Positions 1 through 64,000 of a stretch of 64,000 nt of DNA are shown one piece after another; position 1 is the stretch's first letter, and the number at the start of each line of letters is the position of its first letter. The notes under the pieces are model-generated. The model saw only the letters and a list, made by a program, of their open reading frames with translations. It was not told the origin of the DNA and did not search any database. A program made the translations under genes and the position numbers. The stretch covers positions 62,001 to 126,000 of the forward strand of contig NZ_JABSNO010000006.1 of the NCBI RefSeq assembly GCF_013294015.1. The letters run 5' to 3'. Source of the DNA: Frigoriflavimonas asaccharolytica. Lineage in GTDB: Bacteria; Bacteroidota; Bacteroidia; Flavobacteriales; Weeksellaceae.

Positions 1-1
1 A

Positions 2-535
2 AATCAATTGATTAGAGATGCGAATTGGGGAGAATTAGATTTTTTATTAATAGATCTTCCCCCAGGAACGGGCGATATTCATTTATCAATCATTCAAGAA
101 GTTCCTGTAACAGGAGCTGTGATTGTAAGTACACCACAACATGTTGCTTTGGCAGATGTGAAACGTGGAATTGCAATGTTCCAAATGGAAAGCATCAATA
201 TTCCTGTTTTAGGATTGATAGAAAATATGTCTTACTTTTCTCCTGAAGAATTGCCAGAGAACAAGTATTATATTTTTGGGAAACAAGGTGCACAATATCT
301 AGCAGTAGATTTGAATATTCCTATTTTGGGAGAAATTCCATTAATACAAAGCATCCGAGAATCTGGAGATGTAGGTAGACCTGCAGCTTTGCAAGATGGT
401 AGCAAAATTCAAAAAATCTATGTAGATGTTGCACAAAAAATGATTGAAAGTTTGGTAGAAAGGAATAAAAATATGCCACCAACAGAAGCGGTGAAAATAA
501 CCACAATGGCTGGTTGTGCGCCAAAAAATAAATAG
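2..535 (+). CDS. Mrp/NBP35-family Fe-S carrier P-loop ATPase, C-terminal part
   Basis: This is the C-terminal ~177 residues of a Mrp/ApbC-type ATPase that carries Fe-S clusters in the cytoplasm. The frame is open to the left edge, so the start and the Walker A loop lie outside the window. Visible family blocks are LIDLPPGTGD (the switch/Walker B-like signature), VSTPQHVALADV and GLIENMSYF. The CxxC that many Mrp proteins carry just after the MSYF block is absent here; that segment reads SPEELPENKYYIFG. Cysteine occurs only in the extreme tail (GCAPKNK). The nfu-like gene follows 11 nt downstream, which supports a joint Fe-S cluster maturation role (inference from context). Confidence 0.9.
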   Translation, partial: NQLIRDANWGELDFLLIDLPPGTGDIHLSIIQEVPVTGAVIVSTPQHVALADVKRGIAMFQMESINIPVLGLIENMSYFSPEELPENKYYIFGKQGAQYLAVDLNIPILGEIPLIQSIRESGDVGRPAALQDGSKIQKIYVDVAQKMIESLVERNKNMPPTEAVKITTMAGCAPKNK

Positions 536-546
536 TAAAAAAATTG

Positions 547-795
547 ATGAACGCAGAAATTACACACGAAGAAACTGTAACCAAAGTTTTAGCAGCTTTG
601 GAAAAAATACGTCCATTTTTGGTAAATGATGGCGGAGATATAGAATTAGTAAGTGTATTAGATAATAAAGTTTTAGTAAAACTACATGGCAACTGCAACG
701 GTTGCCCAATGAGTTTCTCTACCATAAAATTAGGAGTTGAAAGTACCATAAAACAATATGTACCACAAATAATAGAAGTTATTAGTATAAATTAA
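547..795 (+). CDS. NifU C-terminal-domain (Nfu-type) Fe-S scaffold protein
   Basis: A small cytoplasmic protein (82 aa) consisting of the NifU C-terminal domain alone. Family features visible are IRPFLVNDGGDIELV near residue 20 and the cluster-binding CNGCP motif (CxxC) near residue 56, followed by STIKLGVESTIK. Nfu proteins assemble or hand over 4Fe-4S clusters. The ATG at 547 is preferred over the in-frame TTG at 544. It lies 11 nt after the Mrp-type gene and is probably cotranscribed with it; a strong terminator follows about 60 nt downstream. Confidence 0.92.
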   Translation: MNAEITHEETVTKVLAALEKIRPFLVNDGGDIELVSVLDNKVLVKLHGNCNGCPMSFSTIKLGVESTIKQYVPQIIEVISIN

Positions 796-852
796 ACACT
801 TAGATATTTATTACTTAATAATTTCTAGTGCTGATTAACATAAATATTATGA

Positions 853-886
853 AGCCGTCTCATAACTTAATGAGACGGTTTTTTTA
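853..886 (+). terminator. Rho-independent terminator after the Fe-S operon
   Basis: Perfect 9-bp inverted repeat CCGTCTCAT (855-863) / ATGAGACGG (870-878) with a 6-nt loop, followed by a run of seven T. It closes the Mrp/Nfu transcription unit. Confidence 0.9.
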
Positions 887-1016
887 TATAGTTTTCTCAC
901 GGATTGCGATTTGATATTTGTACTTAGATATGAGAATATTATTGGGTTTAATTGATTATTAAGACGCTTTCTTTATTAATTCTATTTTTTTTGTGGTAAA
1001 TTTGAAAAAAAATACC

Positions 1017-4000
1017 ATGAAAATATTATTACTTTTTCTCAGCTTTACGTGTAGTTTATTTTTTTCCCAAAGTATTTCTGAAAATGAAATTCCAGGAAAA
1101 GTATTTCCTATTTCTATATCATCTTTGCAAAATAAGGTGAATTTGCAAAAAGCTTCTACAAAACCGATTAAAAATATAAGCATTGCTTTGCCCAATATTT
1201 CTGGTAACCTGATAAAGTATAATTTAACAGAAAACAATCTTACCGAAAAAAGATTGAACAATCTTATTACTTTTGATGGAGTATCAGAAGATGGTTTTTC
1301 TACATTAAAACTATCACTTTTTAACGATCGTTTTGAAGCTATAATTAAAAATAAAGAGGGTTTTTTCTACATAGAACCTTACGAAACAAGTGCCGGAAAT
1401 TACAGAGTTTATCCTGCATTTGCAGATTTTGGAAAGAATTTTACTTGTGATATTTCTCAAGATGAAGATATTCTGAGAGAATTAAATACCATCAAATCTA
1501 GTTTGATAGCAAAAGCCTCTGCACCTAATTTTCCTTATGGAAATCAAATGAGGAAATTTAGAATGGCAATTGCAACAACTGGAGAATTTACCCAAGCATT
1601 TGCTGGTAATCAAGATAATGCGTTGGCAGAAGCTGTGACCATGATGAATCTCATCAACCTCATTTATGAATCTGAAGTTTCTATTTCTTTTACTATAATT
1701 GCAAAAACTACCGATAAAACTTTAATTTTTACAAATCCTAGTACAGATCCATTTACGGTAGATCCTAGTTTTGCTAGTGCGGCAAATTCGCAAACTGGGT
1801 TTACAACTTTAAACACAAACGGAACTTTAGCCTATTCTTTGTACGATATCGGGCATACATTTAATGTGATTACTTCTGGTGGAGCACAAGGTCAAGCTGG
1901 AACTCAACCCTGCTCAAATACTGCAAAAGCAAGAGCATGGAGCCAATGGACATTAACTTTGCCAAAATCCATCACCGCAAATCTTATTGTACATGAAATG
2001 GGACATCAATTCGGTGCAGGTCATACCTACAACGCAGTTGGTGGTAGCTCTGGAAGTCCAACATTTTGTACTTCTGGCTGGAGCAGTATTTCTGCAGTAG
2101 AACCTGGTGCAGGAACTACAATTATGAGTTATGGTAACAATTGTACGACGCCAGATAATCAAACAAATAGTGGGAATAATGGTTTAAATTATTTTAATGC
2201 TAAAAGTTTAGATCAAATTACAGCTAATTTAGTAGCAAGTGCGACATGTTTTACGCTGCAAAATTCCTCTAATGTTGCTCCATCCGCAAATGCAGGTTTG
2301 GATATTACAATTCCGAAAAACACACCATTTTTCTTGAGAGGAATTGGTACAGATTCAAATGATGCCAACCTTTCCTATACTTGGGAACAAGCAAACAATG
2401 CATCTGCGAATGATAAAGGATCATTTGGTAATTCGATATCTGGTACTGGTGGATATACGGCCAATAATAGCACCGCAAGTGCACCCTTGTTTAGATCTGC
2501 ACAAAGTACAGCTAATGGGGAAAGAAATTTCCCGAGATTGCAATTTGTTTTGAATAATGCCAATGTTCCGCCAATTGCAGAAGCAGAAGTTTTGCCAGCA
2601 GTTGCGAGATCTATGAAATTTAGATTTACAGTAAGAGACAACAATGCCCAATCTGGTGGAGTAGACTCTGATGAAATGACCGTAACAGTATCAAACAATG
2701 GTCCGCTGCAAGTTGCGTATCCAAATGCAACCGGAGTTTCTGTAGCTGCACAATCTTCCCAAACAATTACTTGGAATGTAAATGGTACAAATGCTTTGAA
2801 TGCGAACGTAAATATTTTGCTTTCTACAGATGGCGGAATCAGTTATCCGTATCAATTGGCCATGAATACACCAAATGATGGCACACAAACTGTAACAATA
2901 CCAAATTCGCCAGCAACTTCTACAGCGAGAGTAAAAGTGGTAGCGGTTATTAATCCAAATGCAGAATACTTTGATGTCTCTGATAATAATTTTGCCATTA
3001 CTTCTATTTGTAATGCCTATAATTCTTACATAAATCCTACTTCTACTGTGAGTACTACAGTTGGATCTGCGGAAAGTAATTTGAATATGGTGGCGCCACC
3101 TGCCGCAGGAAATTCTTTCACTGTAAAAAATGTAGATTATTCTACAGCAACAAATAACAATGTATATGCGTATAGTAATAGTACTTACACTACATCTACG
3201 TTGGCCGCTAATAATTATCCATCTGTACAATATAGTTTCAGGGTTACAAATACAGGAACTTATACTTTTACTAAATCTTCAGGATTTTTAATTTTAAGCA
3301 TTCATAGTGGTTCGCCGTTTACTGCAAGTAATTTTGTAGGATCCAATGCTTATTCAACTGGATCAGCAGGAAGTTATTCTTCTCAAACTTCTACACAGAG
3401 TCTTGCATTGACTGAAGGAGTTACGTATTATGCTGTCCTTTGTAATTTTTCAAACCCTGCAAATACTGCCACATACACTATTACAAGCAATGGACCAGGT
3501 AGTTTATATGATGTAAATGCTTCTCCTATTGGAATTTCCTATAGGTTTATAGCCATTAATACTGCAGATTCTAAAATAAAAGCAGTAAGTACAACAGCAA
3601 ATTTTTCTTCCCTGCCAATTGGCACTTACAATGTTCAAGGTATTTCCTATCCAACTGCAACAAATAGTGCTAGTTTTGTAAATAGTACTTTAGCAGAATT
3701 AGCAACTAACGGAATTTGTTTTGCAACCAGTGGTAATAATAGAACTTTGCAATTAAACCAAGTTTTGGGAACTTTTGAAAGCCCAATTTTGGCTGAAGAA
3801 TTTATACTTGCACCAAATCCTGTCGGAAATTACCTTAGTGTAAAAACCAAAATGAAAATTTCAAATTATCAAATTTTTGATATGGCAGGAAGATTGATTC
3901 AAGCTAAAAACTTTGCAGGAAATAGTATTGATGTAAGCAGTTTACAAACAGGAACTTATTTTATTTCATTATTAAATGAAGGTAAAGTGCTTCATCAGGA

Positions 4001-4019
4001 AAAAATAATTAAAAAATAA
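1017..4019 (+). CDS. Secreted M12-type zinc metalloprotease with type IX sorting domain
   Basis: A large secreted protease of 1000 aa from the ATG at 1017, chosen because the signal peptide MKILLLFLSFTCSLFFSQ starts there; the in-frame GTG at 993 would add a polar stretch. Order: signal peptide; pro-domain to about residue 165 (it contains FFYIEPYETSAGNYRVYP); a reprolysin-like catalytic domain with zinc motif HEMGHQFGAGH at residues 326-336 and Met-turn IMSYG near 370; Ig/PKD-like and pre-peptidase-like modules; and a C-terminal type IX secretion sorting domain over the last ~70 residues (LAPNPVGNYLSV ... ending in IIKK). It is therefore probably exported by Sec, crosses the outer membrane by T9SS, and digests external protein. 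A terminator follows directly. Confidence 0.93.
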   Translation: MKILLLFLSFTCSLFFSQSISENEIPGKVFPISISSLQNKVNLQKASTKPIKNISIALPNISGNLIKYNLTENNLTEKRLNNLITFDGVSEDGFSTLKLSLFNDRFEAIIKNKEGFFYIEPYETSAGNYRVYPAFADFGKNFTCDISQDEDILRELNTIKSSLIAKASAPNFPYGNQMRKFRMAIATTGEFTQAFAGNQDNALAEAVTMMNLINLIYESEVSISFTIIAKTTDKTLIFTNPSTDPFTVDPSFASAANSQTGFTTLNTNGTLAYSLYDIGHTFNVITSGGAQGQAGTQPCSNTAKARAWSQWTLTLPKSITANLIVHEMGHQFGAGHTYNAVGGSSGSPTFCTSGWSSISAVEPGAGTTIMSYGNNCTTPDNQTNSGNNGLNYFNAKSLDQITANLVASATCFTLQNSSNVAPSANAGLDITIPKNTPFFLRGIGTDSNDANLSYTWEQANNASANDKGSFGNSISGTGGYTANNSTASAPLFRSAQSTANGERNFPRLQFVLNNANVPPIAEAEVLPAVARSMKFRFTVRDNNAQSGGVDSDEMTVTVSNNGPLQVAYPNATGVSVAAQSSQTITWNVNGTNALNANVNILLSTDGGISYPYQLAMNTPNDGTQTVTIPNSPATSTARVKVVAVINPNAEYFDVSDNNFAITSICNAYNSYINPTSTVSTTVGSAESNLNMVAPPAAGNSFTVKNVDYSTATNNNVYAYSNSTYTTSTLAANNYPSVQYSFRVTNTGTYTFTKSSGFLILSIHSGSPFTASNFVGSNAYSTGSAGSYSSQTSTQSLALTEGVTYYAVLCNFSNPANTATYTITSNGPGSLYDVNASPIGISYRFIAINTADSKIKAVSTTANFSSLPIGTYNVQGISYPTATNSASFVNSTLAELATNGICFATSGNNRTLQLNQVLGTFESPILAEEFILAPNPVGNYLSVKTKMKISNYQIFDMAGRLIQAKNFAGNSIDVSSLQTGTYFISLLNEGKVLHQEKIIKK

Positions 4020-4030
4020 ATTTTAACTAA

Positions 4031-4060
4031 AAAAGCCATCGTTTAGATGGCTTTTTTTTA
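4031..4060 (+). terminator. Rho-independent terminator after the metalloprotease
   Basis: Perfect 9-bp stem AAAGCCATC (4032-4040) / GATGGCTTT (4046-4054), 5-nt loop, then a T-run. Confidence 0.9.
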
Positions 4061-4225
4061 TCTTTCAAGTATCAAATCGCAATTCCCAAATTGGTAAACA
4101 ATTGAAAATGATCAAATCCTTAGAAAATTTTATCTTTTGACATAAACACCAATGTATATAAAGCGATACCATAACTCGTCTCGGCAGTATGACGAGATAA
4201 CCTTTAAAAAAATAAATATCTACCT

Positions 4226-4666
4226 ATGAAAAAGTTGTTTTTATTATTTGCCGTGTTTTCTTTTGGTTTACTTTTTAGCCAAAATCAACAAGAATTTATT
4301 TTCAAATTCAAAGTAAAAAAATGGCAGAAAGAATTTAAAAAGCACCAAAAGAATAAGGAAAAAGGAACATCTATTTTAAATCTTTTCGATACCAGTGGTA
4401 GAAAAATTAATTTTGACGTACAAGAAAAAAATATTTCGGAAGTAAAGATGAAAGATATTCTAAACGTAAAAGGAAAATCATTAGACCATAGCAAAATTAT
4501 TACTTTAACGCTGTTCCCAAAATCTATGAGCGGATCTTATCTTGAAAATGGCAGACAGTATTTCATAGAACCAGTGAAGGATAAGTGCAATACCTACAAA
4601 GTGTACATCAATCCTACAATTGATAAAGATGTTGAGGTTGGACAATTGAAGGATTTTGTGGAGTAA
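4226..4666 (+). CDS. Secreted stand-alone protease pro-domain-like protein
   Basis: 146 aa with signal peptide MKKLFLLFAVFSFGLLFSQ. The mature part resembles the pro-domain of the metalloprotease encoded just upstream: GRQYFIEPVKDKCNTYKVY here against GFFYIEPYETSAGNYRVYP there, with similar spacing of the preceding strands. It stops where the catalytic domain would begin, and no HExxH motif follows. It is either the remnant of a second protease gene or an independent inhibitor/chaperone-like propeptide. The frame is clean, which argues against fresh decay. The homology is my own alignment by eye; function is unknown. Confidence 0.65.
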   Translation: MKKLFLLFAVFSFGLLFSQNQQEFIFKFKVKKWQKEFKKHQKNKEKGTSILNLFDTSGRKINFDVQEKNISEVKMKDILNVKGKSLDHSKIITLTLFPKSMSGSYLENGRQYFIEPVKDKCNTYKVYINPTIDKDVEVGQLKDFVE

Positions 4667-4802
4667 ATTTTGTACTAGGAGATGCCACTGAGAAAGAATT
4701 TAACCAGTATATTTTCAACTGAAAAATAATTTTGTTTGGCATTATATTAGAAAATCTTGTATAAACTTATAATTATGCTCCATCGCTCAAAAATTTAAAA
4801 AT

Positions 4803-4840
4803 AAAAAGTCGCCTAAATGTATATTCAGGCGACTTTTATT
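4803..4840. terminator. Bidirectional terminator between convergent genes
   Basis: 11-bp perfect stem AAAAGTCGCCT (4804-4814) / AGGCGACTTTT (4827-4837). The A-rich left arm and T-rich right arm let it serve both the pro-domain-like gene (+) and the lipoprotein gene (-). Confidence 0.85.
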
Positions 4841-4857
4841 AATTAAAAATTAAGTTA

Positions 4858-5364
4858 TTAATTCACTTTGTAGGGTACTGTTGCTCCGCATTCAGTTTCT
4901 GCAATTTTTTTATAGTAGAGTATACTTTTTTCATTACCTTCTACTTTCACAGAATAAGTGTTGTCGCAATAGAATTTCATGATTCTTGTTCCGTTTAACG
5001 CTGGATTTGGATTTGCACCTTGTACATAATTAAAAGTGTAACTGCCATTTGCCAATTTAGCCCAAACACCAGTACTTGTAACTACAGTACCATATTTATC
5101 TTTAAATGTTCCATCTGCTGCAAATTCTAGGATGATTTGAGAGTTTGGTCTTAATGTTTTATACCATTCTTGCTTTGTAGTCCAAGCAGAACCTGTCCAT
5201 TGATCTAGCACTGTTTCTTCTTTTTCATCTCTATAATTTTGCCATTCACCAATCACTTTGGCTGCCGCTTCAACTTGTTGTACTTCTGGCTCTGCTATGC
5301 TGTCTTCGGTTCTGCAACTGATTATTGTAATTGCTGCTAATAATAATAAAAATACTTTTTTCAT
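4858..5364 (-). CDS. Lipocalin-like lipoprotein
   Basis: 168 aa starting MKKVFLLLLAAITIISC, a type II signal peptide with lipobox IISC, so the mature protein is lipid-anchored at Cys17. The rest is a small beta-rich domain beginning IGEWQNYRDEKE, with LEFAADGTFKDKYG, GVWAKLANGSYTF and a closing strand SILYYKKI. That pattern matches the 'lipocalin-like' domain proteins common in Flavobacteriia. Ligand and role are unknown. It is monocistronic, with a shared terminator downstream. Confidence 0.75.
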   Translation of the reverse strand: MKKVFLLLLAAITIISCRTEDSIAEPEVQQVEAAAKVIGEWQNYRDEKEETVLDQWTGSAWTTKQEWYKTLRPNSQIILEFAADGTFKDKYGTVVTSTGVWAKLANGSYTFNYVQGANPNPALNGTRIMKFYCDNTYSVKVEGNEKSILYYKKIAETECGATVPYKVN

Positions 5365-5482
5365 AATAAGGTTTGTTTTAAATTGTTAATATCATTTGTT
5401 GATACACAAATATCAAAAATAATACCTAAAATAACTTCACGTCTGTACGTGAAACTACTATTTCACAGCTATAAGTACAATA

Positions 5483-7077
5483 TTAATGAGCTGAAGAGCG
5501 TCTAATAGCATCTGAAAGAAGAGCAATTTTTTTGTACTTAGAATCCTTTATATCAAAATATTCATACATTCTTCGGAGCGACGAGCCTATACCGTCTACG
5601 CTTAGAAATGCTTTTTCGGCAATTTTTTTATTGGTAATTTCTGGTTCTTCTAGTAAAATATTCAATACTTTCCAATCGGTTTCATTTAATTTTCTCTCTA
5701 AGGTTTTTTCTATTTTTTCTCTATCAAGCTCAAATTGTTTAGAATCTACCACTAAATTAGAACCAGCATTTGATTTCATATCTTCCAATTCTTTTAGTAA
5801 GATATTTCTCTTTTTCAAATTTATTTTCAATCTACCTTTATAGTAGAAGATAATAAAACCTATCAAAATTCCAGCAGCTGCTATGAGTCCCAATGTAGAT
5901 TGCAATTGTTTTTGTTCTAATGCTGCTTGCTCTTTCTCAACTTTCAATTTATTTTTATGAATTTTTACTTCATAATCATTTTTCACAGCTTCTCTTGCCA
6001 CCGCAAAACTGTTTTTTTCTATTTTCACGCTATCCTTATAAATGTTCAGCTTTTCATACATTTTCAAAGATAATGCTGTATTTCCTTCTGCTTTGTAGCA
6101 TTTGTAAAGCAACTCATACAATTCTATCTTGGTTTCTTTGCTTGTTTTAGAAGATATTTTTGTACTGATTTTTTCGGCTTTTATCCGGGCTTCTGTGGGA
6201 TTATCTTCAAACAGGATTTTCGTTAGAGTAATTTCTGCATCCAATTCATTATCTTTCAATCCCAATTCTTTAGTCAGTGCAAGGTTTTTGTCTGCATAAG
6301 ATTTAGCAAGTGTTTTTTTATTTAATTTTAAATAAATATTCGCTAAAGTACCATAACAGGAGACAATAAAAAATTTTTCGTTTTTTATCTGAAATATTTT
6401 TAGTGCCCTTTGGTAATAATCTTCCGCCTCTTTGTATTTTTTTTGGTCATAGTTTGTTGAGCCAATATTTAAGTAAATTACACCCGTTCTTTTGTCTGCA
6501 ATTTTTGTTTTATCTAGAATAGCCAGTGCATTCTCGTAATATTCCAAAGCCAAATCATAACTTCCTATGATTAAAAACACGCTTCCAAGACTGGTGAGCA
6601 TATGGGATTCTCCTTCTCTATCTTCTTCTTTTTGATAAATTTTCAAAGCAGTAGAAAAATATCAAGTAGCGATTTGGTATTTCTGACGATAGATATATAC
6701 ATTTCCAATATTCCCAGCGATACCAGCTTGCATAATTGGATTTTTCAATTGTTTTGCAATTATTTCGGCTTTTTGTACTCCTCCAAAGCTAAATCTATTT
6801 CACCTTTCAATCTTAAGATATTGCCTTTTCGTTTATGGGCTTCAAATAATTTCTGCGGGTTTTTAGTTTTCTGAGCAAGCGTAAGATAGTATTTCAGAGA
6901 TTGCAATGCAGAGTCTGGTTGCGCTTGGTTGGTATGGTCGTAGTATTTTTCTAATGCATCAAGCCTTACAGAATCCTTCAATGTCGCATTTTGCCATGTC
7001 TTTTGCAAAGTTGAGTTGCTCTGCGCAATACATAATTGAGCAAAAAAGATCAACAAAATATTTAAACAAATTTTCAT
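5483..7077 (-). pseudogene. TPR / membrane / HTH regulator broken by a frameshift and a stop
   Basis: Reads as one gene with two lesions. The 5' part (7077-6760) encodes signal peptide MKICLNILLIFFAQLCIAQ and the first TPRs, and ends prematurely as EEYKKPK. A one-base loss in the T5 run at 6770-6774 (A5 on the coding strand) would restore EEYKKAEIIAKQLKNP. In that frame an in-frame TGA sits at 6664-6662, inside a TPR (IAT-stop-YFSTALKIYQ). The 3' part (6646-5483) carries more TPRs, one membrane helix (LGLIAAAGILIGFIIFYY), a coiled linker and a C-terminal HTH ending ALLSDAIRRSSAH. Intact relatives act as TPR-linked transcription regulators in this class. Two lesions make decay more likely than a single read error. 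Confidence 0.75.
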
Positions 7078-7203
7078 AAATCGTGAGATAATTTAGAACA
7101 AATAATTGGTTTAAATATCTAGTTCTCTAAGCAAGGTAATTATTTAGGCGCAAACATTCAAATTAATTTTTCTTGTAGCAGCGTGTAAAAGCAGAATTTA
7201 ATT

Positions 7204-9354
7204 TTAAATTCGCTCCAATTCTTCCACAGAAATCACCGTTTTGAAAGAGCCGTAATTCACAGAAACTTTGTCGTTTTTCTGTATTTGTTCTATCGTTCCT
7301 ACGCTTGTGCTTCCTTTTATTCTTACCCGTTGCCCAATTTTTAACCACAAATTTCGGTCGGTTTCTTTTTTTATTTCTTGTTGCAAATTGGTTTCTGCAA
7401 TCTGCTCTTGCACATTTTCTTTTTTCAGCTGTTGCGTAATTTTCCGCTTTACTACTTGCAATTTTTTACTTTCGGTTTTATCTTCTCCAGATCTGCGGTA
7501 TTTTTCTTGCTCCAAAATTTTCACAAAATCTTTCACCACATCTTTTCGAGATTTCCCTTTTACGTAAGATTCTATAAAGGTTTCAACTTTGTTTCCAAAT
7601 TGCAACTTGCGATGCTCATCTTCATATAATTTTTGAAAATTGTGCAGTTTTTGCTGCATTTGCTCATTCAGTTTCTGCAGATTTTCTGTCTTGTTTTGGG
7701 CACTGTCTTTCTGTACAGCCAGATTGGTTTTAATTTTTTCTACTTCAAATTTTTCTTGCTGAAGCCTTACAATCGTTTTATCTAGATTGATGATGTCATG
7801 CTCCACTTTTTGTTTAGCAGATTTAATAATGAATTTTGGAATTTTATTTTTTTCCGCTACTTCAAAGGTAAAAGAACTTCCAGCTTGCCCAAGTTCCAAT
7901 TTGTATAATGGTTCCAGCGTGTTTTCATCAAAAAGCATGGCGGCATTTTGCGCATTTGGGAGTTGCTCCACCACAATTTTGATGTTGGTGTAGTGTGTTG
8001 TGATGATGGCGAAACTCTTTTTATCATAGAAAAATTCCAGAAATGCTTCCGCCAAAGCTCCGCCCAATTCTGGATCAGATCCTGTGCCAAATTCATCGAT
8101 GAGAAGCAAAGTATTTTCATCGGCTTCATCTATTATTTTCCCCATTTTTTTCAATCTGGAAGAATAAGTAGATAGTTGATTGTCAATAGATTGATTATCT
8201 CCAATATCCGTCATTAATTTATCAAAGAAAAACATCTCAGATCTTGCGTGCACCGGAACCAAAATTCCACTTTGCAACATCAATTGCAGCAAACCAACGG
8301 TTTTTAAAGTGATAGATTTTCCACCAGCATTTGGTCCAGAGATACAAATAATTCGGTTGTGTTCTGTAAATTTAAGCGTTTGCGGAAAAATTTGCTTTTT
8401 GTTTTCTTTATTTTTAATCAATAAAAGCGGATGAAAAGCATCAATCAATCTCATTGTTTTATGCGGATTGATTTTTGGCAAAACGCCATTTATCTTTTCA
8501 GAAAATTTTGCTTTTGCTCTGGTCAAATCCAGATCATAAATATATTCTTGATAATCTGAAAGTTGGTATTGGAATACAGAAATTTCCCAGGTTAGTTTTC
8601 GTAATATTTTATCTACTTCTTTGGCTTCAGCTTCTTCACTATCTCTTAATTTAAAATAATGACTAACCACATTTTCTGGTTGCACAAAAGTGATAGAACC
8701 TGTTTTAGATAGTCCTAAAGCTCTACCAGCAACGCGTTTTTTGTAAGCAGATTTCACCGCAAGAACTCTTTGTTCATCGATGATGCTTTCTCTAATGTCG
8801 TCTAGATAACCCAAATTTCCATAAGTGACCAAGGCTTTCCCAAAATTGCTTTGAATAGATTTTTTAGCCGAAGAAATTTCTGCTCTCAAAGTTTTTAATA
8901 TGGGGGAAGCTTCATTTTTAATTTCTCCAAACCTATTGAAAACGGCATCAATTTTCTCAATAATAATTTTTTGAAAATCTAAAGCAACGGCTTCTTCATT
9001 CAACAAGGGAAAAATTTCTTGCAGCGGTGGGAAGAATTTTTTTAATCTTCCTATTTGCTCGGTAATGCTTTTTATTTTGATAAAAGAAGCGCTTTCTAGC
9101 CGAAAATTCTCAATTTGCATGAGGTTGAGTTCGCTTTCTATATCGCTGTATTCGTTGAAAGGGATGATGTTTTCGCTTTCGAAAGAGGTGAGAAATTCTG
9201 AAGTTTTCTTAAGAGAAATTTCTGCAATATCTTGCGGCATTGGTTGAATTTCCAAAATTTTTTCTGCAACTTTTGGCGAAAAACAATAGGGGGAAATTTG
9301 TTGCAACAGCAAATCAAATTCTAATTCTTGAAGGTGGTCTTTATTAATATGCAC
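7204..9354 (-). CDS. mutS2: MutS2 family ATPase
   Basis: 716-aa MutS2. Visible are the N-terminal core start LEFDLLLQQIS, Walker A GPNAGGKS near residue 340, the downstream block DIGDNQSIDNQLSTYSSRL, Walker B LLLIDEFGTGSDP and HYTNIK. A long coiled-coil follows (EKFEVEKIKTNL ... EQMQQKLHNFQ), then a small KOW-like beta domain ending VISVEELERI. MutS2 acts on branched DNA or collided ribosomes in characterised species. The C-terminal Smr nuclease domain of Firmicute MutS2 (about 785 aa; LDLRG and HGKG motifs) is not present, so this is the short form. Confidence 0.93.
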   Translation of the reverse strand: MHINKDHLQELEFDLLLQQISPYCFSPKVAEKILEIQPMPQDIAEISLKKTSEFLTSFESENIIPFNEYSDIESELNLMQIENFRLESASFIKIKSITEQIGRLKKFFPPLQEIFPLLNEEAVALDFQKIIIEKIDAVFNRFGEIKNEASPILKTLRAEISSAKKSIQSNFGKALVTYGNLGYLDDIRESIIDEQRVLAVKSAYKKRVAGRALGLSKTGSITFVQPENVVSHYFKLRDSEEAEAKEVDKILRKLTWEISVFQYQLSDYQEYIYDLDLTRAKAKFSEKINGVLPKINPHKTMRLIDAFHPLLLIKNKENKKQIFPQTLKFTEHNRIICISGPNAGGKSITLKTVGLLQLMLQSGILVPVHARSEMFFFDKLMTDIGDNQSIDNQLSTYSSRLKKMGKIIDEADENTLLLIDEFGTGSDPELGGALAEAFLEFFYDKKSFAIITTHYTNIKIVVEQLPNAQNAAMLFDENTLEPLYKLELGQAGSSFTFEVAEKNKIPKFIIKSAKQKVEHDIINLDKTIVRLQQEKFEVEKIKTNLAVQKDSAQNKTENLQKLNEQMQQKLHNFQKLYEDEHRKLQFGNKVETFIESYVKGKSRKDVVKDFVKILEQEKYRRSGEDKTESKKLQVVKRKITQQLKKENVQEQIAETNLQQEIKKETDRNLWLKIGQRVRIKGSTSVGTIEQIQKNDKVSVNYGSFKTVISVEELERI

Positions 9355-9810
9355 AACGCAAATTTAATGAATTTTATATCAATTTAGATTGCTAAAATTG
9401 AATTCTTTAGCAAATTTTTACTTCAAAATTTTTTCTGTTTCACCGAATATAGATTCGACAATTTTTAGTGATACTGTTTTCATTGTTCAATATATAATAT
9501 GATAATGGTCTATCTTTTTTTGATATCATCATTAGTGCTAAATTATTTTCTAATCCACTTTTTCAAATTTGAAATCTTTGGAAAAGTTTTTTTTCATAAA
9601 ATGATAAAGATAGTAAATATAGGAAAAGTAGTTTGGTGGAAAGTCGGGAGACTTTTGCAGTAAATTTTTATAATAATGTTGGGTATTTCTGTTGGCGGGG
9701 ACTTTTTATAAAAAGTCTTCGTAAATATAACAAATTGAACAATTAGCAACAATCTTGATGATAGGAACTTCCACCCCGCTAATAGAAATATCTTGTTATG
9801 CGGCGTTTTT
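9355..9810. other. Intergenic stretch with palindromes, no convincing gene
   Basis: 456 nt between mutS2 and the lipoprotein gene. It contains several hairpins: AAAGTC/GACTTT near 9640-9656, GACTTTTT/AAAAAGTC near 9700-9718, and a long inverted repeat (9684-9700 with 9774-9790, 15 of 17 matching). The one open frame across it (9594-9863, minus) overlaps the 3' end of the lipoprotein gene, has no family look and is rejected. Confidence 0.6.
9684..9790. repeat. Inverted repeat with 73-bp spacer
   Basis: Arms TATTTCTGTTGGCGGGG (9684-9700) and CCCCGCTAATAGAAATA (9774-9790) pair at 15 of 17 positions. A nested hairpin lies next to the left arm. It sits immediately downstream of the lipoprotein gene. 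It could be a small non-autonomous element or a strong RNA structure. Confidence 0.5.
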
Positions 9811-10392
9811 TTAATCCTGATAATTCTCAATGAAGTGGTAAATTTTATTATTTGTTTTATCAAAAATTAGAATATTAGCGTAAGGATATCTATTTATTGA
9901 ATAATATTCCAAAGTATTTTCATCTCTAAAAGTCGTAAAGAAACCAAGTTCCTGATATATATCTGGAAATTTGGATTTAATAAAGTTTAATTTTTCTTCT
10001 ATCATTTGCTGGTCAGTAAACGTATAACTCTCGTCTGAAATTTCTGGATGATAAGTTTTTAAATTGTTTAAATATTCTAATACATTCTCTTTCTCAGCAT
10101 CATATATAATAAAACATTGATAAAAACCACCAAGAAATTCAATTCTTTTTCCTTGTTCGTTTTTAACTGTAAATGTTATTTTTTCAGTAAAAATATTTTC
10201 TAATTTCACAGAATCTACTGTAGTTGAAGATGAAAACAATTTTTCTACACTTTTTTTCCATAAGATAGTGCCTGCGTTAGACGCTTCATTTTTTAATTTT
10301 TGAATCACATAATTTTCTTTTTCTTCAATTTTTGAACAAGAGAAAAATAGTATCAAAATTATTGGAATTGTTTTTAATAAACTGGTTTTCAT
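9811..10392 (-). CDS. Hypothetical lipoprotein
   Basis: 193 aa from the ATG at 10392, which puts the start at signal peptide MKTSLLKTIPIILILFFSC with lipobox FFSC; an in-frame ATG four codons upstream (10404) is also possible. The mature part has no domain I recognise. It has mixed alpha/beta character, with GGFYQCFIIYD, YTFTDQQMIEEKLNFIK and a C-terminal strand YPYANILIFDKTNNKIYHFIE. It is a solitary gene flanked by structured non-coding DNA on both sides: a perfect palindrome upstream and a long inverted repeat downstream. That gives it the look of a small accessory cassette. Confidence 0.65.
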   Translation of the reverse strand: MKTSLLKTIPIILILFFSCSKIEEKENYVIQKLKNEASNAGTILWKKSVEKLFSSSTTVDSVKLENIFTEKITFTVKNEQGKRIEFLGGFYQCFIIYDAEKENVLEYLNNLKTYHPEISDESYTFTDQQMIEEKLNFIKSKFPDIYQELGFFTTFRDENTLEYYSINRYPYANILIFDKTNNKIYHFIENYQD

Positions 10393-10413
10393 AAAATGTC
10401 GCATAACTCACTT

Positions 10414-10438
10414 ATATGTATCATAAAGTGATACATAT
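10414..10438. promoter_or_regulatory. Perfect palindrome upstream of the lipoprotein gene (candidate operator)
   Basis: ATATGTATCA (10414-10423) and TGATACATAT (10429-10438) form a perfect 10-bp inverted repeat with a 5-nt centre, 22 nt upstream of the start codon at 10392. A degenerate second copy (GTATATGTATGACAAGTGTGATAC) follows at about 10453-10476. There is no T-run, so an operator is more likely than a terminator. Confidence 0.5.
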
Positions 10439-10653
10439 CTACCTTCAATCAGGTGTATATGTATGACAAGTGTGATACTTTATCTATTTACAAATATATA
10501 AATATATAAATATTTCATTACAAATCATCCTACAGACTTTTTGTTTGCTGCAAACTATTAAATAGAAAATGCCTTCCTACTTTATGCAATTTAACTGGAA
10601 TTAATCATTTGAAAATCAGTTTTAAAAAATAAATAATTTCGTAAATTCGCAAG

Positions 10654-12096
10654 ATGAATTCTCTAATAGACAAATACAATATTCCTGGTCCGCGTTATAC
10701 TTCTTATCCAACCGTTCCTTATTGGGAAGAAGATGGTTTTACGACAGGAAAATGGCAAAATTCTGTGATCAGATCTTATAATGAATCCAACAATGCAGAA
10801 GGAATTTCTATCTATATTCACTTGCCTTTTTGCGAAGCATTGTGTACGTTTTGTGCCTGTCATAAGCGAATTACCAAACAACATTCCGTAGAAACGCCTT
10901 ACATAGAATCTGTGTTGAAAGAGTGGGATTTGTATTTGAATTTACTTCAGAACCAAAAGGCAAGTATCAAGAATCAAGAATCAATTGATGAGAATCATGC
11001 GTCAATTATCATTAATCAGTCATCAATCATTACTCAAAAACCTAAACTCAAAGAACTTCATCTCGGTGGAGGAACTCCAACGTTTTTCTCGCCTGCAAAT
11101 TTGAAAATTTTTTTAGAAAGACTTTTTGAAACGGTAGAAATTGCAGAAAATCCTGAGTTCTCGTTTGAAGGTCATCCCAATAATACCACCAAAGAGCATT
11201 TGCAAACTTTGTTTGATCTTGGTTTTACAAGATGCAGTTTCGGAGTGCAAGATTATGATCCTATCGTGCAAAAAGCCATCAATAGAATTCAACCATTTGC
11301 GAATGTAGAAAATGTAACCAATTGGGCAAGAGAAATCGGATACAAAGGAATTTCCCATGATTTAGTTTTTGGATTGCCGCATCAAACTTGGGAAAAAATG
11401 GAATTTTCTATCCGCAAAACTTTAGAATTGAAACCAGATCGATTGGCATTTTATTCTTACGCTCACGTTCCTTGGATAAAAGGTGTTGGACAGCGTGGTT
11501 TTGATGAAAACGATCTTCCTAAACCAGAAGAAAAGCGAGAGATTTACGAAAATGGTAAAAAATTATTAGAAGATTTGGGTTATATAGAAGTTGGAATGGA
11601 TCATTTTGCTTTGGAACATGATGATTTGTACCAGTCTTTGAAAAATGGAAACATTCACCGAAATTTCATGGGCTATTCTTCTAGCAAAACCCAATTGATG
11701 ATCGGTTTGGGAATGTCTGCAATTTCAGATTCTTGGTATGGTTTTGCGCAGAACGAAAAAACAGTAGAAGATTATCAAAATCGAGTAGCAAAAGGTGAAA
11801 TCCCCGTTTTCCGTGGTCATATTTTGACCGAAGAAGATTTAAAAATCCGCCAACATATTTTAAATATTATGTGCAGATTAGAAACCTCTTGGGATTTAGA
11901 AACTGCTTTTCCAGAATTAGAAAATTCATTAGAAAGATTGAAGGAAATGCAAGATGATGGTTTGGTAATCATCAATGAAAATAAATTAGAAATAACGGAG
12001 CAAGGAAGAGCTTTCACAAGAAATGTTGCGATGGCTTTTGATCTTAAAATGCTGAGAAAGCAACCAGAAGCGAGATTGTTTTCCATGACTATTTAA
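10654..12096 (+). CDS. hemN: Oxygen-independent coproporphyrinogen III dehydrogenase
   Basis: 480-aa radical SAM enzyme that converts coproporphyrinogen III to protoporphyrinogen IX in haem synthesis without oxygen. The cluster motif CEALCTFCAC (C60, C64, C67, then C69) fits the HemN pattern CxxxCxxC. Other family blocks are LHLGGGTPTFF, FGVQDYDPIVQKAINRIQ, HDLVFGLPHQT and GMDHFA, and the HemN C-terminal domain is complete. Residues about 104-127 are an extra low-complexity segment that E. coli HemN lacks, encoded by a heptanucleotide array. A TAAATTCG box at 10642-10649 lies just before the ATG, so a very short leader is likely. Confidence 0.95.
   Translation: MNSLIDKYNIPGPRYTSYPTVPYWEEDGFTTGKWQNSVIRSYNESNNAEGISIYIHLPFCEALCTFCACHKRITKQHSVETPYIESVLKEWDLYLNLLQNQKASIKNQESIDENHASIIINQSSIITQKPKLKELHLGGGTPTFFSPANLKIFLERLFETVEIAENPEFSFEGHPNNTTKEHLQTLFDLGFTRCSFGVQDYDPIVQKAINRIQPFANVENVTNWAREIGYKGISHDLVFGLPHQTWEKMEFSIRKTLELKPDRLAFYSYAHVPWIKGVGQRGFDENDLPKPEEKREIYENGKKLLEDLGYIEVGMDHFALEHDDLYQSLKNGNIHRNFMGYSSSKTQLMIGLGMSAISDSWYGFAQNEKTVEDYQNRVAKGEIPVFRGHILTEEDLKIRQHILNIMCRLETSWDLETAFPELENSLERLKEMQDDGLVIINENKLEITEQGRAFTRNVAMAFDLKMLRKQPEARLFSMTI
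10962..11034 (+). repeat. Heptanucleotide tandem array inside hemN
   Basis: About ten 7-bp units with consensus AAnnATC (AAGTATC, AAGAATC, AAGAATC, AATTGAT, GAGAATC, ATGCGTC, AATTATC, ATTAATC, AGTCATC, AATCATT). Read in frame, the array gives a 7-residue periodic peptide: SIKNQES / IDENHAS / IIINQSS. Confidence 0.75.
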
Positions 12097-12136
12097 TCAT
12101 AAAATTATAAAGTAACTTTACTAAAATAATATACAT

Positions 12137-12167
12137 TGCTCGAATTAATTTATTCGAGCATTTTTTA
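12137..12167 (+). terminator. Terminator after hemN
   Basis: 9-bp stem TGCTCGAAT (12137-12145) / ATTCGAGCA (12152-12160), loop of 6, then T6. Confidence 0.88.
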
Positions 12168-12295
12168 TTTCATGATTAAATACGACAGTTGCCTTATTGA
12201 TTTTAACTAATTTTTGTCCGAAATTTGAAGTATCGAAATCAAAATTTATAAAAACATAAATTAATAAGAAATTATAACTTTTAAAACTAAATATC

Positions 12296-13162
12296 ATGAA
12301 AAAATTACTATCCTTCTTTATCCTATTCTCAATGTCAATTGTAGCATTTGCAGCTACTAGAACAGGATATTATGCTTCTGGACAAACAAAGGCTACAATT
12401 TTGCAATCTGTAAAAAACTTCGAAGCAGATATGTTAACTTACAACTACAAAAAGCTATCTGAAAGAAAAGCAAATCCTTCAGATTATACACAAACTTGGT
12501 CTTACGTAAGTGCAGGTTCTACCAGCGAAGCAACGATGCGCTATCAATTTTATGATGACAGGGTATTGGTGACGATGACGGATGCAGCTTTTATTTCTAA
12601 AGAAGGTACAAGATTGGTCTTACTAGAAAACGATCCTACAGAAGTGAAGAGAAAAGTCTACGAAAGTTTAGAAAACGTAATGGTTACCGTTTATTTTAAA
12701 TACCTGCAAGTTTCTGAAACCAAAGTTGCAAATTCTTCTAACAATGTTACGCCAACAACTTCTACACGAGCAACGTATGATATGATAACGGCAAATTACT
12801 TAGGTACAGATACCAAAGATGCTGCAAAAAAATTCTCTGCAGAATATGTAGATGTAGTTTTGAAAAAAGCCTATGCTGTAAATTACATTACTTCTTCCAC
12901 CGCAGACAATCAAGAGATAAAATATACTTTGGAAGACGAAAGTGGAGTAGCCACAATTTTAGTAACCTACCAATTTCGTGATAAAGATTTTACCATAAAA
13001 ATTAAATCTATCAACTATTATCACAAAGGAAATAAGACCAATATTGTAATTTCGAAAGAGAGTTCTACGGAAGCTACTTCTAAATTTTACAATTTGATAA
13101 AAGATTATTTTGTAGATAAAAACGCCAATTATATTGCACCAGGAAGTGTATCTGAAAAATAA
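12296..13162 (+). CDS. Secreted hypothetical protein
   Basis: 288 aa with Sec signal peptide MKKLLSFFILFSMSIVAFA. I do not recognise the mature domain. It seems to contain two related halves: each has a short helical segment followed by strands. The first half includes TMRYQFYDDRVLVTMTDAAF and the second VATILVTYQFRDKDFTIKIKS. The halves are joined by a Thr/Ser-rich linker (NNVTPTTSTRA). There is no lipobox or T9SS tail, so it is probably periplasmic. It is monocistronic between hemN and the two-component pair. Confidence 0.6.
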   Translation: MKKLLSFFILFSMSIVAFAATRTGYYASGQTKATILQSVKNFEADMLTYNYKKLSERKANPSDYTQTWSYVSAGSTSEATMRYQFYDDRVLVTMTDAAFISKEGTRLVLLENDPTEVKRKVYESLENVMVTVYFKYLQVSETKVANSSNNVTPTTSTRATYDMITANYLGTDTKDAAKKFSAEYVDVVLKKAYAVNYITSSTADNQEIKYTLEDESGVATILVTYQFRDKDFTIKIKSINYYHKGNKTNIVISKESSTEATSKFYNLIKDYFVDKNANYIAPGSVSEK

Positions 13163-13302
13163 ATATAATTTCTCTAATTATTATTAATTTGCTGTAAATG
13201 CATTGTTTTATATTAAATAATGCATTTTTTAGTTGTGAAATCTTTGTAAATAAAGCAATTTATTGAGTATCTTTATTTTTCAAAACAATCATTATATATG
13301 CC

Positions 13303-15078
13303 ATGATGAGATATTTAATTCAAATTTTTATTTTAATGCTATTTTTGAGTACCAATATTGTTGCTGCTCAAACATTAGAGCAATGGAAAGAAAGATATGA
13401 AAACGCGGGAAAAACTGATGAAGATCTTGCGATGAAAACTGCAAAAAGAGCTGCAAAATATTTTGCAAAAATTGGCAATAAAAAAAATGAGGCTTTCTTT
13501 TATGAAAAAATTGCCAAAGATTACCAAGGCAAAAGTATGCAAGATTCTGCCTTATATTTTCATTTCTCAGCAATAAATATATATGAAAATTTAAAAGAAT
13601 TCCGAGAAAAAGCCCTAATTCTGAATGAAATAGGTAGAATTCACCGCAAACTAGAAAATCAAAAAAATGCTTTACGATATTATGATGAGGCTTTTTCTAT
13701 TTTCACAAAATTGAATGATGAAGAAGGTAAAGCAATAATTTTGAACGAAAGTGGAGTAGTTTTCGAACAATTGGGAAATCATAAGGAAGCTCAGAAAAGA
13801 TACCGCCAGTCTTTGGAAATTCAAAAAATACGGAAAGATTCTGTTGGAATCGGATATTCATTAGGATTTATTGGTTATAATTTTTTGGTTCAAAATAAAT
13901 TAAAAGAAAGTGAAGATTATTTGCTAGAAGCATTGAAAATCAGAAAATTAATTAATGATGAATTTGCTTTAACCATGAATTATAACGAGCTCGCAGAATT
14001 GTTTTACAAAACAAGAAGGTGGGGAAAAGCAGAATTGTTTATAAAGAAATCCGACTCTTTATCTAGAAAAATTAACTATCCAGATATACGTTTGCAAAAT
14101 TTTGAACTTCAAATAAATAATGCGAAAGAAAATGAAGAATTTCAAAAAGCTTTTTTGCTCCGTGAGCGCCAGATCATGTTAAAAGATAGTTTGTATTCGC
14201 TAGAAAAAGAAAAAAATATTGAGGCGCTTCATCAAAAATTTGATACTGCCGAAAAAGAAAAAGCCTTGCTCATACAACGAACGCAAATTGCTGAAAATGA
14301 ATTGGATATTAAAAATAAAAATATTCTCGCAATTGTACTTTCCTTTTTAGCTTTGTTTGCAGCATTGCTCGGTTATTTCTTTTTCTACCGTCAAAAATTG
14401 AAAAATAGACAGCAAAAGAAAGAAAGTGAATTGAAGATTGCATTGAAAATCATCGAAAATAAAAATGCTCTGGATCTGCAAAGACTTTCAATTTCGCGGG
14501 ATCTGCATGATAATATTGGCTCTCAATTAACCTTTATTATTTCCTCGATAGATACTACAAAACAATTTTTTGGGAAAGAAAATTTGATTTTGGACAAACG
14601 ATTATCGATGATAAATACATTCACGCGAGATACTATTTTAGAATTGAGAGATACCATTTGGGCAATGAATAGAAGCAGTATTACCATCGAAGATTTGCAA
14701 AGTAGAATTTCAAATTTTATCAACAATGCAAATGTTGCGGCACAAAATATAGAATTTCGTTTCGAAAATCTATTACTAGAAAAAATACCTGTAGTATTTG
14801 AAGCTAAAAAAGGGATGAATATCTACCGAATTCTACAAGAATCCATCAATAATGCTATCAAACACGCCGAAGCGAGCGAAATTTTAGTTCATTTATTTCA
14901 AAAAGAAAATCAAATCATCTTCTCAATCACAGATAATGGAAAAGGATTTGAAAAAGGAACAGATTCGGTAGGAAATGGATTAAAAAGCATGGAAAAACGA
15001 GCGGAAGAAATAAGTGCCACGCTTGAAATAAAATCTAGCTTAAATGGAACAAAAATTTTATTAAATATACCATTATAA
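13303..15078 (+). CDS. TPR-containing sensor histidine kinase (HisKA_3 type)
   Basis: 591 aa. Signal peptide/anchor MMRYLIQIFILMLFLSTNIVAAQ, then about six TPRs (residues 30-290) predicted in the periplasm, a coiled segment, one membrane helix (ILAIVLSFLALFAALLGYFFF, near 345-365) and a cytoplasmic kinase. The phospho-acceptor is His402 in SRDLHDNIGSQL, the HisKA_3 dimerisation box of NarX/DesK-type kinases. The ATPase domain has N-box INNAIKHAEA and G-box ITDNGKGFEKG. ATG codons lie at 13303 and 13306. Its stop overlaps the start of the response regulator by one base, so the two are translationally coupled partners. Confidence 0.92.
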   Translation: MMRYLIQIFILMLFLSTNIVAAQTLEQWKERYENAGKTDEDLAMKTAKRAAKYFAKIGNKKNEAFFYEKIAKDYQGKSMQDSALYFHFSAINIYENLKEFREKALILNEIGRIHRKLENQKNALRYYDEAFSIFTKLNDEEGKAIILNESGVVFEQLGNHKEAQKRYRQSLEIQKIRKDSVGIGYSLGFIGYNFLVQNKLKESEDYLLEALKIRKLINDEFALTMNYNELAELFYKTRRWGKAELFIKKSDSLSRKINYPDIRLQNFELQINNAKENEEFQKAFLLRERQIMLKDSLYSLEKEKNIEALHQKFDTAEKEKALLIQRTQIAENELDIKNKNILAIVLSFLALFAALLGYFFFYRQKLKNRQQKKESELKIALKIIENKNALDLQRLSISRDLHDNIGSQLTFIISSIDTTKQFFGKENLILDKRLSMINTFTRDTILELRDTIWAMNRSSITIEDLQSRISNFINNANVAAQNIEFRFENLLLEKIPVVFEAKKGMNIYRILQESINNAIKHAEASEILVHLFQKENQIIFSITDNGKGFEKGTDSVGNGLKSMEKRAEEISATLEIKSSLNGTKILLNIPL

Positions 15079-15725
15079 TGGACAGAATAAATATAATTAT
15101 AGTTGACGATAATCATTTTTTGCAAAAAGCGGTAGCAGAAAAATTATCTTTTTATGAAGATATAAATGTTAAAGCTTTTGCAGCAAATGGTCAAGAAATA
15201 ATAGACTTATCTGAAAAAGATAAACACATAGATTTAATATTAATGGACATAGAAATGCCCGTAGTAAATGGAATAGAGGCTACGAAAATTATTAAATCAA
15301 ATCATCCTCAAATCAAGATTATAATGTTGACGGTTTTTGATAATGATGAGCATATATTTAATGCGATACAAGCAGGTGCAGATGGATATTTGATGAAAGA
15401 AGTGGCGCCAAATATTCTTTATGATGGTATTTTAGAAACTTTGAAAGGTGGTGCGGCAATGAATCCTTCCATCGCGATGAAAACTTTAAAATTATTAAGG
15501 AATCCCGTAGATTTTTCTAGAGATGAGGAAGAAATAAGCCTCTCTGATAGAGAAATAGAAGTTTTGGAGCAGGTAAGCAAAGGCTTGAGTTATACTCAAA
15601 TTGCAGATAACCTTTTTCTGTCGCCATCCACCATTAGGAAGCACATAGAAAACATTTATAAAAAACTGCAAGTGCATTCTAAATTAGAAGCAATACAAAA
15701 AGCTAGAAGGAATAATCTAATATAA
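15078..15725 (+). CDS. NarL/FixJ-family response regulator
   Basis: 215 aa. Receiver domain with acidic pair DD (residues 9-10), phospho-acceptor in LILMDIEMP near residue 57, Thr in MLTVFD and Lys in YLMKEVAP. The C-terminal LuxR-type HTH contains SDREIEVLEQVSKGLSYTQIA and SPSTIRKHIENIYKKL. It is the DNA-binding partner of the preceding TPR kinase (overlap of 1 nt, TAATG). Target genes cannot be read from the window; autoregulation is plausible. Confidence 0.94.
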   Translation: MDRINIIIVDDNHFLQKAVAEKLSFYEDINVKAFAANGQEIIDLSEKDKHIDLILMDIEMPVVNGIEATKIIKSNHPQIKIIMLTVFDNDEHIFNAIQAGADGYLMKEVAPNILYDGILETLKGGAAMNPSIAMKTLKLLRNPVDFSRDEEEISLSDREIEVLEQVSKGLSYTQIADNLFLSPSTIRKHIENIYKKLQVHSKLEAIQKARRNNLI

Positions 15726-15780
15726 TTTAACAAATTTTTAAATTAATTAAGAATAAACTCTATTTCCTAATCAAAATCAT

Positions 15781-15788
15781 TATATTTG
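15781..15788 (+). promoter_or_regulatory. -7 promoter box of secDF
   Basis: TATATTTG matches the Bacteroidota -7 consensus TAnnTTTG and lies 28 nt before the secDF start codon. No clean TTTG -33 box is visible at the usual distance. Confidence 0.55.
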
Positions 15789-15816
15789 CCGACTATAATT
15801 TTAATGCTGTATTACA

Positions 15817-18717
15817 ATGCAAGGAAAAGGACTTATTACAATCGTAGCCATCATTCTTGGTCTTATCTGTATCAATGAATTGCTGCCAACTTGGTATGCA
15901 AACAAAACAGAAAAACAAGCAATGGCGCTTGCGGGAAACGATCAGGTGAAATACCAAAAGGAAATTATCAGACTTTCCAAAGACACACTTAATCTTGGTT
16001 TTACAAAGTTGTATTACACAGAAGCCAAAGAAAAAGAGATGAAACTCGGTCTAGATTTAAAAGGTGGTATCAACGTATTATTGGAAATCAACCAAAGAGA
16101 TTTAGTTGCCAATCTTACAAACTACTCAGAAAATCCTGTGCTTATTGAGGCTTTAAATAGAACAGATGTAAATCAGAAAAATTCTACCAGTACTTATATA
16201 GACGATTTTTTCGTGCAGTTTGCGAAAGTAAATTCAGAAAAAGGAACAAACCTAAAATTAGCTGATCCAGAAATTTTTGGAAATACCAATTTATCAGAAA
16301 TTAAATACAATTCTACTGATGCGGAGGTGAAAAACTTCGTGAAAAATAGAATAGAACTTTCTACTGGTACTGCCTATGAAGTTATCCGAACGCGTATTGA
16401 TAAAATGGGAGTTACCCAACCAAACGTGCAAAGAGTACCAGGAACTGCAAGAATTTCTGTAGAAATGCCAGGTGTGAAAGATATCGATAGAGTGAAAAAA
16501 ATGTTGCAGACTTCTGCAAAATTGCAATTCTGGGAAATTCAACAATTGCCAGAAGTATTGCCATACTTCACACAATTAAATAATATAGTTACAGCAAAAG
16601 CAGATTCCATCGGAGTTCCAAAAAATACCAACTTCTTGAAGTTAATGGGCTTGGAGCAAGCAAATATGGGAGGCTACACTAAGCAAGGTCAAGGTTCTGT
16701 AAAGCTTTCTGATACTGCAGTTGTAAACAAAATTTTGAAAAGCAAAATTGCTATAGATGCAAGACCAGCAGGTATTAAATATACAGACTTTATGTGGAGC
16801 TACAAACCAGAAGCTACAGATGCACAAAGCCTTATAATGTATGCTACAAGAGGAAATGCTAGCAAAAGAGCACCAGTAGATGGCGCTGTAGAAACTGCAA
16901 ACATCAGCTATGACCAATTGGGAATGGTAGTAGTAGATATGCAAATGGATTCTGAAGGTGCGAAAGATTGGAACATCATGACGCAGAAAAACGTAGGAAA
17001 ACCAGTTGCTGTAAGTTTGGATAATGTAATCTATACTGCACCAAACGTAAACGAAGCAATCCCAAGTGGTAGAACTCAAATCTCTGGAAACTTCACACAA
17101 GAAGAAGCACAAGATTTAGTAAGTGTTTTGGGTGCAGGTAAACTTCCAGCAGGTGCAAAAGTGGTACAAGCAGAAGTTGTAGGGCCATCTTTGGGAGCAG
17201 AATCTGTGAATGCAGGTATGTATTCCTTTATAGTTGCTTTTATTATCATTATATTATATATGATTTTCTATTATGGTGGTGCAGGTATTTTTGCCGTTAT
17301 CGCTATGATTATCAACTTATTTTTCCTTTTTGGAATTTTAGATTCTATCAATGCTACTCTTACGCTTCCTGGTATCGCAGGTGTTGTGCTTACGATGGGT
17401 ATGGCAGTAGATGCAAACGTAATTATCTATGAAAGAACTAAAGAAGAGCTCGCTCTTGGAAAAGGTATCAAAGAAGCATACAGTGATGGTTTCAAACATG
17501 CAATGTCCGCTATTATAGATGGTCATTTTACTACATTATTAACGGCAGCTGTACTTTATTTCTTCGGAACAGGACCAATTAAAGGTTTTGCCGTGACATT
17601 AGGAATTGGTATTTTAATGACGCTTTTCACCTCTGTACTTTTAAGTAGAGTAATGATTTTTAGCTGGTTAGAAAAAGGAAGAAACTTATCTGTATGGACA
17701 TCTTTTACAAAAAATTGGTTCAGAAATACATTTATCAACTTCATCAGCAAAAGAAAAATCGCATATATAGTTTCTTCTATCTTAATAGTAGTAAGTTTGG
17801 TTTCTATCGCAGTGAATGGTTTTAAATTCGGAGTAGATTTCAATGGTGGTAGAAATTATGTAGTGAAATTTGATAAGGCTGTAGATGCACAATCTGCAGA
17901 AGAATCAATTTCGAAAGTTTTGGTTACCACAGGATCTACTACCAGTGTAGATGTGAAAACCTATGGTAGCGACAATCAATTGAAAATAACAACAGATTAT
18001 AAAATTGATGATGCATCTGTAGAAGCGGATTTTGATTTAGAAAATAAATTATTTACAAGTTTAAAACCTCTTTTACCGCCAAATGCAACTTTAACTAGTT
18101 TTAAAAGTGGAGATACAGACAACTATGGTATTATGTCTTCTACAAAAGTAGGACCTACCGTAGCAGACGATATCAAAACAGGTGGTGTTATAGCTCTTTC
18201 ACTTGCTTTGTTGGGAATTTTCCTTTATATATTATTAAGATTCTCCAGATGGCAATTTTCTATGGGTGCAGTTTTAGCTCTTGCTCATGATGCTATCATT
18301 GTTTTAGGTGCTTATTCACTTTTTTATAAAGTAATGCCTTTCAATATGGAAATAAATCAAGATTTCATTGCAGCATTGCTTACAGTACTTGGTTATTCCA
18401 TCAATGATACCGTGATCGTATTTGATAGAATTAGAGAATACTTAAGAGAAAGAAAATCCACAACATTAGAAGGATTGTTTGATAGTGCTATCTCTAGCAC
18501 AATTGGTAGAACATTTAATACCTCTTTCACCACATTATTGGTAATCACGATTATCTTTATCTTTGGTGGAGAAAACTTAAGAGGCTTCATGTTTGCATTG
18601 CTATTAGGAATTGGTTTTGGTACCTATTCTTCCATATTTGTAGCATCCGCTTTATCGTATGATTTCTTAAAAAAAGGGGACGATAAAAAACTAGATAAAC
18701 CAACAAGCCACGCTTAA
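15817..18717 (+). CDS. secDF: Fused protein-export subunit SecD-SecF
   Basis: 966-aa natural fusion of SecD and SecF, the proton-driven part of the Sec translocon that pulls exported proteins into the periplasm. The SecD half has LGLDLKGGINVLLEI, the P1 periplasmic domain and membrane block GMAVDANVIIYERTKEEL. The SecF half begins near residue 640 (KRKIAYIVSSILIVVSL) with GVDFNGGRNYVV and the second ER-type motif DTVIVFDRIREYLRER. About twelve membrane helices are expected. Fusion is usual in Bacteroidota. It is monocistronic, with its own promoter box and terminator. Confidence 0.96.
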   Translation: MQGKGLITIVAIILGLICINELLPTWYANKTEKQAMALAGNDQVKYQKEIIRLSKDTLNLGFTKLYYTEAKEKEMKLGLDLKGGINVLLEINQRDLVANLTNYSENPVLIEALNRTDVNQKNSTSTYIDDFFVQFAKVNSEKGTNLKLADPEIFGNTNLSEIKYNSTDAEVKNFVKNRIELSTGTAYEVIRTRIDKMGVTQPNVQRVPGTARISVEMPGVKDIDRVKKMLQTSAKLQFWEIQQLPEVLPYFTQLNNIVTAKADSIGVPKNTNFLKLMGLEQANMGGYTKQGQGSVKLSDTAVVNKILKSKIAIDARPAGIKYTDFMWSYKPEATDAQSLIMYATRGNASKRAPVDGAVETANISYDQLGMVVVDMQMDSEGAKDWNIMTQKNVGKPVAVSLDNVIYTAPNVNEAIPSGRTQISGNFTQEEAQDLVSVLGAGKLPAGAKVVQAEVVGPSLGAESVNAGMYSFIVAFIIIILYMIFYYGGAGIFAVIAMIINLFFLFGILDSINATLTLPGIAGVVLTMGMAVDANVIIYERTKEELALGKGIKEAYSDGFKHAMSAIIDGHFTTLLTAAVLYFFGTGPIKGFAVTLGIGILMTLFTSVLLSRVMIFSWLEKGRNLSVWTSFTKNWFRNTFINFISKRKIAYIVSSILIVVSLVSIAVNGFKFGVDFNGGRNYVVKFDKAVDAQSAEESISKVLVTTGSTTSVDVKTYGSDNQLKITTDYKIDDASVEADFDLENKLFTSLKPLLPPNATLTSFKSGDTDNYGIMSSTKVGPTVADDIKTGGVIALSLALLGIFLYILLRFSRWQFSMGAVLALAHDAIIVLGAYSLFYKVMPFNMEINQDFIAALLTVLGYSINDTVIVFDRIREYLRERKSTTLEGLFDSAISSTIGRTFNTSFTTLLVITIIFIFGGENLRGFMFALLLGIGFGTYSSIFVASALSYDFLKKGDDKKLDKPTSHA

Positions 18718-18742
18718 ATATAAGCATCGCAAAAATTAAATA

Positions 18743-18775
18743 AAAAACCACTTTCTAATGAAGGTGGTTTTTTAT
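18743..18775 (+). terminator. Terminator after secDF
   Basis: Stem AAAACCACTTTC / GAAGGTGGTTTT (18745-18771, one G-T pair), followed by T6. Confidence 0.88.
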
Positions 18776-18794
18776 TGTTGTATTTGCATCCGCG

Positions 18795-18834
18795 CTGTCA
18801 TTGCACTCACACTGTCATTGCCCCACCCTGTCAT
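18795..18834 (+). repeat. Left remnant of the REP-like target, three CTGTCAT units
   Basis: CTGTCATTGC occurs at 18795-18804 and 18812-18821, and CTGTCAT at 18828-18834 directly abuts the IS110 element. The last unit is the left half of the interrupted REP-like site, whose right half starts at 20061. Confidence 0.75.
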
Positions 18835-18836
18835 CC

Positions 18837-18844
18837 TATGTTTG
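18837..18844 (+). promoter_or_regulatory. -7 box TATGTTTG, completed by the right end in a circular form
   Basis: TATGTTTG fits TAnnTTTG exactly and lies 4 nt inside the left end. In a circle with ends joined at AT, CTTG at 20039-20042 in the right end would sit 20 nt upstream as a -33 box. Transcription would start near 18850 and run into the bridge RNA. Confidence 0.6.
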
Positions 18845-18849
18845 CATAA

Positions 18850-19045
18850 GTATAATATATTATGATTAAATCTCTAAATATTAATAACTTTATGTAGTAA
18901 TAAAAAGGAAAGGGTAAAGAGAAAGATTATTACTTGTCATTTGTCTTAAAGACCGTTCGCAATGAAAATCACTTTACCCCTACTACATAAACTTGGACAG
19001 ATCATGAGGCATTAAAGCCTGTATTAAGGATAGATAAGTTACAGT
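18850..19045 (+). ncRNA. Bridge RNA of the IS110 element
   Basis: Structured non-coding 5' end. Target loop: outer stem 18890-18899/18981-18990 (TTATGTAGTA/TACTACATAA, perfect), inner stem 18912-18919/18972-18979 (GGGTAAAG/CTTTACCC, perfect), tip hairpin GTCT/AGAC at 18943-18953. The left target guide 18933-18941 equals the top strand of the left target (CTTGTCATT against CCTGTCATT; the one difference is a wobble). The right target guide 18957-18965 (TCGCAATGA) is the exact complement of TCATTGCGA. Donor loop: stem 18990-18994/19036-19040, tip hairpin AGGC/GCCT at 19007-19020. Left donor guide 18997-19005 (ACAGATCAT) is identical to the right end 20052-20060; right donor guide AGGAT at 19027-19031 complements the left end ATCCT. 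Exact RNA ends are inferred. Confidence 0.82.
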
Positions 19046-19074
19046 AGTATTTTCCTTGTAAAAAATTATTTGTT

Positions 19075-20034
19075 ATGTGTAAATTTATAGGAATTGACAT
19101 TAGTAAGCAAGTTTTTGATGTAAGTTTTTTAGAAAACTCCGATTGGAAACATGTAGTTTTAGAGAATGGTAAAGTTGGTTTTAAAAAACTTTTAAAACTG
19201 ATTGGTAAAGAAGATTTGGTTGTGATGGAAGCTTCGGGAAGTTATTATCTTCCACTGGCAGATTTTCTTTTCAATATGGATATAAAAGTTGTGGTAGAAA
19301 ACCCTTTGATAATAAAACGCTACTCACAGTCGAAATTAAAACGTGCAAAGACGGACAAAGCAGATTCAAAAATCATAGCAGAATATGCACAAAAGAATGC
19401 AGAGGATCTAAGATTATGGGTTCCAGATAGCGAAGTGGTATCAAAAATGCGGCAATATTTTACGCGTGTTCAATTGCTTCAAAAACAGGTAAACCAAAGT
19501 AATAATCAATTAGAAGCTTTTACAAGCAGTGGTTTATTAGATAAAACCTTGGAAAATGAGATGATAAATTCTGTAAAAAATCTTAAGAAAAGCATTGAAA
19601 AATTGGAATTATTGATTGAAAAATTGGCAAAATCAAGCTATGCAAAAAGCATAGAATGTTTAACTTCAATTCCAGGAATAGGTTTGAAAAGTGCTGTAAT
19701 GCTCATTGCTGCAACAAACAATTTTGAGAAATTTGAAAACTATAAACAACTCATTGCATTTGTAGGTTTTAGTCCGAGAATTTATCAAAGTGGGAGCAGC
19801 GTGCGAGGAAAAGGTTCAATTTGCAAAATGGGAAAATCTCAAATAAGGAAACTTTTGTATATGTGCAGTTGGTCTGCAAAAAGGTGGAATAAATCGTGCA
19901 AAGACATGTATGAAAGATTAATAGCAAAAGGAAAACCAGAGCGTGTGGTGAAAATCGCTATCGCAAACAAGTTGTTAAAACTCGCTTTTGCAATTGGAAA
20001 GAAACAAGAAAAATATGAAGTAAATTATTGTTAA
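19075..20034 (+). CDS. IS110-family DEDD transposase/recombinase
   Basis: 319 aa. N-terminal RuvC-like DEDD domain with Asp8 (IGIDIS), Glu52 (VVMEASGSYY) and Asp94/Asp97 (KTDKADSKI). A coiled-coil region follows (about 130-200), then a C-terminal Tnp domain with LTSIPGIGLKSAVMLIA and the serine-rich active segment SGSSVRGKGS around 239-248, where the catalytic serine of IS110 recombinases lies. With the bridge RNA, the protein recombines the joined element ends with a matching target. The start ATG at 19075 directly follows the RNA region, and all catalytic residues are present. Confidence 0.93.
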   Translation: MCKFIGIDISKQVFDVSFLENSDWKHVVLENGKVGFKKLLKLIGKEDLVVMEASGSYYLPLADFLFNMDIKVVVENPLIIKRYSQSKLKRAKTDKADSKIIAEYAQKNAEDLRLWVPDSEVVSKMRQYFTRVQLLQKQVNQSNNQLEAFTSSGLLDKTLENEMINSVKNLKKSIEKLELLIEKLAKSSYAKSIECLTSIPGIGLKSAVMLIAATNNFEKFENYKQLIAFVGFSPRIYQSGSSVRGKGSICKMGKSQIRKLLYMCSWSAKRWNKSCKDMYERLIAKGKPERVVKIAIANKLLKLAFAIGKKQEKYEVNYC

Positions 20035-20056
20035 AATACTTGCATATTAACACAGA

Positions 20057-20136
20057 TCATTGCGAGGAACGAAGCAATCTCTGCGCACACCACAACGCAA
20101 AGGATTATTTCTACTGATAGTTATCGAGATTGCACT
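20057..20136 (+). repeat. REP-like palindrome, right half of the IS110 target
   Basis: TCATTGCGAGGAACGAAGCAATCTC starts at the element junction. GCAATCTC (20074-20081) pairs with GAGATTGC (20126-20133), giving a long hairpin typical of REP-type repeats. The same motif occurs at 33634-33661. Confidence 0.75.
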
Positions 20137-20218
20137 CACAAGACTTAAAAAAATACTAAAGAAGTTCAGATGGATTTGTCTGATTATTACCTAAATTTGC
20201 CAGGGCAAAATATAAGCT

Positions 20219-20240
20219 TATCCCGTTTTTACACGGGATA
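20219..20240 (+). other. Hairpin in the leader of the MFS gene
   Basis: TATCCCGT (20219-20226) / ACGGGATA (20233-20240), perfect 8-bp stem with a 6-nt loop, 45 nt before the start codon. It is not followed by a T-run, so it is perhaps an mRNA stabiliser or an operator. Confidence 0.4.
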
Positions 20241-20284
20241 TGTTTAATTATTACAATGTTCATCTAATAGTAAGCTATTACAGT

Positions 20285-21508
20285 ATGGAAAAATCTAAAA
20301 AATCTGCAGCGATGGGTTTTATCTTCATCACTATTTTGATAGATATTACAGGATGGGGCATCATTATTCCCGTTATACCGCAATTGATAAAGGAATTGAT
20401 AAACGGAGATATCAGCGAGGCTGCAAAATATGCCGGTTGGATCTCTTTTGGATATGCTTTTACGCAATTTGTTTTTTCGCCAGTTGTTGGGAATTTAAGC
20501 GATCAATTTGGGAGAAGACCTATTATTCTTATTTCACTTTTTGCCTTTAGTATAGATTATATTTTGCTTGCTTTGGCGCCAACAATTACGTGGTTGTTTG
20601 TAGGAAGAATAATTGCAGGACTTACGGGTGCGAGCGTTTCTACAGCCACTGCCTACATTGCAGATATTTCTACGGACCAAAACCGTGCGAAGAATTTTGG
20701 AATGATAGGAGCAGCTTTTGGTTTGGGCTTTATTATTGGTCCCGTCATCGGTGGTTTGCTCGGTCAGTATGGAGCTCGGGTTCCATTTTATGCTGCCGCT
20801 ATTTTGTGTTTAATTAATTTTCTCTATGGTTATTTTATTCTACCAGAAAGTTTGCCTAAAGAAGATCGCAGAAAGTTTGATTGGAAACGTGCAAATCCTG
20901 TTGGTTCTTTTAAATTTTTAAAGAAGAATCCACAGATTTCTAGTTTGGTTATTACTTTGGTTCTGGTTTATATTGCAGGTCATGCGGTGCAAAGCAACTG
21001 GAGTTTTTATACGATGTACAAATTTTCTTGGACAGAAAAAATGGTGGGAATTTCCCTTGGAGTAGTCGGTTTGTTGGTTGGTCTTGTGCAAGGTGGTTTG
21101 GTGCGTTGGTTGAATCCTAAAATTGGAGATCAGAAGAGCATTTATTACGGATTGGCTTTGTATGCTATTGGTATGTTGCTTTTCGCTTTTGCTACAGATG
21201 CTTGGATGATGTTTGTATTCTTGGTACCCTATTGTTTGGGAGGTATTGCTGGTCCTGCGTTGCAATCTGTGATTACCAGTGGAGTTGCCAAATCTGAACA
21301 GGGAGAATTGCAAGGCGCACTCACCAGTTTGATAAGTGCAACGGCCATAGTTGGTCCGCCATTGATGACGAATTTATTTTTCTATTTCACGCACAAAGAA
21401 GCGCCATTTCAGTTTTCTGGTGCACCATTTTTTATGGCATTTCTGCTATTTGCGGCAAGTATTTTCTTTGCACGCAGAGCTTTTATAAAAAATAATAGCA
21501 ATGTTTAG
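20285..21508 (+). CDS. MFS efflux transporter, TCR/Tet type
   Basis: 407 aa from MEKSKKSAAMGF. The upstream in-frame ATG at 20240 would add 15 residues lacking a membrane character. Twelve membrane helices are expected. Motif A GNLSDQFGRRPII follows helix 2. The motif C-like segment GAAFGLGFIIGPVIGGLLG in helix 5 marks a proton antiporter of the drug-export branch. The family includes tetracycline exporters, but this protein is a generic member and no substrate can be assigned. It lies just downstream of the IS110 element and a REP sequence. Confidence 0.85.
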   Translation: MEKSKKSAAMGFIFITILIDITGWGIIIPVIPQLIKELINGDISEAAKYAGWISFGYAFTQFVFSPVVGNLSDQFGRRPIILISLFAFSIDYILLALAPTITWLFVGRIIAGLTGASVSTATAYIADISTDQNRAKNFGMIGAAFGLGFIIGPVIGGLLGQYGARVPFYAAAILCLINFLYGYFILPESLPKEDRRKFDWKRANPVGSFKFLKKNPQISSLVITLVLVYIAGHAVQSNWSFYTMYKFSWTEKMVGISLGVVGLLVGLVQGGLVRWLNPKIGDQKSIYYGLALYAIGMLLFAFATDAWMMFVFLVPYCLGGIAGPALQSVITSGVAKSEQGELQGALTSLISATAIVGPPLMTNLFFYFTHKEAPFQFSGAPFFMAFLLFAASIFFARRAFIKNNSNV

Positions 21509-21630
21509 TTTTTGCATTATTTAATTAATTAAATTTGCAGTGTAAAAAATATTTCTAAAATATTATCCCTACTACACTTCTATATTTTACTGTATTTAAA
21601 ATTTTATATTAACCAAAAAGATTCTCATCA

Positions 21631-21957
21631 ATGGAATTAAGCTTCATGGAAATGGCAATGATTGTATTAGCAATCATTATATTATTTGGACCCAAAAAAA
21701 TACCGACTATTGCGAGAGATTTAGGTTCTGGAATACGAAAAATGAAAGCTGCAATGGAAGATGTGAAAACAGAAATAATGAAGGAAACAGATAATCCTAT
21801 TTCCGAAATTAAAAATGAGATCGATAAAATGAAAGAATCTGCTAAAGATTTTGATCTTAGAGATCAGTTTCAAAAGGAGATTTTGTCTGATGAGGAAAGA
21901 AAAATCTCTAAAGCCAACGAACTGAAAGACGATCATCAAGGACCAGTAAGCAGATAA
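21631..21957 (+). CDS. tatA: Twin-arginine translocase TatA/TatB-type subunit
   Basis: 108 aa. One N-terminal membrane helix (MEMAMIVLAIIILFG), then the hinge FGPKKIPTIARDLGSGIRKMKAAMEDV typical of TatA/B, and an acidic-basic amphipathic tail. It forms the pore or adaptor for export of folded proteins. The length is closer to TatB or long TatA; single TatA-type subunits are usual in Bacteroidota. It is followed after 1 nt by the PAP2 gene. Confidence 0.88.
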   Translation: MELSFMEMAMIVLAIIILFGPKKIPTIARDLGSGIRKMKAAMEDVKTEIMKETDNPISEIKNEIDKMKESAKDFDLRDQFQKEILSDEERKISKANELKDDHQGPVSR

Positions 21958-21958
21958 T

Positions 21959-22516
21959 ATGCATGAATTTCTAGAATTGGATCGTCAATTATTTATTTTT
22001 CTTAATAATTTAGGAAGTCCAGAGTATGATCATTTTTGGAAATTAATAACCAATAAATGGATTTGGGTTCCATTTTATGGTATTTTATTATTCATTTTAA
22101 CTAAAAGTTTTAAGCTTAAATCTTTATTTTTTATAATAATTTTTGTGGCGGTTGGCATTACTATTACAGATCAATTGGCTGGTATATTTAAAGAATTGAT
22201 AAAGCGGCTTCGCCCATGCCATGATCCTAGTTTGGTAGGTTTGATGCGACCAAATATTGAATGTGGCGGCACGTTTGGATTTTACTCTGCTCATGCTTCT
22301 AGTTCATTTTTTCTAGCTACATTTCTTGCTATCTTACTAAAAAATAGATTTGGGTATTTTCCCTATTTCCTGTTTATTTGGGCTTGTGTAGTTTCTTATA
22401 GCAGAATATATCTAGGTGTGCACTATCCTTTTGATGTGGGAATGGGAGCTTTGGTAGGCTTTCTATTGGGTGGTCTATTTGCTACTTTGGCAAAGAAAAC
22501 GATCTATAAGAATTAA
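21959..22516 (+). CDS. PAP2-family membrane phosphatase
   Basis: 185 aa, about six membrane helices. The three phosphatase motifs are present: C1 KRLRPCHDP (KxxxxxxRP type, near 80-90), C2 YSAHAS (SGH variant with Ala, near 113) and C3 SRIYLGVHYPFDV (SRxxxxxHxxxD, near 150). Such enzymes dephosphorylate undecaprenyl or phosphatidyl phosphates at the membrane. The gene starts 1 nt after the tatA stop and is probably cotranscribed with it. Confidence 0.88.
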   Translation: MHEFLELDRQLFIFLNNLGSPEYDHFWKLITNKWIWVPFYGILLFILTKSFKLKSLFFIIIFVAVGITITDQLAGIFKELIKRLRPCHDPSLVGLMRPNIECGGTFGFYSAHASSSFFLATFLAILLKNRFGYFPYFLFIWACVVSYSRIYLGVHYPFDVGMGALVGFLLGGLFATLAKKTIYKN

Positions 22517-22553
22517 AATTTTTAGCCTTTGGTTTTCAACCTTGTGCTGCCAA

Positions 22554-23027
22554 CTAATCATTGTGATAGGGTTTTCCCTTTAATATTTGATCTGCTCTAT
22601 AAAGCTGCTCAACAAAGAATAACCTAATCATTTGGTGTGTGAAAGTCATTTTTGATAAAGAAATTTTCTCATTTGCAAGCGCATACATTTCGTCTGAAAA
22701 TCCATAAGCACCACCGATGATGAAATTTACTTTTTTCACAGAACTATTCATCCAGAAATTTAATTTATCAGAAAATTCTCTGCTGGTAAATTGCTTTCCA
22801 TTCTCATCTAGAAGTATCGTATAATCCGCATTTTCTATTCCATTTTGCAATAGTTTTCCTTCCTCCTTTTTTAATAATTCTGGCGATAAGTTTTTAGCAT
22901 TTTTCACATCAGGGATAAAATTAATTTCAAAGTTCCAGTGTTTTGGGAGTCTATTTTCATAGTATTTCACCAAATCTGCAATTTCAGATTGATCCGTTTT
23001 GCCAATGCACCATAAATTTATTTTCAT
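22554..23027 (-). CDS. rlmH: 23S rRNA pseudouridine-1915 N3-methyltransferase
   Basis: 157 aa, the standard RlmH length, from the ATG at 23027 (MKINLWCIGKT); an upstream in-frame start would add nine residues. SPOUT-class knot features are YTILLDENGKQFTSREFS, NFIIGGAYGFSDEM and the C-terminal SKMTFTHQMIRLFFVEQLYRA, ending KPYHND. It methylates the pseudouridine in helix 69 of mature 70S ribosomes using SAM. It converges with the PAP2 gene. Confidence 0.95.
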   Translation of the reverse strand: MKINLWCIGKTDQSEIADLVKYYENRLPKHWNFEINFIPDVKNAKNLSPELLKKEEGKLLQNGIENADYTILLDENGKQFTSREFSDKLNFWMNSSVKKVNFIIGGAYGFSDEMYALANEKISLSKMTFTHQMIRLFFVEQLYRADQILKGKPYHND

Positions 23028-23144
23028 ACGTAATATTACTTTTATAAAAGACAAACATGCACCACCATAACTTTATTAGTCTTTGCTTTTAAATTTGTGA
23101 ATGGTGATTTCATTCTTTATATTTGTTTACGCAAATATACTTGA

Positions 23145-24092
23145 ATGCGCTTAAAAGCTCCCAGATTTGTTAGAAAAATAAAAATTTCTCTAGATAGAAT
23201 ACATATTCCATACTTGGGCATATCGTTTTGGAAAATATTTCAAATTTATTTTCAAGGGGTTTTTAAAGATAAAATAGGCAGAAAAGCGGCCGCCATCTCT
23301 TGGAGTTTTGTACTTGCACTTTTCCCATTCGTACTCTTTCTTCTATCGATATTACCCTATTTACCGCATTATGACAAGCTGCAATTTTATATTTTCGAAG
23401 TACTTCTGCAAAACGTTTTTCCTGGGAAAATAAATACAGAAGTTGTAGATTATATACAGACCAACATTATCCCAAAAACTTCTAGCTTAAGTAATTTTAC
23501 AATTATTTTTGCGCTAATATTTGCTACGAATGGAACCTTTGCCGTCATCAATGGCTTTAACGAAAGGTCTAAAGAAAAGTATAGTGATGTGAAGGAGTTC
23601 ATCATTTCATTTTTTATCACTGTGGGTTTTATCAGCGTTGTTTTACTCTCTTTATTCGGTGTCTATTATTCCGAAGTTGTATTAAAACTATTTACTCCTA
23701 CTTATGATATTTCGTGGTTTGTAGGAAATTTAACAAAAATAATAGGATTAATTTCTTTTCCCATTTTCTATTTTTTATTACTCACACTATTCTATTGGCT
23801 TGGTACTGTAAAAATCGAAAGATTTCGGCAAGCTATACCAGGAGCGCTTCTTACAACTGTTTTATTTTTTACCACCACCTATCTTTTCGCAATTTTTGTA
23901 GCAAATATTGCGAGATACAATGTTTTGTATGGATCCATTGGAACCATGATTTTGATGATGGTTTGGGTAAACGTCAACGTTTATCTGTTGCTATTTGGCA
24001 ATGAATTAAATTTTGCTTTGAGAACAGCTCGGCTAGAAAAACTGTCCTTAGATGAAATGAAAAGTCAAAATATTCCTAAAGAGAAATTTTAA
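23145..24092 (+). CDS. YihY/BrkB-family inner membrane protein
   Basis: 315 aa with six membrane segments. Family features are GRKAAAISWSFVLALFPFVLFLLSILP near residue 45, FATNGTFAVINGFNERS near 125, RQAIPGALLTTVLFFTTTYLFAIFV, and the final MVWVNVNVYLLLFGNELN. Older annotation calls this family ribonuclease BN, which is wrong; its role is unknown. The 3' end overlaps the 3' end of relA/spoT by 4 nt (convergent genes). Confidence 0.88.
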   Translation: MRLKAPRFVRKIKISLDRIHIPYLGISFWKIFQIYFQGVFKDKIGRKAAAISWSFVLALFPFVLFLLSILPYLPHYDKLQFYIFEVLLQNVFPGKINTEVVDYIQTNIIPKTSSLSNFTIIFALIFATNGTFAVINGFNERSKEKYSDVKEFIISFFITVGFISVVLLSLFGVYYSEVVLKLFTPTYDISWFVGNLTKIIGLISFPIFYFLLLTLFYWLGTVKIERFRQAIPGALLTTVLFFTTTYLFAIFVANIARYNVLYGSIGTMILMMVWVNVNVYLLLFGNELNFALRTARLEKLSLDEMKSQNIPKEKF

Positions 24093-26293
24093 AGTCTGAT
24101 AATTTTATTAATACCACTTACTTCTTTTAGTTTTTTGATGGTTTCTTCCAGTTGTTTTTTATTTTTCACCTCAAGATTGATAGAGCCTGTGAAAACTCCA
24201 TCGTTAGAAGATATGGACATACTTTTCATGTCTATACTCATAGCATTGCTGATGATTGCAGTTATATCGTTGATCATACCCATTCTATCCAATCCTTCAA
24301 TTTCAATTTTAACTCTATTTTTAAAGCTTTCAGAGTTCACCCATTTTGCGGTAATTACACGATAATCATATTGTGCACGAAGATTAATAGCATTCGGGCA
24401 ACTATCGCTGTGTATTTTGATCCCATCAGAAATCGTGATGAAACCAAAGATTTTATCCCCAGAAATTACGTTGCAACATTTTGCAGAGCTGTACTTCAAT
24501 GTTTCTTCATCTTTCCCGAAGACGATCAAGTCTAAATTATTATCTGGAACTTCTTCAAAAGTGGTATTTTTTGTAGGAGATTTTCTAAATCTGTTTAGCA
24601 AATTATTGAAAACACTTTTGCTTTCAATATATTTCCGAATATCACTCACATCCAACTTACCAGTTTGAAATGCTAAAAATAACTCTTGAGAAGTTTTTAG
24701 ATCAAAAAATTTCTGGATTTTATTTATTTCCTCATCATTAAAATTAAGTTTTGCATGGCGAAGCTTTCTTTGCAGCATTTCTTTTCCCTCCTGTACATAT
24801 TGGTTTTTTTCTGAATTGAGGTAATGCTTTATCTTAGATTTTGCCTTAGATGTGGTTACAATATCCAGCCAATCTTGCTTTGGTTTTTGGTTTTGAGAAG
24901 AGAGAATATCTACCTGATCTCCATTTTGCAATACATGCGAAATGGGAACCAACCTACTATTTACCTTTGCTCCCAAGCATTTTGTACCCAAATCTGAATG
25001 TACGGCAAACGCAAAATCTAAGGCTGTAGAACCTGCAGGTAAAATTTTAATTTCGCCTTTTGGTGTAAATATAAAAACCTCTTTGGAATATAAATTTAAT
25101 TTAATATTATCTAAAAGTTCTGTGGTAGAAAAATTTTGCTGATGCTCCAGTAATTCTCGAATTTCTGTTACCCATTGTTCAAACTTTTGATCGTCTGAAG
25201 TTTGGCGATATCCTTCTTTGTATTTGTAATGTGCTGCAACGCCTTTTTCTGCAATATCATCCATTCTTTCGGAGCGAATTTGCACTTCTATCCATTTTTT
25301 ATCTGGTCCTAAAACCGTGAGATGCAAACTCTCGTATCCAGTAGACCTAGGTTGAGAAATCCAATCTCGCATTCTGTGAGGATTGTTGCTGTATAGATCT
25401 GTAACGATAGAATATATTTTCCAAGCTAAAAATTTCTCATTCTTCGCATCAGATTTATAAATGATTCTTATAGCGTAATTATCAAATACTTCCTCAAACT
25501 GCACTCCTTGCTGTTGCATTTTTCGATAGATGGAGGAAATGGCTTTTGCCCGGCCTTTTATGAAAAATTTAATATTTTCCTCTTTTAATTTCTCAGTAAC
25601 TTCTGTTTTAAATTCTTCTATATATCGCTCTCTATTTTCTTTTGCAGTTTCTAATTTTGATGTTATTTCATTATAAATCTCTGGATTGTTGTAGCTCAAA
25701 GAGAGATCTTCTAATTCAGATTTTATATTGTACAATCCTAATCTGTGTGCAAGCGGAGCATAAATGTAGACTGTTTCTGCGGCTATTTTCTTCTGTTTAT
25801 CTGGCGCCATACTTTGCAGAGTTCGCATATTATGAAGCCGATCTGCAATTTTTATTAAAATTACCCGAAAATCCTCTGAAAGCGTAAGCAATAATTTTCG
25901 GTAGTTTTCACTTTGTACAGAAATATTTTGGTGGTTCATCACCGATATTTTGGTCAGGCCGTTTACAATATCAGCTACTTTTTCACCAAAAATCTTCTTT
26001 AAATCTTCATATGTATATTCAGAGTCTTCTATCACATCATGCAATAGAGCACAAGCTATAGATGTTGCGCCCAAGCCAATTTCTGTAGCTACTATTTTTG
26101 CAACTGCAATTGGATGGTAAATGTATGGTTCGCCTGTTTTTCTTCTTTGGTCTTTGTGTGCATCTAGTGCAATATCAAAAGCATTTCGGATGCGTTTGTT
26201 TTGTTCCTCGTCCAAAGATCTGTAGGTGTCTGAAATTAAATCTTTATATCTTGCGAGGATTTCCTTGTTTTCCTGCTCTATATCGTATGCCAT
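24089..26293 (-). CDS. Bifunctional (p)ppGpp synthetase/hydrolase (RelA/SpoT family)
   Basis: 734-aa Rel protein, the stringent-response enzyme. Order: HD hydrolase domain (HPIAVAKI ... ACALLHDVIEDSE ... KIADRLHNMRT), intact so hydrolase-competent; synthetase domain (GRAKAISSIYRKMQ ... FDNYAIRIIY ... STGYESLHLTV ... EVQIRSERMD); TGS domain (VFIFTPKGEIKILPAGSTALDFAFAVH); a helical/zinc-finger-like part with SAKCCNVISGD; and a C-terminal ACT domain (GLDRMGMINDITAIIS). It is the only long Rel in the window. Confidence 0.95.
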   Translation of the reverse strand: MAYDIEQENKEILARYKDLISDTYRSLDEEQNKRIRNAFDIALDAHKDQRRKTGEPYIYHPIAVAKIVATEIGLGATSIACALLHDVIEDSEYTYEDLKKIFGEKVADIVNGLTKISVMNHQNISVQSENYRKLLLTLSEDFRVILIKIADRLHNMRTLQSMAPDKQKKIAAETVYIYAPLAHRLGLYNIKSELEDLSLSYNNPEIYNEITSKLETAKENRERYIEEFKTEVTEKLKEENIKFFIKGRAKAISSIYRKMQQQGVQFEEVFDNYAIRIIYKSDAKNEKFLAWKIYSIVTDLYSNNPHRMRDWISQPRSTGYESLHLTVLGPDKKWIEVQIRSERMDDIAEKGVAAHYKYKEGYRQTSDDQKFEQWVTEIRELLEHQQNFSTTELLDNIKLNLYSKEVFIFTPKGEIKILPAGSTALDFAFAVHSDLGTKCLGAKVNSRLVPISHVLQNGDQVDILSSQNQKPKQDWLDIVTTSKAKSKIKHYLNSEKNQYVQEGKEMLQRKLRHAKLNFNDEEINKIQKFFDLKTSQELFLAFQTGKLDVSDIRKYIESKSVFNNLLNRFRKSPTKNTTFEEVPDNNLDLIVFGKDEETLKYSSAKCCNVISGDKIFGFITISDGIKIHSDSCPNAINLRAQYDYRVITAKWVNSESFKNRVKIEIEGLDRMGMINDITAIISNAMSIDMKSMSISSNDGVFTGSINLEVKNKKQLEETIKKLKEVSGINKIIRL

Positions 26294-26403
26294 CTTCTGT
26301 TAAGGATTTTAATGATGTACTAATTTACATATTTTCTTTTATAATCATAAAAAAAATCTCTGAAAATTTGCAGAGATTTTATTTAATTTTTTTGCTGCTA
26401 TTT

Positions 26404-26763
26404 TCATATGCCTGCAATTACTTCGGCATTCAAACCATCTGTTCCGTGGCTGTGATTTTTTATTGTTGGCGCACTAGAAATGCGAGCTCTTGCAGCTGAT
26501 GCTACATATTCTCTTATTCTATTCGCATTTTCTGCTACGAAAGGAAATTCATGCATTTGCAATGGTTGATGTACTTCAAATACTTTTTTTGCCTGTTGCA
26601 AAGAATTTTCATTTTTTAATTCTACAGATAAAAAGAAAACATCATCTGTATCTTCTTCTACTTTCACATCATTTCTCACAAAACCTTGTGCAGAAAGTTC
26701 TCTTGCCAATTGTAAATAATTTCCTTCTTTTTTAAATAATCCTACGATGCTTTTAGTATTCAT
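26404..26763 (-). CDS. Small stress-protein-like cytoplasmic protein
   Basis: 119 aa, no signal peptide. It resembles the protein encoded at 27816-28265. Both start with an IxGLF strand, a helix and a GF turn (here IVGLFKKEGNYLQLARELSAQGF), then a second beta-alpha-beta half (FFLSVELKNENSLQQAKKVFEVHQ), and finish with a low-complexity tail. The fold suggests a ferredoxin-like 'general stress protein 17M'-type domain. Function unknown. The pair brackets the ACP and GNAT genes. Confidence 0.6.
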   Translation of the reverse strand: MNTKSIVGLFKKEGNYLQLARELSAQGFVRNDVKVEEDTDDVFFLSVELKNENSLQQAKKVFEVHQPLQMHEFPFVAENANRIREYVASAARARISSAPTIKNHSHGTDGLNAEVIAGI

Positions 26764-26893
26764 AATATTTAGTTTTTTTAAATTAATATTTGAAATAGAC
26801 TAAAACAATCGTTCAATAATTCTCTCTATTTCTTTGTACTAAAGATAGTTAAAATTTTTTTATTAAAAGAATTTACATGGAAAAAGGGTAGTG

Positions 26894-27145
26894 TTATTTA
26901 TTTAATTTTTCTTCAATGATGGATAAAGAAGCCTTTACGTCTATCATTTTTTCCATCGATTCGTTGTCTATTTCTATATCAAAAACTTCCTCCACATCAA
27001 GAATTACATCTACCAAATTTGCAGAATTGATATTTAAATCATTAATGAAATCCGTATTTTCTGTAAGGTTTTCCAATGCTTCATCATTTTTCACATAAGG
27101 TTTTATAATCGCTTTTAATTTCGAAAGCATTTCTTCTTTTTCCAT
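26894..27145 (-). CDS. Acyl carrier protein
   Basis: 83 aa, acidic, all-helical. The phosphopantetheine attachment serine lies in LNINSANLVDVILDVEEVF, where the usual Asp-Ser-Leu is replaced by Asn-Ser-Ala. This divergence suggests a pathway-specific ACP rather than the housekeeping fatty-acid AcpP. Its neighbours (ketosynthase, hotdog dehydratase, SDR, type III PKS) support a dedicated role in the biosynthetic cluster. Confidence 0.85.
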   Translation of the reverse strand: MEKEEMLSKLKAIIKPYVKNDEALENLTENTDFINDLNINSANLVDVILDVEEVFDIEIDNESMEKMIDVKASLSIIEEKLNK

Positions 27146-27181
27146 ATTTTCTTCTAAATTTTAATTTTAAATGTACGAAAA

Positions 27182-27718
27182 TTAATTACTTTCTATCCAA
27201 TCTACTTTTTTTATTTTGTATAAAATATTTAACTTAGATTCCTCGCCAAAATATGCAATCTCTAAAGTGCCAAGATTTTTTGCTCCCAGTTTTTTCATCG
27301 CTTTTTGGGAACGATAATTTTCAGTTCCAACATGAAAATTCACCACTTCTACATACTTAAAAATATAATCTAACATTAGTTTTTTGACAATTGCATTATA
27401 ATTTTTGCCCCAAAATTCTTTTCCATAAAATGTGTAGCCAATGAAAATACTATTTTCAATTTCATTAAAATTATAAAATCTTGTACTGCCTATAAATTGA
27501 TTTGTTGTTTTATTTATAATAGAAAATGCACCTTTACTTTCTATCGCACCTATAAAAAAGTTTTGAAAAATTGCTCTTTGGAATCTGTTTTTGTTAGGAT
27601 GTTGACTCCAAACTTCCTCATCTTTTGCCAATTGAAACAATTTTCCGAAATGAATTTCTTCTAGCGGAATTATTTTCACTAGTTCATTTTCTAATATTTC
27701 TTGAAGGGAGAAATTCAT
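27182..27718 (-). CDS. GNAT-family N-acetyltransferase
   Basis: 178 aa. The RimJ/RimL-like GNAT fold is visible from the N-terminal EILENELVKIIPLEEIHFGKLFQLAKD, the central FIGSTRFYNF and NSIFIGYTFYGKEFWGKNYN, and the C-terminal VNFHVGTENYRSQKAMKKLGAKNLG, where RSQKAMKKLGA is the usual acetyl-CoA-binding helix. It probably acetylates an amine or a protein N-terminus; the substrate is unknown. It is 36 nt upstream of the ACP gene in the same direction. Confidence 0.8.
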   Translation of the reverse strand: MNFSLQEILENELVKIIPLEEIHFGKLFQLAKDEEVWSQHPNKNRFQRAIFQNFFIGAIESKGAFSIINKTTNQFIGSTRFYNFNEIENSIFIGYTFYGKEFWGKNYNAIVKKLMLDYIFKYVEVVNFHVGTENYRSQKAMKKLGAKNLGTLEIAYFGEESKLNILYKIKKVDWIESN

Positions 27719-27768
27719 AACATTTAAAATTTAACTCAAATTTACTTTAATAATTAAAATTTTTACAC

Positions 27769-27795
27769 AAAAAAACCGAGAAAAATCTCGGTTTA
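27769..27795 (-). terminator. Terminator of the stress-protein-like gene
   Basis: Perfect 9-bp stem AAACCGAGA (27773-27781) / TCTCGGTTT (27786-27794). On the minus strand it ends in T7. It separates the ketosynthase/stress-protein transcript from the GNAT-ACP genes. Confidence 0.85.
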
Positions 27796-27815
27796 TAACT
27801 TCAAAATACTATTTT

Positions 27816-28265
27816 CTAGAAAGCGTCGAAAGAAAATTCGGCACCTGCTCCTTGATGTATATTTTGTGCTGTTTTTTTATTTTTCAATTGAGTAGAATAG
27901 ACTTCGGATTTTGCTCTTAAAGCAACCTTAGCTTTCAAATAATCTAAATTTTGTGCTTCTACAATAGTTACATCATCAAATTCATAGGTATGTTCTACAG
28001 AATGTTGAGCGAAAATATTTTTTGCGATTTCTAATTGCTGTTCGTTGTCTATAGAAACACTGGCAATTAATTTATCAGTTTCATTGGTGTTAATTTGTGG
28101 TGTTCTTTCCCCAAATAATTTTTCCCAAAAGTTTTGTTCTTTGTATTCAGGTTTTGTGAGGTACACGATGTAATCTTGTACTCTAAAACCATTTTTTTCT
28201 AAATCTGCGGCTAAATTTTTAGCATTTTCTTGTGTTGGAAATAATCCGATGATTATTGTTGTCAT
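27816..28265 (-). CDS. Small stress-protein-like cytoplasmic protein
   Basis: 149 aa from the ATG at 28265 (MTTIIIGLF); the 15-residue upstream extension is basic and unlikely. Two beta-alpha-beta halves (IIIGLFPTQENAKNLAADLEKNGF and LIASVSIDNEQQLEIAKNIFAQHS) match the arrangement in the protein at 26404-26763. It has an extra middle loop (FWEKLFGERTP) and a longer tail. No enzyme motif. It is probably an ancient duplicate of that gene; its role in the cluster is unclear. Confidence 0.6.
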   Translation of the reverse strand: MTTIIIGLFPTQENAKNLAADLEKNGFRVQDYIVYLTKPEYKEQNFWEKLFGERTPQINTNETDKLIASVSIDNEQQLEIAKNIFAQHSVEHTYEFDDVTIVEAQNLDYLKAKVALRAKSEVYSTQLKNKKTAQNIHQGAGAEFSFDAF

Positions 28266-28396
28266 ATCTTTAATTTTTGTTCGTAGTTTTAATTGCAAAT
28301 TTACTGCCAAATTTTCAATAATTTGTTAAATAAAACAATATTGGTAAATTATTGATAAAAATCATAGATTATTTTATTAATATCGTAATTATAAAA

Positions 28397-29674
28397 TTAA
28401 TCTAAATATTTGCGAAAAATTACACAAGCATTCACGTCGCCAAAGCCAAAACTTACCTTCATTGCAGTCTTTATTTCGGTGGAAATTATCTCTGCAGGAA
28501 TAGATTTTCTGCCTATAAGTTGCTCAATTTCTACATTCAAATCTTCACAATTGATATTTGGTGCCACAAAATTATTTTTAAGTTGTAAAATGGTAGCCAC
28601 AGCTTCTACACTTCCAGAACCGGAAAGACAATGCCCAATCAAGCTTTTCGTAGAATTTATAAATGGAAAATCGCTACCTTTTCTTGCTAAAGCTTTGGTT
28701 AAATTTTCAATTTCTAGAGCATCTTTTGAAGTTGCAGTAAGGTGTCCATTGATGTAATCAATTTCATTTGCAGAAATTTTTGCATCCAAAATCGCATCTT
28801 TCACACATTTCTGCACGGCTTCAGAATTGGGTGCTGTCATGCTTCCATCACCTCTTTGTCCACCAGAATTCACGTTTCCACCTAAAATTTCGCAATAAAT
28901 TTTCGCACCTCTTTTTTGCGCAGATTCCAAACTTTCTACCACAAATGCACCAGAACCACTACTTGGTACAAAACCTGCAGCACTTGTACTCATCGGTCTT
29001 GAAGCCAATTCTGGACGATCATTAGATTTAAAATTGCAGACTTTTATAGCATCAAATCCGCCCCAAATATAAGGTCCAGAATCGCTTGTGCTTCCTGCCA
29101 GAATTCGTTTTGCCTTGCCAGATTTTATTCTTTCAAAAGCCATCAAAATACTTTCTGTTCCGGTGGTGCAAGCAGAAGAATTGGTGGTAACTTGATTTCC
29201 CAAACCTAATTTCCCACTCAAATAAGCCGAAATTCCGCTATTCATGGTTTGAGAAACTGCGGTGCTTCCCAATCTTCTAGTTTGTAAATCGTCTATTTTA
29301 TAAATGCTCTCCCGAAATTTTTCAATTCCAGAAGTTCCTGTGCCGAAAATTGTTCCGCTTTCCCAGTCTGGTTTTTCGCTTCCTGATGGTTCTAAACCTG
29401 CATCTTTCCACGCATCCAATCCGGCAATTACACCATATAAAATTCCGGTAGAATTGAAATTTCGTAGTTCTAATTCTGTAAAATAATTTCTTTTTTTCTC
29501 TTCGGAAATTTCGGGTGTGCCAGAAACTTGACAAGAGAATTTCAAATCTGCCAATTGTTGGTCGAATTTTATTCCAGATTTTCCAGTTCTTAAAGCAGAT
29601 AGAAAAGTCTCCAATTCGTTTCCAATTGGTGATACTACTCCCATTCCTGTAATTACGACTCTTATTTTACTCAT
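28397..29674 (-). CDS. Beta-ketoacyl-ACP synthase (KAS II/FabF-like)
   Basis: 425 aa thiolase-fold condensing enzyme. Catalytic Cys169 lies in TNSSACTTGTESILMA, the first His in INGHLTATSKDALEIEN and the second in STKSLIGHCLSGSGSVEAVATILQL. The N-terminus VVITGMGVVSPIGN and the end FGFGDVNACVIF are typical. It extends acyl-ACP with malonyl-ACP. Its place beside an ACP, a dehydratase and a type III PKS suggests a pathway-specific paralogue rather than housekeeping FabF. A three-copy palindromic repeat array occupies its 5' leader. Confidence 0.9.
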   Translation of the reverse strand: MSKIRVVITGMGVVSPIGNELETFLSALRTGKSGIKFDQQLADLKFSCQVSGTPEISEEKKRNYFTELELRNFNSTGILYGVIAGLDAWKDAGLEPSGSEKPDWESGTIFGTGTSGIEKFRESIYKIDDLQTRRLGSTAVSQTMNSGISAYLSGKLGLGNQVTTNSSACTTGTESILMAFERIKSGKAKRILAGSTSDSGPYIWGGFDAIKVCNFKSNDRPELASRPMSTSAAGFVPSSGSGAFVVESLESAQKRGAKIYCEILGGNVNSGGQRGDGSMTAPNSEAVQKCVKDAILDAKISANEIDYINGHLTATSKDALEIENLTKALARKGSDFPFINSTKSLIGHCLSGSGSVEAVATILQLKNNFVAPNINCEDLNVEIEQLIGRKSIPAEIISTEIKTAMKVSFGFGDVNACVIFRKYLD

Positions 29675-29700
29675 ATTATTTTATTACAAGGCTTTTGTAG

Positions 29701-29993
29701 CCCACGGATAACACGGATTTTCTACATCACTAATCTGTGCGAATCCGTGTTATCCGTGGGCAAAAATTTTCAATTTAATGAATATAAAATATGCTTTATC
29801 AGCCCACAGATTTCACAGATTTCACAGATTTTCACGGATTTTCTACATCACAAATCTGTGCGAATCAGTGTTATCCGTGGGCAAAAATTTTCAATTTAAT
29901 AAAATTAAAATATACTTTATCAACCCACAGATTTCACAGATTTTCACGGTTTTTCTACGTAATAAATCTGTGCAAATCCGTGAAATCCGTGGG
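29701..29993. repeat. Array of three palindromic repeats of the CACAGATT/CCGTGGG family
   Basis: Three copies at 29701-29760, 29803-29881 and 29924-29993, each bounded by CCCAC...GTGGG and separated by two near-identical 42-nt spacers (29761-29802, 29882-29923). Copy 1 is a perfect 19-bp inverted repeat (29701-29719 with 29742-29760). It fills the gap between the dehydratase and ketosynthase genes; no gene is supported here. Confidence 0.85.
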
Positions 29994-30023
29994 CAACAAT
30001 TTTCAACAAATAGAAGAAAAATT

Positions 30024-30449
30024 CTATTTAATAAACCCTGCAATCAAACCCTCACAAACGATTTCATTTCTTTCATTTTTCATAACAACTTTACATTTCA
30101 ATTTATTAAACCTGAAATATACTTTTTCTGAAATTACAGTTACTTTCTCATTCGGGAAAACTGGTTTTAGAAATTCTATTTCTGTTGATGATAATGCAAC
30201 CGAACTTTTGTCTGTTAAGTTTTCACTTAAATTAATTCCCAAACATACCAAACCAATTTGCGCCATGCATTCCGTTAAAATTACTCCTGGCGTTACGGGA
30301 TTGTTTTTAAAATGCCCTTTGTAAAAATCTAAACTTTCATTAAAAAAGAAAGTTCCGATTACTCCATTTTCATCTAACGACAATATTTCATCCACGAATA
30401 AAAATGGTGATGTATAAGGCAATTTTGATAGTATTTCTTCAAATTTCAT
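30024..30449 (-). CDS. FabZ-like hotdog 3-hydroxyacyl-ACP dehydratase
   Basis: 141 aa single hotdog domain. The FabZ pattern is clear: LPYTSPFLFVDEIL, catalytic His in FYKGHFKNNPVTPGVIL, and the acidic residue in TECMAQIGL. It removes water from 3-hydroxyacyl-ACP. It shares orientation with the downstream ketosynthase, with the repeat array between them. It is probably part of the dedicated fatty-acid-like supply to the type III PKS. Confidence 0.87.
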   Translation of the reverse strand: MKFEEILSKLPYTSPFLFVDEILSLDENGVIGTFFFNESLDFYKGHFKNNPVTPGVILTECMAQIGLVCLGINLSENLTDKSSVALSSTEIEFLKPVFPNEKVTVISEKVYFRFNKLKCKVVMKNERNEIVCEGLIAGFIK

Positions 30450-30617
30450 TAATAATGTTCAATAGTGTGAAGATGCGAAAAATATATTGCATTATCGAGA
30501 TTATTTCGTCAATAAAAGAAAATTTATTTATCAAATTGATATTTTTTAAAAATATGCCACAAGATTTTTAGCATAGATTTTGCGTAAGATTATTTAATAA
30601 ATTCAAATATATATCAA

Positions 30618-31703
30618 ATGAAAATTTTAGAAAAATACAGCTCTGATAAATTACAATTAGAGAATAGAATTGCAATGGCACCAATGACGAGAAGCCGTGC
30701 AGACAATGAAAATCATCTTGCGAATGAATTGATGCAAACATATTATACACAACGAGCTTCGGCTGGTTTAATTATCACTGAAGGCATCAATATAAGTACA
30801 GAATCTGTTGGTTACATCAATGTTCCGGGTATTTATACAGACGAACAAACAGAATCTTGGAAAAAAATAACAAATGCAGTACATGAAAAGGGTGGGAAAA
30901 TTTTCGCACAATTGTGGCATGTTGGTAGAATTTCGCATCCAGATTTTCATAATGGAAATCTTCCTTTAGCGCCATCTGCAGTAAATCCGGATTCTCAATC
31001 TTACACCTATAACGGTTTTAAAGATACTGTTGCGCCAAAAGCAATGACACTAGAAGATATTAAAAGAACGACAGAAGATTTTGTGAAAGCTGCAGAAAAC
31101 GCTATTAAAGCAGGATTTGACGGAATTGAAATTCATGCAGCAAACGGATATTTATTTCATCAATTTTTTGCTTTAACTTCTAATAAAAGAGAAGACGAAT
31201 ATGGCGGTTCTATTGAAAATAGAGGAAGAATTTTGTTTGAAGTTTTAGATGCTATTGGAAAAAAAGTTTCTTTTGATAAAATTGGTTTGCGTCTTGCGCC
31301 AGATCTCGACGGGATTTTTGGAATGGTGAAAGATGAAGAAACACAGGAAATGTTTGAATATTTGGTGAATAAGGTGAATGATTACAATTTAGCCTACCTT
31401 CATTTTAGTGGTTTTACAGAAAAAGGGGACCATCCTCAAAAAGCAATTTTTGAAATTGCCAAACATTATCGTGGTATCTATAAAGGTACATTCATGATTA
31501 ATGGTGGATTTTTGAAAGATACTGCCAATAAGGCACTTGAAGAAAATTTGGCTGATTTAATTTCTATTGGTGTTCCGTATATTGCAAATCCAGATTTGGT
31601 TGAGCGTTTTGCAGTTGATGCACCTTTAAATCAAGCTGATCCAGATACTTTTTATGTTCCGGGCGCAAAAGGTTACACGGATTATCCCGCTTTAAAATCT
31701 TAG
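30618..31703 (+). CDS. Old yellow enzyme-type alkene reductase
   Basis: 361 aa FMN-dependent (beta/alpha)8 enzyme. Motifs: NRIAMAPMTRSRA near the start, FAQLWHVGRISHP, active-site EIHAANGYLFHQFF (His, Asn, Tyr) and YGGSIENRGR. It reduces activated C=C bonds with NAD(P)H. It lies on the plus strand inside an otherwise minus-strand biosynthetic cluster, so it may be an insertion or a tailoring reductase. The shared terminator downstream is bidirectional. Confidence 0.92.
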   Translation: MKILEKYSSDKLQLENRIAMAPMTRSRADNENHLANELMQTYYTQRASAGLIITEGINISTESVGYINVPGIYTDEQTESWKKITNAVHEKGGKIFAQLWHVGRISHPDFHNGNLPLAPSAVNPDSQSYTYNGFKDTVAPKAMTLEDIKRTTEDFVKAAENAIKAGFDGIEIHAANGYLFHQFFALTSNKREDEYGGSIENRGRILFEVLDAIGKKVSFDKIGLRLAPDLDGIFGMVKDEETQEMFEYLVNKVNDYNLAYLHFSGFTEKGDHPQKAIFEIAKHYRGIYKGTFMINGGFLKDTANKALEENLADLISIGVPYIANPDLVERFAVDAPLNQADPDTFYVPGAKGYTDYPALKS

Positions 31704-31724
31704 AAAATTTTTAAAATTTATTAA

Positions 31725-31759
31725 AAATAATCAGCCCTTCTTGGGCTGATTTTTTTTAT
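31725..31759. terminator. Bidirectional terminator between OYE and SDR genes
   Basis: Perfect 9-bp stem AATCAGCCC (31729-31737) / GGGCTGATT (31743-31751) with T8 on the plus side and an A-rich left flank. Confidence 0.85.
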
Positions 31760-32544
31760 TGTAAATGTTCGCCGCCATCTACAGGAATTATATTTCCCGT
31801 AATCCAATTTGCTTCGTCTTTGCATAGTAAACTCACCACATTAGCCACATCTTCTGGTGTTGTCAATCTTTTATTAGGATTTCTTTCGATAGAATTTTTA
31901 ATTAAATTTTCACTTCCGGGTATCATTTGTAAAGATCGTGTATTGGTAACTCCTGCTTGTATGCAATTGCATTTAATGCCAAATGGTGCAAATTCTAAAG
32001 CGATACTTCTAGAAATGGCTTCCAAACTGGCTTTTGCGGCGGAAACTGCCGCATAATATTTCCAAGGTTTGCTGCTGCCTTCACTTGTGAAAGCTATAAT
32101 TCTAGCGTCTTCTGCAAATAATTTATTTTGAAATAAAAGTTGCGTCCAATCGTACAAACTGACTGCCATCGCTTGGAAGGTAATCATAAAATCATCCGAA
32201 CTTAATATAGAATCGCCCTCGGAAACCATCGCTTTCAGATTTCCTTTTGCAATGCTATGAACCAAAATTTTTACTTTAGCCTCACCCAAAACTTCTTTAA
32301 ATTCTGAAATAATTTTTTGCTGACTATCAATATTTAAAGCATCTAGATTAAAATTTACAAAAGAAATATTTTGAGATTTTATTTTTTCAAATTCTTGTAA
32401 AATTTCTGCCATTTCTGAACGCGCATTTCTATGAACAATGCAAATGTTAAAACCATCTTGCGCCAATTTTTTCGCGGAAGCCAAGCCTAAACCAGAACTT
32501 CCGCCTAAAATTATTGCCCAATATTTTTGCTTATTTTCTACCAT
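31756..32544 (-). CDS. SDR-family enoyl-ACP reductase-like protein
   Basis: 262 aa Rossmann protein. Cofactor loop ILGGSSGLGLASAKKLA; active region YYAAVSAAKASLEAISRSIA with a Tyr-x6-Lys arrangement, as in FabI/FabL enoyl reductases, rather than the common Tyr-x3-Lys; C-terminal CKDEANWITGNIIPVDGGEHL. It is likely to reduce enoyl-ACP or a related intermediate with NAD(P)H. Its first codons overlap the 3' end of the type III PKS gene by 7 nt, so the two are cotranslated. Confidence 0.82.
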   Translation of the reverse strand: MVENKQKYWAIILGGSSGLGLASAKKLAQDGFNICIVHRNARSEMAEILQEFEKIKSQNISFVNFNLDALNIDSQQKIISEFKEVLGEAKVKILVHSIAKGNLKAMVSEGDSILSSDDFMITFQAMAVSLYDWTQLLFQNKLFAEDARIIAFTSEGSSKPWKYYAAVSAAKASLEAISRSIALEFAPFGIKCNCIQAGVTNTRSLQMIPGSENLIKNSIERNPNKRLTTPEDVANVVSLLCKDEANWITGNIIPVDGGEHLQ

Positions 32545-33590
32545 TCTAATAATACTCTTTGCGCAGAAAATCCAGGTCCGAAACTTAACATCAAACCTTT
32601 TTCGCCTTTCTGCGGATTTTTATCCATTATATTTTCTAAAACATACAAAACTGTGGCGCTGCTCATATTTCCGTAAAGTCGCAAAATTTCTTTGGTATCA
32701 TCTATATTTTTACCCAAATCTTTAAATAAACCTTCTACCATTTGCACAATTTTTTTGCCACCTGGATGAAAAATTAAATAATCTAAATCTTCTACTTTCA
32801 GATTTTGTTTCGCTAAAAATGGATGCACAATATCTGGAAAATGTTCAGAAATAGTTTCGGGAACTTCAATATCTAAGATCATTTTCAAGCCAGAATTGGT
32901 GAGTTGAAAACCCATCATATGTTCATTATTGTAGAAATGATACATCTCTTCGCTCAAAATTTTCGGGCCCAAATCTTCTTCGTAAGAACTTAACAATGCG
33001 CAACTTGCACCATCGCCAAAAATGGCTGCACTTACCATATTTGCCATAGAAAAATCTTCTAATTGAAAGGTAGCAGTTGGCGCTTCTACAGCAATTACCG
33101 CGGCACGTTTACCAGGATTTGCTTGTAAGAAATTTTTAGCATAAATAATCCCAGAAACTCCTGCTGCACATCCCATTTCTGTAACTGGCAATCTCACAAT
33201 ATCTTGGCGAAGATTCAATTTATTAATTAAATAAGCGTCTAAAGAAGGAATCATAATTCCGGTGCAGCTTACAGTGATGATGTAATCTAAACTTTGAGGA
33301 TCCCAATTTGCTTTTTTTAAAGCCTTTTCCAAAACTTTTTCGCCTAAAAGAACAACTTCTCTTGCGTAGATATTATTTTTTTGCTCGAATGATGTTGCGG
33401 TGAATACTTCCGCTGGATCCATTATAGAATAGCGTTCATCTACTGCAGCTCCTTCAAAAATCTTTTTTATTTTTCTTTTGAAACGATCTTCTTGTCCGAA
33501 AAGCCATTGGTCTAAAAACGGCAAAACCTCGGATGTTTTCCGAGAAAATTTTGGTAATTGTTTGGCTACTGTTACTATTTTTACGCTCAT
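32538..33590 (-). CDS. Type III polyketide synthase (chalcone/stilbene synthase-like)
   Basis: 350 aa from the ATG at 33590 (MSVKIVTVAKQLP); the upstream in-frame extension is basic and unlikely. The catalytic triad of the family is present: Cys141 in VTEMGCAAGVSGI, His in LIFHPGGKKIVQ, and Asn in YGNMSSATVLYVLE. The enzyme iteratively condenses malonyl-CoA onto a starter, giving resorcinols or pyrones. Bacterial relatives often accept long acyl starters, which fits the ACP, ketosynthase and dehydratase next door (inference). Methyltransferase and FAD-oxidoreductase genes lie upstream in the same direction. Confidence 0.92.
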   Translation of the reverse strand: MSVKIVTVAKQLPKFSRKTSEVLPFLDQWLFGQEDRFKRKIKKIFEGAAVDERYSIMDPAEVFTATSFEQKNNIYAREVVLLGEKVLEKALKKANWDPQSLDYIITVSCTGIMIPSLDAYLINKLNLRQDIVRLPVTEMGCAAGVSGIIYAKNFLQANPGKRAAVIAVEAPTATFQLEDFSMANMVSAAIFGDGASCALLSSYEEDLGPKILSEEMYHFYNNEHMMGFQLTNSGLKMILDIEVPETISEHFPDIVHPFLAKQNLKVEDLDYLIFHPGGKKIVQMVEGLFKDLGKNIDDTKEILRLYGNMSSATVLYVLENIMDKNPQKGEKGLMLSFGPGFSAQRVLLEW

Positions 33591-33633
33591 ATTTCTTTGC
33601 GAGAATCTCCTTTTACAAAGCAAAAACAGTGAA

Positions 33634-33661
33634 CTGTCATTGCGAGGTACGAAGCAATCTC
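33634..33661 (+). repeat. Intact REP-like sequence (uninterrupted IS110 target)
   Basis: CTGTCATTGCGAGGTACGAA followed by GCAATCTC. It matches the site rebuilt by joining the IS110 flanks at 27 of 28 positions. It lies between the PKS and methyltransferase genes. Confidence 0.8.
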
Positions 33662-33678
33662 ATTTTCTTTATTAATTT

Positions 33679-34389
33679 TTACTTCTCAATAATCCACTGC
33701 CAACGAAAAGCCCATTTCCACTTGATGCTGTAATTTTTAAAACCTAATTCTTTAGAAAATTTGGTTAAATCTTGCTTTTTAAATCCTCTTAAAATAGAAA
33801 TTAAACCATCATTTGCAGTCATTTTTTCTAATCTAAAAACGAAAATTATGGCTTGAAAAAGTCGGTAAGCTATTTTGCTTCTTTCTAAATCATTTACGAT
33901 AATACCTTTGTTGACGATTTTAAAAATAACTTGCATTAAATTTAAAATTTCTTTGTCTTTAAAGTGATGTAAGGTAAGTGTAATTAGTGCAATATCTATA
34001 CTAAATTTAGAAAAATTGAACAAAAATATATCTTCGGCTAAATAGCTGATGTTGTCGTAGTTTTTGCTGCAATATTCTGCGTGACGAATGGTGGCTTCGT
34101 TGGCATCAATTCCTATTAGATTAAATTTTAGATTGTTTTTTTTGCCATAATCCGAAAGCATTCTTAGCATATCGCCGTTTCCACAACCGAAATCCATAAT
34201 CGTAATTTCTTTTGTATTTGGTAGATTTTTTATGATTTTTTTTACTCCATTTAAAGTAACGGAATTTCCACCCAAAAGATGATTTATTCTTGCGATATCG
34301 TCTAGAGCAGTTACCAAACCTTCATTATCCATGGAAAAATCGTCCATAGATTCTTCTAAATCTGTTCTATATGTTGTATCTAAAGGCAT
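33679..34389 (-). CDS. Class I SAM-dependent methyltransferase
   Basis: 236 aa. SAM-binding motif I EITIMDFGCGNGDMLRML near residue 70, motif II region FNLIGIDANEATIRHAE and motif IV IDIALITLTLHHFKD. A C-terminal helical part ends FRWQWIIEK. In the type III PKS neighbourhood it probably methylates the polyketide ring or a hydroxyl group (inference from context). Confidence 0.87.
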   Translation of the reverse strand: MPLDTTYRTDLEESMDDFSMDNEGLVTALDDIARINHLLGGNSVTLNGVKKIIKNLPNTKEITIMDFGCGNGDMLRMLSDYGKKNNLKFNLIGIDANEATIRHAEYCSKNYDNISYLAEDIFLFNFSKFSIDIALITLTLHHFKDKEILNLMQVIFKIVNKGIIVNDLERSKIAYRLFQAIIFVFRLEKMTANDGLISILRGFKKQDLTKFSKELGFKNYSIKWKWAFRWQWIIEK

Positions 34390-34438
34390 ATTTTTGTGGA
34401 TAGTTTTTTAATTATTGAAAAATTTTTTGAAAATTTGC

Positions 34439-34525
34439 TCACAGATATCACAGGTTTGCAGGGATTACTGTTTTAACTTTTTATTTTAAAATTCGATTTG
34501 TACTTCACAGATTTGCACGGATGAT
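34439..34525. repeat. Two CACAGATT-family repeat fragments
   Basis: CACAGATATCACAGGTTTGC near 34440 and CACAGATTTGCACGGATGAT near 34506 belong to the same family as the array at 29701-29993. They lie between the methyltransferase and oxidoreductase genes. Confidence 0.6.
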
Positions 34526-34545
34526 TTTCATTTTAAACTTTGAGT

Positions 34546-35676
34546 TTAAAGTATTTCTTTGCCATGTGTTTTTTTGATAATAAATGGAAGTAAAAATGGA
34601 AGATACGTAATGCTTTTGGTTAAGATTTCAGAAAGTGTAGCATTTTCAAAAGTTTTTCCTAAAATTCGACCAAATTGCAGCCTGCTTTTGAAGTTTTTGT
34701 CCCAATTTTTAGCATAGTTTTTTTCCATTTCAGTTCGGGTGATTTCATTTATTAAAAGTTTTGCAACTTCTTCTGATGCCAATTTTGCGCTGTGAATTGC
34801 CATTGCCATTCCGTTTCCGCAGAGTGGATGAATTAAACCCGCGGTATCGCCGATCATTAAAATATGGTTTTCTACGTTTTCCTTTTCATCAAAACAGATT
34901 TGACTAATCGTTAATGGTCTTTCAAAAATTATTTCAGAATTTTCTAAAATTTCTTTTAAATATGGATTTTTAGAAAGTAATTTTTGCTGAAATTCATCAA
35001 TGTTTTTATACTTTTTAAATGATTTATAATCCGTTAAATAACAAATATTAATCCTATCATTTTCTACTTTCGAAACTCCACAATAACCACCTTGAAAATT
35101 GTGTAATCCAACCAAATCATCAGCGAAATTTCCTTTGTAATGTGCTTTTACTCCAAGCCAAGGCGATTTTTTTGTGATGAAATTCCGTTTCAATTCAACA
35201 TCTAAATTAGATCTTTTTCCGAAACTTCCGAGAACTATTTTAGATTTTAAAAGTTTACCGTTGGATAATTGTACTTCAAAAATTTCATCTTTAAAATGAA
35301 CCTCATTTGCTTGCTCTTGCAGAATCTTGCAGTTTTGAGAAAGCGCTTTTTTGTACAATTCAAAATCTAAAGTATAACGACTGATGCCAAAACCGCCCAA
35401 TGGAAGTTTGGTTTTTATCATTTTCCCAGATTCTGAACTGAAGTGAAAATCGGTGATGTGTGTTGGTTTTAGTGATTCTATATCTAAATTTAACCAAGAA
35501 AAATAGGGTAAAACTTCATTAGAAATGTATTCACCACAAACTTTGTGTTTCGGATAAGAATTTTTTTCTACTACAATGACGCTAAAACCCAATTTTGACA
35601 AATGTATAGCAGAAGTAAGTCCGGCTAAACCTCCACCAATGATTATTATTTGGGCATCAAGATTTTTGTTTGTCAA
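34546..35676 (-). CDS. FAD-dependent oxidoreductase, geranylgeranyl-reductase type
   Basis: 376 aa. N-terminal dinucleotide fold IIIIGGGLAGLTSAIHLSKLGF, followed by VVEKNSYPKHKVCGEYIS, typical of the geranylgeranyl reductase/group A monooxygenase superfamily. Second FAD motif HILMIGDTAGLIHPLCGNGMAMAIHSA. It likely oxidises or reduces the product of the type III PKS, for example ring hydroxylation or saturation. It is the first gene of the minus-strand PKS block. Confidence 0.87.
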   Translation of the reverse strand: MTNKNLDAQIIIIGGGLAGLTSAIHLSKLGFSVIVVEKNSYPKHKVCGEYISNEVLPYFSWLNLDIESLKPTHITDFHFSSESGKMIKTKLPLGGFGISRYTLDFELYKKALSQNCKILQEQANEVHFKDEIFEVQLSNGKLLKSKIVLGSFGKRSNLDVELKRNFITKKSPWLGVKAHYKGNFADDLVGLHNFQGGYCGVSKVENDRINICYLTDYKSFKKYKNIDEFQQKLLSKNPYLKEILENSEIIFERPLTISQICFDEKENVENHILMIGDTAGLIHPLCGNGMAMAIHSAKLASEEVAKLLINEITRTEMEKNYAKNWDKNFKSRLQFGRILGKTFENATLSEILTKSITYLPFLLPFIIKKTHGKEIL

Positions 35677-35757
35677 ATTTTTATTTTGAAAACCAAAGTT
35701 AATGTTTAAGTACTAAAATTCACTACAAAGTTTTTTGAAATATTGCAGATTTTTTTT

Positions 35758-35915
35758 AACACATAAGTTGAATTAGTGTGTTTATAAAGTAAACATTAGG
35801 GCAAATTAGTTTATAATTTCCGTCGTAAATCTTAATAACCTTAATCGCTTAACAAAATCTTAATTGTAAATTTCTCTCCTTTTTAAAGAAAAAAACCTCG
35901 CATTTCTGCAAGGTT
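35758..35915 (-). repeat. Interspersed ~150-bp repeat, copy A, ending in a terminator hairpin
   Basis: Shares an ordered set of blocks with 42819-42968: CACATAAGTT, CATTAG, TAATTTCCGT, AAATCTTAAT, ACCTTAAT, CTTAAC and a final AACCTC-CATTTCTGCAAGGTT hairpin (35894-35915). On the minus strand the hairpin ends in a T-run and can terminate the vWA transcript. Confidence 0.65.
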
Positions 35916-35939
35916 AATGTGGTTTGATTTAAAGAATTT

Positions 35940-37127
35940 CTACAAAGTATATCCTTTTTTAGAGCCAATTTCTAAGATAGATTTTTCTATGGCTTTTCCT
36001 AAATCATCGCTTTCAGAATTTCCACGTTTTTTAAGTTCTGCATCAATGAATGTTTGTCTTTTTACCGCCAATTCTGAAATTTGTTTTTGTAAGCTAGATC
36101 TCTCTTTGCTGTTTTTATCTACTATTTTAGCAATTTCTGCTTTGGTTTTTCCTTGTAATTCTGCGGGAAGTTCTTCGTTTTTAATTTCTCCTAAAAAATC
36201 TTTGTCGCTTTCTGCTTTGTCCACCATATCCCAAGATTCGTTTTTGTATGCAGCAGATTTTGTTTTTGCAACCGATCTTTCTACAGCATTTGCTTTAGAC
36301 ATTGATGCTGCATTTTGATCTTGTACTGCTTGCATTCTTTTTTTCTCCATTCCTTGGCTTCCGTAACTGATGTATGTTTCGTTTAATTTCACGTTGCAAT
36401 CGGAAATTTTATCATCGTACGGAGTTGCAATAAACACTACTTTTTGGTTAGAATCTATGTTGAAATATTTTCCAAGACCTTGTGTCGCTCCATCTTGCCA
36501 GAAAGTTCGGATTCCTTCTTCTCTGTTTCCGCAGAATATAGTATTGATGAAAATATTTTTCTTTTTCGCATCTGCAATTGCTTCTTTATAATTAATTCCT
36601 TGCTGATCGAAGGCTTCATTTCCTGCGATATAAACCAATTTCATGCTTTTGTCAGAATTATTCCATTCTAATTGTGATGTAGCATCTTTAATTACTGCAC
36701 CACAATATTCGGTTCCGCCATTGGTTTTTAAGGCGAATAATTTTTCAGAGATTAAATCTAAATCTTGCGTTAAAGGTGTTACTTTTCGTATCCAATTTTT
36801 GTCCGAAATTCCATCGTTTCCATATTCGTACAAGGCGATTTCTATTTTTGGTGCTTTTCCGTTGTATTTCAAAGTGGTCAAAGTATTTACAATGTTCCAA
36901 AGTCGAGATTTCGCTTGATCGATCAAACCGTCCATAGAACTGGAAGTGTCTAATAAAATAGCAACTTGAATGGTGTTTTCCGCTAAATTATTTGCAGAAA
37001 TTGGATTTTCAATTTTTGGTTCTACAGAATTTCGATGGTTTATTTCTGTTTTATTTCCCAATTTTACTGATGCAAAAGCAAGAACTGTACTTGCTAAAAT
37101 TCCTGTGATTAAAAAGTTCTTTTTCAT
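35940..37127 (-). CDS. Secreted vWA-domain protein
   Basis: 395 aa with signal peptide MKKNFLITGILASTVLAFA. The von Willebrand A domain starts at IQVAILLDTSSSMDGLIDQ, giving the MIDAS DxSxS metal site; later MIDAS residues fall around TNGGTEYCG. A helical, Lys/Glu-rich C-terminal region follows (QKQISELAVKRQTFIDAELKKR). It is probably periplasmic and binds a protein partner. It is the distal gene of a group with the MuiA-like and SIMPL proteins. Confidence 0.8.
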   Translation of the reverse strand: MKKNFLITGILASTVLAFASVKLGNKTEINHRNSVEPKIENPISANNLAENTIQVAILLDTSSSMDGLIDQAKSRLWNIVNTLTTLKYNGKAPKIEIALYEYGNDGISDKNWIRKVTPLTQDLDLISEKLFALKTNGGTEYCGAVIKDATSQLEWNNSDKSMKLVYIAGNEAFDQQGINYKEAIADAKKKNIFINTIFCGNREEGIRTFWQDGATQGLGKYFNIDSNQKVVFIATPYDDKISDCNVKLNETYISYGSQGMEKKRMQAVQDQNAASMSKANAVERSVAKTKSAAYKNESWDMVDKAESDKDFLGEIKNEELPAELQGKTKAEIAKIVDKNSKERSSLQKQISELAVKRQTFIDAELKKRGNSESDDLGKAIEKSILEIGSKKGYTL

Positions 37128-37156
37128 AATGTTTTATTTTAAGTTGTTGTTTATTT

Positions 37157-37289
37157 AGTCCGAAGTCCGAAGTCAGAGGTTTTAAGTATGTAGAAATTGT
37201 TTTGGGTTTATTTGATTTTAATTCTCAATTTTATCTTTTAGTCTTCCATCTTCCATCTTCGGTCTTCGGTCTTCCAACTTCCGACTTCT
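37157..37289. repeat. Two heptanucleotide arrays in opposite orientation
   Basis: AGTCCGA x2 plus AGTCAGA at 37157-37177 (GAAGTCC units on the plus strand), and seven units of the type GTCTTCC/ATCTTCC/GTCTTCG at 37241-37289, which read GAAGACC/GAAGATG on the minus strand. The second array begins at the MuiA stop codon. Confidence 0.7.
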
Positions 37290-38880
37290 ACCTTTGATAA
37301 TACCTAATCTGCATTTCTTTCGGATATTTTACTTCGTAAGAAAGATCAATTTTTTCGGTTGCCCCACTCGAAATGTTTCTGGACCAAAGAATACTTCCTG
37401 TTTTCTCGTCTAAAACTCCGTTGCCAATTTCTAAAGATTTCACCGATATTTTTGAATTTTCGCTGATTGGAAGTTGATCCAAAATCTCTAATTCTATGGT
37501 TTCTTTCGTATTATTTCTGATGCTTGTTTGGAAAGTTTCGGTTTCCCATTTGTTAGAATTCAGGATTTTCTGCGAAGTTTTATCTTCAACTTTAATTCTT
37601 TTCACCACAATTCTTTCATCAACTCCTAAAGAAATTGGGAATTCATCTTTTACATAATTGCTTGTAATATTGGTTTTGCCGATGTAATTTTCCTCAAAAT
37701 AAATATTCGCTTCTCCAGAAATCAAGTTCAAATTTTGCCAGTTTTTCACAAATGCCATCAAGAAAACTTGATTATTTATTTTCGGAACAACGTGATATTT
37801 GTAGGTTGCATCCACAGTTTTCTTGTCCAGAATTACGTATTGTTCCTTTTCTTGGCTCATGATATTTTGCTTGTAATTCAGCTCATACAAAACATTCATT
37901 TGATTATCTGAAACCGTCGCTACAGGAATTTGAACTGGTGCTGCATCTTGTCGCATTTGATAAGAATTAGATTCCATTGAAACAGATTTTTCTGCGTAAC
38001 CTTTTTTTACTTCATCATAATTATGAGCCGTATATTCTGCAACATAAAGTGGTGATAAAATTGGGCGATTTTGGTTATAAGTTGGTTTGTAGGTAGAAAC
38101 AAATAATTTTATATTGGTCCAATCTTGTCCTGTTTTTTGATAAATTTTTCCTTTATAAATTATTTCTAGAGGTTTTTTGGTAGAAATTGCTTTCAAATCA
38201 TAAGATGGAACCCAACCTGCGTTTGCAACAATGTAGCTTACACCTAAATCAAAATTCATGTCATTTTCGGCAAGAATTTCTAAAATCAATTCTTTTTTAT
38301 TCAAATTTTTATTGGTTTGCTCTTCTGCCAATTGTTTGTTGAATTTTGATACATTTTCATTTAAAGCAGACTTTTCTTCATTCAGCAAATAGAGTTGGTT
38401 TTCTATTTCCAGCATTCTTTTTCCATAAAATTCAGTGAGTTTTATCAATTGTTCTTGCGGTGTAGATTTATCATTGGTAGAAATTTTTAGATTATCATTA
38501 ATGATGTTTTTTTCGCCAGAAAGAGCATTAATTTTAATATTTAAAAGATTGATTAACCTCTGATTTTTCTTGAGTTCAACATCCAATTTTTTTTCCACTT
38601 CAGACAATTCATTTGCTTTCAAATAATTATTAAAAGGCGTGATAGAAAGTAGAGTAGTGTTCTTTTCTAAATTGATTTTGTAGGTGTTTTCATCTAAATC
38701 ATTAGGAAGATTGATGATTTTCACCAGGTTTCTGCCTTTTTTTAAATTCACTTGAGTGTTTCCAAAAACTTTGGCGCCTTGCAAAAAAACGGTGGCTTGT
38801 TTTACGGTGATTTCTTTTTTAATTTCTTGTGCATTTAAGAATGAAAAAGAGAGGATTAGGATGAAGAAATAGGATTTCAT
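37288..38880 (-). CDS. MuiA/DUF4139-family envelope protein
   Basis: 530 aa from the ATG at 38880, chosen for signal peptide MKSYFFILILSFSFLNAQ. N-terminal beta domain (VKQATVFLQGAKVFG) of the DUF4140 type, a long coiled-coil (about 90-190; VEKKLDVELKKNQRLINLL), then the DUF4139 beta-sandwich region with LGVSYIVANAGWVPSYDLKAI and GEANIYFEENYIGKTNI. The family includes 'mucoidy inhibitor' MuiA; its biochemical role is unknown. A candidate LytTR operator lies 62-93 nt upstream of the start codon. Confidence 0.82.
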   Translation of the reverse strand: MKSYFFILILSFSFLNAQEIKKEITVKQATVFLQGAKVFGNTQVNLKKGRNLVKIINLPNDLDENTYKINLEKNTTLLSITPFNNYLKANELSEVEKKLDVELKKNQRLINLLNIKINALSGEKNIINDNLKISTNDKSTPQEQLIKLTEFYGKRMLEIENQLYLLNEEKSALNENVSKFNKQLAEEQTNKNLNKKELILEILAENDMNFDLGVSYIVANAGWVPSYDLKAISTKKPLEIIYKGKIYQKTGQDWTNIKLFVSTYKPTYNQNRPILSPLYVAEYTAHNYDEVKKGYAEKSVSMESNSYQMRQDAAPVQIPVATVSDNQMNVLYELNYKQNIMSQEKEQYVILDKKTVDATYKYHVVPKINNQVFLMAFVKNWQNLNLISGEANIYFEENYIGKTNITSNYVKDEFPISLGVDERIVVKRIKVEDKTSQKILNSNKWETETFQTSIRNNTKETIELEILDQLPISENSKISVKSLEIGNGVLDEKTGSILWSRNISSGATEKIDLSYEVKYPKEMQIRYYQR

Positions 38881-38941
38881 TGTAGAAGTATTTGTTGATT
38901 TCTGTAGTAAAACTATCAAAATAATGGCCCCGAAATTTCCA

Positions 38942-38973
38942 AACTTGGTGAATCGGGGTTTTCACTTGGTGAA
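38942..38973. promoter_or_regulatory. Candidate LytTR operator upstream of the muiA-like gene
   Basis: ACTTGGTGAAT at 38942-38952 and again at 38963-38973: identical direct repeats with a 21-bp period, two DNA turns. The same repeat with the same period occurs at 39972-40002. Confidence 0.72.
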
Positions 38974-38977
38974 TGGT

Positions 38978-39913
38978 TTATTTTGGAATATTGAATGATT
39001 TTAAATCGCCATTAGAATTCATTATTAAATATTCTTTCTTGTTGGTCTGCACTTTTTTAATCTTCATTTTCACCTCGTACATTATCTGAATGACGGGTTC
39101 TAAAACGACAGGATTTAGTACAAAATCAAAATCTTTATCGAAAATAGGTTGATAATAAATGGTTGAATTTTTTGAAACCTGATTGATATTCGAGGAACGA
39201 ACAAGATCGAGCGAAGAACTGTTGTACGCTTCATAAGATTTGTACATTTCCACCGGTAGTTTGGTGATGAAACCATCGGAAAATGTTTTATCTTCGTTTA
39301 TAAAAGTTTGAGCAGCAATAGTTTCGTAACTTTTTACTTTTTCTGCAAGCATCGTTTTTGCTTTGGCTGAAACTTCTTTTTTTATGTCGTCTAATTTTGT
39401 GGAATAATAATCTACGCGAACCAAATCGTAAATTTCATTTTCTGCAAGATTTTTTATAAAACCATCTAATTGTTGCGCATTAGAAAATTTAATATGAATG
39501 TTTTTTTTAATTTCAAAACCTTTTGGAATTTCGTTGTAGGTTCTTTTACTAAACAATTTTCTCACGGTTTCGTAATCGTAAACTGGCACAAACGAAATCA
39601 TATCTGTAAAAATTTCCACGTTTTTTTGAAGTTTAATCTGTTTTAAAGATTCAGAAATTCTCTCATCTATAATTTGATTGGCTTCAGTTTGCGTTTTTCC
39701 CGTTTGCGTAACGCTGAAAATAGCAACAAATTGGTCTGCTTTTACATTGGCCATTCCTTTCACGTTGATGTAAATTTCGCCATCTCTTGGTGGACTTACA
39801 ACGACTGCATTTTGCGAAAAATCGTTAATTGTTCTGTAATTTATATTACCAGAAACTTGAGAATAGCAAATTGTATTAATGCTTAAAAGTGCGATGAATG
39901 TTAGCGATTTCAT
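38978..39913 (-). CDS. SIMPL (DUF541) domain envelope protein
   Basis: 311 aa from the ATG at 39913 (signal peptide MKSLTFIALLSINTICYSQ). The SIMPL domain starts at GEIYINVKGMANVKADQFVAIFSVTQTGKTQTEANQIIDERI, continues with paired strands and helices (GFEIKKNIHIKFSNAQQLDGFIKNL), and ends with a strand near QIMYEVKMKIKK. Such proteins are periplasmic or outer-membrane-associated; their role is poorly known. It is divergent from the LytS-type kinase gene, with a shared operator between them. Confidence 0.8.
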   Translation of the reverse strand: MKSLTFIALLSINTICYSQVSGNINYRTINDFSQNAVVVSPPRDGEIYINVKGMANVKADQFVAIFSVTQTGKTQTEANQIIDERISESLKQIKLQKNVEIFTDMISFVPVYDYETVRKLFSKRTYNEIPKGFEIKKNIHIKFSNAQQLDGFIKNLAENEIYDLVRVDYYSTKLDDIKKEVSAKAKTMLAEKVKSYETIAAQTFINEDKTFSDGFITKLPVEMYKSYEAYNSSSLDLVRSSNINQVSKNSTIYYQPIFDKDFDFVLNPVVLEPVIQIMYEVKMKIKKVQTNKKEYLIMNSNGDLKSFNIPK

Positions 39914-39936
39914 AATATTTTTGTTTAATGATGAAG

Positions 39937-39944
39937 CAAATTTA
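39937..39944 (-). promoter_or_regulatory. -7 box of the SIMPL gene
   Basis: TAAATTTG on the minus strand fits TAnnTTTG exactly, 24 nt before the start codon at 39913. A TTTG directly next to the LytTR-like operator lies 24 nt further upstream, slightly long for a -33 box. Confidence 0.55.
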
Positions 39945-39971
39945 GGATTATGAAGCAGCGATTTTTGGCAA

Positions 39972-40002
39972 ACTTGGTGAATCTCGCTTTTCACTTGGTG
40001 AA
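39972..40002. promoter_or_regulatory. Candidate LytTR operator between SIMPL and kinase genes
   Basis: ACTTGGTGAA at 39972-39981 and 39993-40002, period 21 bp, with an intervening sequence similar to the 38942 copy (TCTCGCTTTTC here, TCGGGGTTTTC there). It ends 5 bp before the -33 box of the kinase promoter, the usual activator position. Confidence 0.78.
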
Positions 40003-40007
40003 GCGTA

Positions 40008-40037
40008 TTTGATAGACAATTTATATATCTATCTTTG
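40008..40037 (+). promoter_or_regulatory. Bacteroidota-type promoter of the LytS-like kinase
   Basis: -33 TTTG at 40008-40011, 18-nt spacer, -7 TATCTTTG at 40030-40037 (exact TAnnTTTG). The predicted start of transcription falls at about the GTG start codon at 40042, so the mRNA may be leaderless. Confidence 0.7.
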
Positions 40038-40041
40038 TATT

Positions 40042-41817
40042 GTGAAAATTTTTAAAAATTATTTCCTGATTTTCCTTTTGTCTTTTGGTGGAATTTTTTC
40101 TGCGCAAAATTCAAATGTAGTGTCTGAAATTAAAAGCCAATCCAATCAATTAGAAAATGCCATCAAAAACAATGATGTAAAAAAACAAGCGGAAATTTAT
40201 ATTTCGATTGCAGATACTTATTTTAATCAAAGCAACTTTTCTAAAAGCGAAGAGAATTTAAATAAAGCAAAAAATATTTACGAAAAAACTAAAGATAAAA
40301 ATGGTTTAGCCACTGTTTCCAGAAAATTAGCGCAAACCCAAGAAAGCCAAAATAAAACCAAAAGTGCTGCCGCAAATTATGAAAAAGCGGCAAGTTTTAG
40401 CAAATCTAAAAAGCAAGAAATTACAAACAGAAACGATTATTCTCGGGTTGCTTCAAAATCTTTGGAAGCGAAGGAAAAAGCCGTTCAAGGAAATATAATT
40501 TTGAATGATGAATCTTCTAATTCTGATGAATTGGCTAAAGATTATTCTAACCTCGCAGAAATTAATGTTCAACAAAAAAACATTCCGAAAGCTGCAGAAA
40601 ACCTGAATAATGCCTACGAAATTTCTAAAACTTCGCAACCAAGTCAAGCCATTGTTATCAACCAAAAAATGACGGATTTATATGTAGATAATAAAAATTT
40701 TGATAAAGCAATTGAGGTTAAAAAACAAGTTTTAAAAGAAGATTTTGTAAAAGGAAATTCTGAAGAAAATGTAAATCAAATTCAAGAATTGGCAGATATT
40801 TATTTACAAAAAAATGATGTGAATGAAGCGATCAAATTATTTAAAAATGCGTATCAAATTTCGTTGGAAAAAGGCCACACTTTGGAAGCCCAAAAATCTG
40901 TAGAAAAACTCGATAGTTTATACCAATCTGCGGGAAATACTACAGAATCAATGCTTTTATATAGAGATTTCTTGGCAAAATTGCCCAATCTGGTTCAAAA
41001 CGATCGAGGTTTAGTGGATTCAAAAATTTTGGAAGAAACGGAAAATAAGATTGCTCTTCTAGAAAAGGAAAAGCAATTGAAAGATGAACTCATTCGGAAG
41101 AAAAATATCTTTAATTATGCATTAATTGCTGCGTTGCTTTTACTTTCTGGCTTGGTATTTTTCATTTTTAAAACCTTGAAGAAAGTGCAGATTAAAAACA
41201 AAAAAATCGCCTTGCAATCTCTGCGAAGAGAAATGAATCCGCATTTTATTTTTAATAGTTTAAATTCTGTTAATCAATTTATTGCAACCAATAATGAATT
41301 GGAAGCGAACCAATATTTAACCAAATTTTCAAAATTAATGCGTGGCGTGATGGAAAATTCTACGGAAGATTTCATTCCTTTTTCGCAAGAATTAGATTTA
41401 TTGACCAATTATCTTTCCCTTGAAAAAACACGTTTCACTGATAAATTTGAGTTTGAAATTACGGTAAATGAAAATTTGAATCAGCAAAATTTGTTGATTC
41501 CAGGAATGAAGATTCAACCCTTTTTAGAAAATGCAATTTGGCACGGATTGCGGTATAGAACCGAAAAAGGTTTTCTGAAACTAAATTTTGAAAAAGAAAT
41601 AGATACTTTAAAAATCACTATCGAAGATAATGGAATTGGCATTGAAGAAAGTAAAAAACAAAAAACTGAACACCAAAAAAATCGAGAAGGACGCGGAATG
41701 AAAAATACTTTGGAACGTATAAAACTGCTGAATGATTTGTATAAAAGAAATATCATTTGTGAGGTAAAAGATTCTGAGAATGGTGTTTTGGTGGAATTGA
41801 AAATGAATTTAGAATAA
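40042..41817 (+). CDS. TPR-containing LytS-type sensor histidine kinase
   Basis: 591 aa from GTG at 40042, which gives signal peptide VKIFKNYFLIFLLSFGGIFSAQ; a TTG at 40009 would fall in the promoter. Periplasmic TPRs (about 25-320), one membrane helix (NYALIAALLLLSGLVFFIF, near 365), then a His_kinase (LytS/YehU) domain with His401 in REMNPHFIFNSLNSVNQFI and ATPase box ENAIWHGLRYR and EDNGIGIEES. It partners with the LytTR regulator 200 nt downstream. A LytTR-like operator sits directly before its promoter, suggesting positive autoregulation. Confidence 0.9.
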   Translation: MKIFKNYFLIFLLSFGGIFSAQNSNVVSEIKSQSNQLENAIKNNDVKKQAEIYISIADTYFNQSNFSKSEENLNKAKNIYEKTKDKNGLATVSRKLAQTQESQNKTKSAAANYEKAASFSKSKKQEITNRNDYSRVASKSLEAKEKAVQGNIILNDESSNSDELAKDYSNLAEINVQQKNIPKAAENLNNAYEISKTSQPSQAIVINQKMTDLYVDNKNFDKAIEVKKQVLKEDFVKGNSEENVNQIQELADIYLQKNDVNEAIKLFKNAYQISLEKGHTLEAQKSVEKLDSLYQSAGNTTESMLLYRDFLAKLPNLVQNDRGLVDSKILEETENKIALLEKEKQLKDELIRKKNIFNYALIAALLLLSGLVFFIFKTLKKVQIKNKKIALQSLRREMNPHFIFNSLNSVNQFIATNNELEANQYLTKFSKLMRGVMENSTEDFIPFSQELDLLTNYLSLEKTRFTDKFEFEITVNENLNQQNLLIPGMKIQPFLENAIWHGLRYRTEKGFLKLNFEKEIDTLKITIEDNGIGIEESKKQKTEHQKNREGRGMKNTLERIKLLNDLYKRNIICEVKDSENGVLVELKMNLE

Positions 41818-41873
41818 AACAATAGATTTTTATTTTCAATTGGCGACCAATGTTTTTTTTTTATCAGCAAAAT

Positions 41874-41938
41874 ATCCGTGTAAATCTGTGAAATCTGTGC
41901 GGAAAATTTGCCCACAGATCTCACAGATTTGCACAGAT
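41874..41938. repeat. CACAGATT-family palindrome between kinase and regulator genes
   Basis: CCGTGTAAATCTGTGAAATC (from 41876) pairs with CACAGATCTCACAGATTTGC (from 41913) with few mismatches. It is the same repeat family as at 29701-29993 and separates the kinase from its regulator. Confidence 0.75.
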
Positions 41939-42020
41939 GTTATTAAATAATTTAGATAATTTTGTCCTCTATGGGTTTAAAACTTTGAACATTTAACCAC
42001 AAACCTCGAATTTCAAGTAT

Positions 42021-42755
42021 ATGAAAATATCAGCAGTAATAATAGACGACGAAAAGATTGCAAGAGAAGTTCTGCGGAATTATCTCACCAAATATTGTCC
42101 GCAAGTTGAGATTTTGGGGGAAGCAGAAAACATCAAAGAAGCCATTCCTTTAATCGCAGAAAAACGACCTCAATTGGTGTTTTTGGATGTAGAAATGCCT
42201 TTCGGAAATGCTTTTGATGTGCTAGAAGCAACGAGTGAATTTTCTTATGAAACGATCTTTATCACAGCGTTTTCCGAGTATTCTTTGCAAGCATTAAATA
42301 AATCTGCGAGTTATTATATTTTGAAACCGATTGACATTCAAGAATTAATTTTGGCGGTGAATAAAGTTGTAGAAAGTGTAGAGAAGAAGGAAAGTTTTAA
42401 TCGCAATAAAATTCTATTAGAAAATCTCAAATTACAACCAGAAAAACAGCAACTCATTTTGCCCACTTTACAAGGTTTTGATGTGGTGAAAACGGAAGAT
42501 ATTGTTCGGCTACAAGCAGATGGAAATTTCACTCAAGTTTATTTAATTGACGGTACAAAAAAAATGGTTTGTCGCTTTCTGAAACATTTCGATGATTTGT
42601 TAGAAAAGCCTTTTGTGCGGGTTCATCGTTCGCATATTGTGAATACAACTTTTGTAAAATCTTATCATAAGAACGGCGAAATTCTTTTACAAGATGGTGC
42701 AGAAATAGAAGTTTCTGCGAGTTATAAAGATGGATTTTTGGGGCTTTTTAAATGA
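42021..42755 (+). CDS. LytTR-family response regulator
   Basis: 244 aa. Receiver domain with IIDDEKIAREVLRNYL, phospho-acceptor in QLVFLDVEMPFGNAFD near residue 56, and Lys in YYILKPIDI. The C-terminal LytTR DNA-binding domain starts near 140 with GFDVVKTEDIVRLQADGNFTQVYL and contains KPFVRVHRSHIVN and SASYKDGFLGLFK. LytTR domains bind two direct repeats about 21 bp apart, which fits the sites at 38942 and 39972. It probably controls the SIMPL, MuiA-like and kinase genes. Confidence 0.93.
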   Translation: MKISAVIIDDEKIAREVLRNYLTKYCPQVEILGEAENIKEAIPLIAEKRPQLVFLDVEMPFGNAFDVLEATSEFSYETIFITAFSEYSLQALNKSASYYILKPIDIQELILAVNKVVESVEKKESFNRNKILLENLKLQPEKQQLILPTLQGFDVVKTEDIVRLQADGNFTQVYLIDGTKKMVCRFLKHFDDLLEKPFVRVHRSHIVNTTFVKSYHKNGEILLQDGAEIEVSASYKDGFLGLFK

Positions 42756-42818
42756 AACTTTTACCATTAAGAATGATGAAGGGATTAAGAGAATTCAGTT
42801 TCATTTTATTTCTAACAC

Positions 42819-42968
42819 ATAAGTTAAATTTTAGACTATTAAACAGAATATAAGCGCACATTAGTTTTTAATTTCCGTGTGAAATCTTAATGACCTTAAT
42901 TTCTTAACCAAATTTTAATGGTGAAATTCCATTTATTTAAAAAAAAACCTCACATTTCTGCAAGGTTT
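42819..42968 (-). repeat. Interspersed ~150-bp repeat, copy B, ending in a terminator hairpin
   Basis: Same ordered blocks as 35758-35915, ending in AAACCTCACATTTCTGCAAGGTTT (hairpin at 42945-42968; T-run on the minus strand). It probably terminates the VapD transcript. Confidence 0.65.
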
Positions 42969-43037
42969 CAATATGTATTTTGAAATTCTTAAATCTTATA
43001 TTTCCTTTATTTCAGGAATCATTAGCCTTAAAAACAC

Positions 43038-43331
43038 CTATAAATTAGTTGCTTTTCTTTTTGCTCTCGCTGTGAAATTACTCCAATCTTCGGTTTTAAA
43101 AGCCCTTAAATCTCTTACAGAATTAGCAAACCATTCTTTGTCTGTGAGTGCATCTATTGCATCTACTAAATTTGCCAAATCGTTAAGATCACTTAAATAA
43201 ACACTTCCTTGAGTTCTAAAGAAATTAAAACCTTCCAAAATATTACTTATTTCATAATATGCATTATTGTAAGGTTCTCCATAGTATTTTTTAAGGTCAG
43301 AAACCATCATGTCAAAACTGATTGCGTACAT
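43038..43331 (-). CDS. VapD-family endoribonuclease toxin
   Basis: 97 aa, the usual VapD size. The hallmark order is visible: MYAISFDMMVSDLKKYYG, YNNAYYEISNILEGFNFFRTQGSVYL, DLNDLANLVDAIDAL and WFANSVRDLRAFKTEDWSNFT, closely matching Haemophilus VapD as I recall it. VapD is a Cas2-like ferredoxin-fold RNase that acts as a toxin. Its ATG overlaps the stop of the upstream 60-codon gene by one base (TAATG), the arrangement expected for a toxin-antitoxin pair. Confidence 0.88.
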   Translation of the reverse strand: MYAISFDMMVSDLKKYYGEPYNNAYYEISNILEGFNFFRTQGSVYLSDLNDLANLVDAIDALTDKEWFANSVRDLRAFKTEDWSNFTARAKRKATNL

Positions 43332-43513
43332 TAGTTTAAGGTTTTAAAATACTTTTCTTCTCCAAAAAATATTCTTCCGACACTATCCTTAATGGCAATT
43401 TCAATTCCTAAAAATGGATTGTTTCTAATTTTAATAATCAAACCTTCAATCCATTCTCCTAAACCTGTTAGTTCGGGGGATACTTTTACTTTTTCACCTG
43501 TTTTCATTATCAA
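43331..43513 (-). CDS. Putative antitoxin of the VapD toxin
   Basis: 60 aa (or 58 from the second ATG). A small beta-rich protein: MKTGEKVKVSPELTGLGEW, IEGLIIKIRNNPFLGIEIAI, DSVGRIFFGEEKYFKTLN. It resembles an SH3/KOW-like barrel rather than a known HTH. Translational coupling to vapD (overlap TAATG) and gene order (small gene first) support an antitoxin role. I do not recognise it as classic VapX by sequence. Confidence 0.65.
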   Translation of the reverse strand: MIMKTGEKVKVSPELTGLGEWIEGLIIKIRNNPFLGIEIAIKDSVGRIFFGEEKYFKTLN

Positions 43514-43596
43514 ATTATTAATTGAGTAAAATTACAAAAAACAAATTAAATAATAAAAAGACGTTGAAGGTTTGAATATATTTTTAAAGTAATATT

Positions 43597-45504
43597 TTAA
43601 ATCTTTTCATTCTTAATTTCCTCTACTATTTCAGGATTTAACAAAGTAGAAGTGTCCCCGAAATTAGAGAAATCGCCTTCTGCAATTTTTCGCAAAATTC
43701 TTCTCATAATCTTTCCAGATCGGGTTTTTGGTAAGGCAGAAACAAACTGTATTTTATCCAATTTCGCAATTGGTCCTACGGTTTCAGAAATTACGTTGTT
43801 GATTTCTTTTCTTAAATTATCCCGATCACGATCTTCGCCACTGTCTTTTAAAATTACATAACCATATAAAGCACTCCCTTTCACATCATGCGGATAGCCA
43901 ACAATTGCGGATTCTGCAACAGCTGGATGTAGATTTACACTGTCTTCAATCGGTGCAGTTCCCAAATTATGTCCAGAAACGATAATGACATCATCCACTC
44001 TTCCTGTAATTCTGTAATAGCCAACTTCGTCTCTCAAAGCACCATCACCCGTGAAATATTTCCCTGGAAATGCTGTGAAATAGGTTTCTTTGTATCTTTG
44101 ATGATCGCCCCAAATGGTACGTGCAATTCCTGGCCAAGGAAAACGGATGCATAAATTACCATCTACCTGATTTCCAGTAATTTCATTTCTTTTATCATCC
44201 ATCAAAACGGGTTGAATTCCGGGTAATGGTAATGTGGCATAAGTTGGTTTTGTAGGCGTTACAAATGGCAATGGCGAAATCATAATTCCTCCAGTTTCGG
44301 TTTGCCACCAAGTATCTACAATTGGGCATTTTTTCTTCCCAACATGATCGTTGTACCAATGCCATGCTTCATCATTAATAGGTTCTCCAACAGATCCTAT
44401 GACTCTTAAACTAGATAAATCGTGTTTTTCTACCCATTCATAAGATTCTTTCGCCAATGAACGAATAGCAGTTGGTGCCGTATAAAATTGCGTAATTTTA
44501 TGTTTTTCTACCACTTCCCAAAAACGATCTGGCTCTGGATAAGTGGGAACACCTTCAAAAATAACCGTTGTTGCACCATTTGCAAGTGGACCATACAAAA
44601 TATAGGAATGACCGGTAATCCAACCAATATCTGCGGTACACCAATAGATGTCGTTTTCTTTATAATTAAAAACATTTTTAAAAGTATAAGCCGTATAAAC
44701 CATGTAACCTGCCGTTGTATGCAGCATTCCTTTCGGTTTTCCTGTAGAACCGGAAGTGTATAAAATGAACAAGGGATCTTCTGCATCCATCACCACGGAA
44801 ATAAAATCTGCAGGTGCTTTTTCGTAAAGAGGTTCTAACCAAATATCTCGGCCTTCTTTCATTTTTACCTCGCCGCCAGTTCTTTTTACTACCAAAACTT
44901 TTTCTACAGTTGGGCATTTTTCCACAGCATCATCTATAATTACTTTTAGATTAATTGCCTTCGTACCCCGAAAACTTCCATCCGAGCAGATGATCAATTT
45001 AGCTTCGCAATCATTTACACGGGATTGAACTGCATTAGCAGAAAATCCTGCGAAAATTACAGAGTGAACTGCGCCCAATCTTGCACAAGCCAACATTGTA
45101 ATAGCCAATTCTGGTATCATTGGCAGATAAATACAGACTCTATCGCCTTTTTCTACGCCAAGATCTCGCAGTACGTTTGCAGTTTTACAAACACGAGAAT
45201 GCAATTCGCTGTAAGAAATATGTTGGGCTTCCTCTTTCGGGTCGTTGGGTTCAAAGATAATGGCCGTTTTCTCGCCGCGTTGGCTTAAATGTCTATCTAT
45301 ACAATTTTTGGTAATGTTTAGTTTTGCATTTTTAAACCATTTTATTTTGGCTTCTTGCATGTCATATTCTACCACTTTGTTCCATCTTTGGTACCATACA
45401 AAATTTTCATCGGCAATTTGGTCCCAGAATTTTTTCGGGTTTTTGATGGATTTTTTGTACTGTTTGAAGTAATCTGGAAGGTCGTGAATCTCGTAATTTT
45501 TCAT
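43597..45504 (-). CDS. acsA: Acetyl-CoA synthetase (acetate--CoA ligase)
   Basis: 635-aa ANL-superfamily enzyme that activates acetate with ATP and CoA. Motifs: ACS N-terminus with FWDQIADENFVWYQRWNKV, AMP loop FILYTSGSTGKPKGML, DTWWQTETGG, TGDGALRDEVGYYRITGRVDDVI and the acetylation-site lysine in PKTRSGKIMRRILRK. It is the distal member of a minus-strand block with a second acyl-CoA synthetase, a symporter-kinase, an MFS carrier and a porin. It is separated from them by a DUF1016 nuclease gene and a composite repeat. Confidence 0.95.
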   Translation of the reverse strand: MKNYEIHDLPDYFKQYKKSIKNPKKFWDQIADENFVWYQRWNKVVEYDMQEAKIKWFKNAKLNITKNCIDRHLSQRGEKTAIIFEPNDPKEEAQHISYSELHSRVCKTANVLRDLGVEKGDRVCIYLPMIPELAITMLACARLGAVHSVIFAGFSANAVQSRVNDCEAKLIICSDGSFRGTKAINLKVIIDDAVEKCPTVEKVLVVKRTGGEVKMKEGRDIWLEPLYEKAPADFISVVMDAEDPLFILYTSGSTGKPKGMLHTTAGYMVYTAYTFKNVFNYKENDIYWCTADIGWITGHSYILYGPLANGATTVIFEGVPTYPEPDRFWEVVEKHKITQFYTAPTAIRSLAKESYEWVEKHDLSSLRVIGSVGEPINDEAWHWYNDHVGKKKCPIVDTWWQTETGGIMISPLPFVTPTKPTYATLPLPGIQPVLMDDKRNEITGNQVDGNLCIRFPWPGIARTIWGDHQRYKETYFTAFPGKYFTGDGALRDEVGYYRITGRVDDVIIVSGHNLGTAPIEDSVNLHPAVAESAIVGYPHDVKGSALYGYVILKDSGEDRDRDNLRKEINNVISETVGPIAKLDKIQFVSALPKTRSGKIMRRILRKIAEGDFSNFGDTSTLLNPEIVEEIKNEKI

Positions 45505-45540
45505 AGTATTTTTTTCGTTGTTAATATTTTATTTTAGAGC

Positions 45541-45654
45541 CGGGAACCTGCTTTCCGTTTCAATCTGCCATTGCGAGAACGGAAGTTATCCGTTGAATTT
45601 TCTCGCACGCAATGTCAGGATTTCCACTTCAATCAGGGCTAGTTACGACTCGTT
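45541..45654. repeat. Composite repeat with a REP-like hairpin
   Basis: Outer blocks GGGAACCTGCTTTCCGTTTC and CACTTCAATCAGGGCTAG enclose a hairpin (45569-45614) that starts CATTGCGAGAACGGA and ends TTCTCGCACGCAATG. The inner part ACGGA/TCCGT pairs again. It lies between the DUF1016 nuclease and acsA. Confidence 0.6.
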
Positions 45655-45711
45655 TTCTTTTGAATATTTTCGTTTTTAATAAGTACACTTTCTATTTTCA
45701 TAATTAAATTT

Positions 45712-46833
45712 TTAATCTAACAATTTTTTAAGAGTTTTTGCATCTGGTAATGCTTTTTGCAATTCTGGCGGTAATTTTTCAGAAGTTTTATAAGTAGAAA
45801 CTCCCATTGGTTTGCTAAAATCTCTAAAACTATATTCTACTTTTCTATCGTCTTTTTCTTTGCAAAGAATAATACCGATTGACGGATTTTCGTGTGGCTG
45901 CTTTACCAAATCATCTAGTGCAGAAAGATAAAAATTCATCTTGCCAATATATTCAGGTTTAAATTTTCCTTTTTTTAGTTCAAAAGCAACCAGTGATTGT
46001 AATCCTCGATGAAAAAATAGCAAATCTACAAAGTACTCATCATCAGATACTTTCAATCGGTATTGATTTCCCATAAAAGTAAAGTCGTTTCCTAAAGCCA
46101 TCAAAAATTTTTTAATATTCAGGATAATTTTTTGTTCTAAAATTCGCTCGTCTATATCGTCATCTGCATCTTCCACATTTACAAAATCCAATAAATATTG
46201 GTCTTTAAAAGTATTTATTGCTCTTTTTGATAAATTATTAGGCATTGACTTTTCAAAATTATTGGGCAATTTGTGATTTTGCAAATGGCTTTTATTTTTC
46301 AATTCGTTTCTCAGATGAGCAACCGTCCAAAAATTGCCTGCTGTATTTTTAATGTAATACCAGCAATATTCTTCATTTTTAATAGCAGATATAATTTCAA
46401 AATGATGGGTGAATGAAATTGAATAAAAGGCGTTTATATTTTCTTCATCTTTCATTTGGTTCGTTAGTAACGAACCGATTCTATTTACCTCATTTTCAAT
46501 TATTTCTGTTTTATTTTCCAATCGGTTCGTCGGTAACGATCCAATTACAATAGAGGTATTCCAACGCTTATAAAATTGCCTCATTTTTTTTAGATTAGAA
46601 GCCGAAAAACCTCTTAAACCAGGTAGTTCTTGCTGCAATCTTGCTGAAACCATTTCTAAAACTTTTGCACCCCAATTTTCTATTTGAGCTTGTTCTTCAA
46701 CAGATTTTCCAATAGAATAGTACAATTTCAAAGATTCTGCATTTGCAATTTTAGCCACAACATATCTGCTCGATAAAATTTGCTGTTTTATCTGCTTTAT
46801 AAAATCGACTGAAATAGTTTGGTCTTTGTTCAT
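45712..46833 (-). CDS. DUF1016 (YhcG-type) PD-(D/E)xK nuclease
   Basis: 373 aa. N-terminal DUF1016 helical region (YYSIGKSVEEQAQIENWGAKVLEMVSARLQQELPG, then GFSASNLKKMRQFYKRW) and a C-terminal PD-(D/E)xK nuclease with YFVDLLFFHRGLQSLVAFELKKGKFKPEYIGKM. The family is common on mobile DNA and near restriction systems; its role is unsettled. Between the two parts, residues about 95-130 hold two IGSLxTN units encoded by palindromic repeats. It interrupts an acetate-metabolism block and is probably acquired. Confidence 0.88.
   Translation of the reverse strand: MNKDQTISVDFIKQIKQQILSSRYVVAKIANAESLKLYYSIGKSVEEQAQIENWGAKVLEMVSARLQQELPGLRGFSASNLKKMRQFYKRWNTSIVIGSLPTNRLENKTEIIENEVNRIGSLLTNQMKDEENINAFYSISFTHHFEIISAIKNEEYCWYYIKNTAGNFWTVAHLRNELKNKSHLQNHKLPNNFEKSMPNNLSKRAINTFKDQYLLDFVNVEDADDDIDERILEQKIILNIKKFLMALGNDFTFMGNQYRLKVSDDEYFVDLLFFHRGLQSLVAFELKKGKFKPEYIGKMNFYLSALDDLVKQPHENPSIGIILCKEKDDRKVEYSFRDFSKPMGVSTYKTSEKLPPELQKALPDAKTLKKLLD
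46458..46542. repeat. Two palindromic repeats inside the DUF1016 nuclease gene
   Basis: Copy 1 at 46458-46476: GGTTCGTTA-G-TAACGAACC, perfect 9-bp arms. Copy 2 at 46524-46542: GGTTCGTCG-G-TAACGATCC, imperfect. On the coding strand they give IGSLLTN and IGSLPTN, in frame. Confidence 0.75.
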
Positions 46834-46977
46834 AATTTTTTAGAGATTATTGTTTCAGTTTTACTTCTATTATTTTTTGTTAGGCTTATTATATTTGAAC
46901 TTTTTGGAAATTCCGAACTGTTGAAGCAATATCTGTTTTTATCTATTTCTATTCTCAATTTTCATAAAATCGACCAA

Positions 46978-48870
46978 TTACAATTTATACTCATCCATTT
47001 TCACCTGCAATTCTTCTACAATACTTTCATCATCAATTGTTGATGGCATTTGATAGTCTTTTCCATCAAGCATTGTTCGGATGAGTTTTCTTAGGATTTT
47101 TCCAGAACGTGTTTTTGGTAATCGATTCACTACCATTGCGTTTTTCATACTTGCAACCGCACCAATTTTTTCTCGAATTAAAAGTACGATCTCTTTTTCC
47201 AAAACTTTTTCATCAATCTTAGAACCAGATTTTAGCACCGCAATTGCAAAAGGAACTTGACCTTTCAAATCGTCATCAATCCCAACTACACAACATTCAG
47301 CCACTTCTTTGTGGCCAGAAACTACCTCTTCCATTTCTGAGGTAGAAAGCCGGTGTCCCGCAACATTAATCACGTCATCAACTCTTCCCGTTACGAAAAC
47401 GTAGCCATCTTCATCTTTTATTGCGCCATCTCCAGAAAAGTAATATCCTGGAAATCTAGATAAATATCCAAATTTAAAACGTTCTGGATCGCCCCAAATT
47501 CCCATCATCGCTCCTGGTGCCAATGGAAGTTTGATCACCAAATATCCTTCATGATGAGATTCTAATTCATAACCTTCTTCGCTGAAAATTTTAATATCAT
47601 ATCCTGGAATTGGTTTTCCTGCGGATGCTCTTTTTATTTTAACATCCTCAATTCCAGGCATCAATCCTAACATTGGCGAGCCAGATTCCGTTTGCCACCA
47701 ATGATCTATTGCAGGAACGCCCACAAATTCATCATACCAATCCAGCGTTGCAACATCGCATCTTTCACCTGCCAAAAACTGAGTTCTTAAAGATGATAAA
47801 TCGTATTTCTTTACAAAATTTCCATCGGGATCTTCTTTTTTAATGGCTCTAATCGCTGTTGGTGCCGTAAACATTACAGAAACTTTATGCTCTTCTATTA
47901 CTCGCCAAAAAGTTCCCGCATCTGGTGTACCAATAGGTTTTCCTTCAAAAATTATCGTTGTATTTCTATTAATTAAAGGTCCGTAAACCGAGTAACTATG
48001 TCCAACTGCCCAACCAATATCGGAAGCTGCCCAAAATGTTTCGCCTTCTTTTGCACCGTAAATATTTTGCATAGAAAATTTCATTGCAACAGCATGTCCA
48101 CCATTATCACGAACAACACCTTTCGGTTTTCCTGTGGTTCCAGAAGTGTATAATATATACAGTGGATGTGTAGATTTTACAGAAACACAATCCGTTGGTT
48201 CAGATTCTGTCATTAGTTTTTCGAAATCTACCAAAGTGGGATCACTTTTAAAATCAACACGATTTCCGAGCAGTTTTCTATCAAATGCAATAATGTGATT
48301 GGGTTGATGTTCCGACATTGTAATGGCTTCTTTCACGAAAGGTAAATACGGAATTCTACGCGAAACTTCCATACCAGAACTTGCGGTGATGATTGCTTTT
48401 GGTTGACAATCATCTATTCTAATTGCTAATTCTTGTGGTGCAAAACCTCCAAATACCACAGAATGCGTAACGCCTAATCTTGCACAAGCCAACATTGCAA
48501 AAACCGATTCTGGAATCATAGGCATATAAATTATGGCGGTATCTCCAGTTTCTAAACCCAATTTTTTTAAACCACCGGCAAATTTTGAAACGTGTTCTAA
48601 AACTTGATTGTAAGTATATTTAAAAATTCTATTGGTAACTGGTGAATCATAAATAATTGCGATTTGATCTCCAAATCCGTCTTTTACATGTTTGTCTACC
48701 GCGAGAAAACAGGTGTTGAGTTCGCCATCTGCAAACCAAGTGGGGTAATTTACGCCATCATTGGTTAATATTTGCGTTGGTTTTTTGAACCATTCAATTT
48801 GCTCTGCCTGTTCTGCCCAAAAATTTTCTTTTTGAGCGATACTTTCCGTAAACATTTCCTTTGCTTTCAT
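46978..48870 (-). CDS. Acyl-CoA synthetase, propionate-type (PrpE-like)
   Basis: 630-aa ANL enzyme related to AcsA: N-terminal FWAEQAEQIEWFKKPTQIL, AMP loop YILYTSGTTGKPKGVV, DHWWQTESGSPML, FSGDGAIKDEDGYVFVTGRVDDVINVAGHRLS and PKTRSGKILRKLIR. The WWQTESGSPM segment and the overall similarity place it with PrpE/propionyl-CoA synthetases, although acetate or butyrate is possible. It starts 7 nt after the receiver-protein gene and belongs to its operon. Confidence 0.85.
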   Translation of the reverse strand: MKAKEMFTESIAQKENFWAEQAEQIEWFKKPTQILTNDGVNYPTWFADGELNTCFLAVDKHVKDGFGDQIAIIYDSPVTNRIFKYTYNQVLEHVSKFAGGLKKLGLETGDTAIIYMPMIPESVFAMLACARLGVTHSVVFGGFAPQELAIRIDDCQPKAIITASSGMEVSRRIPYLPFVKEAITMSEHQPNHIIAFDRKLLGNRVDFKSDPTLVDFEKLMTESEPTDCVSVKSTHPLYILYTSGTTGKPKGVVRDNGGHAVAMKFSMQNIYGAKEGETFWAASDIGWAVGHSYSVYGPLINRNTTIIFEGKPIGTPDAGTFWRVIEEHKVSVMFTAPTAIRAIKKEDPDGNFVKKYDLSSLRTQFLAGERCDVATLDWYDEFVGVPAIDHWWQTESGSPMLGLMPGIEDVKIKRASAGKPIPGYDIKIFSEEGYELESHHEGYLVIKLPLAPGAMMGIWGDPERFKFGYLSRFPGYYFSGDGAIKDEDGYVFVTGRVDDVINVAGHRLSTSEMEEVVSGHKEVAECCVVGIDDDLKGQVPFAIAVLKSGSKIDEKVLEKEIVLLIREKIGAVASMKNAMVVNRLPKTRSGKILRKLIRTMLDGKDYQMPSTIDDESIVEELQVKMDEYKL

Positions 48871-48876
48871 GATGTT

Positions 48877-49239
48877 TTATTTTAAAAGTTCTTCAACTCG
48901 TTCTGTTAATTTTTTAATTGAGTAAGGTTTTGTAATATAATCGTCTGCACCCAGATCTAAACCCTTTTTTATGTTTGCTTCACCAGTTTTTGCAGAAAGA
49001 AAAATGACTTTTGTTTTCGATAAATTTTCATTCTTTTTAATTTCAGAAAGTGTGGTGTATCCATCAATATTCGGCATCATAATATCTAGCAAAATTATAT
49101 CTGGAATTTCTGTCTTTAGCAATTCCAAAACTTCGGAACCGTCTCTTGCGATAAAAACTTCATAACCGGCTTTTTTAAAAGCATATTCTAAAGTCATGAT
49201 GATTTTGTGTTCGTCGTCTGCAATTAGTATTTTTTTCAT
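48877..49239 (-). CDS. Single-domain (CheY-like) response regulator
   Basis: 120 aa, receiver domain only: ILIADDEHKIIMTLEYAF, phospho-acceptor in IILLDIMMPNIDGY, Thr/Ser in VIFLSAKTGE and Lys in DYITKPYSIKKL. No output domain. Its start overlaps the end of the symporter-kinase by 4 nt, so the two are cognate. Because it cannot bind DNA by itself, the output must be through another protein. Confidence 0.92.
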   Translation of the reverse strand: MKKILIADDEHKIIMTLEYAFKKAGYEVFIARDGSEVLELLKTEIPDIILLDIMMPNIDGYTTLSEIKKNENLSKTKVIFLSAKTGEANIKKGLDLGADDYITKPYSIKKLTERVEELLK

Positions 49240-51941
49240 ATCTCATCTATATTTTTGTCCTCTGCAATTTCTACAGATTCGTTATTTTTAATGGGTAAAT
49301 ACATATCAAATGTTACTCCTGTTTCATTGTTTTTTACTTTGATATTTCCTTTTTGGGCAATCATTATTTTTTTGCAAATGGCTAAACCTAAACCACTGCC
49401 GATTGGTTTTCTGAGGTTTTGATTTTTAGATTGATAGAATTTATCAAAAATATAATCTATATCTTCGTCAGGAATGGTTTTTCCTGTATTAAAAATAGAA
49501 ATTTTCAATTCTTCATTTACTACCATAAATTTTGTCTGAACCATTCCATTTTCATTGGTGAATTTTAAGGCATTGCCGAGAATATTTTGAAAAACTTGTA
49601 TCATTCTTTGTTCATCAAATTTGAAAATTTCATTATTTAAAAGTTGGACTTCAGAATGGTGAAGACTTCTTTTGTCGAATAGATGAAGTAATGGTTTTAA
49701 AGCTTTTTGAAAGGTTTCTACAATATTATTTTCTTTAATATGAAGTTGCATTGCACCCGTTTCCAATTTATCTAAGTACAAAATATCATTGATGATTTCA
49801 TTCAAACGATCAGATTCTGAAATGATGTTTTCCAAAAATTCTTTCTTTATTTCTGCCGGCATATCTTCATCATCCAAAAGAATTTCGCCAGTAGCGCGAA
49901 TGGCGGTAATTGGTGTACGAAGTTCGTGCGCTACACTATCTAAAAATTCGTCCTTTTGCTGGTCTTTTTCAATTAAATTTATGTTTGCATTTTGTAAATC
50001 ACCCGATAATTTTAACAATTGATCAGATTTCTCGCTCAATTGTTTGTTGATGGATATGTTTTCTTTAGATTCTTCCAAAATTTTCAATACTTCGGGTAAA
50101 GAAATTTTGTCTTCTTTGGTTACGCTTTCAATCAAAATTTTTGCAGAAGCAGTACCGATTCTTCCACTCAAAAGATTTTCTGAAAATTTTATAAATCGGG
50201 AATCTGCAGTGTTGTTTTCAGTATTAATTTTATATTTTAAATTAAAAATTTTCAATGCTTGTTCGGTCTTTTTTTGTCCAAGAAAACGAACCAAAATCTT
50301 TTGAATATCTGAGATGTAAGCTCGTCCTTTCCAGATGTAGGCGTTTTCATGGTTTTGGATATAATCATTGATGTCTACATAAATTTCCGCATAATTTCTT
50401 TCTCTATAATTGGAAACAGTGGTGGCAGAAATTAATGTAAATAGAAGTGCATTTACCAAAATACTCCAGAAAAAAATCTGAGAAATGATAGACAAATATG
50501 GAATATGAAAGAAGTTGAAAAAAGTATTATTAAACAATAAACTCTCATCAAAATTTTCGGAAAAACTTGGTGATATCAATCCAAAATAACAAATAATGAC
50601 ACCAACTATAATTCCTGAAATTGCACCGTAATAATTGCCGCGACGCCAGAAAATTGCGCCAAAAAATGAAGGTGCTAATTGTGAAATAAGAACAAACGAA
50701 ACCAAGCCAATACTGTATAAACTTTTGCCCAAAATCATATATTTATAAAAAATAAAACTGATAATGATGAGCGAAAAAATAGCTATTTTTCTAATGTTTA
50801 CAATATTTTTGGTATTGTTGGTTTCTGTATTTATTTTAAATTTTTCTAACCAACCATAGGGAATAATAATATTGTTGGAAAGCATAATAGACAGCGAAAT
50901 ACTAGAGATAATAATCATAGAAATACTAGCACTTAATCCTCCAAAAAATACCATCATCGCAATCAATTTATTTCCGAATTTCAGGGGAATAAGTATGGAA
51001 TATAATTCTGCGTTTACGTTTTCATTTAAAAATAATATTTTTCCTCCCCACGCTATTGGAAATACAAAAAAATTGAATATTAAAAGATATAGGGGAAATA
51101 ACCAAATTGCAGTTTTTAGATGTTTTTCTTTTCTGTTTTCTATAATTGTTGTGTGAAACTGACGTGGCAATAGAAAAATAGCAGACATAGAAAGCATGGA
51201 AAGTAGAAACCAATTGAAGCCACCTTCTAAACCATTAATGGTATTTTTTGCCGCAAAATCTGGTAGTTTTTCTGCTTGTTTGTATAAATCTTCAAACCCA
51301 TTGAAAACGCCATATACCACAAAAATTCCGAGGATAATGAAGAAAATTAATTTTAAGAAACTTTCTACAGCAACAGCAGAAATTATTCCTAATCTTTTTT
51401 CAGAAGCATCTACGTATTTTGTGCCGTAATATGAGGAAAATAGAGCGATGATTAATACTACATAAGTTGCAGAATCGTATAAGACATTGTTTACATTGCT
51501 GGTATTTGTAATTAAATGAAAAGTTTCTGAAATAGCTTTGATCTGCAAACCGATATACGGGATAATTGCAAAGATGCAAACCAGTGCAATGATTGCGCTT
51601 AAAGACCGACTATTTCCATATCTTAAAGAAATAAAATCTGCAATACTGCTTATTTTATGAACTCTAGAAATGCGGATAATTTTTGAATTGATGTAGATCC
51701 AAGATGGAATAATGATGATGGGACCAATATAGATGGTCATATATTCTAAACCCTGATTTGCAGCCACTCCGATGCTTCCATAATACGTCCAAGCAGAGCA
51801 ATATACTGCTAAAGAGAGCGAATATACGTAGGGATTATTCAGCCAGAAACCACTATTTTTCTTCTCTGCATAATAGGCAATAAAGAAAAGCAGTCCGAGA
51901 TAAAGAATAACCAGAGAAAAGAGTAAATAACTATTCATCAA
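49236..51941 (-). CDS. Sodium:solute symporter-histidine kinase fusion (CbrA/CrbS-like)
   Basis: 901 aa. N-terminal SSS-type transporter of about 12-13 membrane helices (YSLSLAVYCSAWTYYGSIGVAANQG, SSIADFISLRYG) over residues 1-500. A linker and coiled-coil follow (ENISINKQLSEKSDQLLKLSGDL), then HisKA with His672 in LDSVAHELRTPITAIRATGEILL and an HATPase domain with N-box QNILGNALKFT and IGSGLGLAICKKIM. In Vibrio and Pseudomonas the CrbS type of this fusion controls acs; the acs/prpE neighbours here suggest the same job. Confidence 0.92.
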   Translation of the reverse strand: MMNSYLLFSLVILYLGLLFFIAYYAEKKNSGFWLNNPYVYSLSLAVYCSAWTYYGSIGVAANQGLEYMTIYIGPIIIIPSWIYINSKIIRISRVHKISSIADFISLRYGNSRSLSAIIALVCIFAIIPYIGLQIKAISETFHLITNTSNVNNVLYDSATYVVLIIALFSSYYGTKYVDASEKRLGIISAVAVESFLKLIFFIILGIFVVYGVFNGFEDLYKQAEKLPDFAAKNTINGLEGGFNWFLLSMLSMSAIFLLPRQFHTTIIENRKEKHLKTAIWLFPLYLLIFNFFVFPIAWGGKILFLNENVNAELYSILIPLKFGNKLIAMMVFFGGLSASISMIIISSISLSIMLSNNIIIPYGWLEKFKINTETNNTKNIVNIRKIAIFSLIIISFIFYKYMILGKSLYSIGLVSFVLISQLAPSFFGAIFWRRGNYYGAISGIIVGVIICYFGLISPSFSENFDESLLFNNTFFNFFHIPYLSIISQIFFWSILVNALLFTLISATTVSNYRERNYAEIYVDINDYIQNHENAYIWKGRAYISDIQKILVRFLGQKKTEQALKIFNLKYKINTENNTADSRFIKFSENLLSGRIGTASAKILIESVTKEDKISLPEVLKILEESKENISINKQLSEKSDQLLKLSGDLQNANINLIEKDQQKDEFLDSVAHELRTPITAIRATGEILLDDEDMPAEIKKEFLENIISESDRLNEIINDILYLDKLETGAMQLHIKENNIVETFQKALKPLLHLFDKRSLHHSEVQLLNNEIFKFDEQRMIQVFQNILGNALKFTNENGMVQTKFMVVNEELKISIFNTGKTIPDEDIDYIFDKFYQSKNQNLRKPIGSGLGLAICKKIMIAQKGNIKVKNNETGVTFDMYLPIKNNESVEIAEDKNIDEI

Positions 51942-52125
51942 ATTTTTTGAAAATAATAAATGACATTAGGCTAGAACTTCCCCATACTATAAATAAATAA
52001 GCATAAATTAAAGGGAAACCAAAAGCTTTTTGAGAACTGTTGAAAAGCAATAAGATGGGTGCATTAAATAAAATAAATAATGCAATACTTAAAATAACTA
52101 ATTTTTGCTGATGTCGCTTTTTCAT
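51931..52125 (-). CDS. Small two-helix membrane protein
   Basis: 64 aa, two membrane helices (LVILSIALFILFNAPILLLF and LIYAYLFIVWGSSSLMSFIIF) with a basic N-terminus, MKKRHQQK. It overlaps the symporter-kinase start by 11 nt, so the two are tightly coupled. It resembles the small accessory subunits found with sodium:solute symporters, so it may be a small subunit for the symporter part of the kinase. I do not recognise a named family with certainty. Confidence 0.7.
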   Translation of the reverse strand: MKKRHQQKLVILSIALFILFNAPILLLFNSSQKAFGFPLIYAYLFIVWGSSSLMSFIIFKKFDE

Positions 52126-52152
52126 TAATAAAGAAGAGATTAATTTAATTGA

Positions 52153-52188
52153 AAAAATTTCAGGGATTTTGAAGCCCCTGAAATTTAA
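52153..52188 (-). terminator. Terminator or attenuator between the carrier and kinase genes
   Basis: Perfect 11-bp stem AAATTTCAGGG (52155-52165) / CCCTGAAATTT (52176-52186). On the minus strand it ends in a T-run. It separates porin-MFS transcription from the kinase operon, possibly allowing read-through. Confidence 0.75.
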
Positions 52189-52210
52189 TATATCATTGAA
52201 AAATCAAATT

Positions 52211-52438
52211 TTACATGTTTTCTTCGGCATATTCTCCTTTCAAAGAATACCATCCGAAGATACCCAATCCACCAACAATAATTGGTAAAAGGATAAAGGT
52301 ATAAATAATTGCGGGAATTAAATCCTCCGTTTTGCCTGTTTTAAATTTAGGGATAGACTGTTCTTGAAGCAGATAATAACCTGCAAAAAGTGCCATCAAA
52401 ATCCAAACTATTCCTAAAATTTTCTTTATAGTATCCAT
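52211..52438 (-). CDS. Small membrane protein next to the MFS carrier
   Basis: 75 aa with two membrane helices (IVWILMALFAGYYLL; IPAIIYTFILLPIIVGGLGIFG) and a short acidic tail, GEYAEENM. The loop QSIPKFKTGKTEDLI lies between them. It looks like the DUF6814-type proteins that accompany MFS carriers in Bacteroidota (recalled, not searched). It starts 18 nt after the carrier gene, so it is probably an accessory or stabilising subunit. Confidence 0.7.
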   Translation of the reverse strand: MDTIKKILGIVWILMALFAGYYLLQEQSIPKFKTGKTEDLIPAIIYTFILLPIIVGGLGIFGWYSLKGEYAEENM

Positions 52439-52456
52439 AATATTTAAATTTAATAA

Positions 52457-54034
52457 TTAATCGTGAGTGGTGTTGTGTCCATTTTTTAAATAAATTACAC
52501 CGATAAGTAAGCTGACTGCACCAATAATAATTGGATACCAAAGTCCTTCTAGATAAGGTTTATCAAAGGCAAGACCTAATCCTGCAGCTTCAGCTATTTT
52601 GTTTGCAGTTTTAGCATTGAGAACTAATGCGGTTGCAATAGCGGGCAATAATCCACCGAAAATTCCATTTCCAATGTGATAAGGCAAAGACATGGATGTA
52701 TACCGAATTTGCACAGGAAACATCTCTACCAAAAATGCGGCAATTGGACCATAAACCATGGTTACAAAAAATATTTGAATAAAGATCCAAAAGATTAATG
52801 TCCATTTTCCATCATTATTTACAGTGGCATCTATTTTCACATCCATTTTCTTCTCACCTAGATCGTTTACAACCGGCATTTTATTGGCATCTAAAACAAA
52901 TGATTTCGTTTCTTTCCAAGTTGTGCCATCGGTAAATACTTTTGATGTAACATAAACGCTATCAGTAATACTTTCTGAAACCACTTTCAATTCTGCGGTT
53001 TTAACCGTTTTATCTGCAACTTCCGTTTTATTTTTCACATTAGTTACTTCATACATCGCCGAATAAATGGGTCTATAAGAAACAATTGCAACTAAAATAC
53101 CTGCCATCATGATCCATTTTCTACCAATTTTATCACTCAACCAACCGAAGAATAAGAAAAACGGTGTAGCAAAGGCAATTCCCCAAAGCATTATAGAACC
53201 TACTTGTTCAGACAATCCCATTACTTTTTCTAGGAAACTCATTGCGTAAAATTGTCCAGTATACCAAACTACACCTTGTCCCATTACAGCTCCAAATAAT
53301 GCAAGTAAAACAAATTTAAAATTGAATTTATTGCCAAAGGATTCTTTCAAAGGATTTTTAGAAGTTTTACCTTCTTCTTTAGCCTTTGCAAAAACTGGCG
53401 ATTCAGACATTTTTCTTCTAATTACAAAAGAAATAATAATCATGATGATAGAAACCCAAAACGGAACGCGCCATCCCCAATCTGAAAATGCTTCTGCACT
53501 CATAGAAGATTTTGTGAGCATGATGACGATTAATGAGATAAAAAGCCCAACTGTAGCTGTGGTTTGAATCCAAGACGTCATAAAACCTCTTTTTCCAGTT
53601 GGCGAATGTTCCGCAACATACGTTGCAGCTCCACCATATTCGCCGCCTAATGCGAGACCTTGCAGTAATCTTAAAGTTAAAATTAAAACTGGCGCCATAA
53701 AGCCGATGGTTTCATAAGCGGGAATACAACCAATTAAAAAAGTGGCACCACCCATTAAAATTAAGGTGAGCATAAAGGTGAATTTTCTACCAATCAAATC
53801 GCCTAATCTTCCAAAAAATAGCGCTCCAAAAGGTCTTACCACAAATCCTGCAGCAAAAGTTGCTAAGGTAGAAAGGAAAGCTGCGGTCTCATTTCCAGGT
53901 GGAAAGAATTTCATAGAAATGATGGTTGCTAAACTCCCAAAAATGTAAAAGTCATACCACTCAATCATCGTTCCTACAGAGGAAGCCGTTATTACGCTAA
54001 AAATTGAGGATTTTTTTTGTACTGTATTATCCAT
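52457..54034 (-). CDS. MFS transporter of the metabolite:H+ symporter (MHS) type
   Basis: 525 aa, 12 helices. MHS/ProP-like features: SSVGTMIEWYDFYIFGSLA in helix 1, motif A GRLGDLIGRKFTFMLTLILMG, GLALGGEYGGAATYVAEHSP, and in the C-terminal half FGWLSDKIGRKW and VEMFPVQIRYTSMSLPYHIGNGIFGG. An unusual extra polar loop of about 75 residues lies between helices 8 and 9 (KTAELKVVSESITDSVYVTS ...). The context of acyl-CoA synthetases suggests uptake of acetate, propionate or another short carboxylate. Confidence 0.87.
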   Translation of the reverse strand: MDNTVQKKSSIFSVITASSVGTMIEWYDFYIFGSLATIISMKFFPPGNETAAFLSTLATFAAGFVVRPFGALFFGRLGDLIGRKFTFMLTLILMGGATFLIGCIPAYETIGFMAPVLILTLRLLQGLALGGEYGGAATYVAEHSPTGKRGFMTSWIQTTATVGLFISLIVIMLTKSSMSAEAFSDWGWRVPFWVSIIMIIISFVIRRKMSESPVFAKAKEEGKTSKNPLKESFGNKFNFKFVLLALFGAVMGQGVVWYTGQFYAMSFLEKVMGLSEQVGSIMLWGIAFATPFFLFFGWLSDKIGRKWIMMAGILVAIVSYRPIYSAMYEVTNVKNKTEVADKTVKTAELKVVSESITDSVYVTSKVFTDGTTWKETKSFVLDANKMPVVNDLGEKKMDVKIDATVNNDGKWTLIFWIFIQIFFVTMVYGPIAAFLVEMFPVQIRYTSMSLPYHIGNGIFGGLLPAIATALVLNAKTANKIAEAAGLGLAFDKPYLEGLWYPIIIGAVSLLIGVIYLKNGHNTTHD

Positions 54035-54062
54035 ATTTATTTTGTTAAAAGTTTTTTTGTTA

Positions 54063-55379
54063 TTAAAAAGAGTACATTACTCTCACCAATCCACGGAAAT
54101 TCCCTACATCTTTTAGATTGTTTTCGGCTTTTCCTTCTGAGTTAATATCTCCCCATTTTGCAGCAGTGTATTCTATTTCTGGGCTGATTGCGAATTTGTT
54201 TTGCTTAAAATCTACTCTAGCAGATGCGCGCCAGATGTTATCTAAAATGCGTGTTCCAGAGATTCCACGAACGTATAAATTTTTGTACCCAGAATCTACG
54301 CCATCATTTTTAGTGTATCCAAAGAAAACTCCAGGTGCAATTTTCGTATTGGCACTAGCGATATCTACCCAAAATGCTGAGGTTTTAGTAGGTTGATAAG
54401 ATTCTTGTCCGTTTGCTTCTGTATATCCTGCAAAACCGCCAATCATAACCATATGAGCAAGATTTCCACCTGTAATTCCATACGCTTTTGCTATTATTTT
54501 TTCATTGGCATATTTAAAATAGCCCATAAGCATGGTAGAATTTACCGTTTCATTTGAAACCAAACCCGCAGATTCTATCACAGGTTTTAAAGATTGGTAT
54601 TCTGCACCAACTCCAGTAGTTATCGTTTTATTTTTAAATTGTAATTGCCCATGGAAAGTAGGCATAGAAGAATTGAAAGTTGCACTATTTGCAGAAGCTC
54701 CAGTTGCAGTTGCTGTTTGAAATTCTCTGTCTTTATAGGCAACAACACTTAAACTAAGTTCTGGTGTTAATTTTTGCACCACTTTCACTTGTCCTGCCCA
54801 ACCAAATGGATTAAATAAAATTCCAGTATTAAAATTGGCTACACCAGGATAAACTTCTGGTACAAAAGCTGGATACCATGTTTGTCCAAATGTTACTGCC
54901 GTTTTTGGCCAAGCCAAAGTTGCCGTTGCATGTCTTAATCTTAATAAACCGGTGCTTCCACTGCCGCCAGAAGTTTTATTAAGCTCTGTGTTGCCAAAAA
55001 AATCTGCTTCGATATTTGCGGAAGCTTTCGCACCCCAAACATCAGGACCTCTAAACTTGGTACCAACTCTAGTAGTAATTGCTAAAAAATTGCTTGCTCC
55101 AGCTTCATTGATGTCTTTTCCATTAGCATCTAATTTTTCATCAAGCGGATAGAGATTAAGATTATATTCTCTTGCGTATGCAGATTGTCTGCTATCAAAA
55201 TTATATTCTGTTCTTACCCAACCGTAAATGCTTGCATCCCAATCTTTAACTTTTGCCTTTTCAGCTTCTAATGCTTCTATTCTTTTTAGTAAATCTGCAT
55301 TTGTTGCTTCCTGTGCAATAAGCAGATTAGAAAACCAAAGAGAAGAAACGATTCCTAATAAAAATGTAGTTTTCTTCAT
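54063..55379 (-). CDS. Outer-membrane porin-like beta-barrel
   Basis: 438 aa. Signal peptide MKKTTFLLGIVSSLWFSNLLIAQ, then a short coiled-coil (LLKRIEALEAEKAKV) as in trimeric porins. A beta-barrel follows with alternating strands (DASIYGWVRTEYNFD, GWAGQVKVVQKLTPELSLSVVAY) and ends in aromatic FRGLVRVMYSF, the outer-membrane C-terminal signature. It resembles DcaP-type porins and probably admits the carboxylate imported by the adjacent MFS carrier (28 nt downstream). Confidence 0.82.
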   Translation of the reverse strand: MKKTTFLLGIVSSLWFSNLLIAQEATNADLLKRIEALEAEKAKVKDWDASIYGWVRTEYNFDSRQSAYAREYNLNLYPLDEKLDANGKDINEAGASNFLAITTRVGTKFRGPDVWGAKASANIEADFFGNTELNKTSGGSGSTGLLRLRHATATLAWPKTAVTFGQTWYPAFVPEVYPGVANFNTGILFNPFGWAGQVKVVQKLTPELSLSVVAYKDREFQTATATGASANSATFNSSMPTFHGQLQFKNKTITTGVGAEYQSLKPVIESAGLVSNETVNSTMLMGYFKYANEKIIAKAYGITGGNLAHMVMIGGFAGYTEANGQESYQPTKTSAFWVDIASANTKIAPGVFFGYTKNDGVDSGYKNLYVRGISGTRILDNIWRASARVDFKQNKFAISPEIEYTAAKWGDINSEGKAENNLKDVGNFRGLVRVMYSF

Positions 55380-55499
55380 AGATTAATAATTTTTAGTTTG
55401 TTTTTTTGATGAAACGAATTTCAAACTATTAATTCAATAAAAGAAATTTAATATATATTTATGTAATTTAGATATACACAATGAGTTCTAAAGAAATAC

Positions 55500-55919
55500 T
55501 TAACTTTTTTTAAACCTTTCCCATTTAATCATCATGTATTTGTCTCCAAATTCTGTTATGACTAAACCAGAGCCTTTCAAATTTTCTTCTTTAGACATAT
55601 ATTCAATTAGTTCATTTTGCTTGAAAACTTTGTAAACGGGATGAAAATCTGAATGCGGTGGTCTAGTAATATTATATTTTTTGATCCAAGAGCTTACCGT
55701 GTTGTGAGAAACACCTATTATTCTTTCAATTTCACGATAGCTCAAACCTTCCAAGTACAGTTGCAGTACTTTGGTTACTACGTAATCATCAATTTGCTTT
55801 CCCAGTTTCTTCACCGTGAAATAGTAGTTGCAATCTTTGCATAAAAACCGTTGTCTTTGGTTGATAATTCCACTTTTAACAACGTTTTTTTCTGTACATT
55901 TTGGGCAAGAGTTTGGCAT
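55500..55919 (-). CDS. Stand-alone IS1-InsA-like zinc finger/HTH protein
   Basis: 139 aa. N-terminal zinc ribbon CPKC ... CKDC (residues about 5-33) and NYYFTVKKLGKQI, followed by an HTH (VLQLYLEGLSYREIERIIGVSHNTVSSWIKKYN), the arrangement of IS1 InsA. The C-terminal segment (YKVFKQNELIEYMSKEENLKGSGLVITEFGDKYMMIKW) is unlike InsA, and no DDE transposase gene or terminal repeats accompany it. It is therefore probably a domesticated DNA-binding regulator rather than an IS. It lies upstream of the porin gene in the same direction. Confidence 0.7.
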   Translation of the reverse strand: MPNSCPKCTEKNVVKSGIINQRQRFLCKDCNYYFTVKKLGKQIDDYVVTKVLQLYLEGLSYREIERIIGVSHNTVSSWIKKYNITRPPHSDFHPVYKVFKQNELIEYMSKEENLKGSGLVITEFGDKYMMIKWERFKKS

Positions 55920-56071
55920 AACTATATCTTTTTAGCAAATATATAATAAATTAGCAAAATTGTACTATTTGCTGGTTAATTTCTGTGTTTCACTGATTTT
56001 TTGGTACCAAAGAAGACATCCACATTCTGCAAAATTTTTAATAAATATTTTCAAATACCAGAATTTTTTCC

Positions 56072-56079
56072 TACTTTTG
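56072..56079 (+). promoter_or_regulatory. -7 box of the pyrB leader
   Basis: TACTTTTG fits TAnnTTTG exactly and lies 6 nt before the leader-peptide ATG, so transcription starts at or near that ATG. No clear -33 TTTG is visible. Confidence 0.55.
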
Positions 56080-56085
56080 CTGCCA

Positions 56086-56157
56086 ATGAAAATACAATTT
56101 CCATTGCCAGATTTTAGAGAAAGCGGTTTTGCCGTTCACAAATATATTTTTAAATAA
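56086..56157 (+). CDS. pyrB leader peptide (23 codons)
   Basis: MKIQFPLPDFRESGFAVHKY then IFK and stop. The ORF starts directly after a -7 box and its stop codon ends 1 nt before the attenuator hairpin. The tail is encoded by a T-rich stretch (AAATATATTTTTAAA). The layout parallels enterobacterial pyrBI attenuation, where coupling of a leader ribosome to RNA polymerase at U-rich pauses senses UTP. Function is inferred from arrangement; the peptide itself has no known homologue to me. Confidence 0.55.
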   Translation: MKIQFPLPDFRESGFAVHKYIFK

Positions 56158-56158
56158 A

Positions 56159-56187
56159 CGAGACTTTTTTAGTTTCGTTTTTTTTTG
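56159..56187 (+). terminator. Attenuator hairpin upstream of pyrB
   Basis: CGAGACT (56159-56165) / AGTTTCG (56171-56177), 7-bp stem with one G-T pair and T5 loop, followed by T9. It ends 15 nt before the pyrB start, so it must act as an attenuator unless bypassed. Confidence 0.75.
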
Positions 56188-56201
56188 TTTAAAATTTAGA
56201 A

Positions 56202-57086
56202 ATGCTTACAACAGAAGATTATACCAAAGCCGAACTATTAGAACTTTTAAAAGTCGCTAATGAATTTAAAGAAGGAAAAACCAGCAATTTTCTAAAAGAT
56301 ATTTTTGTTGCCAATTTGTTTTTTGAAAACAGCACCCGCACAAAATGCAGTTTTGAAATGGCTGAACACAGACTAGGAATGAAAATAATTCCGTTTGATG
56401 TTTCTAAAAGTTCTGTAAGTAAAGGCGAGACTTTATATGATACCGTAAAAACTTTGGAAAGTATAGGTTTAGATGCAGTGGTAATTCGGCATCCAAAAAA
56501 TCAATTTTATAAAGAATTAGAAAATATAAAAATTCCAGTCATCAATGGAGGAGATGGAACGGGAAATCATCCCACGCAAACTTTGCTAGATTTAATGACA
56601 ATTCAACAAGAGTTTGGAAACTTTGAAAATTTAACAATAGCAATTATTGGTGATATTCAGCACAGTAGAGTAGCACATTCTCTACAATCTGCTTTAGAAA
56701 AAATGGGCAGCAAAGTTTATTTTTCTGGTCCAGAAATTTGGATGGAAGAAAAAAACAAGGCACAGTATATTGCAATGGACGATTTAATTGCAGAAATGGA
56801 CGTCGTTTATCTATTAAGAATTCAGCATGAAAGACACGAGGGAAATTCTGATTTGGATATGACGCAATATCTTCAAAATTTTGGTTTAACAAAGGAAAGA
56901 GAAAAAATGATGAAAGAAAATTCAATAATAATGCATCCCGCACCAATAAATAGAGGTGTAGAAATAGATTCAGACCTTGTAGAATGCGAAAGATCGAGAA
57001 TATTTAAGCAAATGGAAAATGGTGTCTATGCAAGAATGGCCATTTTAAAAAGCGCGTTAGAAATTAAAGGATATAAGTGTAAGTAA
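56202..57086 (+). CDS. pyrB: Aspartate carbamoyltransferase catalytic subunit
   Basis: 294 aa. Makes carbamoyl-aspartate, the committed step of pyrimidine synthesis. Carbamoyl-phosphate site FENSTRTKCSFEMAE near residue 47; HPTQTLLDLMTI near 126; aspartate-side residues in LLRIQHERHEGN and MHPAPINRGVEID. It aligns end to end with Bacillus-type PyrB. The N-terminus is slightly short but the first helix (TKAELLELLKVANEFKEGK) is complete. It is followed by carA and carB; no pyrI or pyrR gene is present in the window. Confidence 0.95.
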   Translation: MLTTEDYTKAELLELLKVANEFKEGKTSNFLKDIFVANLFFENSTRTKCSFEMAEHRLGMKIIPFDVSKSSVSKGETLYDTVKTLESIGLDAVVIRHPKNQFYKELENIKIPVINGGDGTGNHPTQTLLDLMTIQQEFGNFENLTIAIIGDIQHSRVAHSLQSALEKMGSKVYFSGPEIWMEEKNKAQYIAMDDLIAEMDVVYLLRIQHERHEGNSDLDMTQYLQNFGLTKEREKMMKENSIIMHPAPINRGVEIDSDLVECERSRIFKQMENGVYARMAILKSALEIKGYKCK

Positions 57087-57180
57087 GAGTTTTAATGAAT
57101 CAAGAATAAATACCATGGTATTGAAATTAAAATATATATTTTAAAGCTCTGTTCATAACTCTAAAGAATAAAAAGTAAAA

Positions 57181-58269
57181 ATGAAGAAAAAATTAATATT
57201 AGAATCTGGCGAAATTTTCCACGGAAAAGGTTTTGGTGCTAATCAAGAGATTGAAGGAGAAGTGGTTTTCAATACCGGAATGACGGGCTATCAAGAACTT
57301 ATTTCTGATCCATCTTATTGCGGACAAATTGTGTGCATGACGTATCCTCTTATCGGAAATTACGGAATTAATCGTGATGATTATGAAAGCATAGAACCAG
57401 CAATAAAAGGTTTAATCGTTAAAGAAGTTTGCGATTTCCCTTCCAATTTCAGAAGCCAATTGTCTTTAGATGAGTTTTTTAAAAAAAGAAATTTATCCGG
57501 AATTTCTGGAATTGATACCCGAAGATTAACAAGAATTCTTCGTAATTCTGGCGTTGTAAAAGGGAAAATTGTGAATGAAAATGCTGATGAAAATTTGGTA
57601 ATTGAAACATTAAAAAATACCAGTTTCCCTATTAATCAAGTGGAGCAAGTTTCTACAAAAACCGCATATGCAAGTCCAGGACGAGGTTTGAAGGTGGTTT
57701 TGGTAGATTACGGTTCTAAATTGGGGATTTTACGAGAACTTACCCAAAGAAATTGCGATGTAATTGTAGTTTCTCAAGATACAACTGCAGAAGAAATTTT
57801 ATTAATAAATCCTGATGGAATAATGCTTTCTAACGGACCAGGAGATCCAGAAGATGTAGCGGGAGCATCTGAAATGATAAATGGTTTACTCGGAAAAGTT
57901 CCAATTTTCGGAATTTGTTTGGGGCATCAATTAATAGGTTTAGCTTGTGGTGCAAAAACCTTCAAATTAAAATTCGGACATCGCGGTGGAAATCATCCAG
58001 TGCTAGATTTAAAAACTCAAAAGGTTGCGATTACTTCGCAAAATCACGGTTATGCAGTCGATCAAGAAAGTTTAAAAAACACTGATTTAGTAGAAACACA
58101 TATTGCTTTAAACGACAAAACAAATGAAGGTTTGAAACACAAAATTCACCCATGTTTTTCCGTACAATATCATCCAGAAGCAAGTCCAGGTCCAGAAGAT
58201 GCGAATTACCTATTCGATGAATTTATTGTGTTGATGGAAGAATTTAAATCTAAAAAATTATCTAATTAA
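57181..58269 (+). CDS. carA: Carbamoyl-phosphate synthase small (glutaminase) subunit
   Basis: 362 aa. N-terminal CPSase domain ([33 protein letters not shown]) and C-terminal class I amidotransferase with nucleophile Cys in [14 protein letters not shown], plus the His-Glu pair in [14 protein letters not shown]. It supplies ammonia from glutamine to CarB. It starts 94 nt after pyrB and is separated by 2 nt from carB, so the genes form a pyrimidine/arginine carbamoyl-phosphate operon. Confidence 0.97.
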
Positions 58270-58271
58270 AG

Positions 58272-61200
58272 ATGGCAAAACGTACAGACATAAAAACAAT
58301 ATTAGTAATCGGTTCCGGTCCAATCATCATCGGACAAGCTGCAGAATTCGATTACGCAGGAACTCAAGCTTGCTTATCTTTGAGAGAAGAAGGTTACAGT
58401 GTGATACTCATTAATTCTAATCCGGCAACAATAATGACGGATGTAGAAATTGCCGATAAAGTTTACATCGAGCCAATTTCTCTGGAATTTGTTTCCAGAA
58501 TTATCCGCAAAGAACGTCCAGATGCTCTTTTGCCAACACTTGGCGGACAAACCGGACTGAATATGGCGGTAGAATTGCAAAATTCAGGAATTTTAGAGGA
58601 ATGTAAAGTTGAGGTTTTAGGAACCAAACTTTCCGCCATCAATCAAGCTGAAGATAGAGACTTATTTCGCGAATTAATGCGAGATTTAAATGAACCAGTT
58701 CCAGATTCTGACATAGTTGACAATGCACAAAGTGCTTTAGAATTTGCAGAAACTATTGGTTATCCCGTAATTGTTCGTCCCGCTTTTACCATGGGTGGAA
58801 CTGGTGGTGGAATTGCAGATAACGCACAACAACTGAAAGAAATTACAGAATTCGGATTGAAATACTCGCCAGTTCGCCAATGTTTGATAGAAAAATCCAT
58901 CGCTGGTTTCAAAGAAATTGAGTACGAAGTAATGCGCGACAAAAACGACAACGCCATTGTGGTTTGTAATATGGAAAATATTGATGCGGTAGGAGTTCAC
59001 ACCGGAGATTCTATCGTTGTTGCGCCTTCGCAAACTCTTTCTGACAGAGAATATCAAATGCTGAGAAACTCTTCATTAAAAATTATTAGAGCTTTAGGAA
59101 TTGAAGGTGGTTGCAATGTTCAATTGGCTTTGGATCCGTATTCTTTTGATTATTATATCATCGAAGTGAACCCAAGAGTTTCGCGTTCATCGGCTTTAGC
59201 AAGTAAAGCAACAGGATATCCAATTGCGAAAATTGCCGCAAAAATTGCTGTAGGTTTAACATTAGATGAAATCATGAATCCTGTAACAGGAACTTCTTAT
59301 GCGTGTTTTGAACCAGCTTTAGATTATGTCGTAACCAAATTTCCACGTTTTCCTTTTGATAAATTTGAAACTGCAGACAGAAGACTTTCAACCCAAATGA
59401 AAGCAACAGGAGAAGTGATGGCAATTGGTAGAAATTTTGAGGAATCTTTGCAAAAAGCCATCCGTTCTTTGGAAACTGGTTTAAGACATATCGGTTTAAA
59501 AACCAAAGATGCCGCAGCTTTAACAGATGAAGAAATTGAAAGAAGAATAAAAGTTTGTGATGATGAGCGTTTATTCATTATTGGTGATGCTTTGCGAAGA
59601 GGTTACGATTGGGAAAAAATTGTTGAATGGAGCAAAATTGATAAATTCTTCATCTGGAAAATTAAAAAACTCATCGATTTTGAAAAAGTAATCGCTGATG
59701 GAAAACCTACGCAGGAGGAATTAACCTTGTCAAGGTTCAAAACCTTGACAAGGTTAGAAACACTCATAGAAGCCAAAAAACTAGGTTTTTCAGATATGAG
59801 TATTTCTCATTCTTGGGGAATTTCGCAGCATGAAGTTTTCAATTTTAGAAAAGAAAATGGAGTAATGCCAGTTTATAAAATGGTAGATACTTGCGCTGCA
59901 GAATTTGAAAGTGAAACGCCATATTTTTACGGAACTTACGAAGAAGAAAATGAAAGTGTGCCTTCAAACAAGGAGAAAATTATAGTTTTAGGTTCTGGTC
60001 CTATCAGAATTGGACAAGGTGTAGAATTCGATTACGCCACTGTTCATTCAGTTTGGGCGATAAAAGAATTGGGTTACGAAGCCATTATCATTAATAATAA
60101 TCCTGAAACGGTTTCCACAGATTTTTCAATATCCGATAAATTATATTTTGAGCCAATTACGGAAGAAGATGTGATGAACATCATCGAACTGGAAAAACCA
60201 AAAGGCGTTGTTGTACAATTTGGTGGACAAACCGCCATCAATTTAGCCGATAAATTAGCTGCTCATGGCGTTCAAATTTTGGGAACTTCATTGGAAGATT
60301 TAGATCGAGCTGAAAATAGAAATAAATTTGAAGCTGCACTTCAAGAAATGGGAATTCCACAACCTTTAGGAAAAACCTGTTTCACTAAAGAAGAAGCTCT
60401 GGTAATAGCGAACGAAATCGGTTTTCCAGTTTTGGTTCGTCCGAGTTATGTTTTAGGCGGAAGAGCGATGGAAATTGTGTATGATGAAACGGAACTCGCT
60501 CATTACATGACGAATGCGGTGAAAGAAAATTCTGAACATCCAATTTTAATCGACCGATATTTGACTGGAAAGGAAGTAGAAGTAGATGCCATTTGCGATG
60601 GCGAAACCGTTGTAATTCCAGGAATTATGGAGCATATCGAAAGAGCGGGCGTTCATTCTGGAGATTCAATCGCTGTTTATCCACCACAAAATATTAGTGA
60701 AGAACAAATTGTAACTTTGGTAGATTACACCGAAAGATTGGCGAAAGGTTTGAATGTTATTGGTTTAATGAATATTCAATATGTTTTGTTTGAAGGAAAT
60801 GTGTATGTGATAGAAGTAAATCCGAGATCGAGTAGAACCGTTCCTTTTTTATCAAAAATTACAGAAATTCCGATGGCAAATTTGGCAACGAAAGCCATTT
60901 TAGGTCAAAAATTAAAAGATTTAGGCTATAAAAATGGTTTACAACCTGTAAAAGATGGAGTTTTTGTAAAAGTTCCAGTTTTCTCTTTTTCTAAATTAAC
61001 GAGAGTAGATATTTCTCTCGGACCAGAAATGAAATCTACTGGAGAAGTGATGGGAAAAGACACCACTTTGGAAAAAGCTTTATATAAAGGATTGATAGGA
61101 TCTGGAAGAAAAGTACCACTTCATGGCGCAATTCTCTTCACAGTAGCCGATAAACACAAAGAAGAAGCTTGTGAATTAGCAAGAAGATTTAAAGAAATTG

Positions 61201-61499
61201 GTTTTGAAATTTGGGCAACAGAAGGAACTGCCAATTATTTTGAAGAACACGGAGTTCGCACAAAAATTGGCTATAAAATTGAAGAAAATCCAGAAATAAA
61301 TTTGATAGATTTAATTCAAAATGGAAAAGTGCAATACATTGTAAACACCATGACAAAAGGAAAACAGTCTGAAAGAGATGGTTTCCAAATCCGAAGAACT
61401 TCTGTAGAAAATGGCGTTCCTTGTTTAACATCAATGGATACAGTAGAAGCGATTTTGAAAGTAATAGAAAGCATGAGTTTTAAGATGGAAATGATGTAG
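58272..61499 (+). CDS. carB: Carbamoyl-phosphate synthase large subunit
   Basis: 1075 aa with two ATP-grasp halves. N-half: [39 protein letters not shown] and [25 protein letters not shown]-half: [42 protein letters not shown] and [21 protein letters not shown]-terminal MGS allosteric domain follows ([22 protein letters not shown]). Residues about 484-496 ([13 protein letters not shown]) are an extra segment compared with E. coli CarB. They are encoded by a perfect palindrome at 59722-59756, inserted in frame in the oligomerisation domain. Confidence 0.97.
59722..59756. repeat. Perfect 35-bp palindrome inside carB
   Basis: TAACCTTGTCAAGGTT (59722-59737), CAA, AACCTTGACAAGGTTA (59741-59756): perfect 16-bp arms, each arm itself nearly palindromic (AACCTTG/CAAGGTT). 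It is translated in frame. Confidence 0.88.
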
Positions 61500-61519
61500 A
61501 ATTTTCAGATTAAATTATT

Positions 61520-61560
61520 TTAAACCTTCAAGAATGATCAATTCTTGGAGGTTTTTATTT
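61520..61560 (+). terminator. Terminator after carB
   Basis: 14-bp stem AAACCTTCAAGAAT (61522-61535) / ATTCTTGGAGGTTT (61541-61554), one mismatch, followed by a T-rich tail. Confidence 0.87.
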
Positions 61561-61771
61561 TTTAAATAATTAAATATGCCAGTTTTAAAGTAAATTTTGC
61601 TTTAAATTCCTGGTATTTCAGCATCGAAAAAGCTTAATTTATCCTTTAAAAGTAGTAGGTATTCATAATAAATTGTAATCTTTATAAAATTTCCATACTA
61701 CAAAAACTATTTGCAATTCATTCTCGAATATGGAAGGGTAACAGAAAATTATAAACCTTAAATATTTAATT

Positions 61772-62347
61772 ATGAATTTAGTAAAATTATCAACAGCAGC
61801 TTTAGCCTTAACAATGATTTTTGCAATCGGGAACAATGCAAACGCGCAAAAAATGGCAATGAAAGAAAAAACCGTAATGGTTGGTGGTGCAGCAATGTAT
61901 CCTTCTAAAAACATTGTAGAAAATGCAGTAAACTCTAAAGATCATACCACATTGGTTGCCGCTGTAAAAGCTGCAGGTTTGGTAGAAACTTTGCAAAGTG
62001 AAGGGCCTTTCACCGTTTTTGCACCCACAAATGCAGCATTCGAAAAATTGCCAGAAGGAACGATAGAAACCGTGCTAAAACCTGAAAACAAAGATTTATT
62101 GACCTCTATACTAACTTACCATGTAGTAGCAGGAAAAATATCTTCTAAAGATCTTGTAAAAATGATCCAGGCAAATGGTGGAAAATACATGGCAAAAACC
62201 GTTCAAGGTGAAGAATTAACATTTTGGATGAATGGAAAAGATGTTTACGTATCTGATATGAAAGGTAACAAAGCGAAAGTTACCATTGCAGATGTAAACC
62301 AATCAAACGGTGTAATTCATGTAATTGATACTGTTTTGATGCCTTAA
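61772..62347 (+). CDS. Secreted fasciclin-domain protein
   Basis: 191 aa. Signal peptide MNLVKLSTAALALTMIFAIGNNANA; a linker (MYPSKNIVENAVNS); one fasciclin (FAS1) domain with H1 box TVFAPTNAAFEKLPEGTIETVL, YHVVAGKISSKDL and the H2 box ANGVIHVIDTVLMP (in this protein QSNGVIHVIDTVLMP). FAS1 proteins are adhesion or polymer-binding periplasmic or surface proteins. It is monocistronic, with its own terminator. Confidence 0.93.
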   Translation: MNLVKLSTAALALTMIFAIGNNANAQKMAMKEKTVMVGGAAMYPSKNIVENAVNSKDHTTLVAAVKAAGLVETLQSEGPFTVFAPTNAAFEKLPEGTIETVLKPENKDLLTSILTYHVVAGKISSKDLVKMIQANGGKYMAKTVQGEELTFWMNGKDVYVSDMKGNKAKVTIADVNQSNGVIHVIDTVLMP

Positions 62348-62370
62348 TTTAGAATTTTTATCAAAATTAA

Positions 62371-62408
62371 CGAATCACTTAAACTTAGGTTTAAGTGATT
62401 TTTTTTTG
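62371..62408 (+). terminator. Terminator after the fasciclin gene
   Basis: Perfect 12-bp stem AATCACTTAAAC (62373-62384) / GTTTAAGTGATT (62389-62400), 4-nt loop, then T7. Confidence 0.92.
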
Positions 62409-62409
62409 A

Positions 62410-62880
62410 TTAGAACTCATCTTCATCTTCATTTAAAAAGTTGAGTTCATCATCTCTTTGCTCGTAGTCTTGATCTATTCCTGGTGGATTGAAAAGTCCC
62501 CATTCATCTACTATGAAATGTTTAGGGTTAAAAGTTGAAACCCAATCTCTGAATAATAATCGAAATTCTTCTAACTGTTCACGAACCATTTTGTAATATT
62601 TTACGTCTTCAAAGCCAAACATTTTCAAACTATGGTATTGCACCATCAATTCTCTAGCATTTTTCCTGATGATGGCAGCATTTTCCATTTTCAAATCCCA
62701 AAGTTTCATTCTTTCAGCGCTATAAAGCTTTGCTTGCAATATCATAATATTTTCAAGAATATGAGACTTTACGTCTTTCAAATATTCATTGTCATCGGGA
62801 ATTAAATCTGTAATCGTTCGTAATGTATGATGTATTTCTTTAGCTTTTTTAGAAATCTCACTTTTAGGAATATCTCGCAT
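62410..62880 (-). CDS. Conserved-looking helical cytoplasmic protein of unknown function
   Basis: 156 aa, no signal peptide or membrane segment. Predicted all-helical from MRDIPKSEISKKAKEIHHTLRTI through NAAIIRKNARELMVQYHSLKMFG and YYKMVREQLEEFRLLFRDWVSTF, a likely four-helix bundle. It ends in a strongly acidic tail (RDDELNFLNEDEDEF). I do not recognise a family. It is convergent with the fasciclin gene and divergent from the methyltransferase gene. Confidence 0.7.
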   Translation of the reverse strand: MRDIPKSEISKKAKEIHHTLRTITDLIPDDNEYLKDVKSHILENIMILQAKLYSAERMKLWDLKMENAAIIRKNARELMVQYHSLKMFGFEDVKYYKMVREQLEEFRLLFRDWVSTFNPKHFIVDEWGLFNPPGIDQDYEQRDDELNFLNEDEDEF

Positions 62881-62961
62881 TTCGTTCTATTTTAATTCAA
62901 AAATAGAAATTTTATCATTAATTTTCCAAATTGTTGTAATTTTAAATAAATTTTTCAAAAA

Positions 62962-63564
62962 ATGAATTTTTCAAAATCAGAAAGTAAAGAATCATTATTT
63001 AATGGAATTACTGCATTTAATGCCACATTAGAAACTTCTGCTCATTACGAAGAAAAAATACTATCTATAGAAATACTGGATACAAAAATGGGCGAGTTGC
63101 TGGTAATGGCAAATGAAGAAGGTATTGCTATGATTAAATTTGCTACAGAAAAAAAATTACTTCTAAAAGTATTGGACTTTGCGAAAAAACTAAGTTCAAA
63201 AATAATTTTTAGGGAAAATATGCATATATCTATTTTAAAAAAAGAAATGACTCTCTATAACGAAGGGAATTTAAAGCATTTTTCTGTTTCCTTATTTTTA
63301 AATGGTACCGATTTCCAAAAATCTGTGTGGCAATCGCTTTCTAAAATCCCTTTTGGAGAAACTTGGTCTTATAAAAAACAAGCAGAACATATGGGAGATG
63401 CAAAAAAAGCAAGAGCAGTAGCTATGGCAAATTCAAAAAATCCTATTTGTATTGTAATTCCTTGCCATAGAGTGATTAGAAATGATGGTTTTCTTTCTGG
63501 TTATAGCGGTGGTGTTGAAAATAAACAAAAACTTTTGGCATTAGAAAAAGCTGTACTTTTATAA
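62962..63564 (+). CDS. Methylated-DNA--protein-cysteine methyltransferase
   Basis: 200 aa O6-alkylguanine repair protein. The DNA-binding and active domain is clear: GTDFQKSVWQSLSKIPFGETWSYKKQAE, then AVAMANSKNPICIVIPCHRVIRNDGFLSGYSGG. The alkyl-accepting Cys lies in IPCHRVI and the following sequence gives the usual GYSGG loop. The N-terminal part (about 1-95) is the Ogt-like ribonuclease-H-type domain without the zinc ligands of Ada. It removes alkyl groups stoichiometrically. It is followed after 18 nt by the NTF2-like gene. Confidence 0.93.
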   Translation: MNFSKSESKESLFNGITAFNATLETSAHYEEKILSIEILDTKMGELLVMANEEGIAMIKFATEKKLLLKVLDFAKKLSSKIIFRENMHISILKKEMTLYNEGNLKHFSVSLFLNGTDFQKSVWQSLSKIPFGETWSYKKQAEHMGDAKKARAVAMANSKNPICIVIPCHRVIRNDGFLSGYSGGVENKQKLLALEKAVLL

Positions 63565-63582
63565 AAATTTAATTCAAAAAAA

Positions 63583-63945
63583 ATGATTTCAGAAGATTTA
63601 AAAAATATTGCAACACTTTGGTTTAAAGCATTTAATGAGCAAAATCTTGAAGATTTACTCGCTTTATACGATGAAAATGCAGCACATTACAGTCCGAAAT
63701 TAAAAATAAGAGAACCTGAAACTAATGGTTTGATAAAAGGAAAAGAAGCTTTGCGATTTTGGTGGGCAGATTGTTTTCAAAGATTACCAAGTTTGCGATA
63801 TGAAGTGCAAAAATTAACAGCAGACTCTGAGCAAGTTTTCATGGAATATAGAAGAAAAGTAGATGGAGAAAATGACATGATAATAGGGGAGGTTTTAGAA
63901 TTTTCGAATGGGAAAATTATATTTTCAAGGGTTTATCACGGTTGA
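63583..63945 (+). CDS. SnoaL/NTF2-like small protein
   Basis: 120 aa cone-shaped NTF2-like fold: WFKAFNEQNLEDLLALYDENAAHYSP, GKEALRFWWADCFQRLPSLRYEVQKL, VFMEYRRKVDGENDMIIGEVLEF and GKIIFSRVYHG. These domains are either small-molecule isomerases/hydrolases or binding proteins; no active site can be assigned. It is 18 nt downstream of the alkyltransferase gene and probably cotranscribed with it. Confidence 0.8.
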   Translation: MISEDLKNIATLWFKAFNEQNLEDLLALYDENAAHYSPKLKIREPETNGLIKGKEALRFWWADCFQRLPSLRYEVQKLTADSEQVFMEYRRKVDGENDMIIGEVLEFSNGKIIFSRVYHG

Positions 63946-63980
63946 TTCTATCAAAATTATTAAACAAATTAAATTTTAAG

Positions 63981-64000
63981 ATGAAATTTTATCTTGAAAA
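63981..64000 (+). CDS. Possible start of the next gene, cut by the window edge
   Basis: ATGAAATTTTATCTTGAAAA begins 35 nt after the NTF2-like stop on the same strand and stays open to the edge. Only six codons are visible, so no product can be named. Confidence 0.3.

Follow-up and report, generated by a model that had tools for sequence, protein, structure and literature searches.

In a stretch of 64,000 nucleotides of the Frigoriflavimonas asaccharolytica genome, hereafter the window, two direct-repeat elements of 21-bp period stand in front of genes for envelope proteins and for a sensor kinase. Judging from sequence comparison, it is highly probable that the linked LytTR response regulator (42021-42755) activates, through these repeats, an envelope regulon together with its own kinase gene. 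We infer from the same material the binding by this protein, activation over repression, control by phosphorylation and an envelope signal. The DUF4139 (MuiA-like) and SIMPL proteins concerned are widespread and poorly understood, and placing DUF4139, SIMPL and VWA proteins under one two-component pair with a concrete operator would give a direct route to their function.

The repeats and their locus

The genes of the locus and the two elements, which we call operators according to their proposed role, are as follows.

35940..37127, minus strand: VWA-domain protein gene (Pfam PF00092), downstream of the DUF4139 gene
37288..38880, minus strand: DUF4139/DUF4140 (MuiA-like) gene (Pfam PF13598, PF13600), putative target of operator 1
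38943..38973, minus strand: operator 1, two 10-bp direct repeats of 21-bp period upstream of the DUF4139 gene
38978..39913, minus strand: SIMPL (DUF541) gene (Pfam PF04402), putative target of operator 2
39972..40002, plus strand: operator 2, two 10-bp direct repeats of 21-bp period, common to the divergent kinase (plus) and SIMPL (minus) genes
40042..41817, plus strand: sensor kinase gene (Pfam PF06580, TPR families, PF02518), putative target of operator 2
42021..42755, plus strand: LytTR response regulator gene (Pfam PF00072, PF04397), proposed operator-binding protein

The two direct repeats of 21-bp period described in an earlier note on this DNA are real, and both match ACTTGGTGAA-N11-ACTTGGTGAA with 0 mismatches (38943-38973 reads ACTTGGTGAATCGGGGTTTTCACTTGGTGAA and 39972-40002 reads ACTTGGTGAATCTCGCTTTTCACTTGGTGAA). 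The coordinates of the second were exact, while the first begins at 38943 and not at 38942; the element is present as described but had been drawn too short, as both elements read AAACTTGGTGAATC-N4-TTTTCACTTGGTGAA. The two operators are near-identical over 34 bases and share AA ahead of the first copy, TC behind it and TTTTC ahead of the second. Read toward the DUF4139 gene, operator 1 is TTCACCAAGT-N11-TTCACCAAGT, and the half-site with its flank is partly palindromic (TTCAC-CAA-GTGAA). The start codon of DUF4139 is found 62 bp downstream of operator 1, and that of SIMPL 58 bp downstream of operator 2, the latter a placement on which the note had not commented.

Allowing up to 3 mismatches, the window contains 2 matches against 0.02 expected, a number reached in 0 of 100 shuffles. 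The genome scan for ACTTGGTGAA-N11-ACTTGGTGAA that the note had proposed returned, at up to 2 mismatches in 3.43 Mb, the two elements that it had named and no other, and an extended pattern in which the TT before the second copy was fixed found the same two only at up to 3 mismatches.

The kinase is composed of a signal peptide, TPR repeats, one membrane helix and LytS-type His_kinase and HATPase domains (membrane features recognised by eye); its H-box NPHFIFN is visible in the translation and its PF06580 score of 76.4 bits makes it a LytS-type histidine kinase linked to the regulator. The multi-pass LytS sensor (5TM-5TMR_LYT) is absent, Pfam giving TPR families only on the N-terminal side of the kinase domain. 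The membrane helix lies between the TPR part and the kinase domain, and therefore the TPR part is probably periplasmic. The LytTR response regulator that had been assigned to 42021-42755 is borne out by a receiver domain (PF00072, 62.1 bits) and a LytTR DNA-binding domain (PF04397, 47.2 bits), both above cut-off; among the matches listed by a PDB search for a solved LytTR relative, there were receiver domains only. The DUF4139, SIMPL, VWA and kinase proteins all start with signal peptides (by eye), and in relatives the VWA gene is co-directional with the DUF4139 gene or carries its own site.

Two further features were observed around the regulator gene. Between it and the kinase gene (41876-41960), there are repeats of AAATCTGTG/CACAGATTT resembling a short dispersed repeat, and a lone small Cas2-like gene (PF09827, 43038-43331) adjoins it, no CRISPR context being apparent around this gene in the part read.

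Promoter geometry and the proposed mechanism

The Bacteroidetes -7 box was taken as TAnnTTTG/A, sequences were anchored on the site, and offsets were counted from the far repeat end to the start of the box. Three promoters were delimited in the window.

38908..38915, minus strand: DUF4139 promoter -7 box TAGTTTTA, 58 bases from the far end of operator 1
39937..39944, minus strand: SIMPL promoter -7 box TAAATTTG, 58 bases from the far end of operator 2
40008..40011, plus strand: kinase promoter -33 element TTTG, 5 bp past operator 2
40030..40037, plus strand: kinase promoter -7 box TATCTTTG, 58 bases from the far end of operator 2

The kinase promoter is thus found just past the repeat, as had been claimed (TTTG at 40008-40011, N18, then TATCTTTG at 40030-40037), and the offset is exactly 58 at all three promoters. 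It is also 58 at 106 of the 117 target sites and 59 at 10 more. At kinase sites, an offset of 58 or 59 was found in the kinase direction for 56 of 98 and in front of the divergent genes for 47 of 77. The TTTG element is missing from the target promoters, including at the -33 position of the window's DUF4139 and SIMPL promoters; of the window's three promoters, only that of the kinase contains it. An activator sitting immediately upstream of RNA polymerase would require this arrangement.

Position alone is no proof of regulatory sign, and the site abuts the -33 region, so that the repeats might instead be LytTR operators at which the regulator represses. We consider this unlikely, as 27-28 bases separate the end of the site from the -7 box, with no overlap between the site and either the box or the expected -33 position, and as target promoters devoid of the TTTG -33 element are those expected if activator-dependent.

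According to the activation mechanism that we favour, two regulator molecules would occupy the two 10-bp copies, which share one face of the helix at a distance of two turns, and from this place, immediately upstream of the -33 position, would help RNA polymerase to start at the -7 box. The TPR-sensor kinase, with its probably periplasmic sensor, would phosphorylate the LytTR regulator, and the output would be a small envelope regulon of DUF4139, SIMPL and VWA proteins. The kinase gene itself would also be activated, in a positive feedback. The target promoters should be activator-dependent because they have no -33 element, and the kinase promoter should keep a basal level because its TTTG is present.

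Operator 2 looks like a single operator for two divergent promoters because the geometry is equal on both sides (-7 offset 58), which suggests that one 31-bp element can serve both. Whether the direct-repeat element is more generally a two-way switch, at which the regulator activates divergent promoters in either orientation with the -7 box at 58 on both sides, is to our mind evenly balanced. The near-palindromic half-site with its flank (TTCAC-CAA-GTGAA) may be the reason why both orientations work and may thus help the two-way action. If the switch is true, an always-on kinase promoter would be coupled to activator-dependent envelope promoters, in a circuit kept across much of Flavobacteriales.

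The likely start codon of the kinase is a GTG (40042) situated 4 bases past its -7 box (40030-40044), and because of this proximity the kinase mRNA may be leaderless; the same layout was seen at the kinase start of another locus (L109, TATCTTTGTTTTATG).

Conservation and drift among relatives

We compared 80 regulator loci from named genomes, nearly all of them Chryseobacterium. Each contains 1-4 sites with a spacer of 11 and a constant orientation relative to the kinase, and scans of the relatives with spacers of 10 and 12 bases gave weak matches only (4-mismatch or rarer). The kinase and regulator genes adjoin in nearly all relatives examined, and the set includes 98 distinct kinase-adjacent sites. 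Sites precede whichever of the DUF4139, SIMPL and VWA genes heads its transcription unit; indeed, they stand before the DUF4139 gene, a second SIMPL gene (224 aa, Pfam; SIMPL224), a unit-leading VWA gene and the kinase gene. The distance from site to ORF start is usually 58-69 bp (DUF4139, SIMPL224 and SIMPL in most cases), and of 33 site-DUF4139 pairs, 32 have the site 58-63 bp ahead of the DUF4139 start.

Sites are kept even where the targets are remote from the pair. In one genome (G207), 2.0 Mb separates the kinase and regulator genes from the VWA-SIMPL genes and a further SIMPL gene, which still have sites; in a second (G239), a distal DUF4139-VWA pair is 19 kb off and still has its site; in a third (G003), the DUF4139 gene has a perfect site on a separate contig, although the kinase gene of that genome has none. 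This implies that the element is read by a diffusible regulator. Consistent with the expectation that the repeats would be conserved upstream of orthologues, the DUF4139, SIMPL and kinase sites are all kept in relatives, unlinked targets included. The gene set is wider than the two envelope genes initially proposed, and takes in VWA genes as well as one or two SIMPL paralogues at most. In 21 sites, the operator is common to the kinase gene and a divergent gene (L041, 2105-3856, and loci like it) whose product is an amidohydrolase carrying a SnoaL-like domain, which is a possible further member of the regulon.

At the level of the family, 247 genomes were sampled, a kinase hit at E <= 1e-100 and a motif with up to 2 mismatches being counted as positive. 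Orthologous loci with the pair but without the motif would, according to the note, refute the proposal; run as a test, this criterion brought no refutation, the motif being present in 96 of the 97 kinase-positive genomes and in 0 of the 150 kinase-negative ones, with 1-5 sites per motif-positive genome. The reversed pattern (read backward), used as a control, had 0 matches in the 247 genomes. Fisher's test of kinase against motif gives 4e-69, a figure that is only descriptive because the genomes are related. The sole kinase-positive genome without the motif (G080) has a diverged repeat of 21-bp period at the same place. Presence is patchy within genera, one of which (g5) has 2 genomes with both kinase and motif and at least 2 with neither, and therefore kinase and motif appear to come and go together; both are also found in the single positive genome of another genus (g9). 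Orthologues of the DUF4139 target (at least 62% identity) are confined to kinase-positive genomes, so that a motif marking the target and a motif marking the regulator are inseparable for that gene; the DUF4139 paralogues of kinase-negative genomes (27-33% identical) are without motif.

In more distant relatives, with regulators 43-68% identical, the sequence of the motif appears to drift with the regulator while the 21-bp period and the position hold. The diverged repeat of G080 (regulator 63% identical) consists of GAATGGGTAAAT twice, exactly 21 bp apart, between the VWA and kinase genes. In a Flavobacteriales group of genus g35 (regulator 65-68%), first copies are mostly AAATGGTGAA- or AATGGGTCAA-like and second copies are ACTTGGTGAA or ACTTGGTAAA. 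Loci with a regulator at 43-49% often contain AATGAGTAAA-like copies 21 bp apart, one of these loci having a perfect motif, and a genome of the same class and another family (G509) has AATGGGTGAA-N11-ACTTGGTGAA upstream of the kinase. A motif-free scan of 21 distant kinase-upstream regions for periods 13 to 32 recovered period 21 in 12 of 21 loci at a cut of 8/10 (any other period in at most 5) and in 9 of 21 at 9/10 (any other in at most 1). No clear period-21 repeat was seen upstream of the kinase in 3 of the 21, even at 7/10; one of the three (L144) has a 9/10 repeat further upstream.

These data bear on the identity of the binder. The partly palindromic half-sites (TTCAC-CAA-GTGAA) would suit a helix-turn-helix dimer, and another, unlinked transcription factor that merely shares its regulon with the pair might bind the repeats. 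This is very unlikely, since motif presence tracks the kinase/regulator pair among close relatives, the motif drifts alongside regulator divergence at the same place, and 10-N11-10 is a LytTR format. We favour the LytTR protein as binder because almost all loci examined pair the kinase with this DNA-binding protein.

The near-identity of the window elements over 34 bases could also point to a recent duplication or to an abundant short repeat devoid of function, which is extremely improbable given only two copies genome-wide and a position, spacing and promoter distance kept in about 100 species while the surrounding bases change; chance and simple duplication were ruled out by the shuffles, the genome-wide count and this conservation. 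A role in RNA, for example as leader structure or attenuator, would agree with repeats upstream of coding sequences but is hardly credible, as a conserved -7 box follows them at a fixed distance and they would thus not be transcribed from these promoters.

Comparison with known LytTR systems

The binding sites of LytTR regulators consist of two repeats of 9-11 nt with 11-13 nt between them and have no shared consensus, and the YpdB operator is GGCATTTCAT-N11-GGCATTTCAT (PMC4847170). The 10-N11-10 format of the window and its relatives falls within this definition of a LytTR operator (PMC4847170), and the fixed place upstream of target promoters expected of such an operator was found, with the -7 box at 58 or 59 in 116 of 117. 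The regulon is new and of a known kind (YpdB-like LytTR operators), its novelty being weakly supported by the lack of any description of it in the literature searched, from which subscription journals were mostly absent; nor was a LytTR binding motif for Flavobacteriales found in that literature.

The closest parallel is YpdA/YpdB with the yhjX promoter in E. coli, which likewise associates a LytS-type kinase and a LytTR regulator with 10-bp repeats and an 11-bp spacer. Our system differs in the sequence of the repeat, in having several promoters, the kinase's own among them, in its TPR sensor in place of a multi-pass LytS sensor, and in its targets, which are envelope proteins and not a transporter. 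AgrA of Staphylococcus aureus is a LytTR regulator that has direct repeats near divergent promoters and is subject to autoregulation. It uses separate sites for its two promoters, whereas in our system a single 31-bp element has a -7 box at equal distance on either side. BtsS/BtsR (YehU/YehT) of E. coli is the same general kind of LytS/LytTR pair, with a longer operator spacer than here and a single transporter target. The BtsS sensor is a pyruvate-binding 7-TM one (PMC10653868), in contrast to the TPR sensor of our kinase.

A probable LytTR binding motif is gained for Flavobacteriales, and the natural series of regulator and operator variants could inform on how LytTR proteins choose their DNA. 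Finally, of the F. johnsoniae lines that had been coevolved with an antibiotic producer, 5 of 5 carried a mutation in one or other of two genes, for a LytTR regulator and for a histidine kinase of the neighbouring locus tag (FJOH_RS09515/FJOH_RS09520, PMC10197871). This is a possible functional lead: should these genes be orthologous to the window pair, the output of the system would bear on antibiotic susceptibility.
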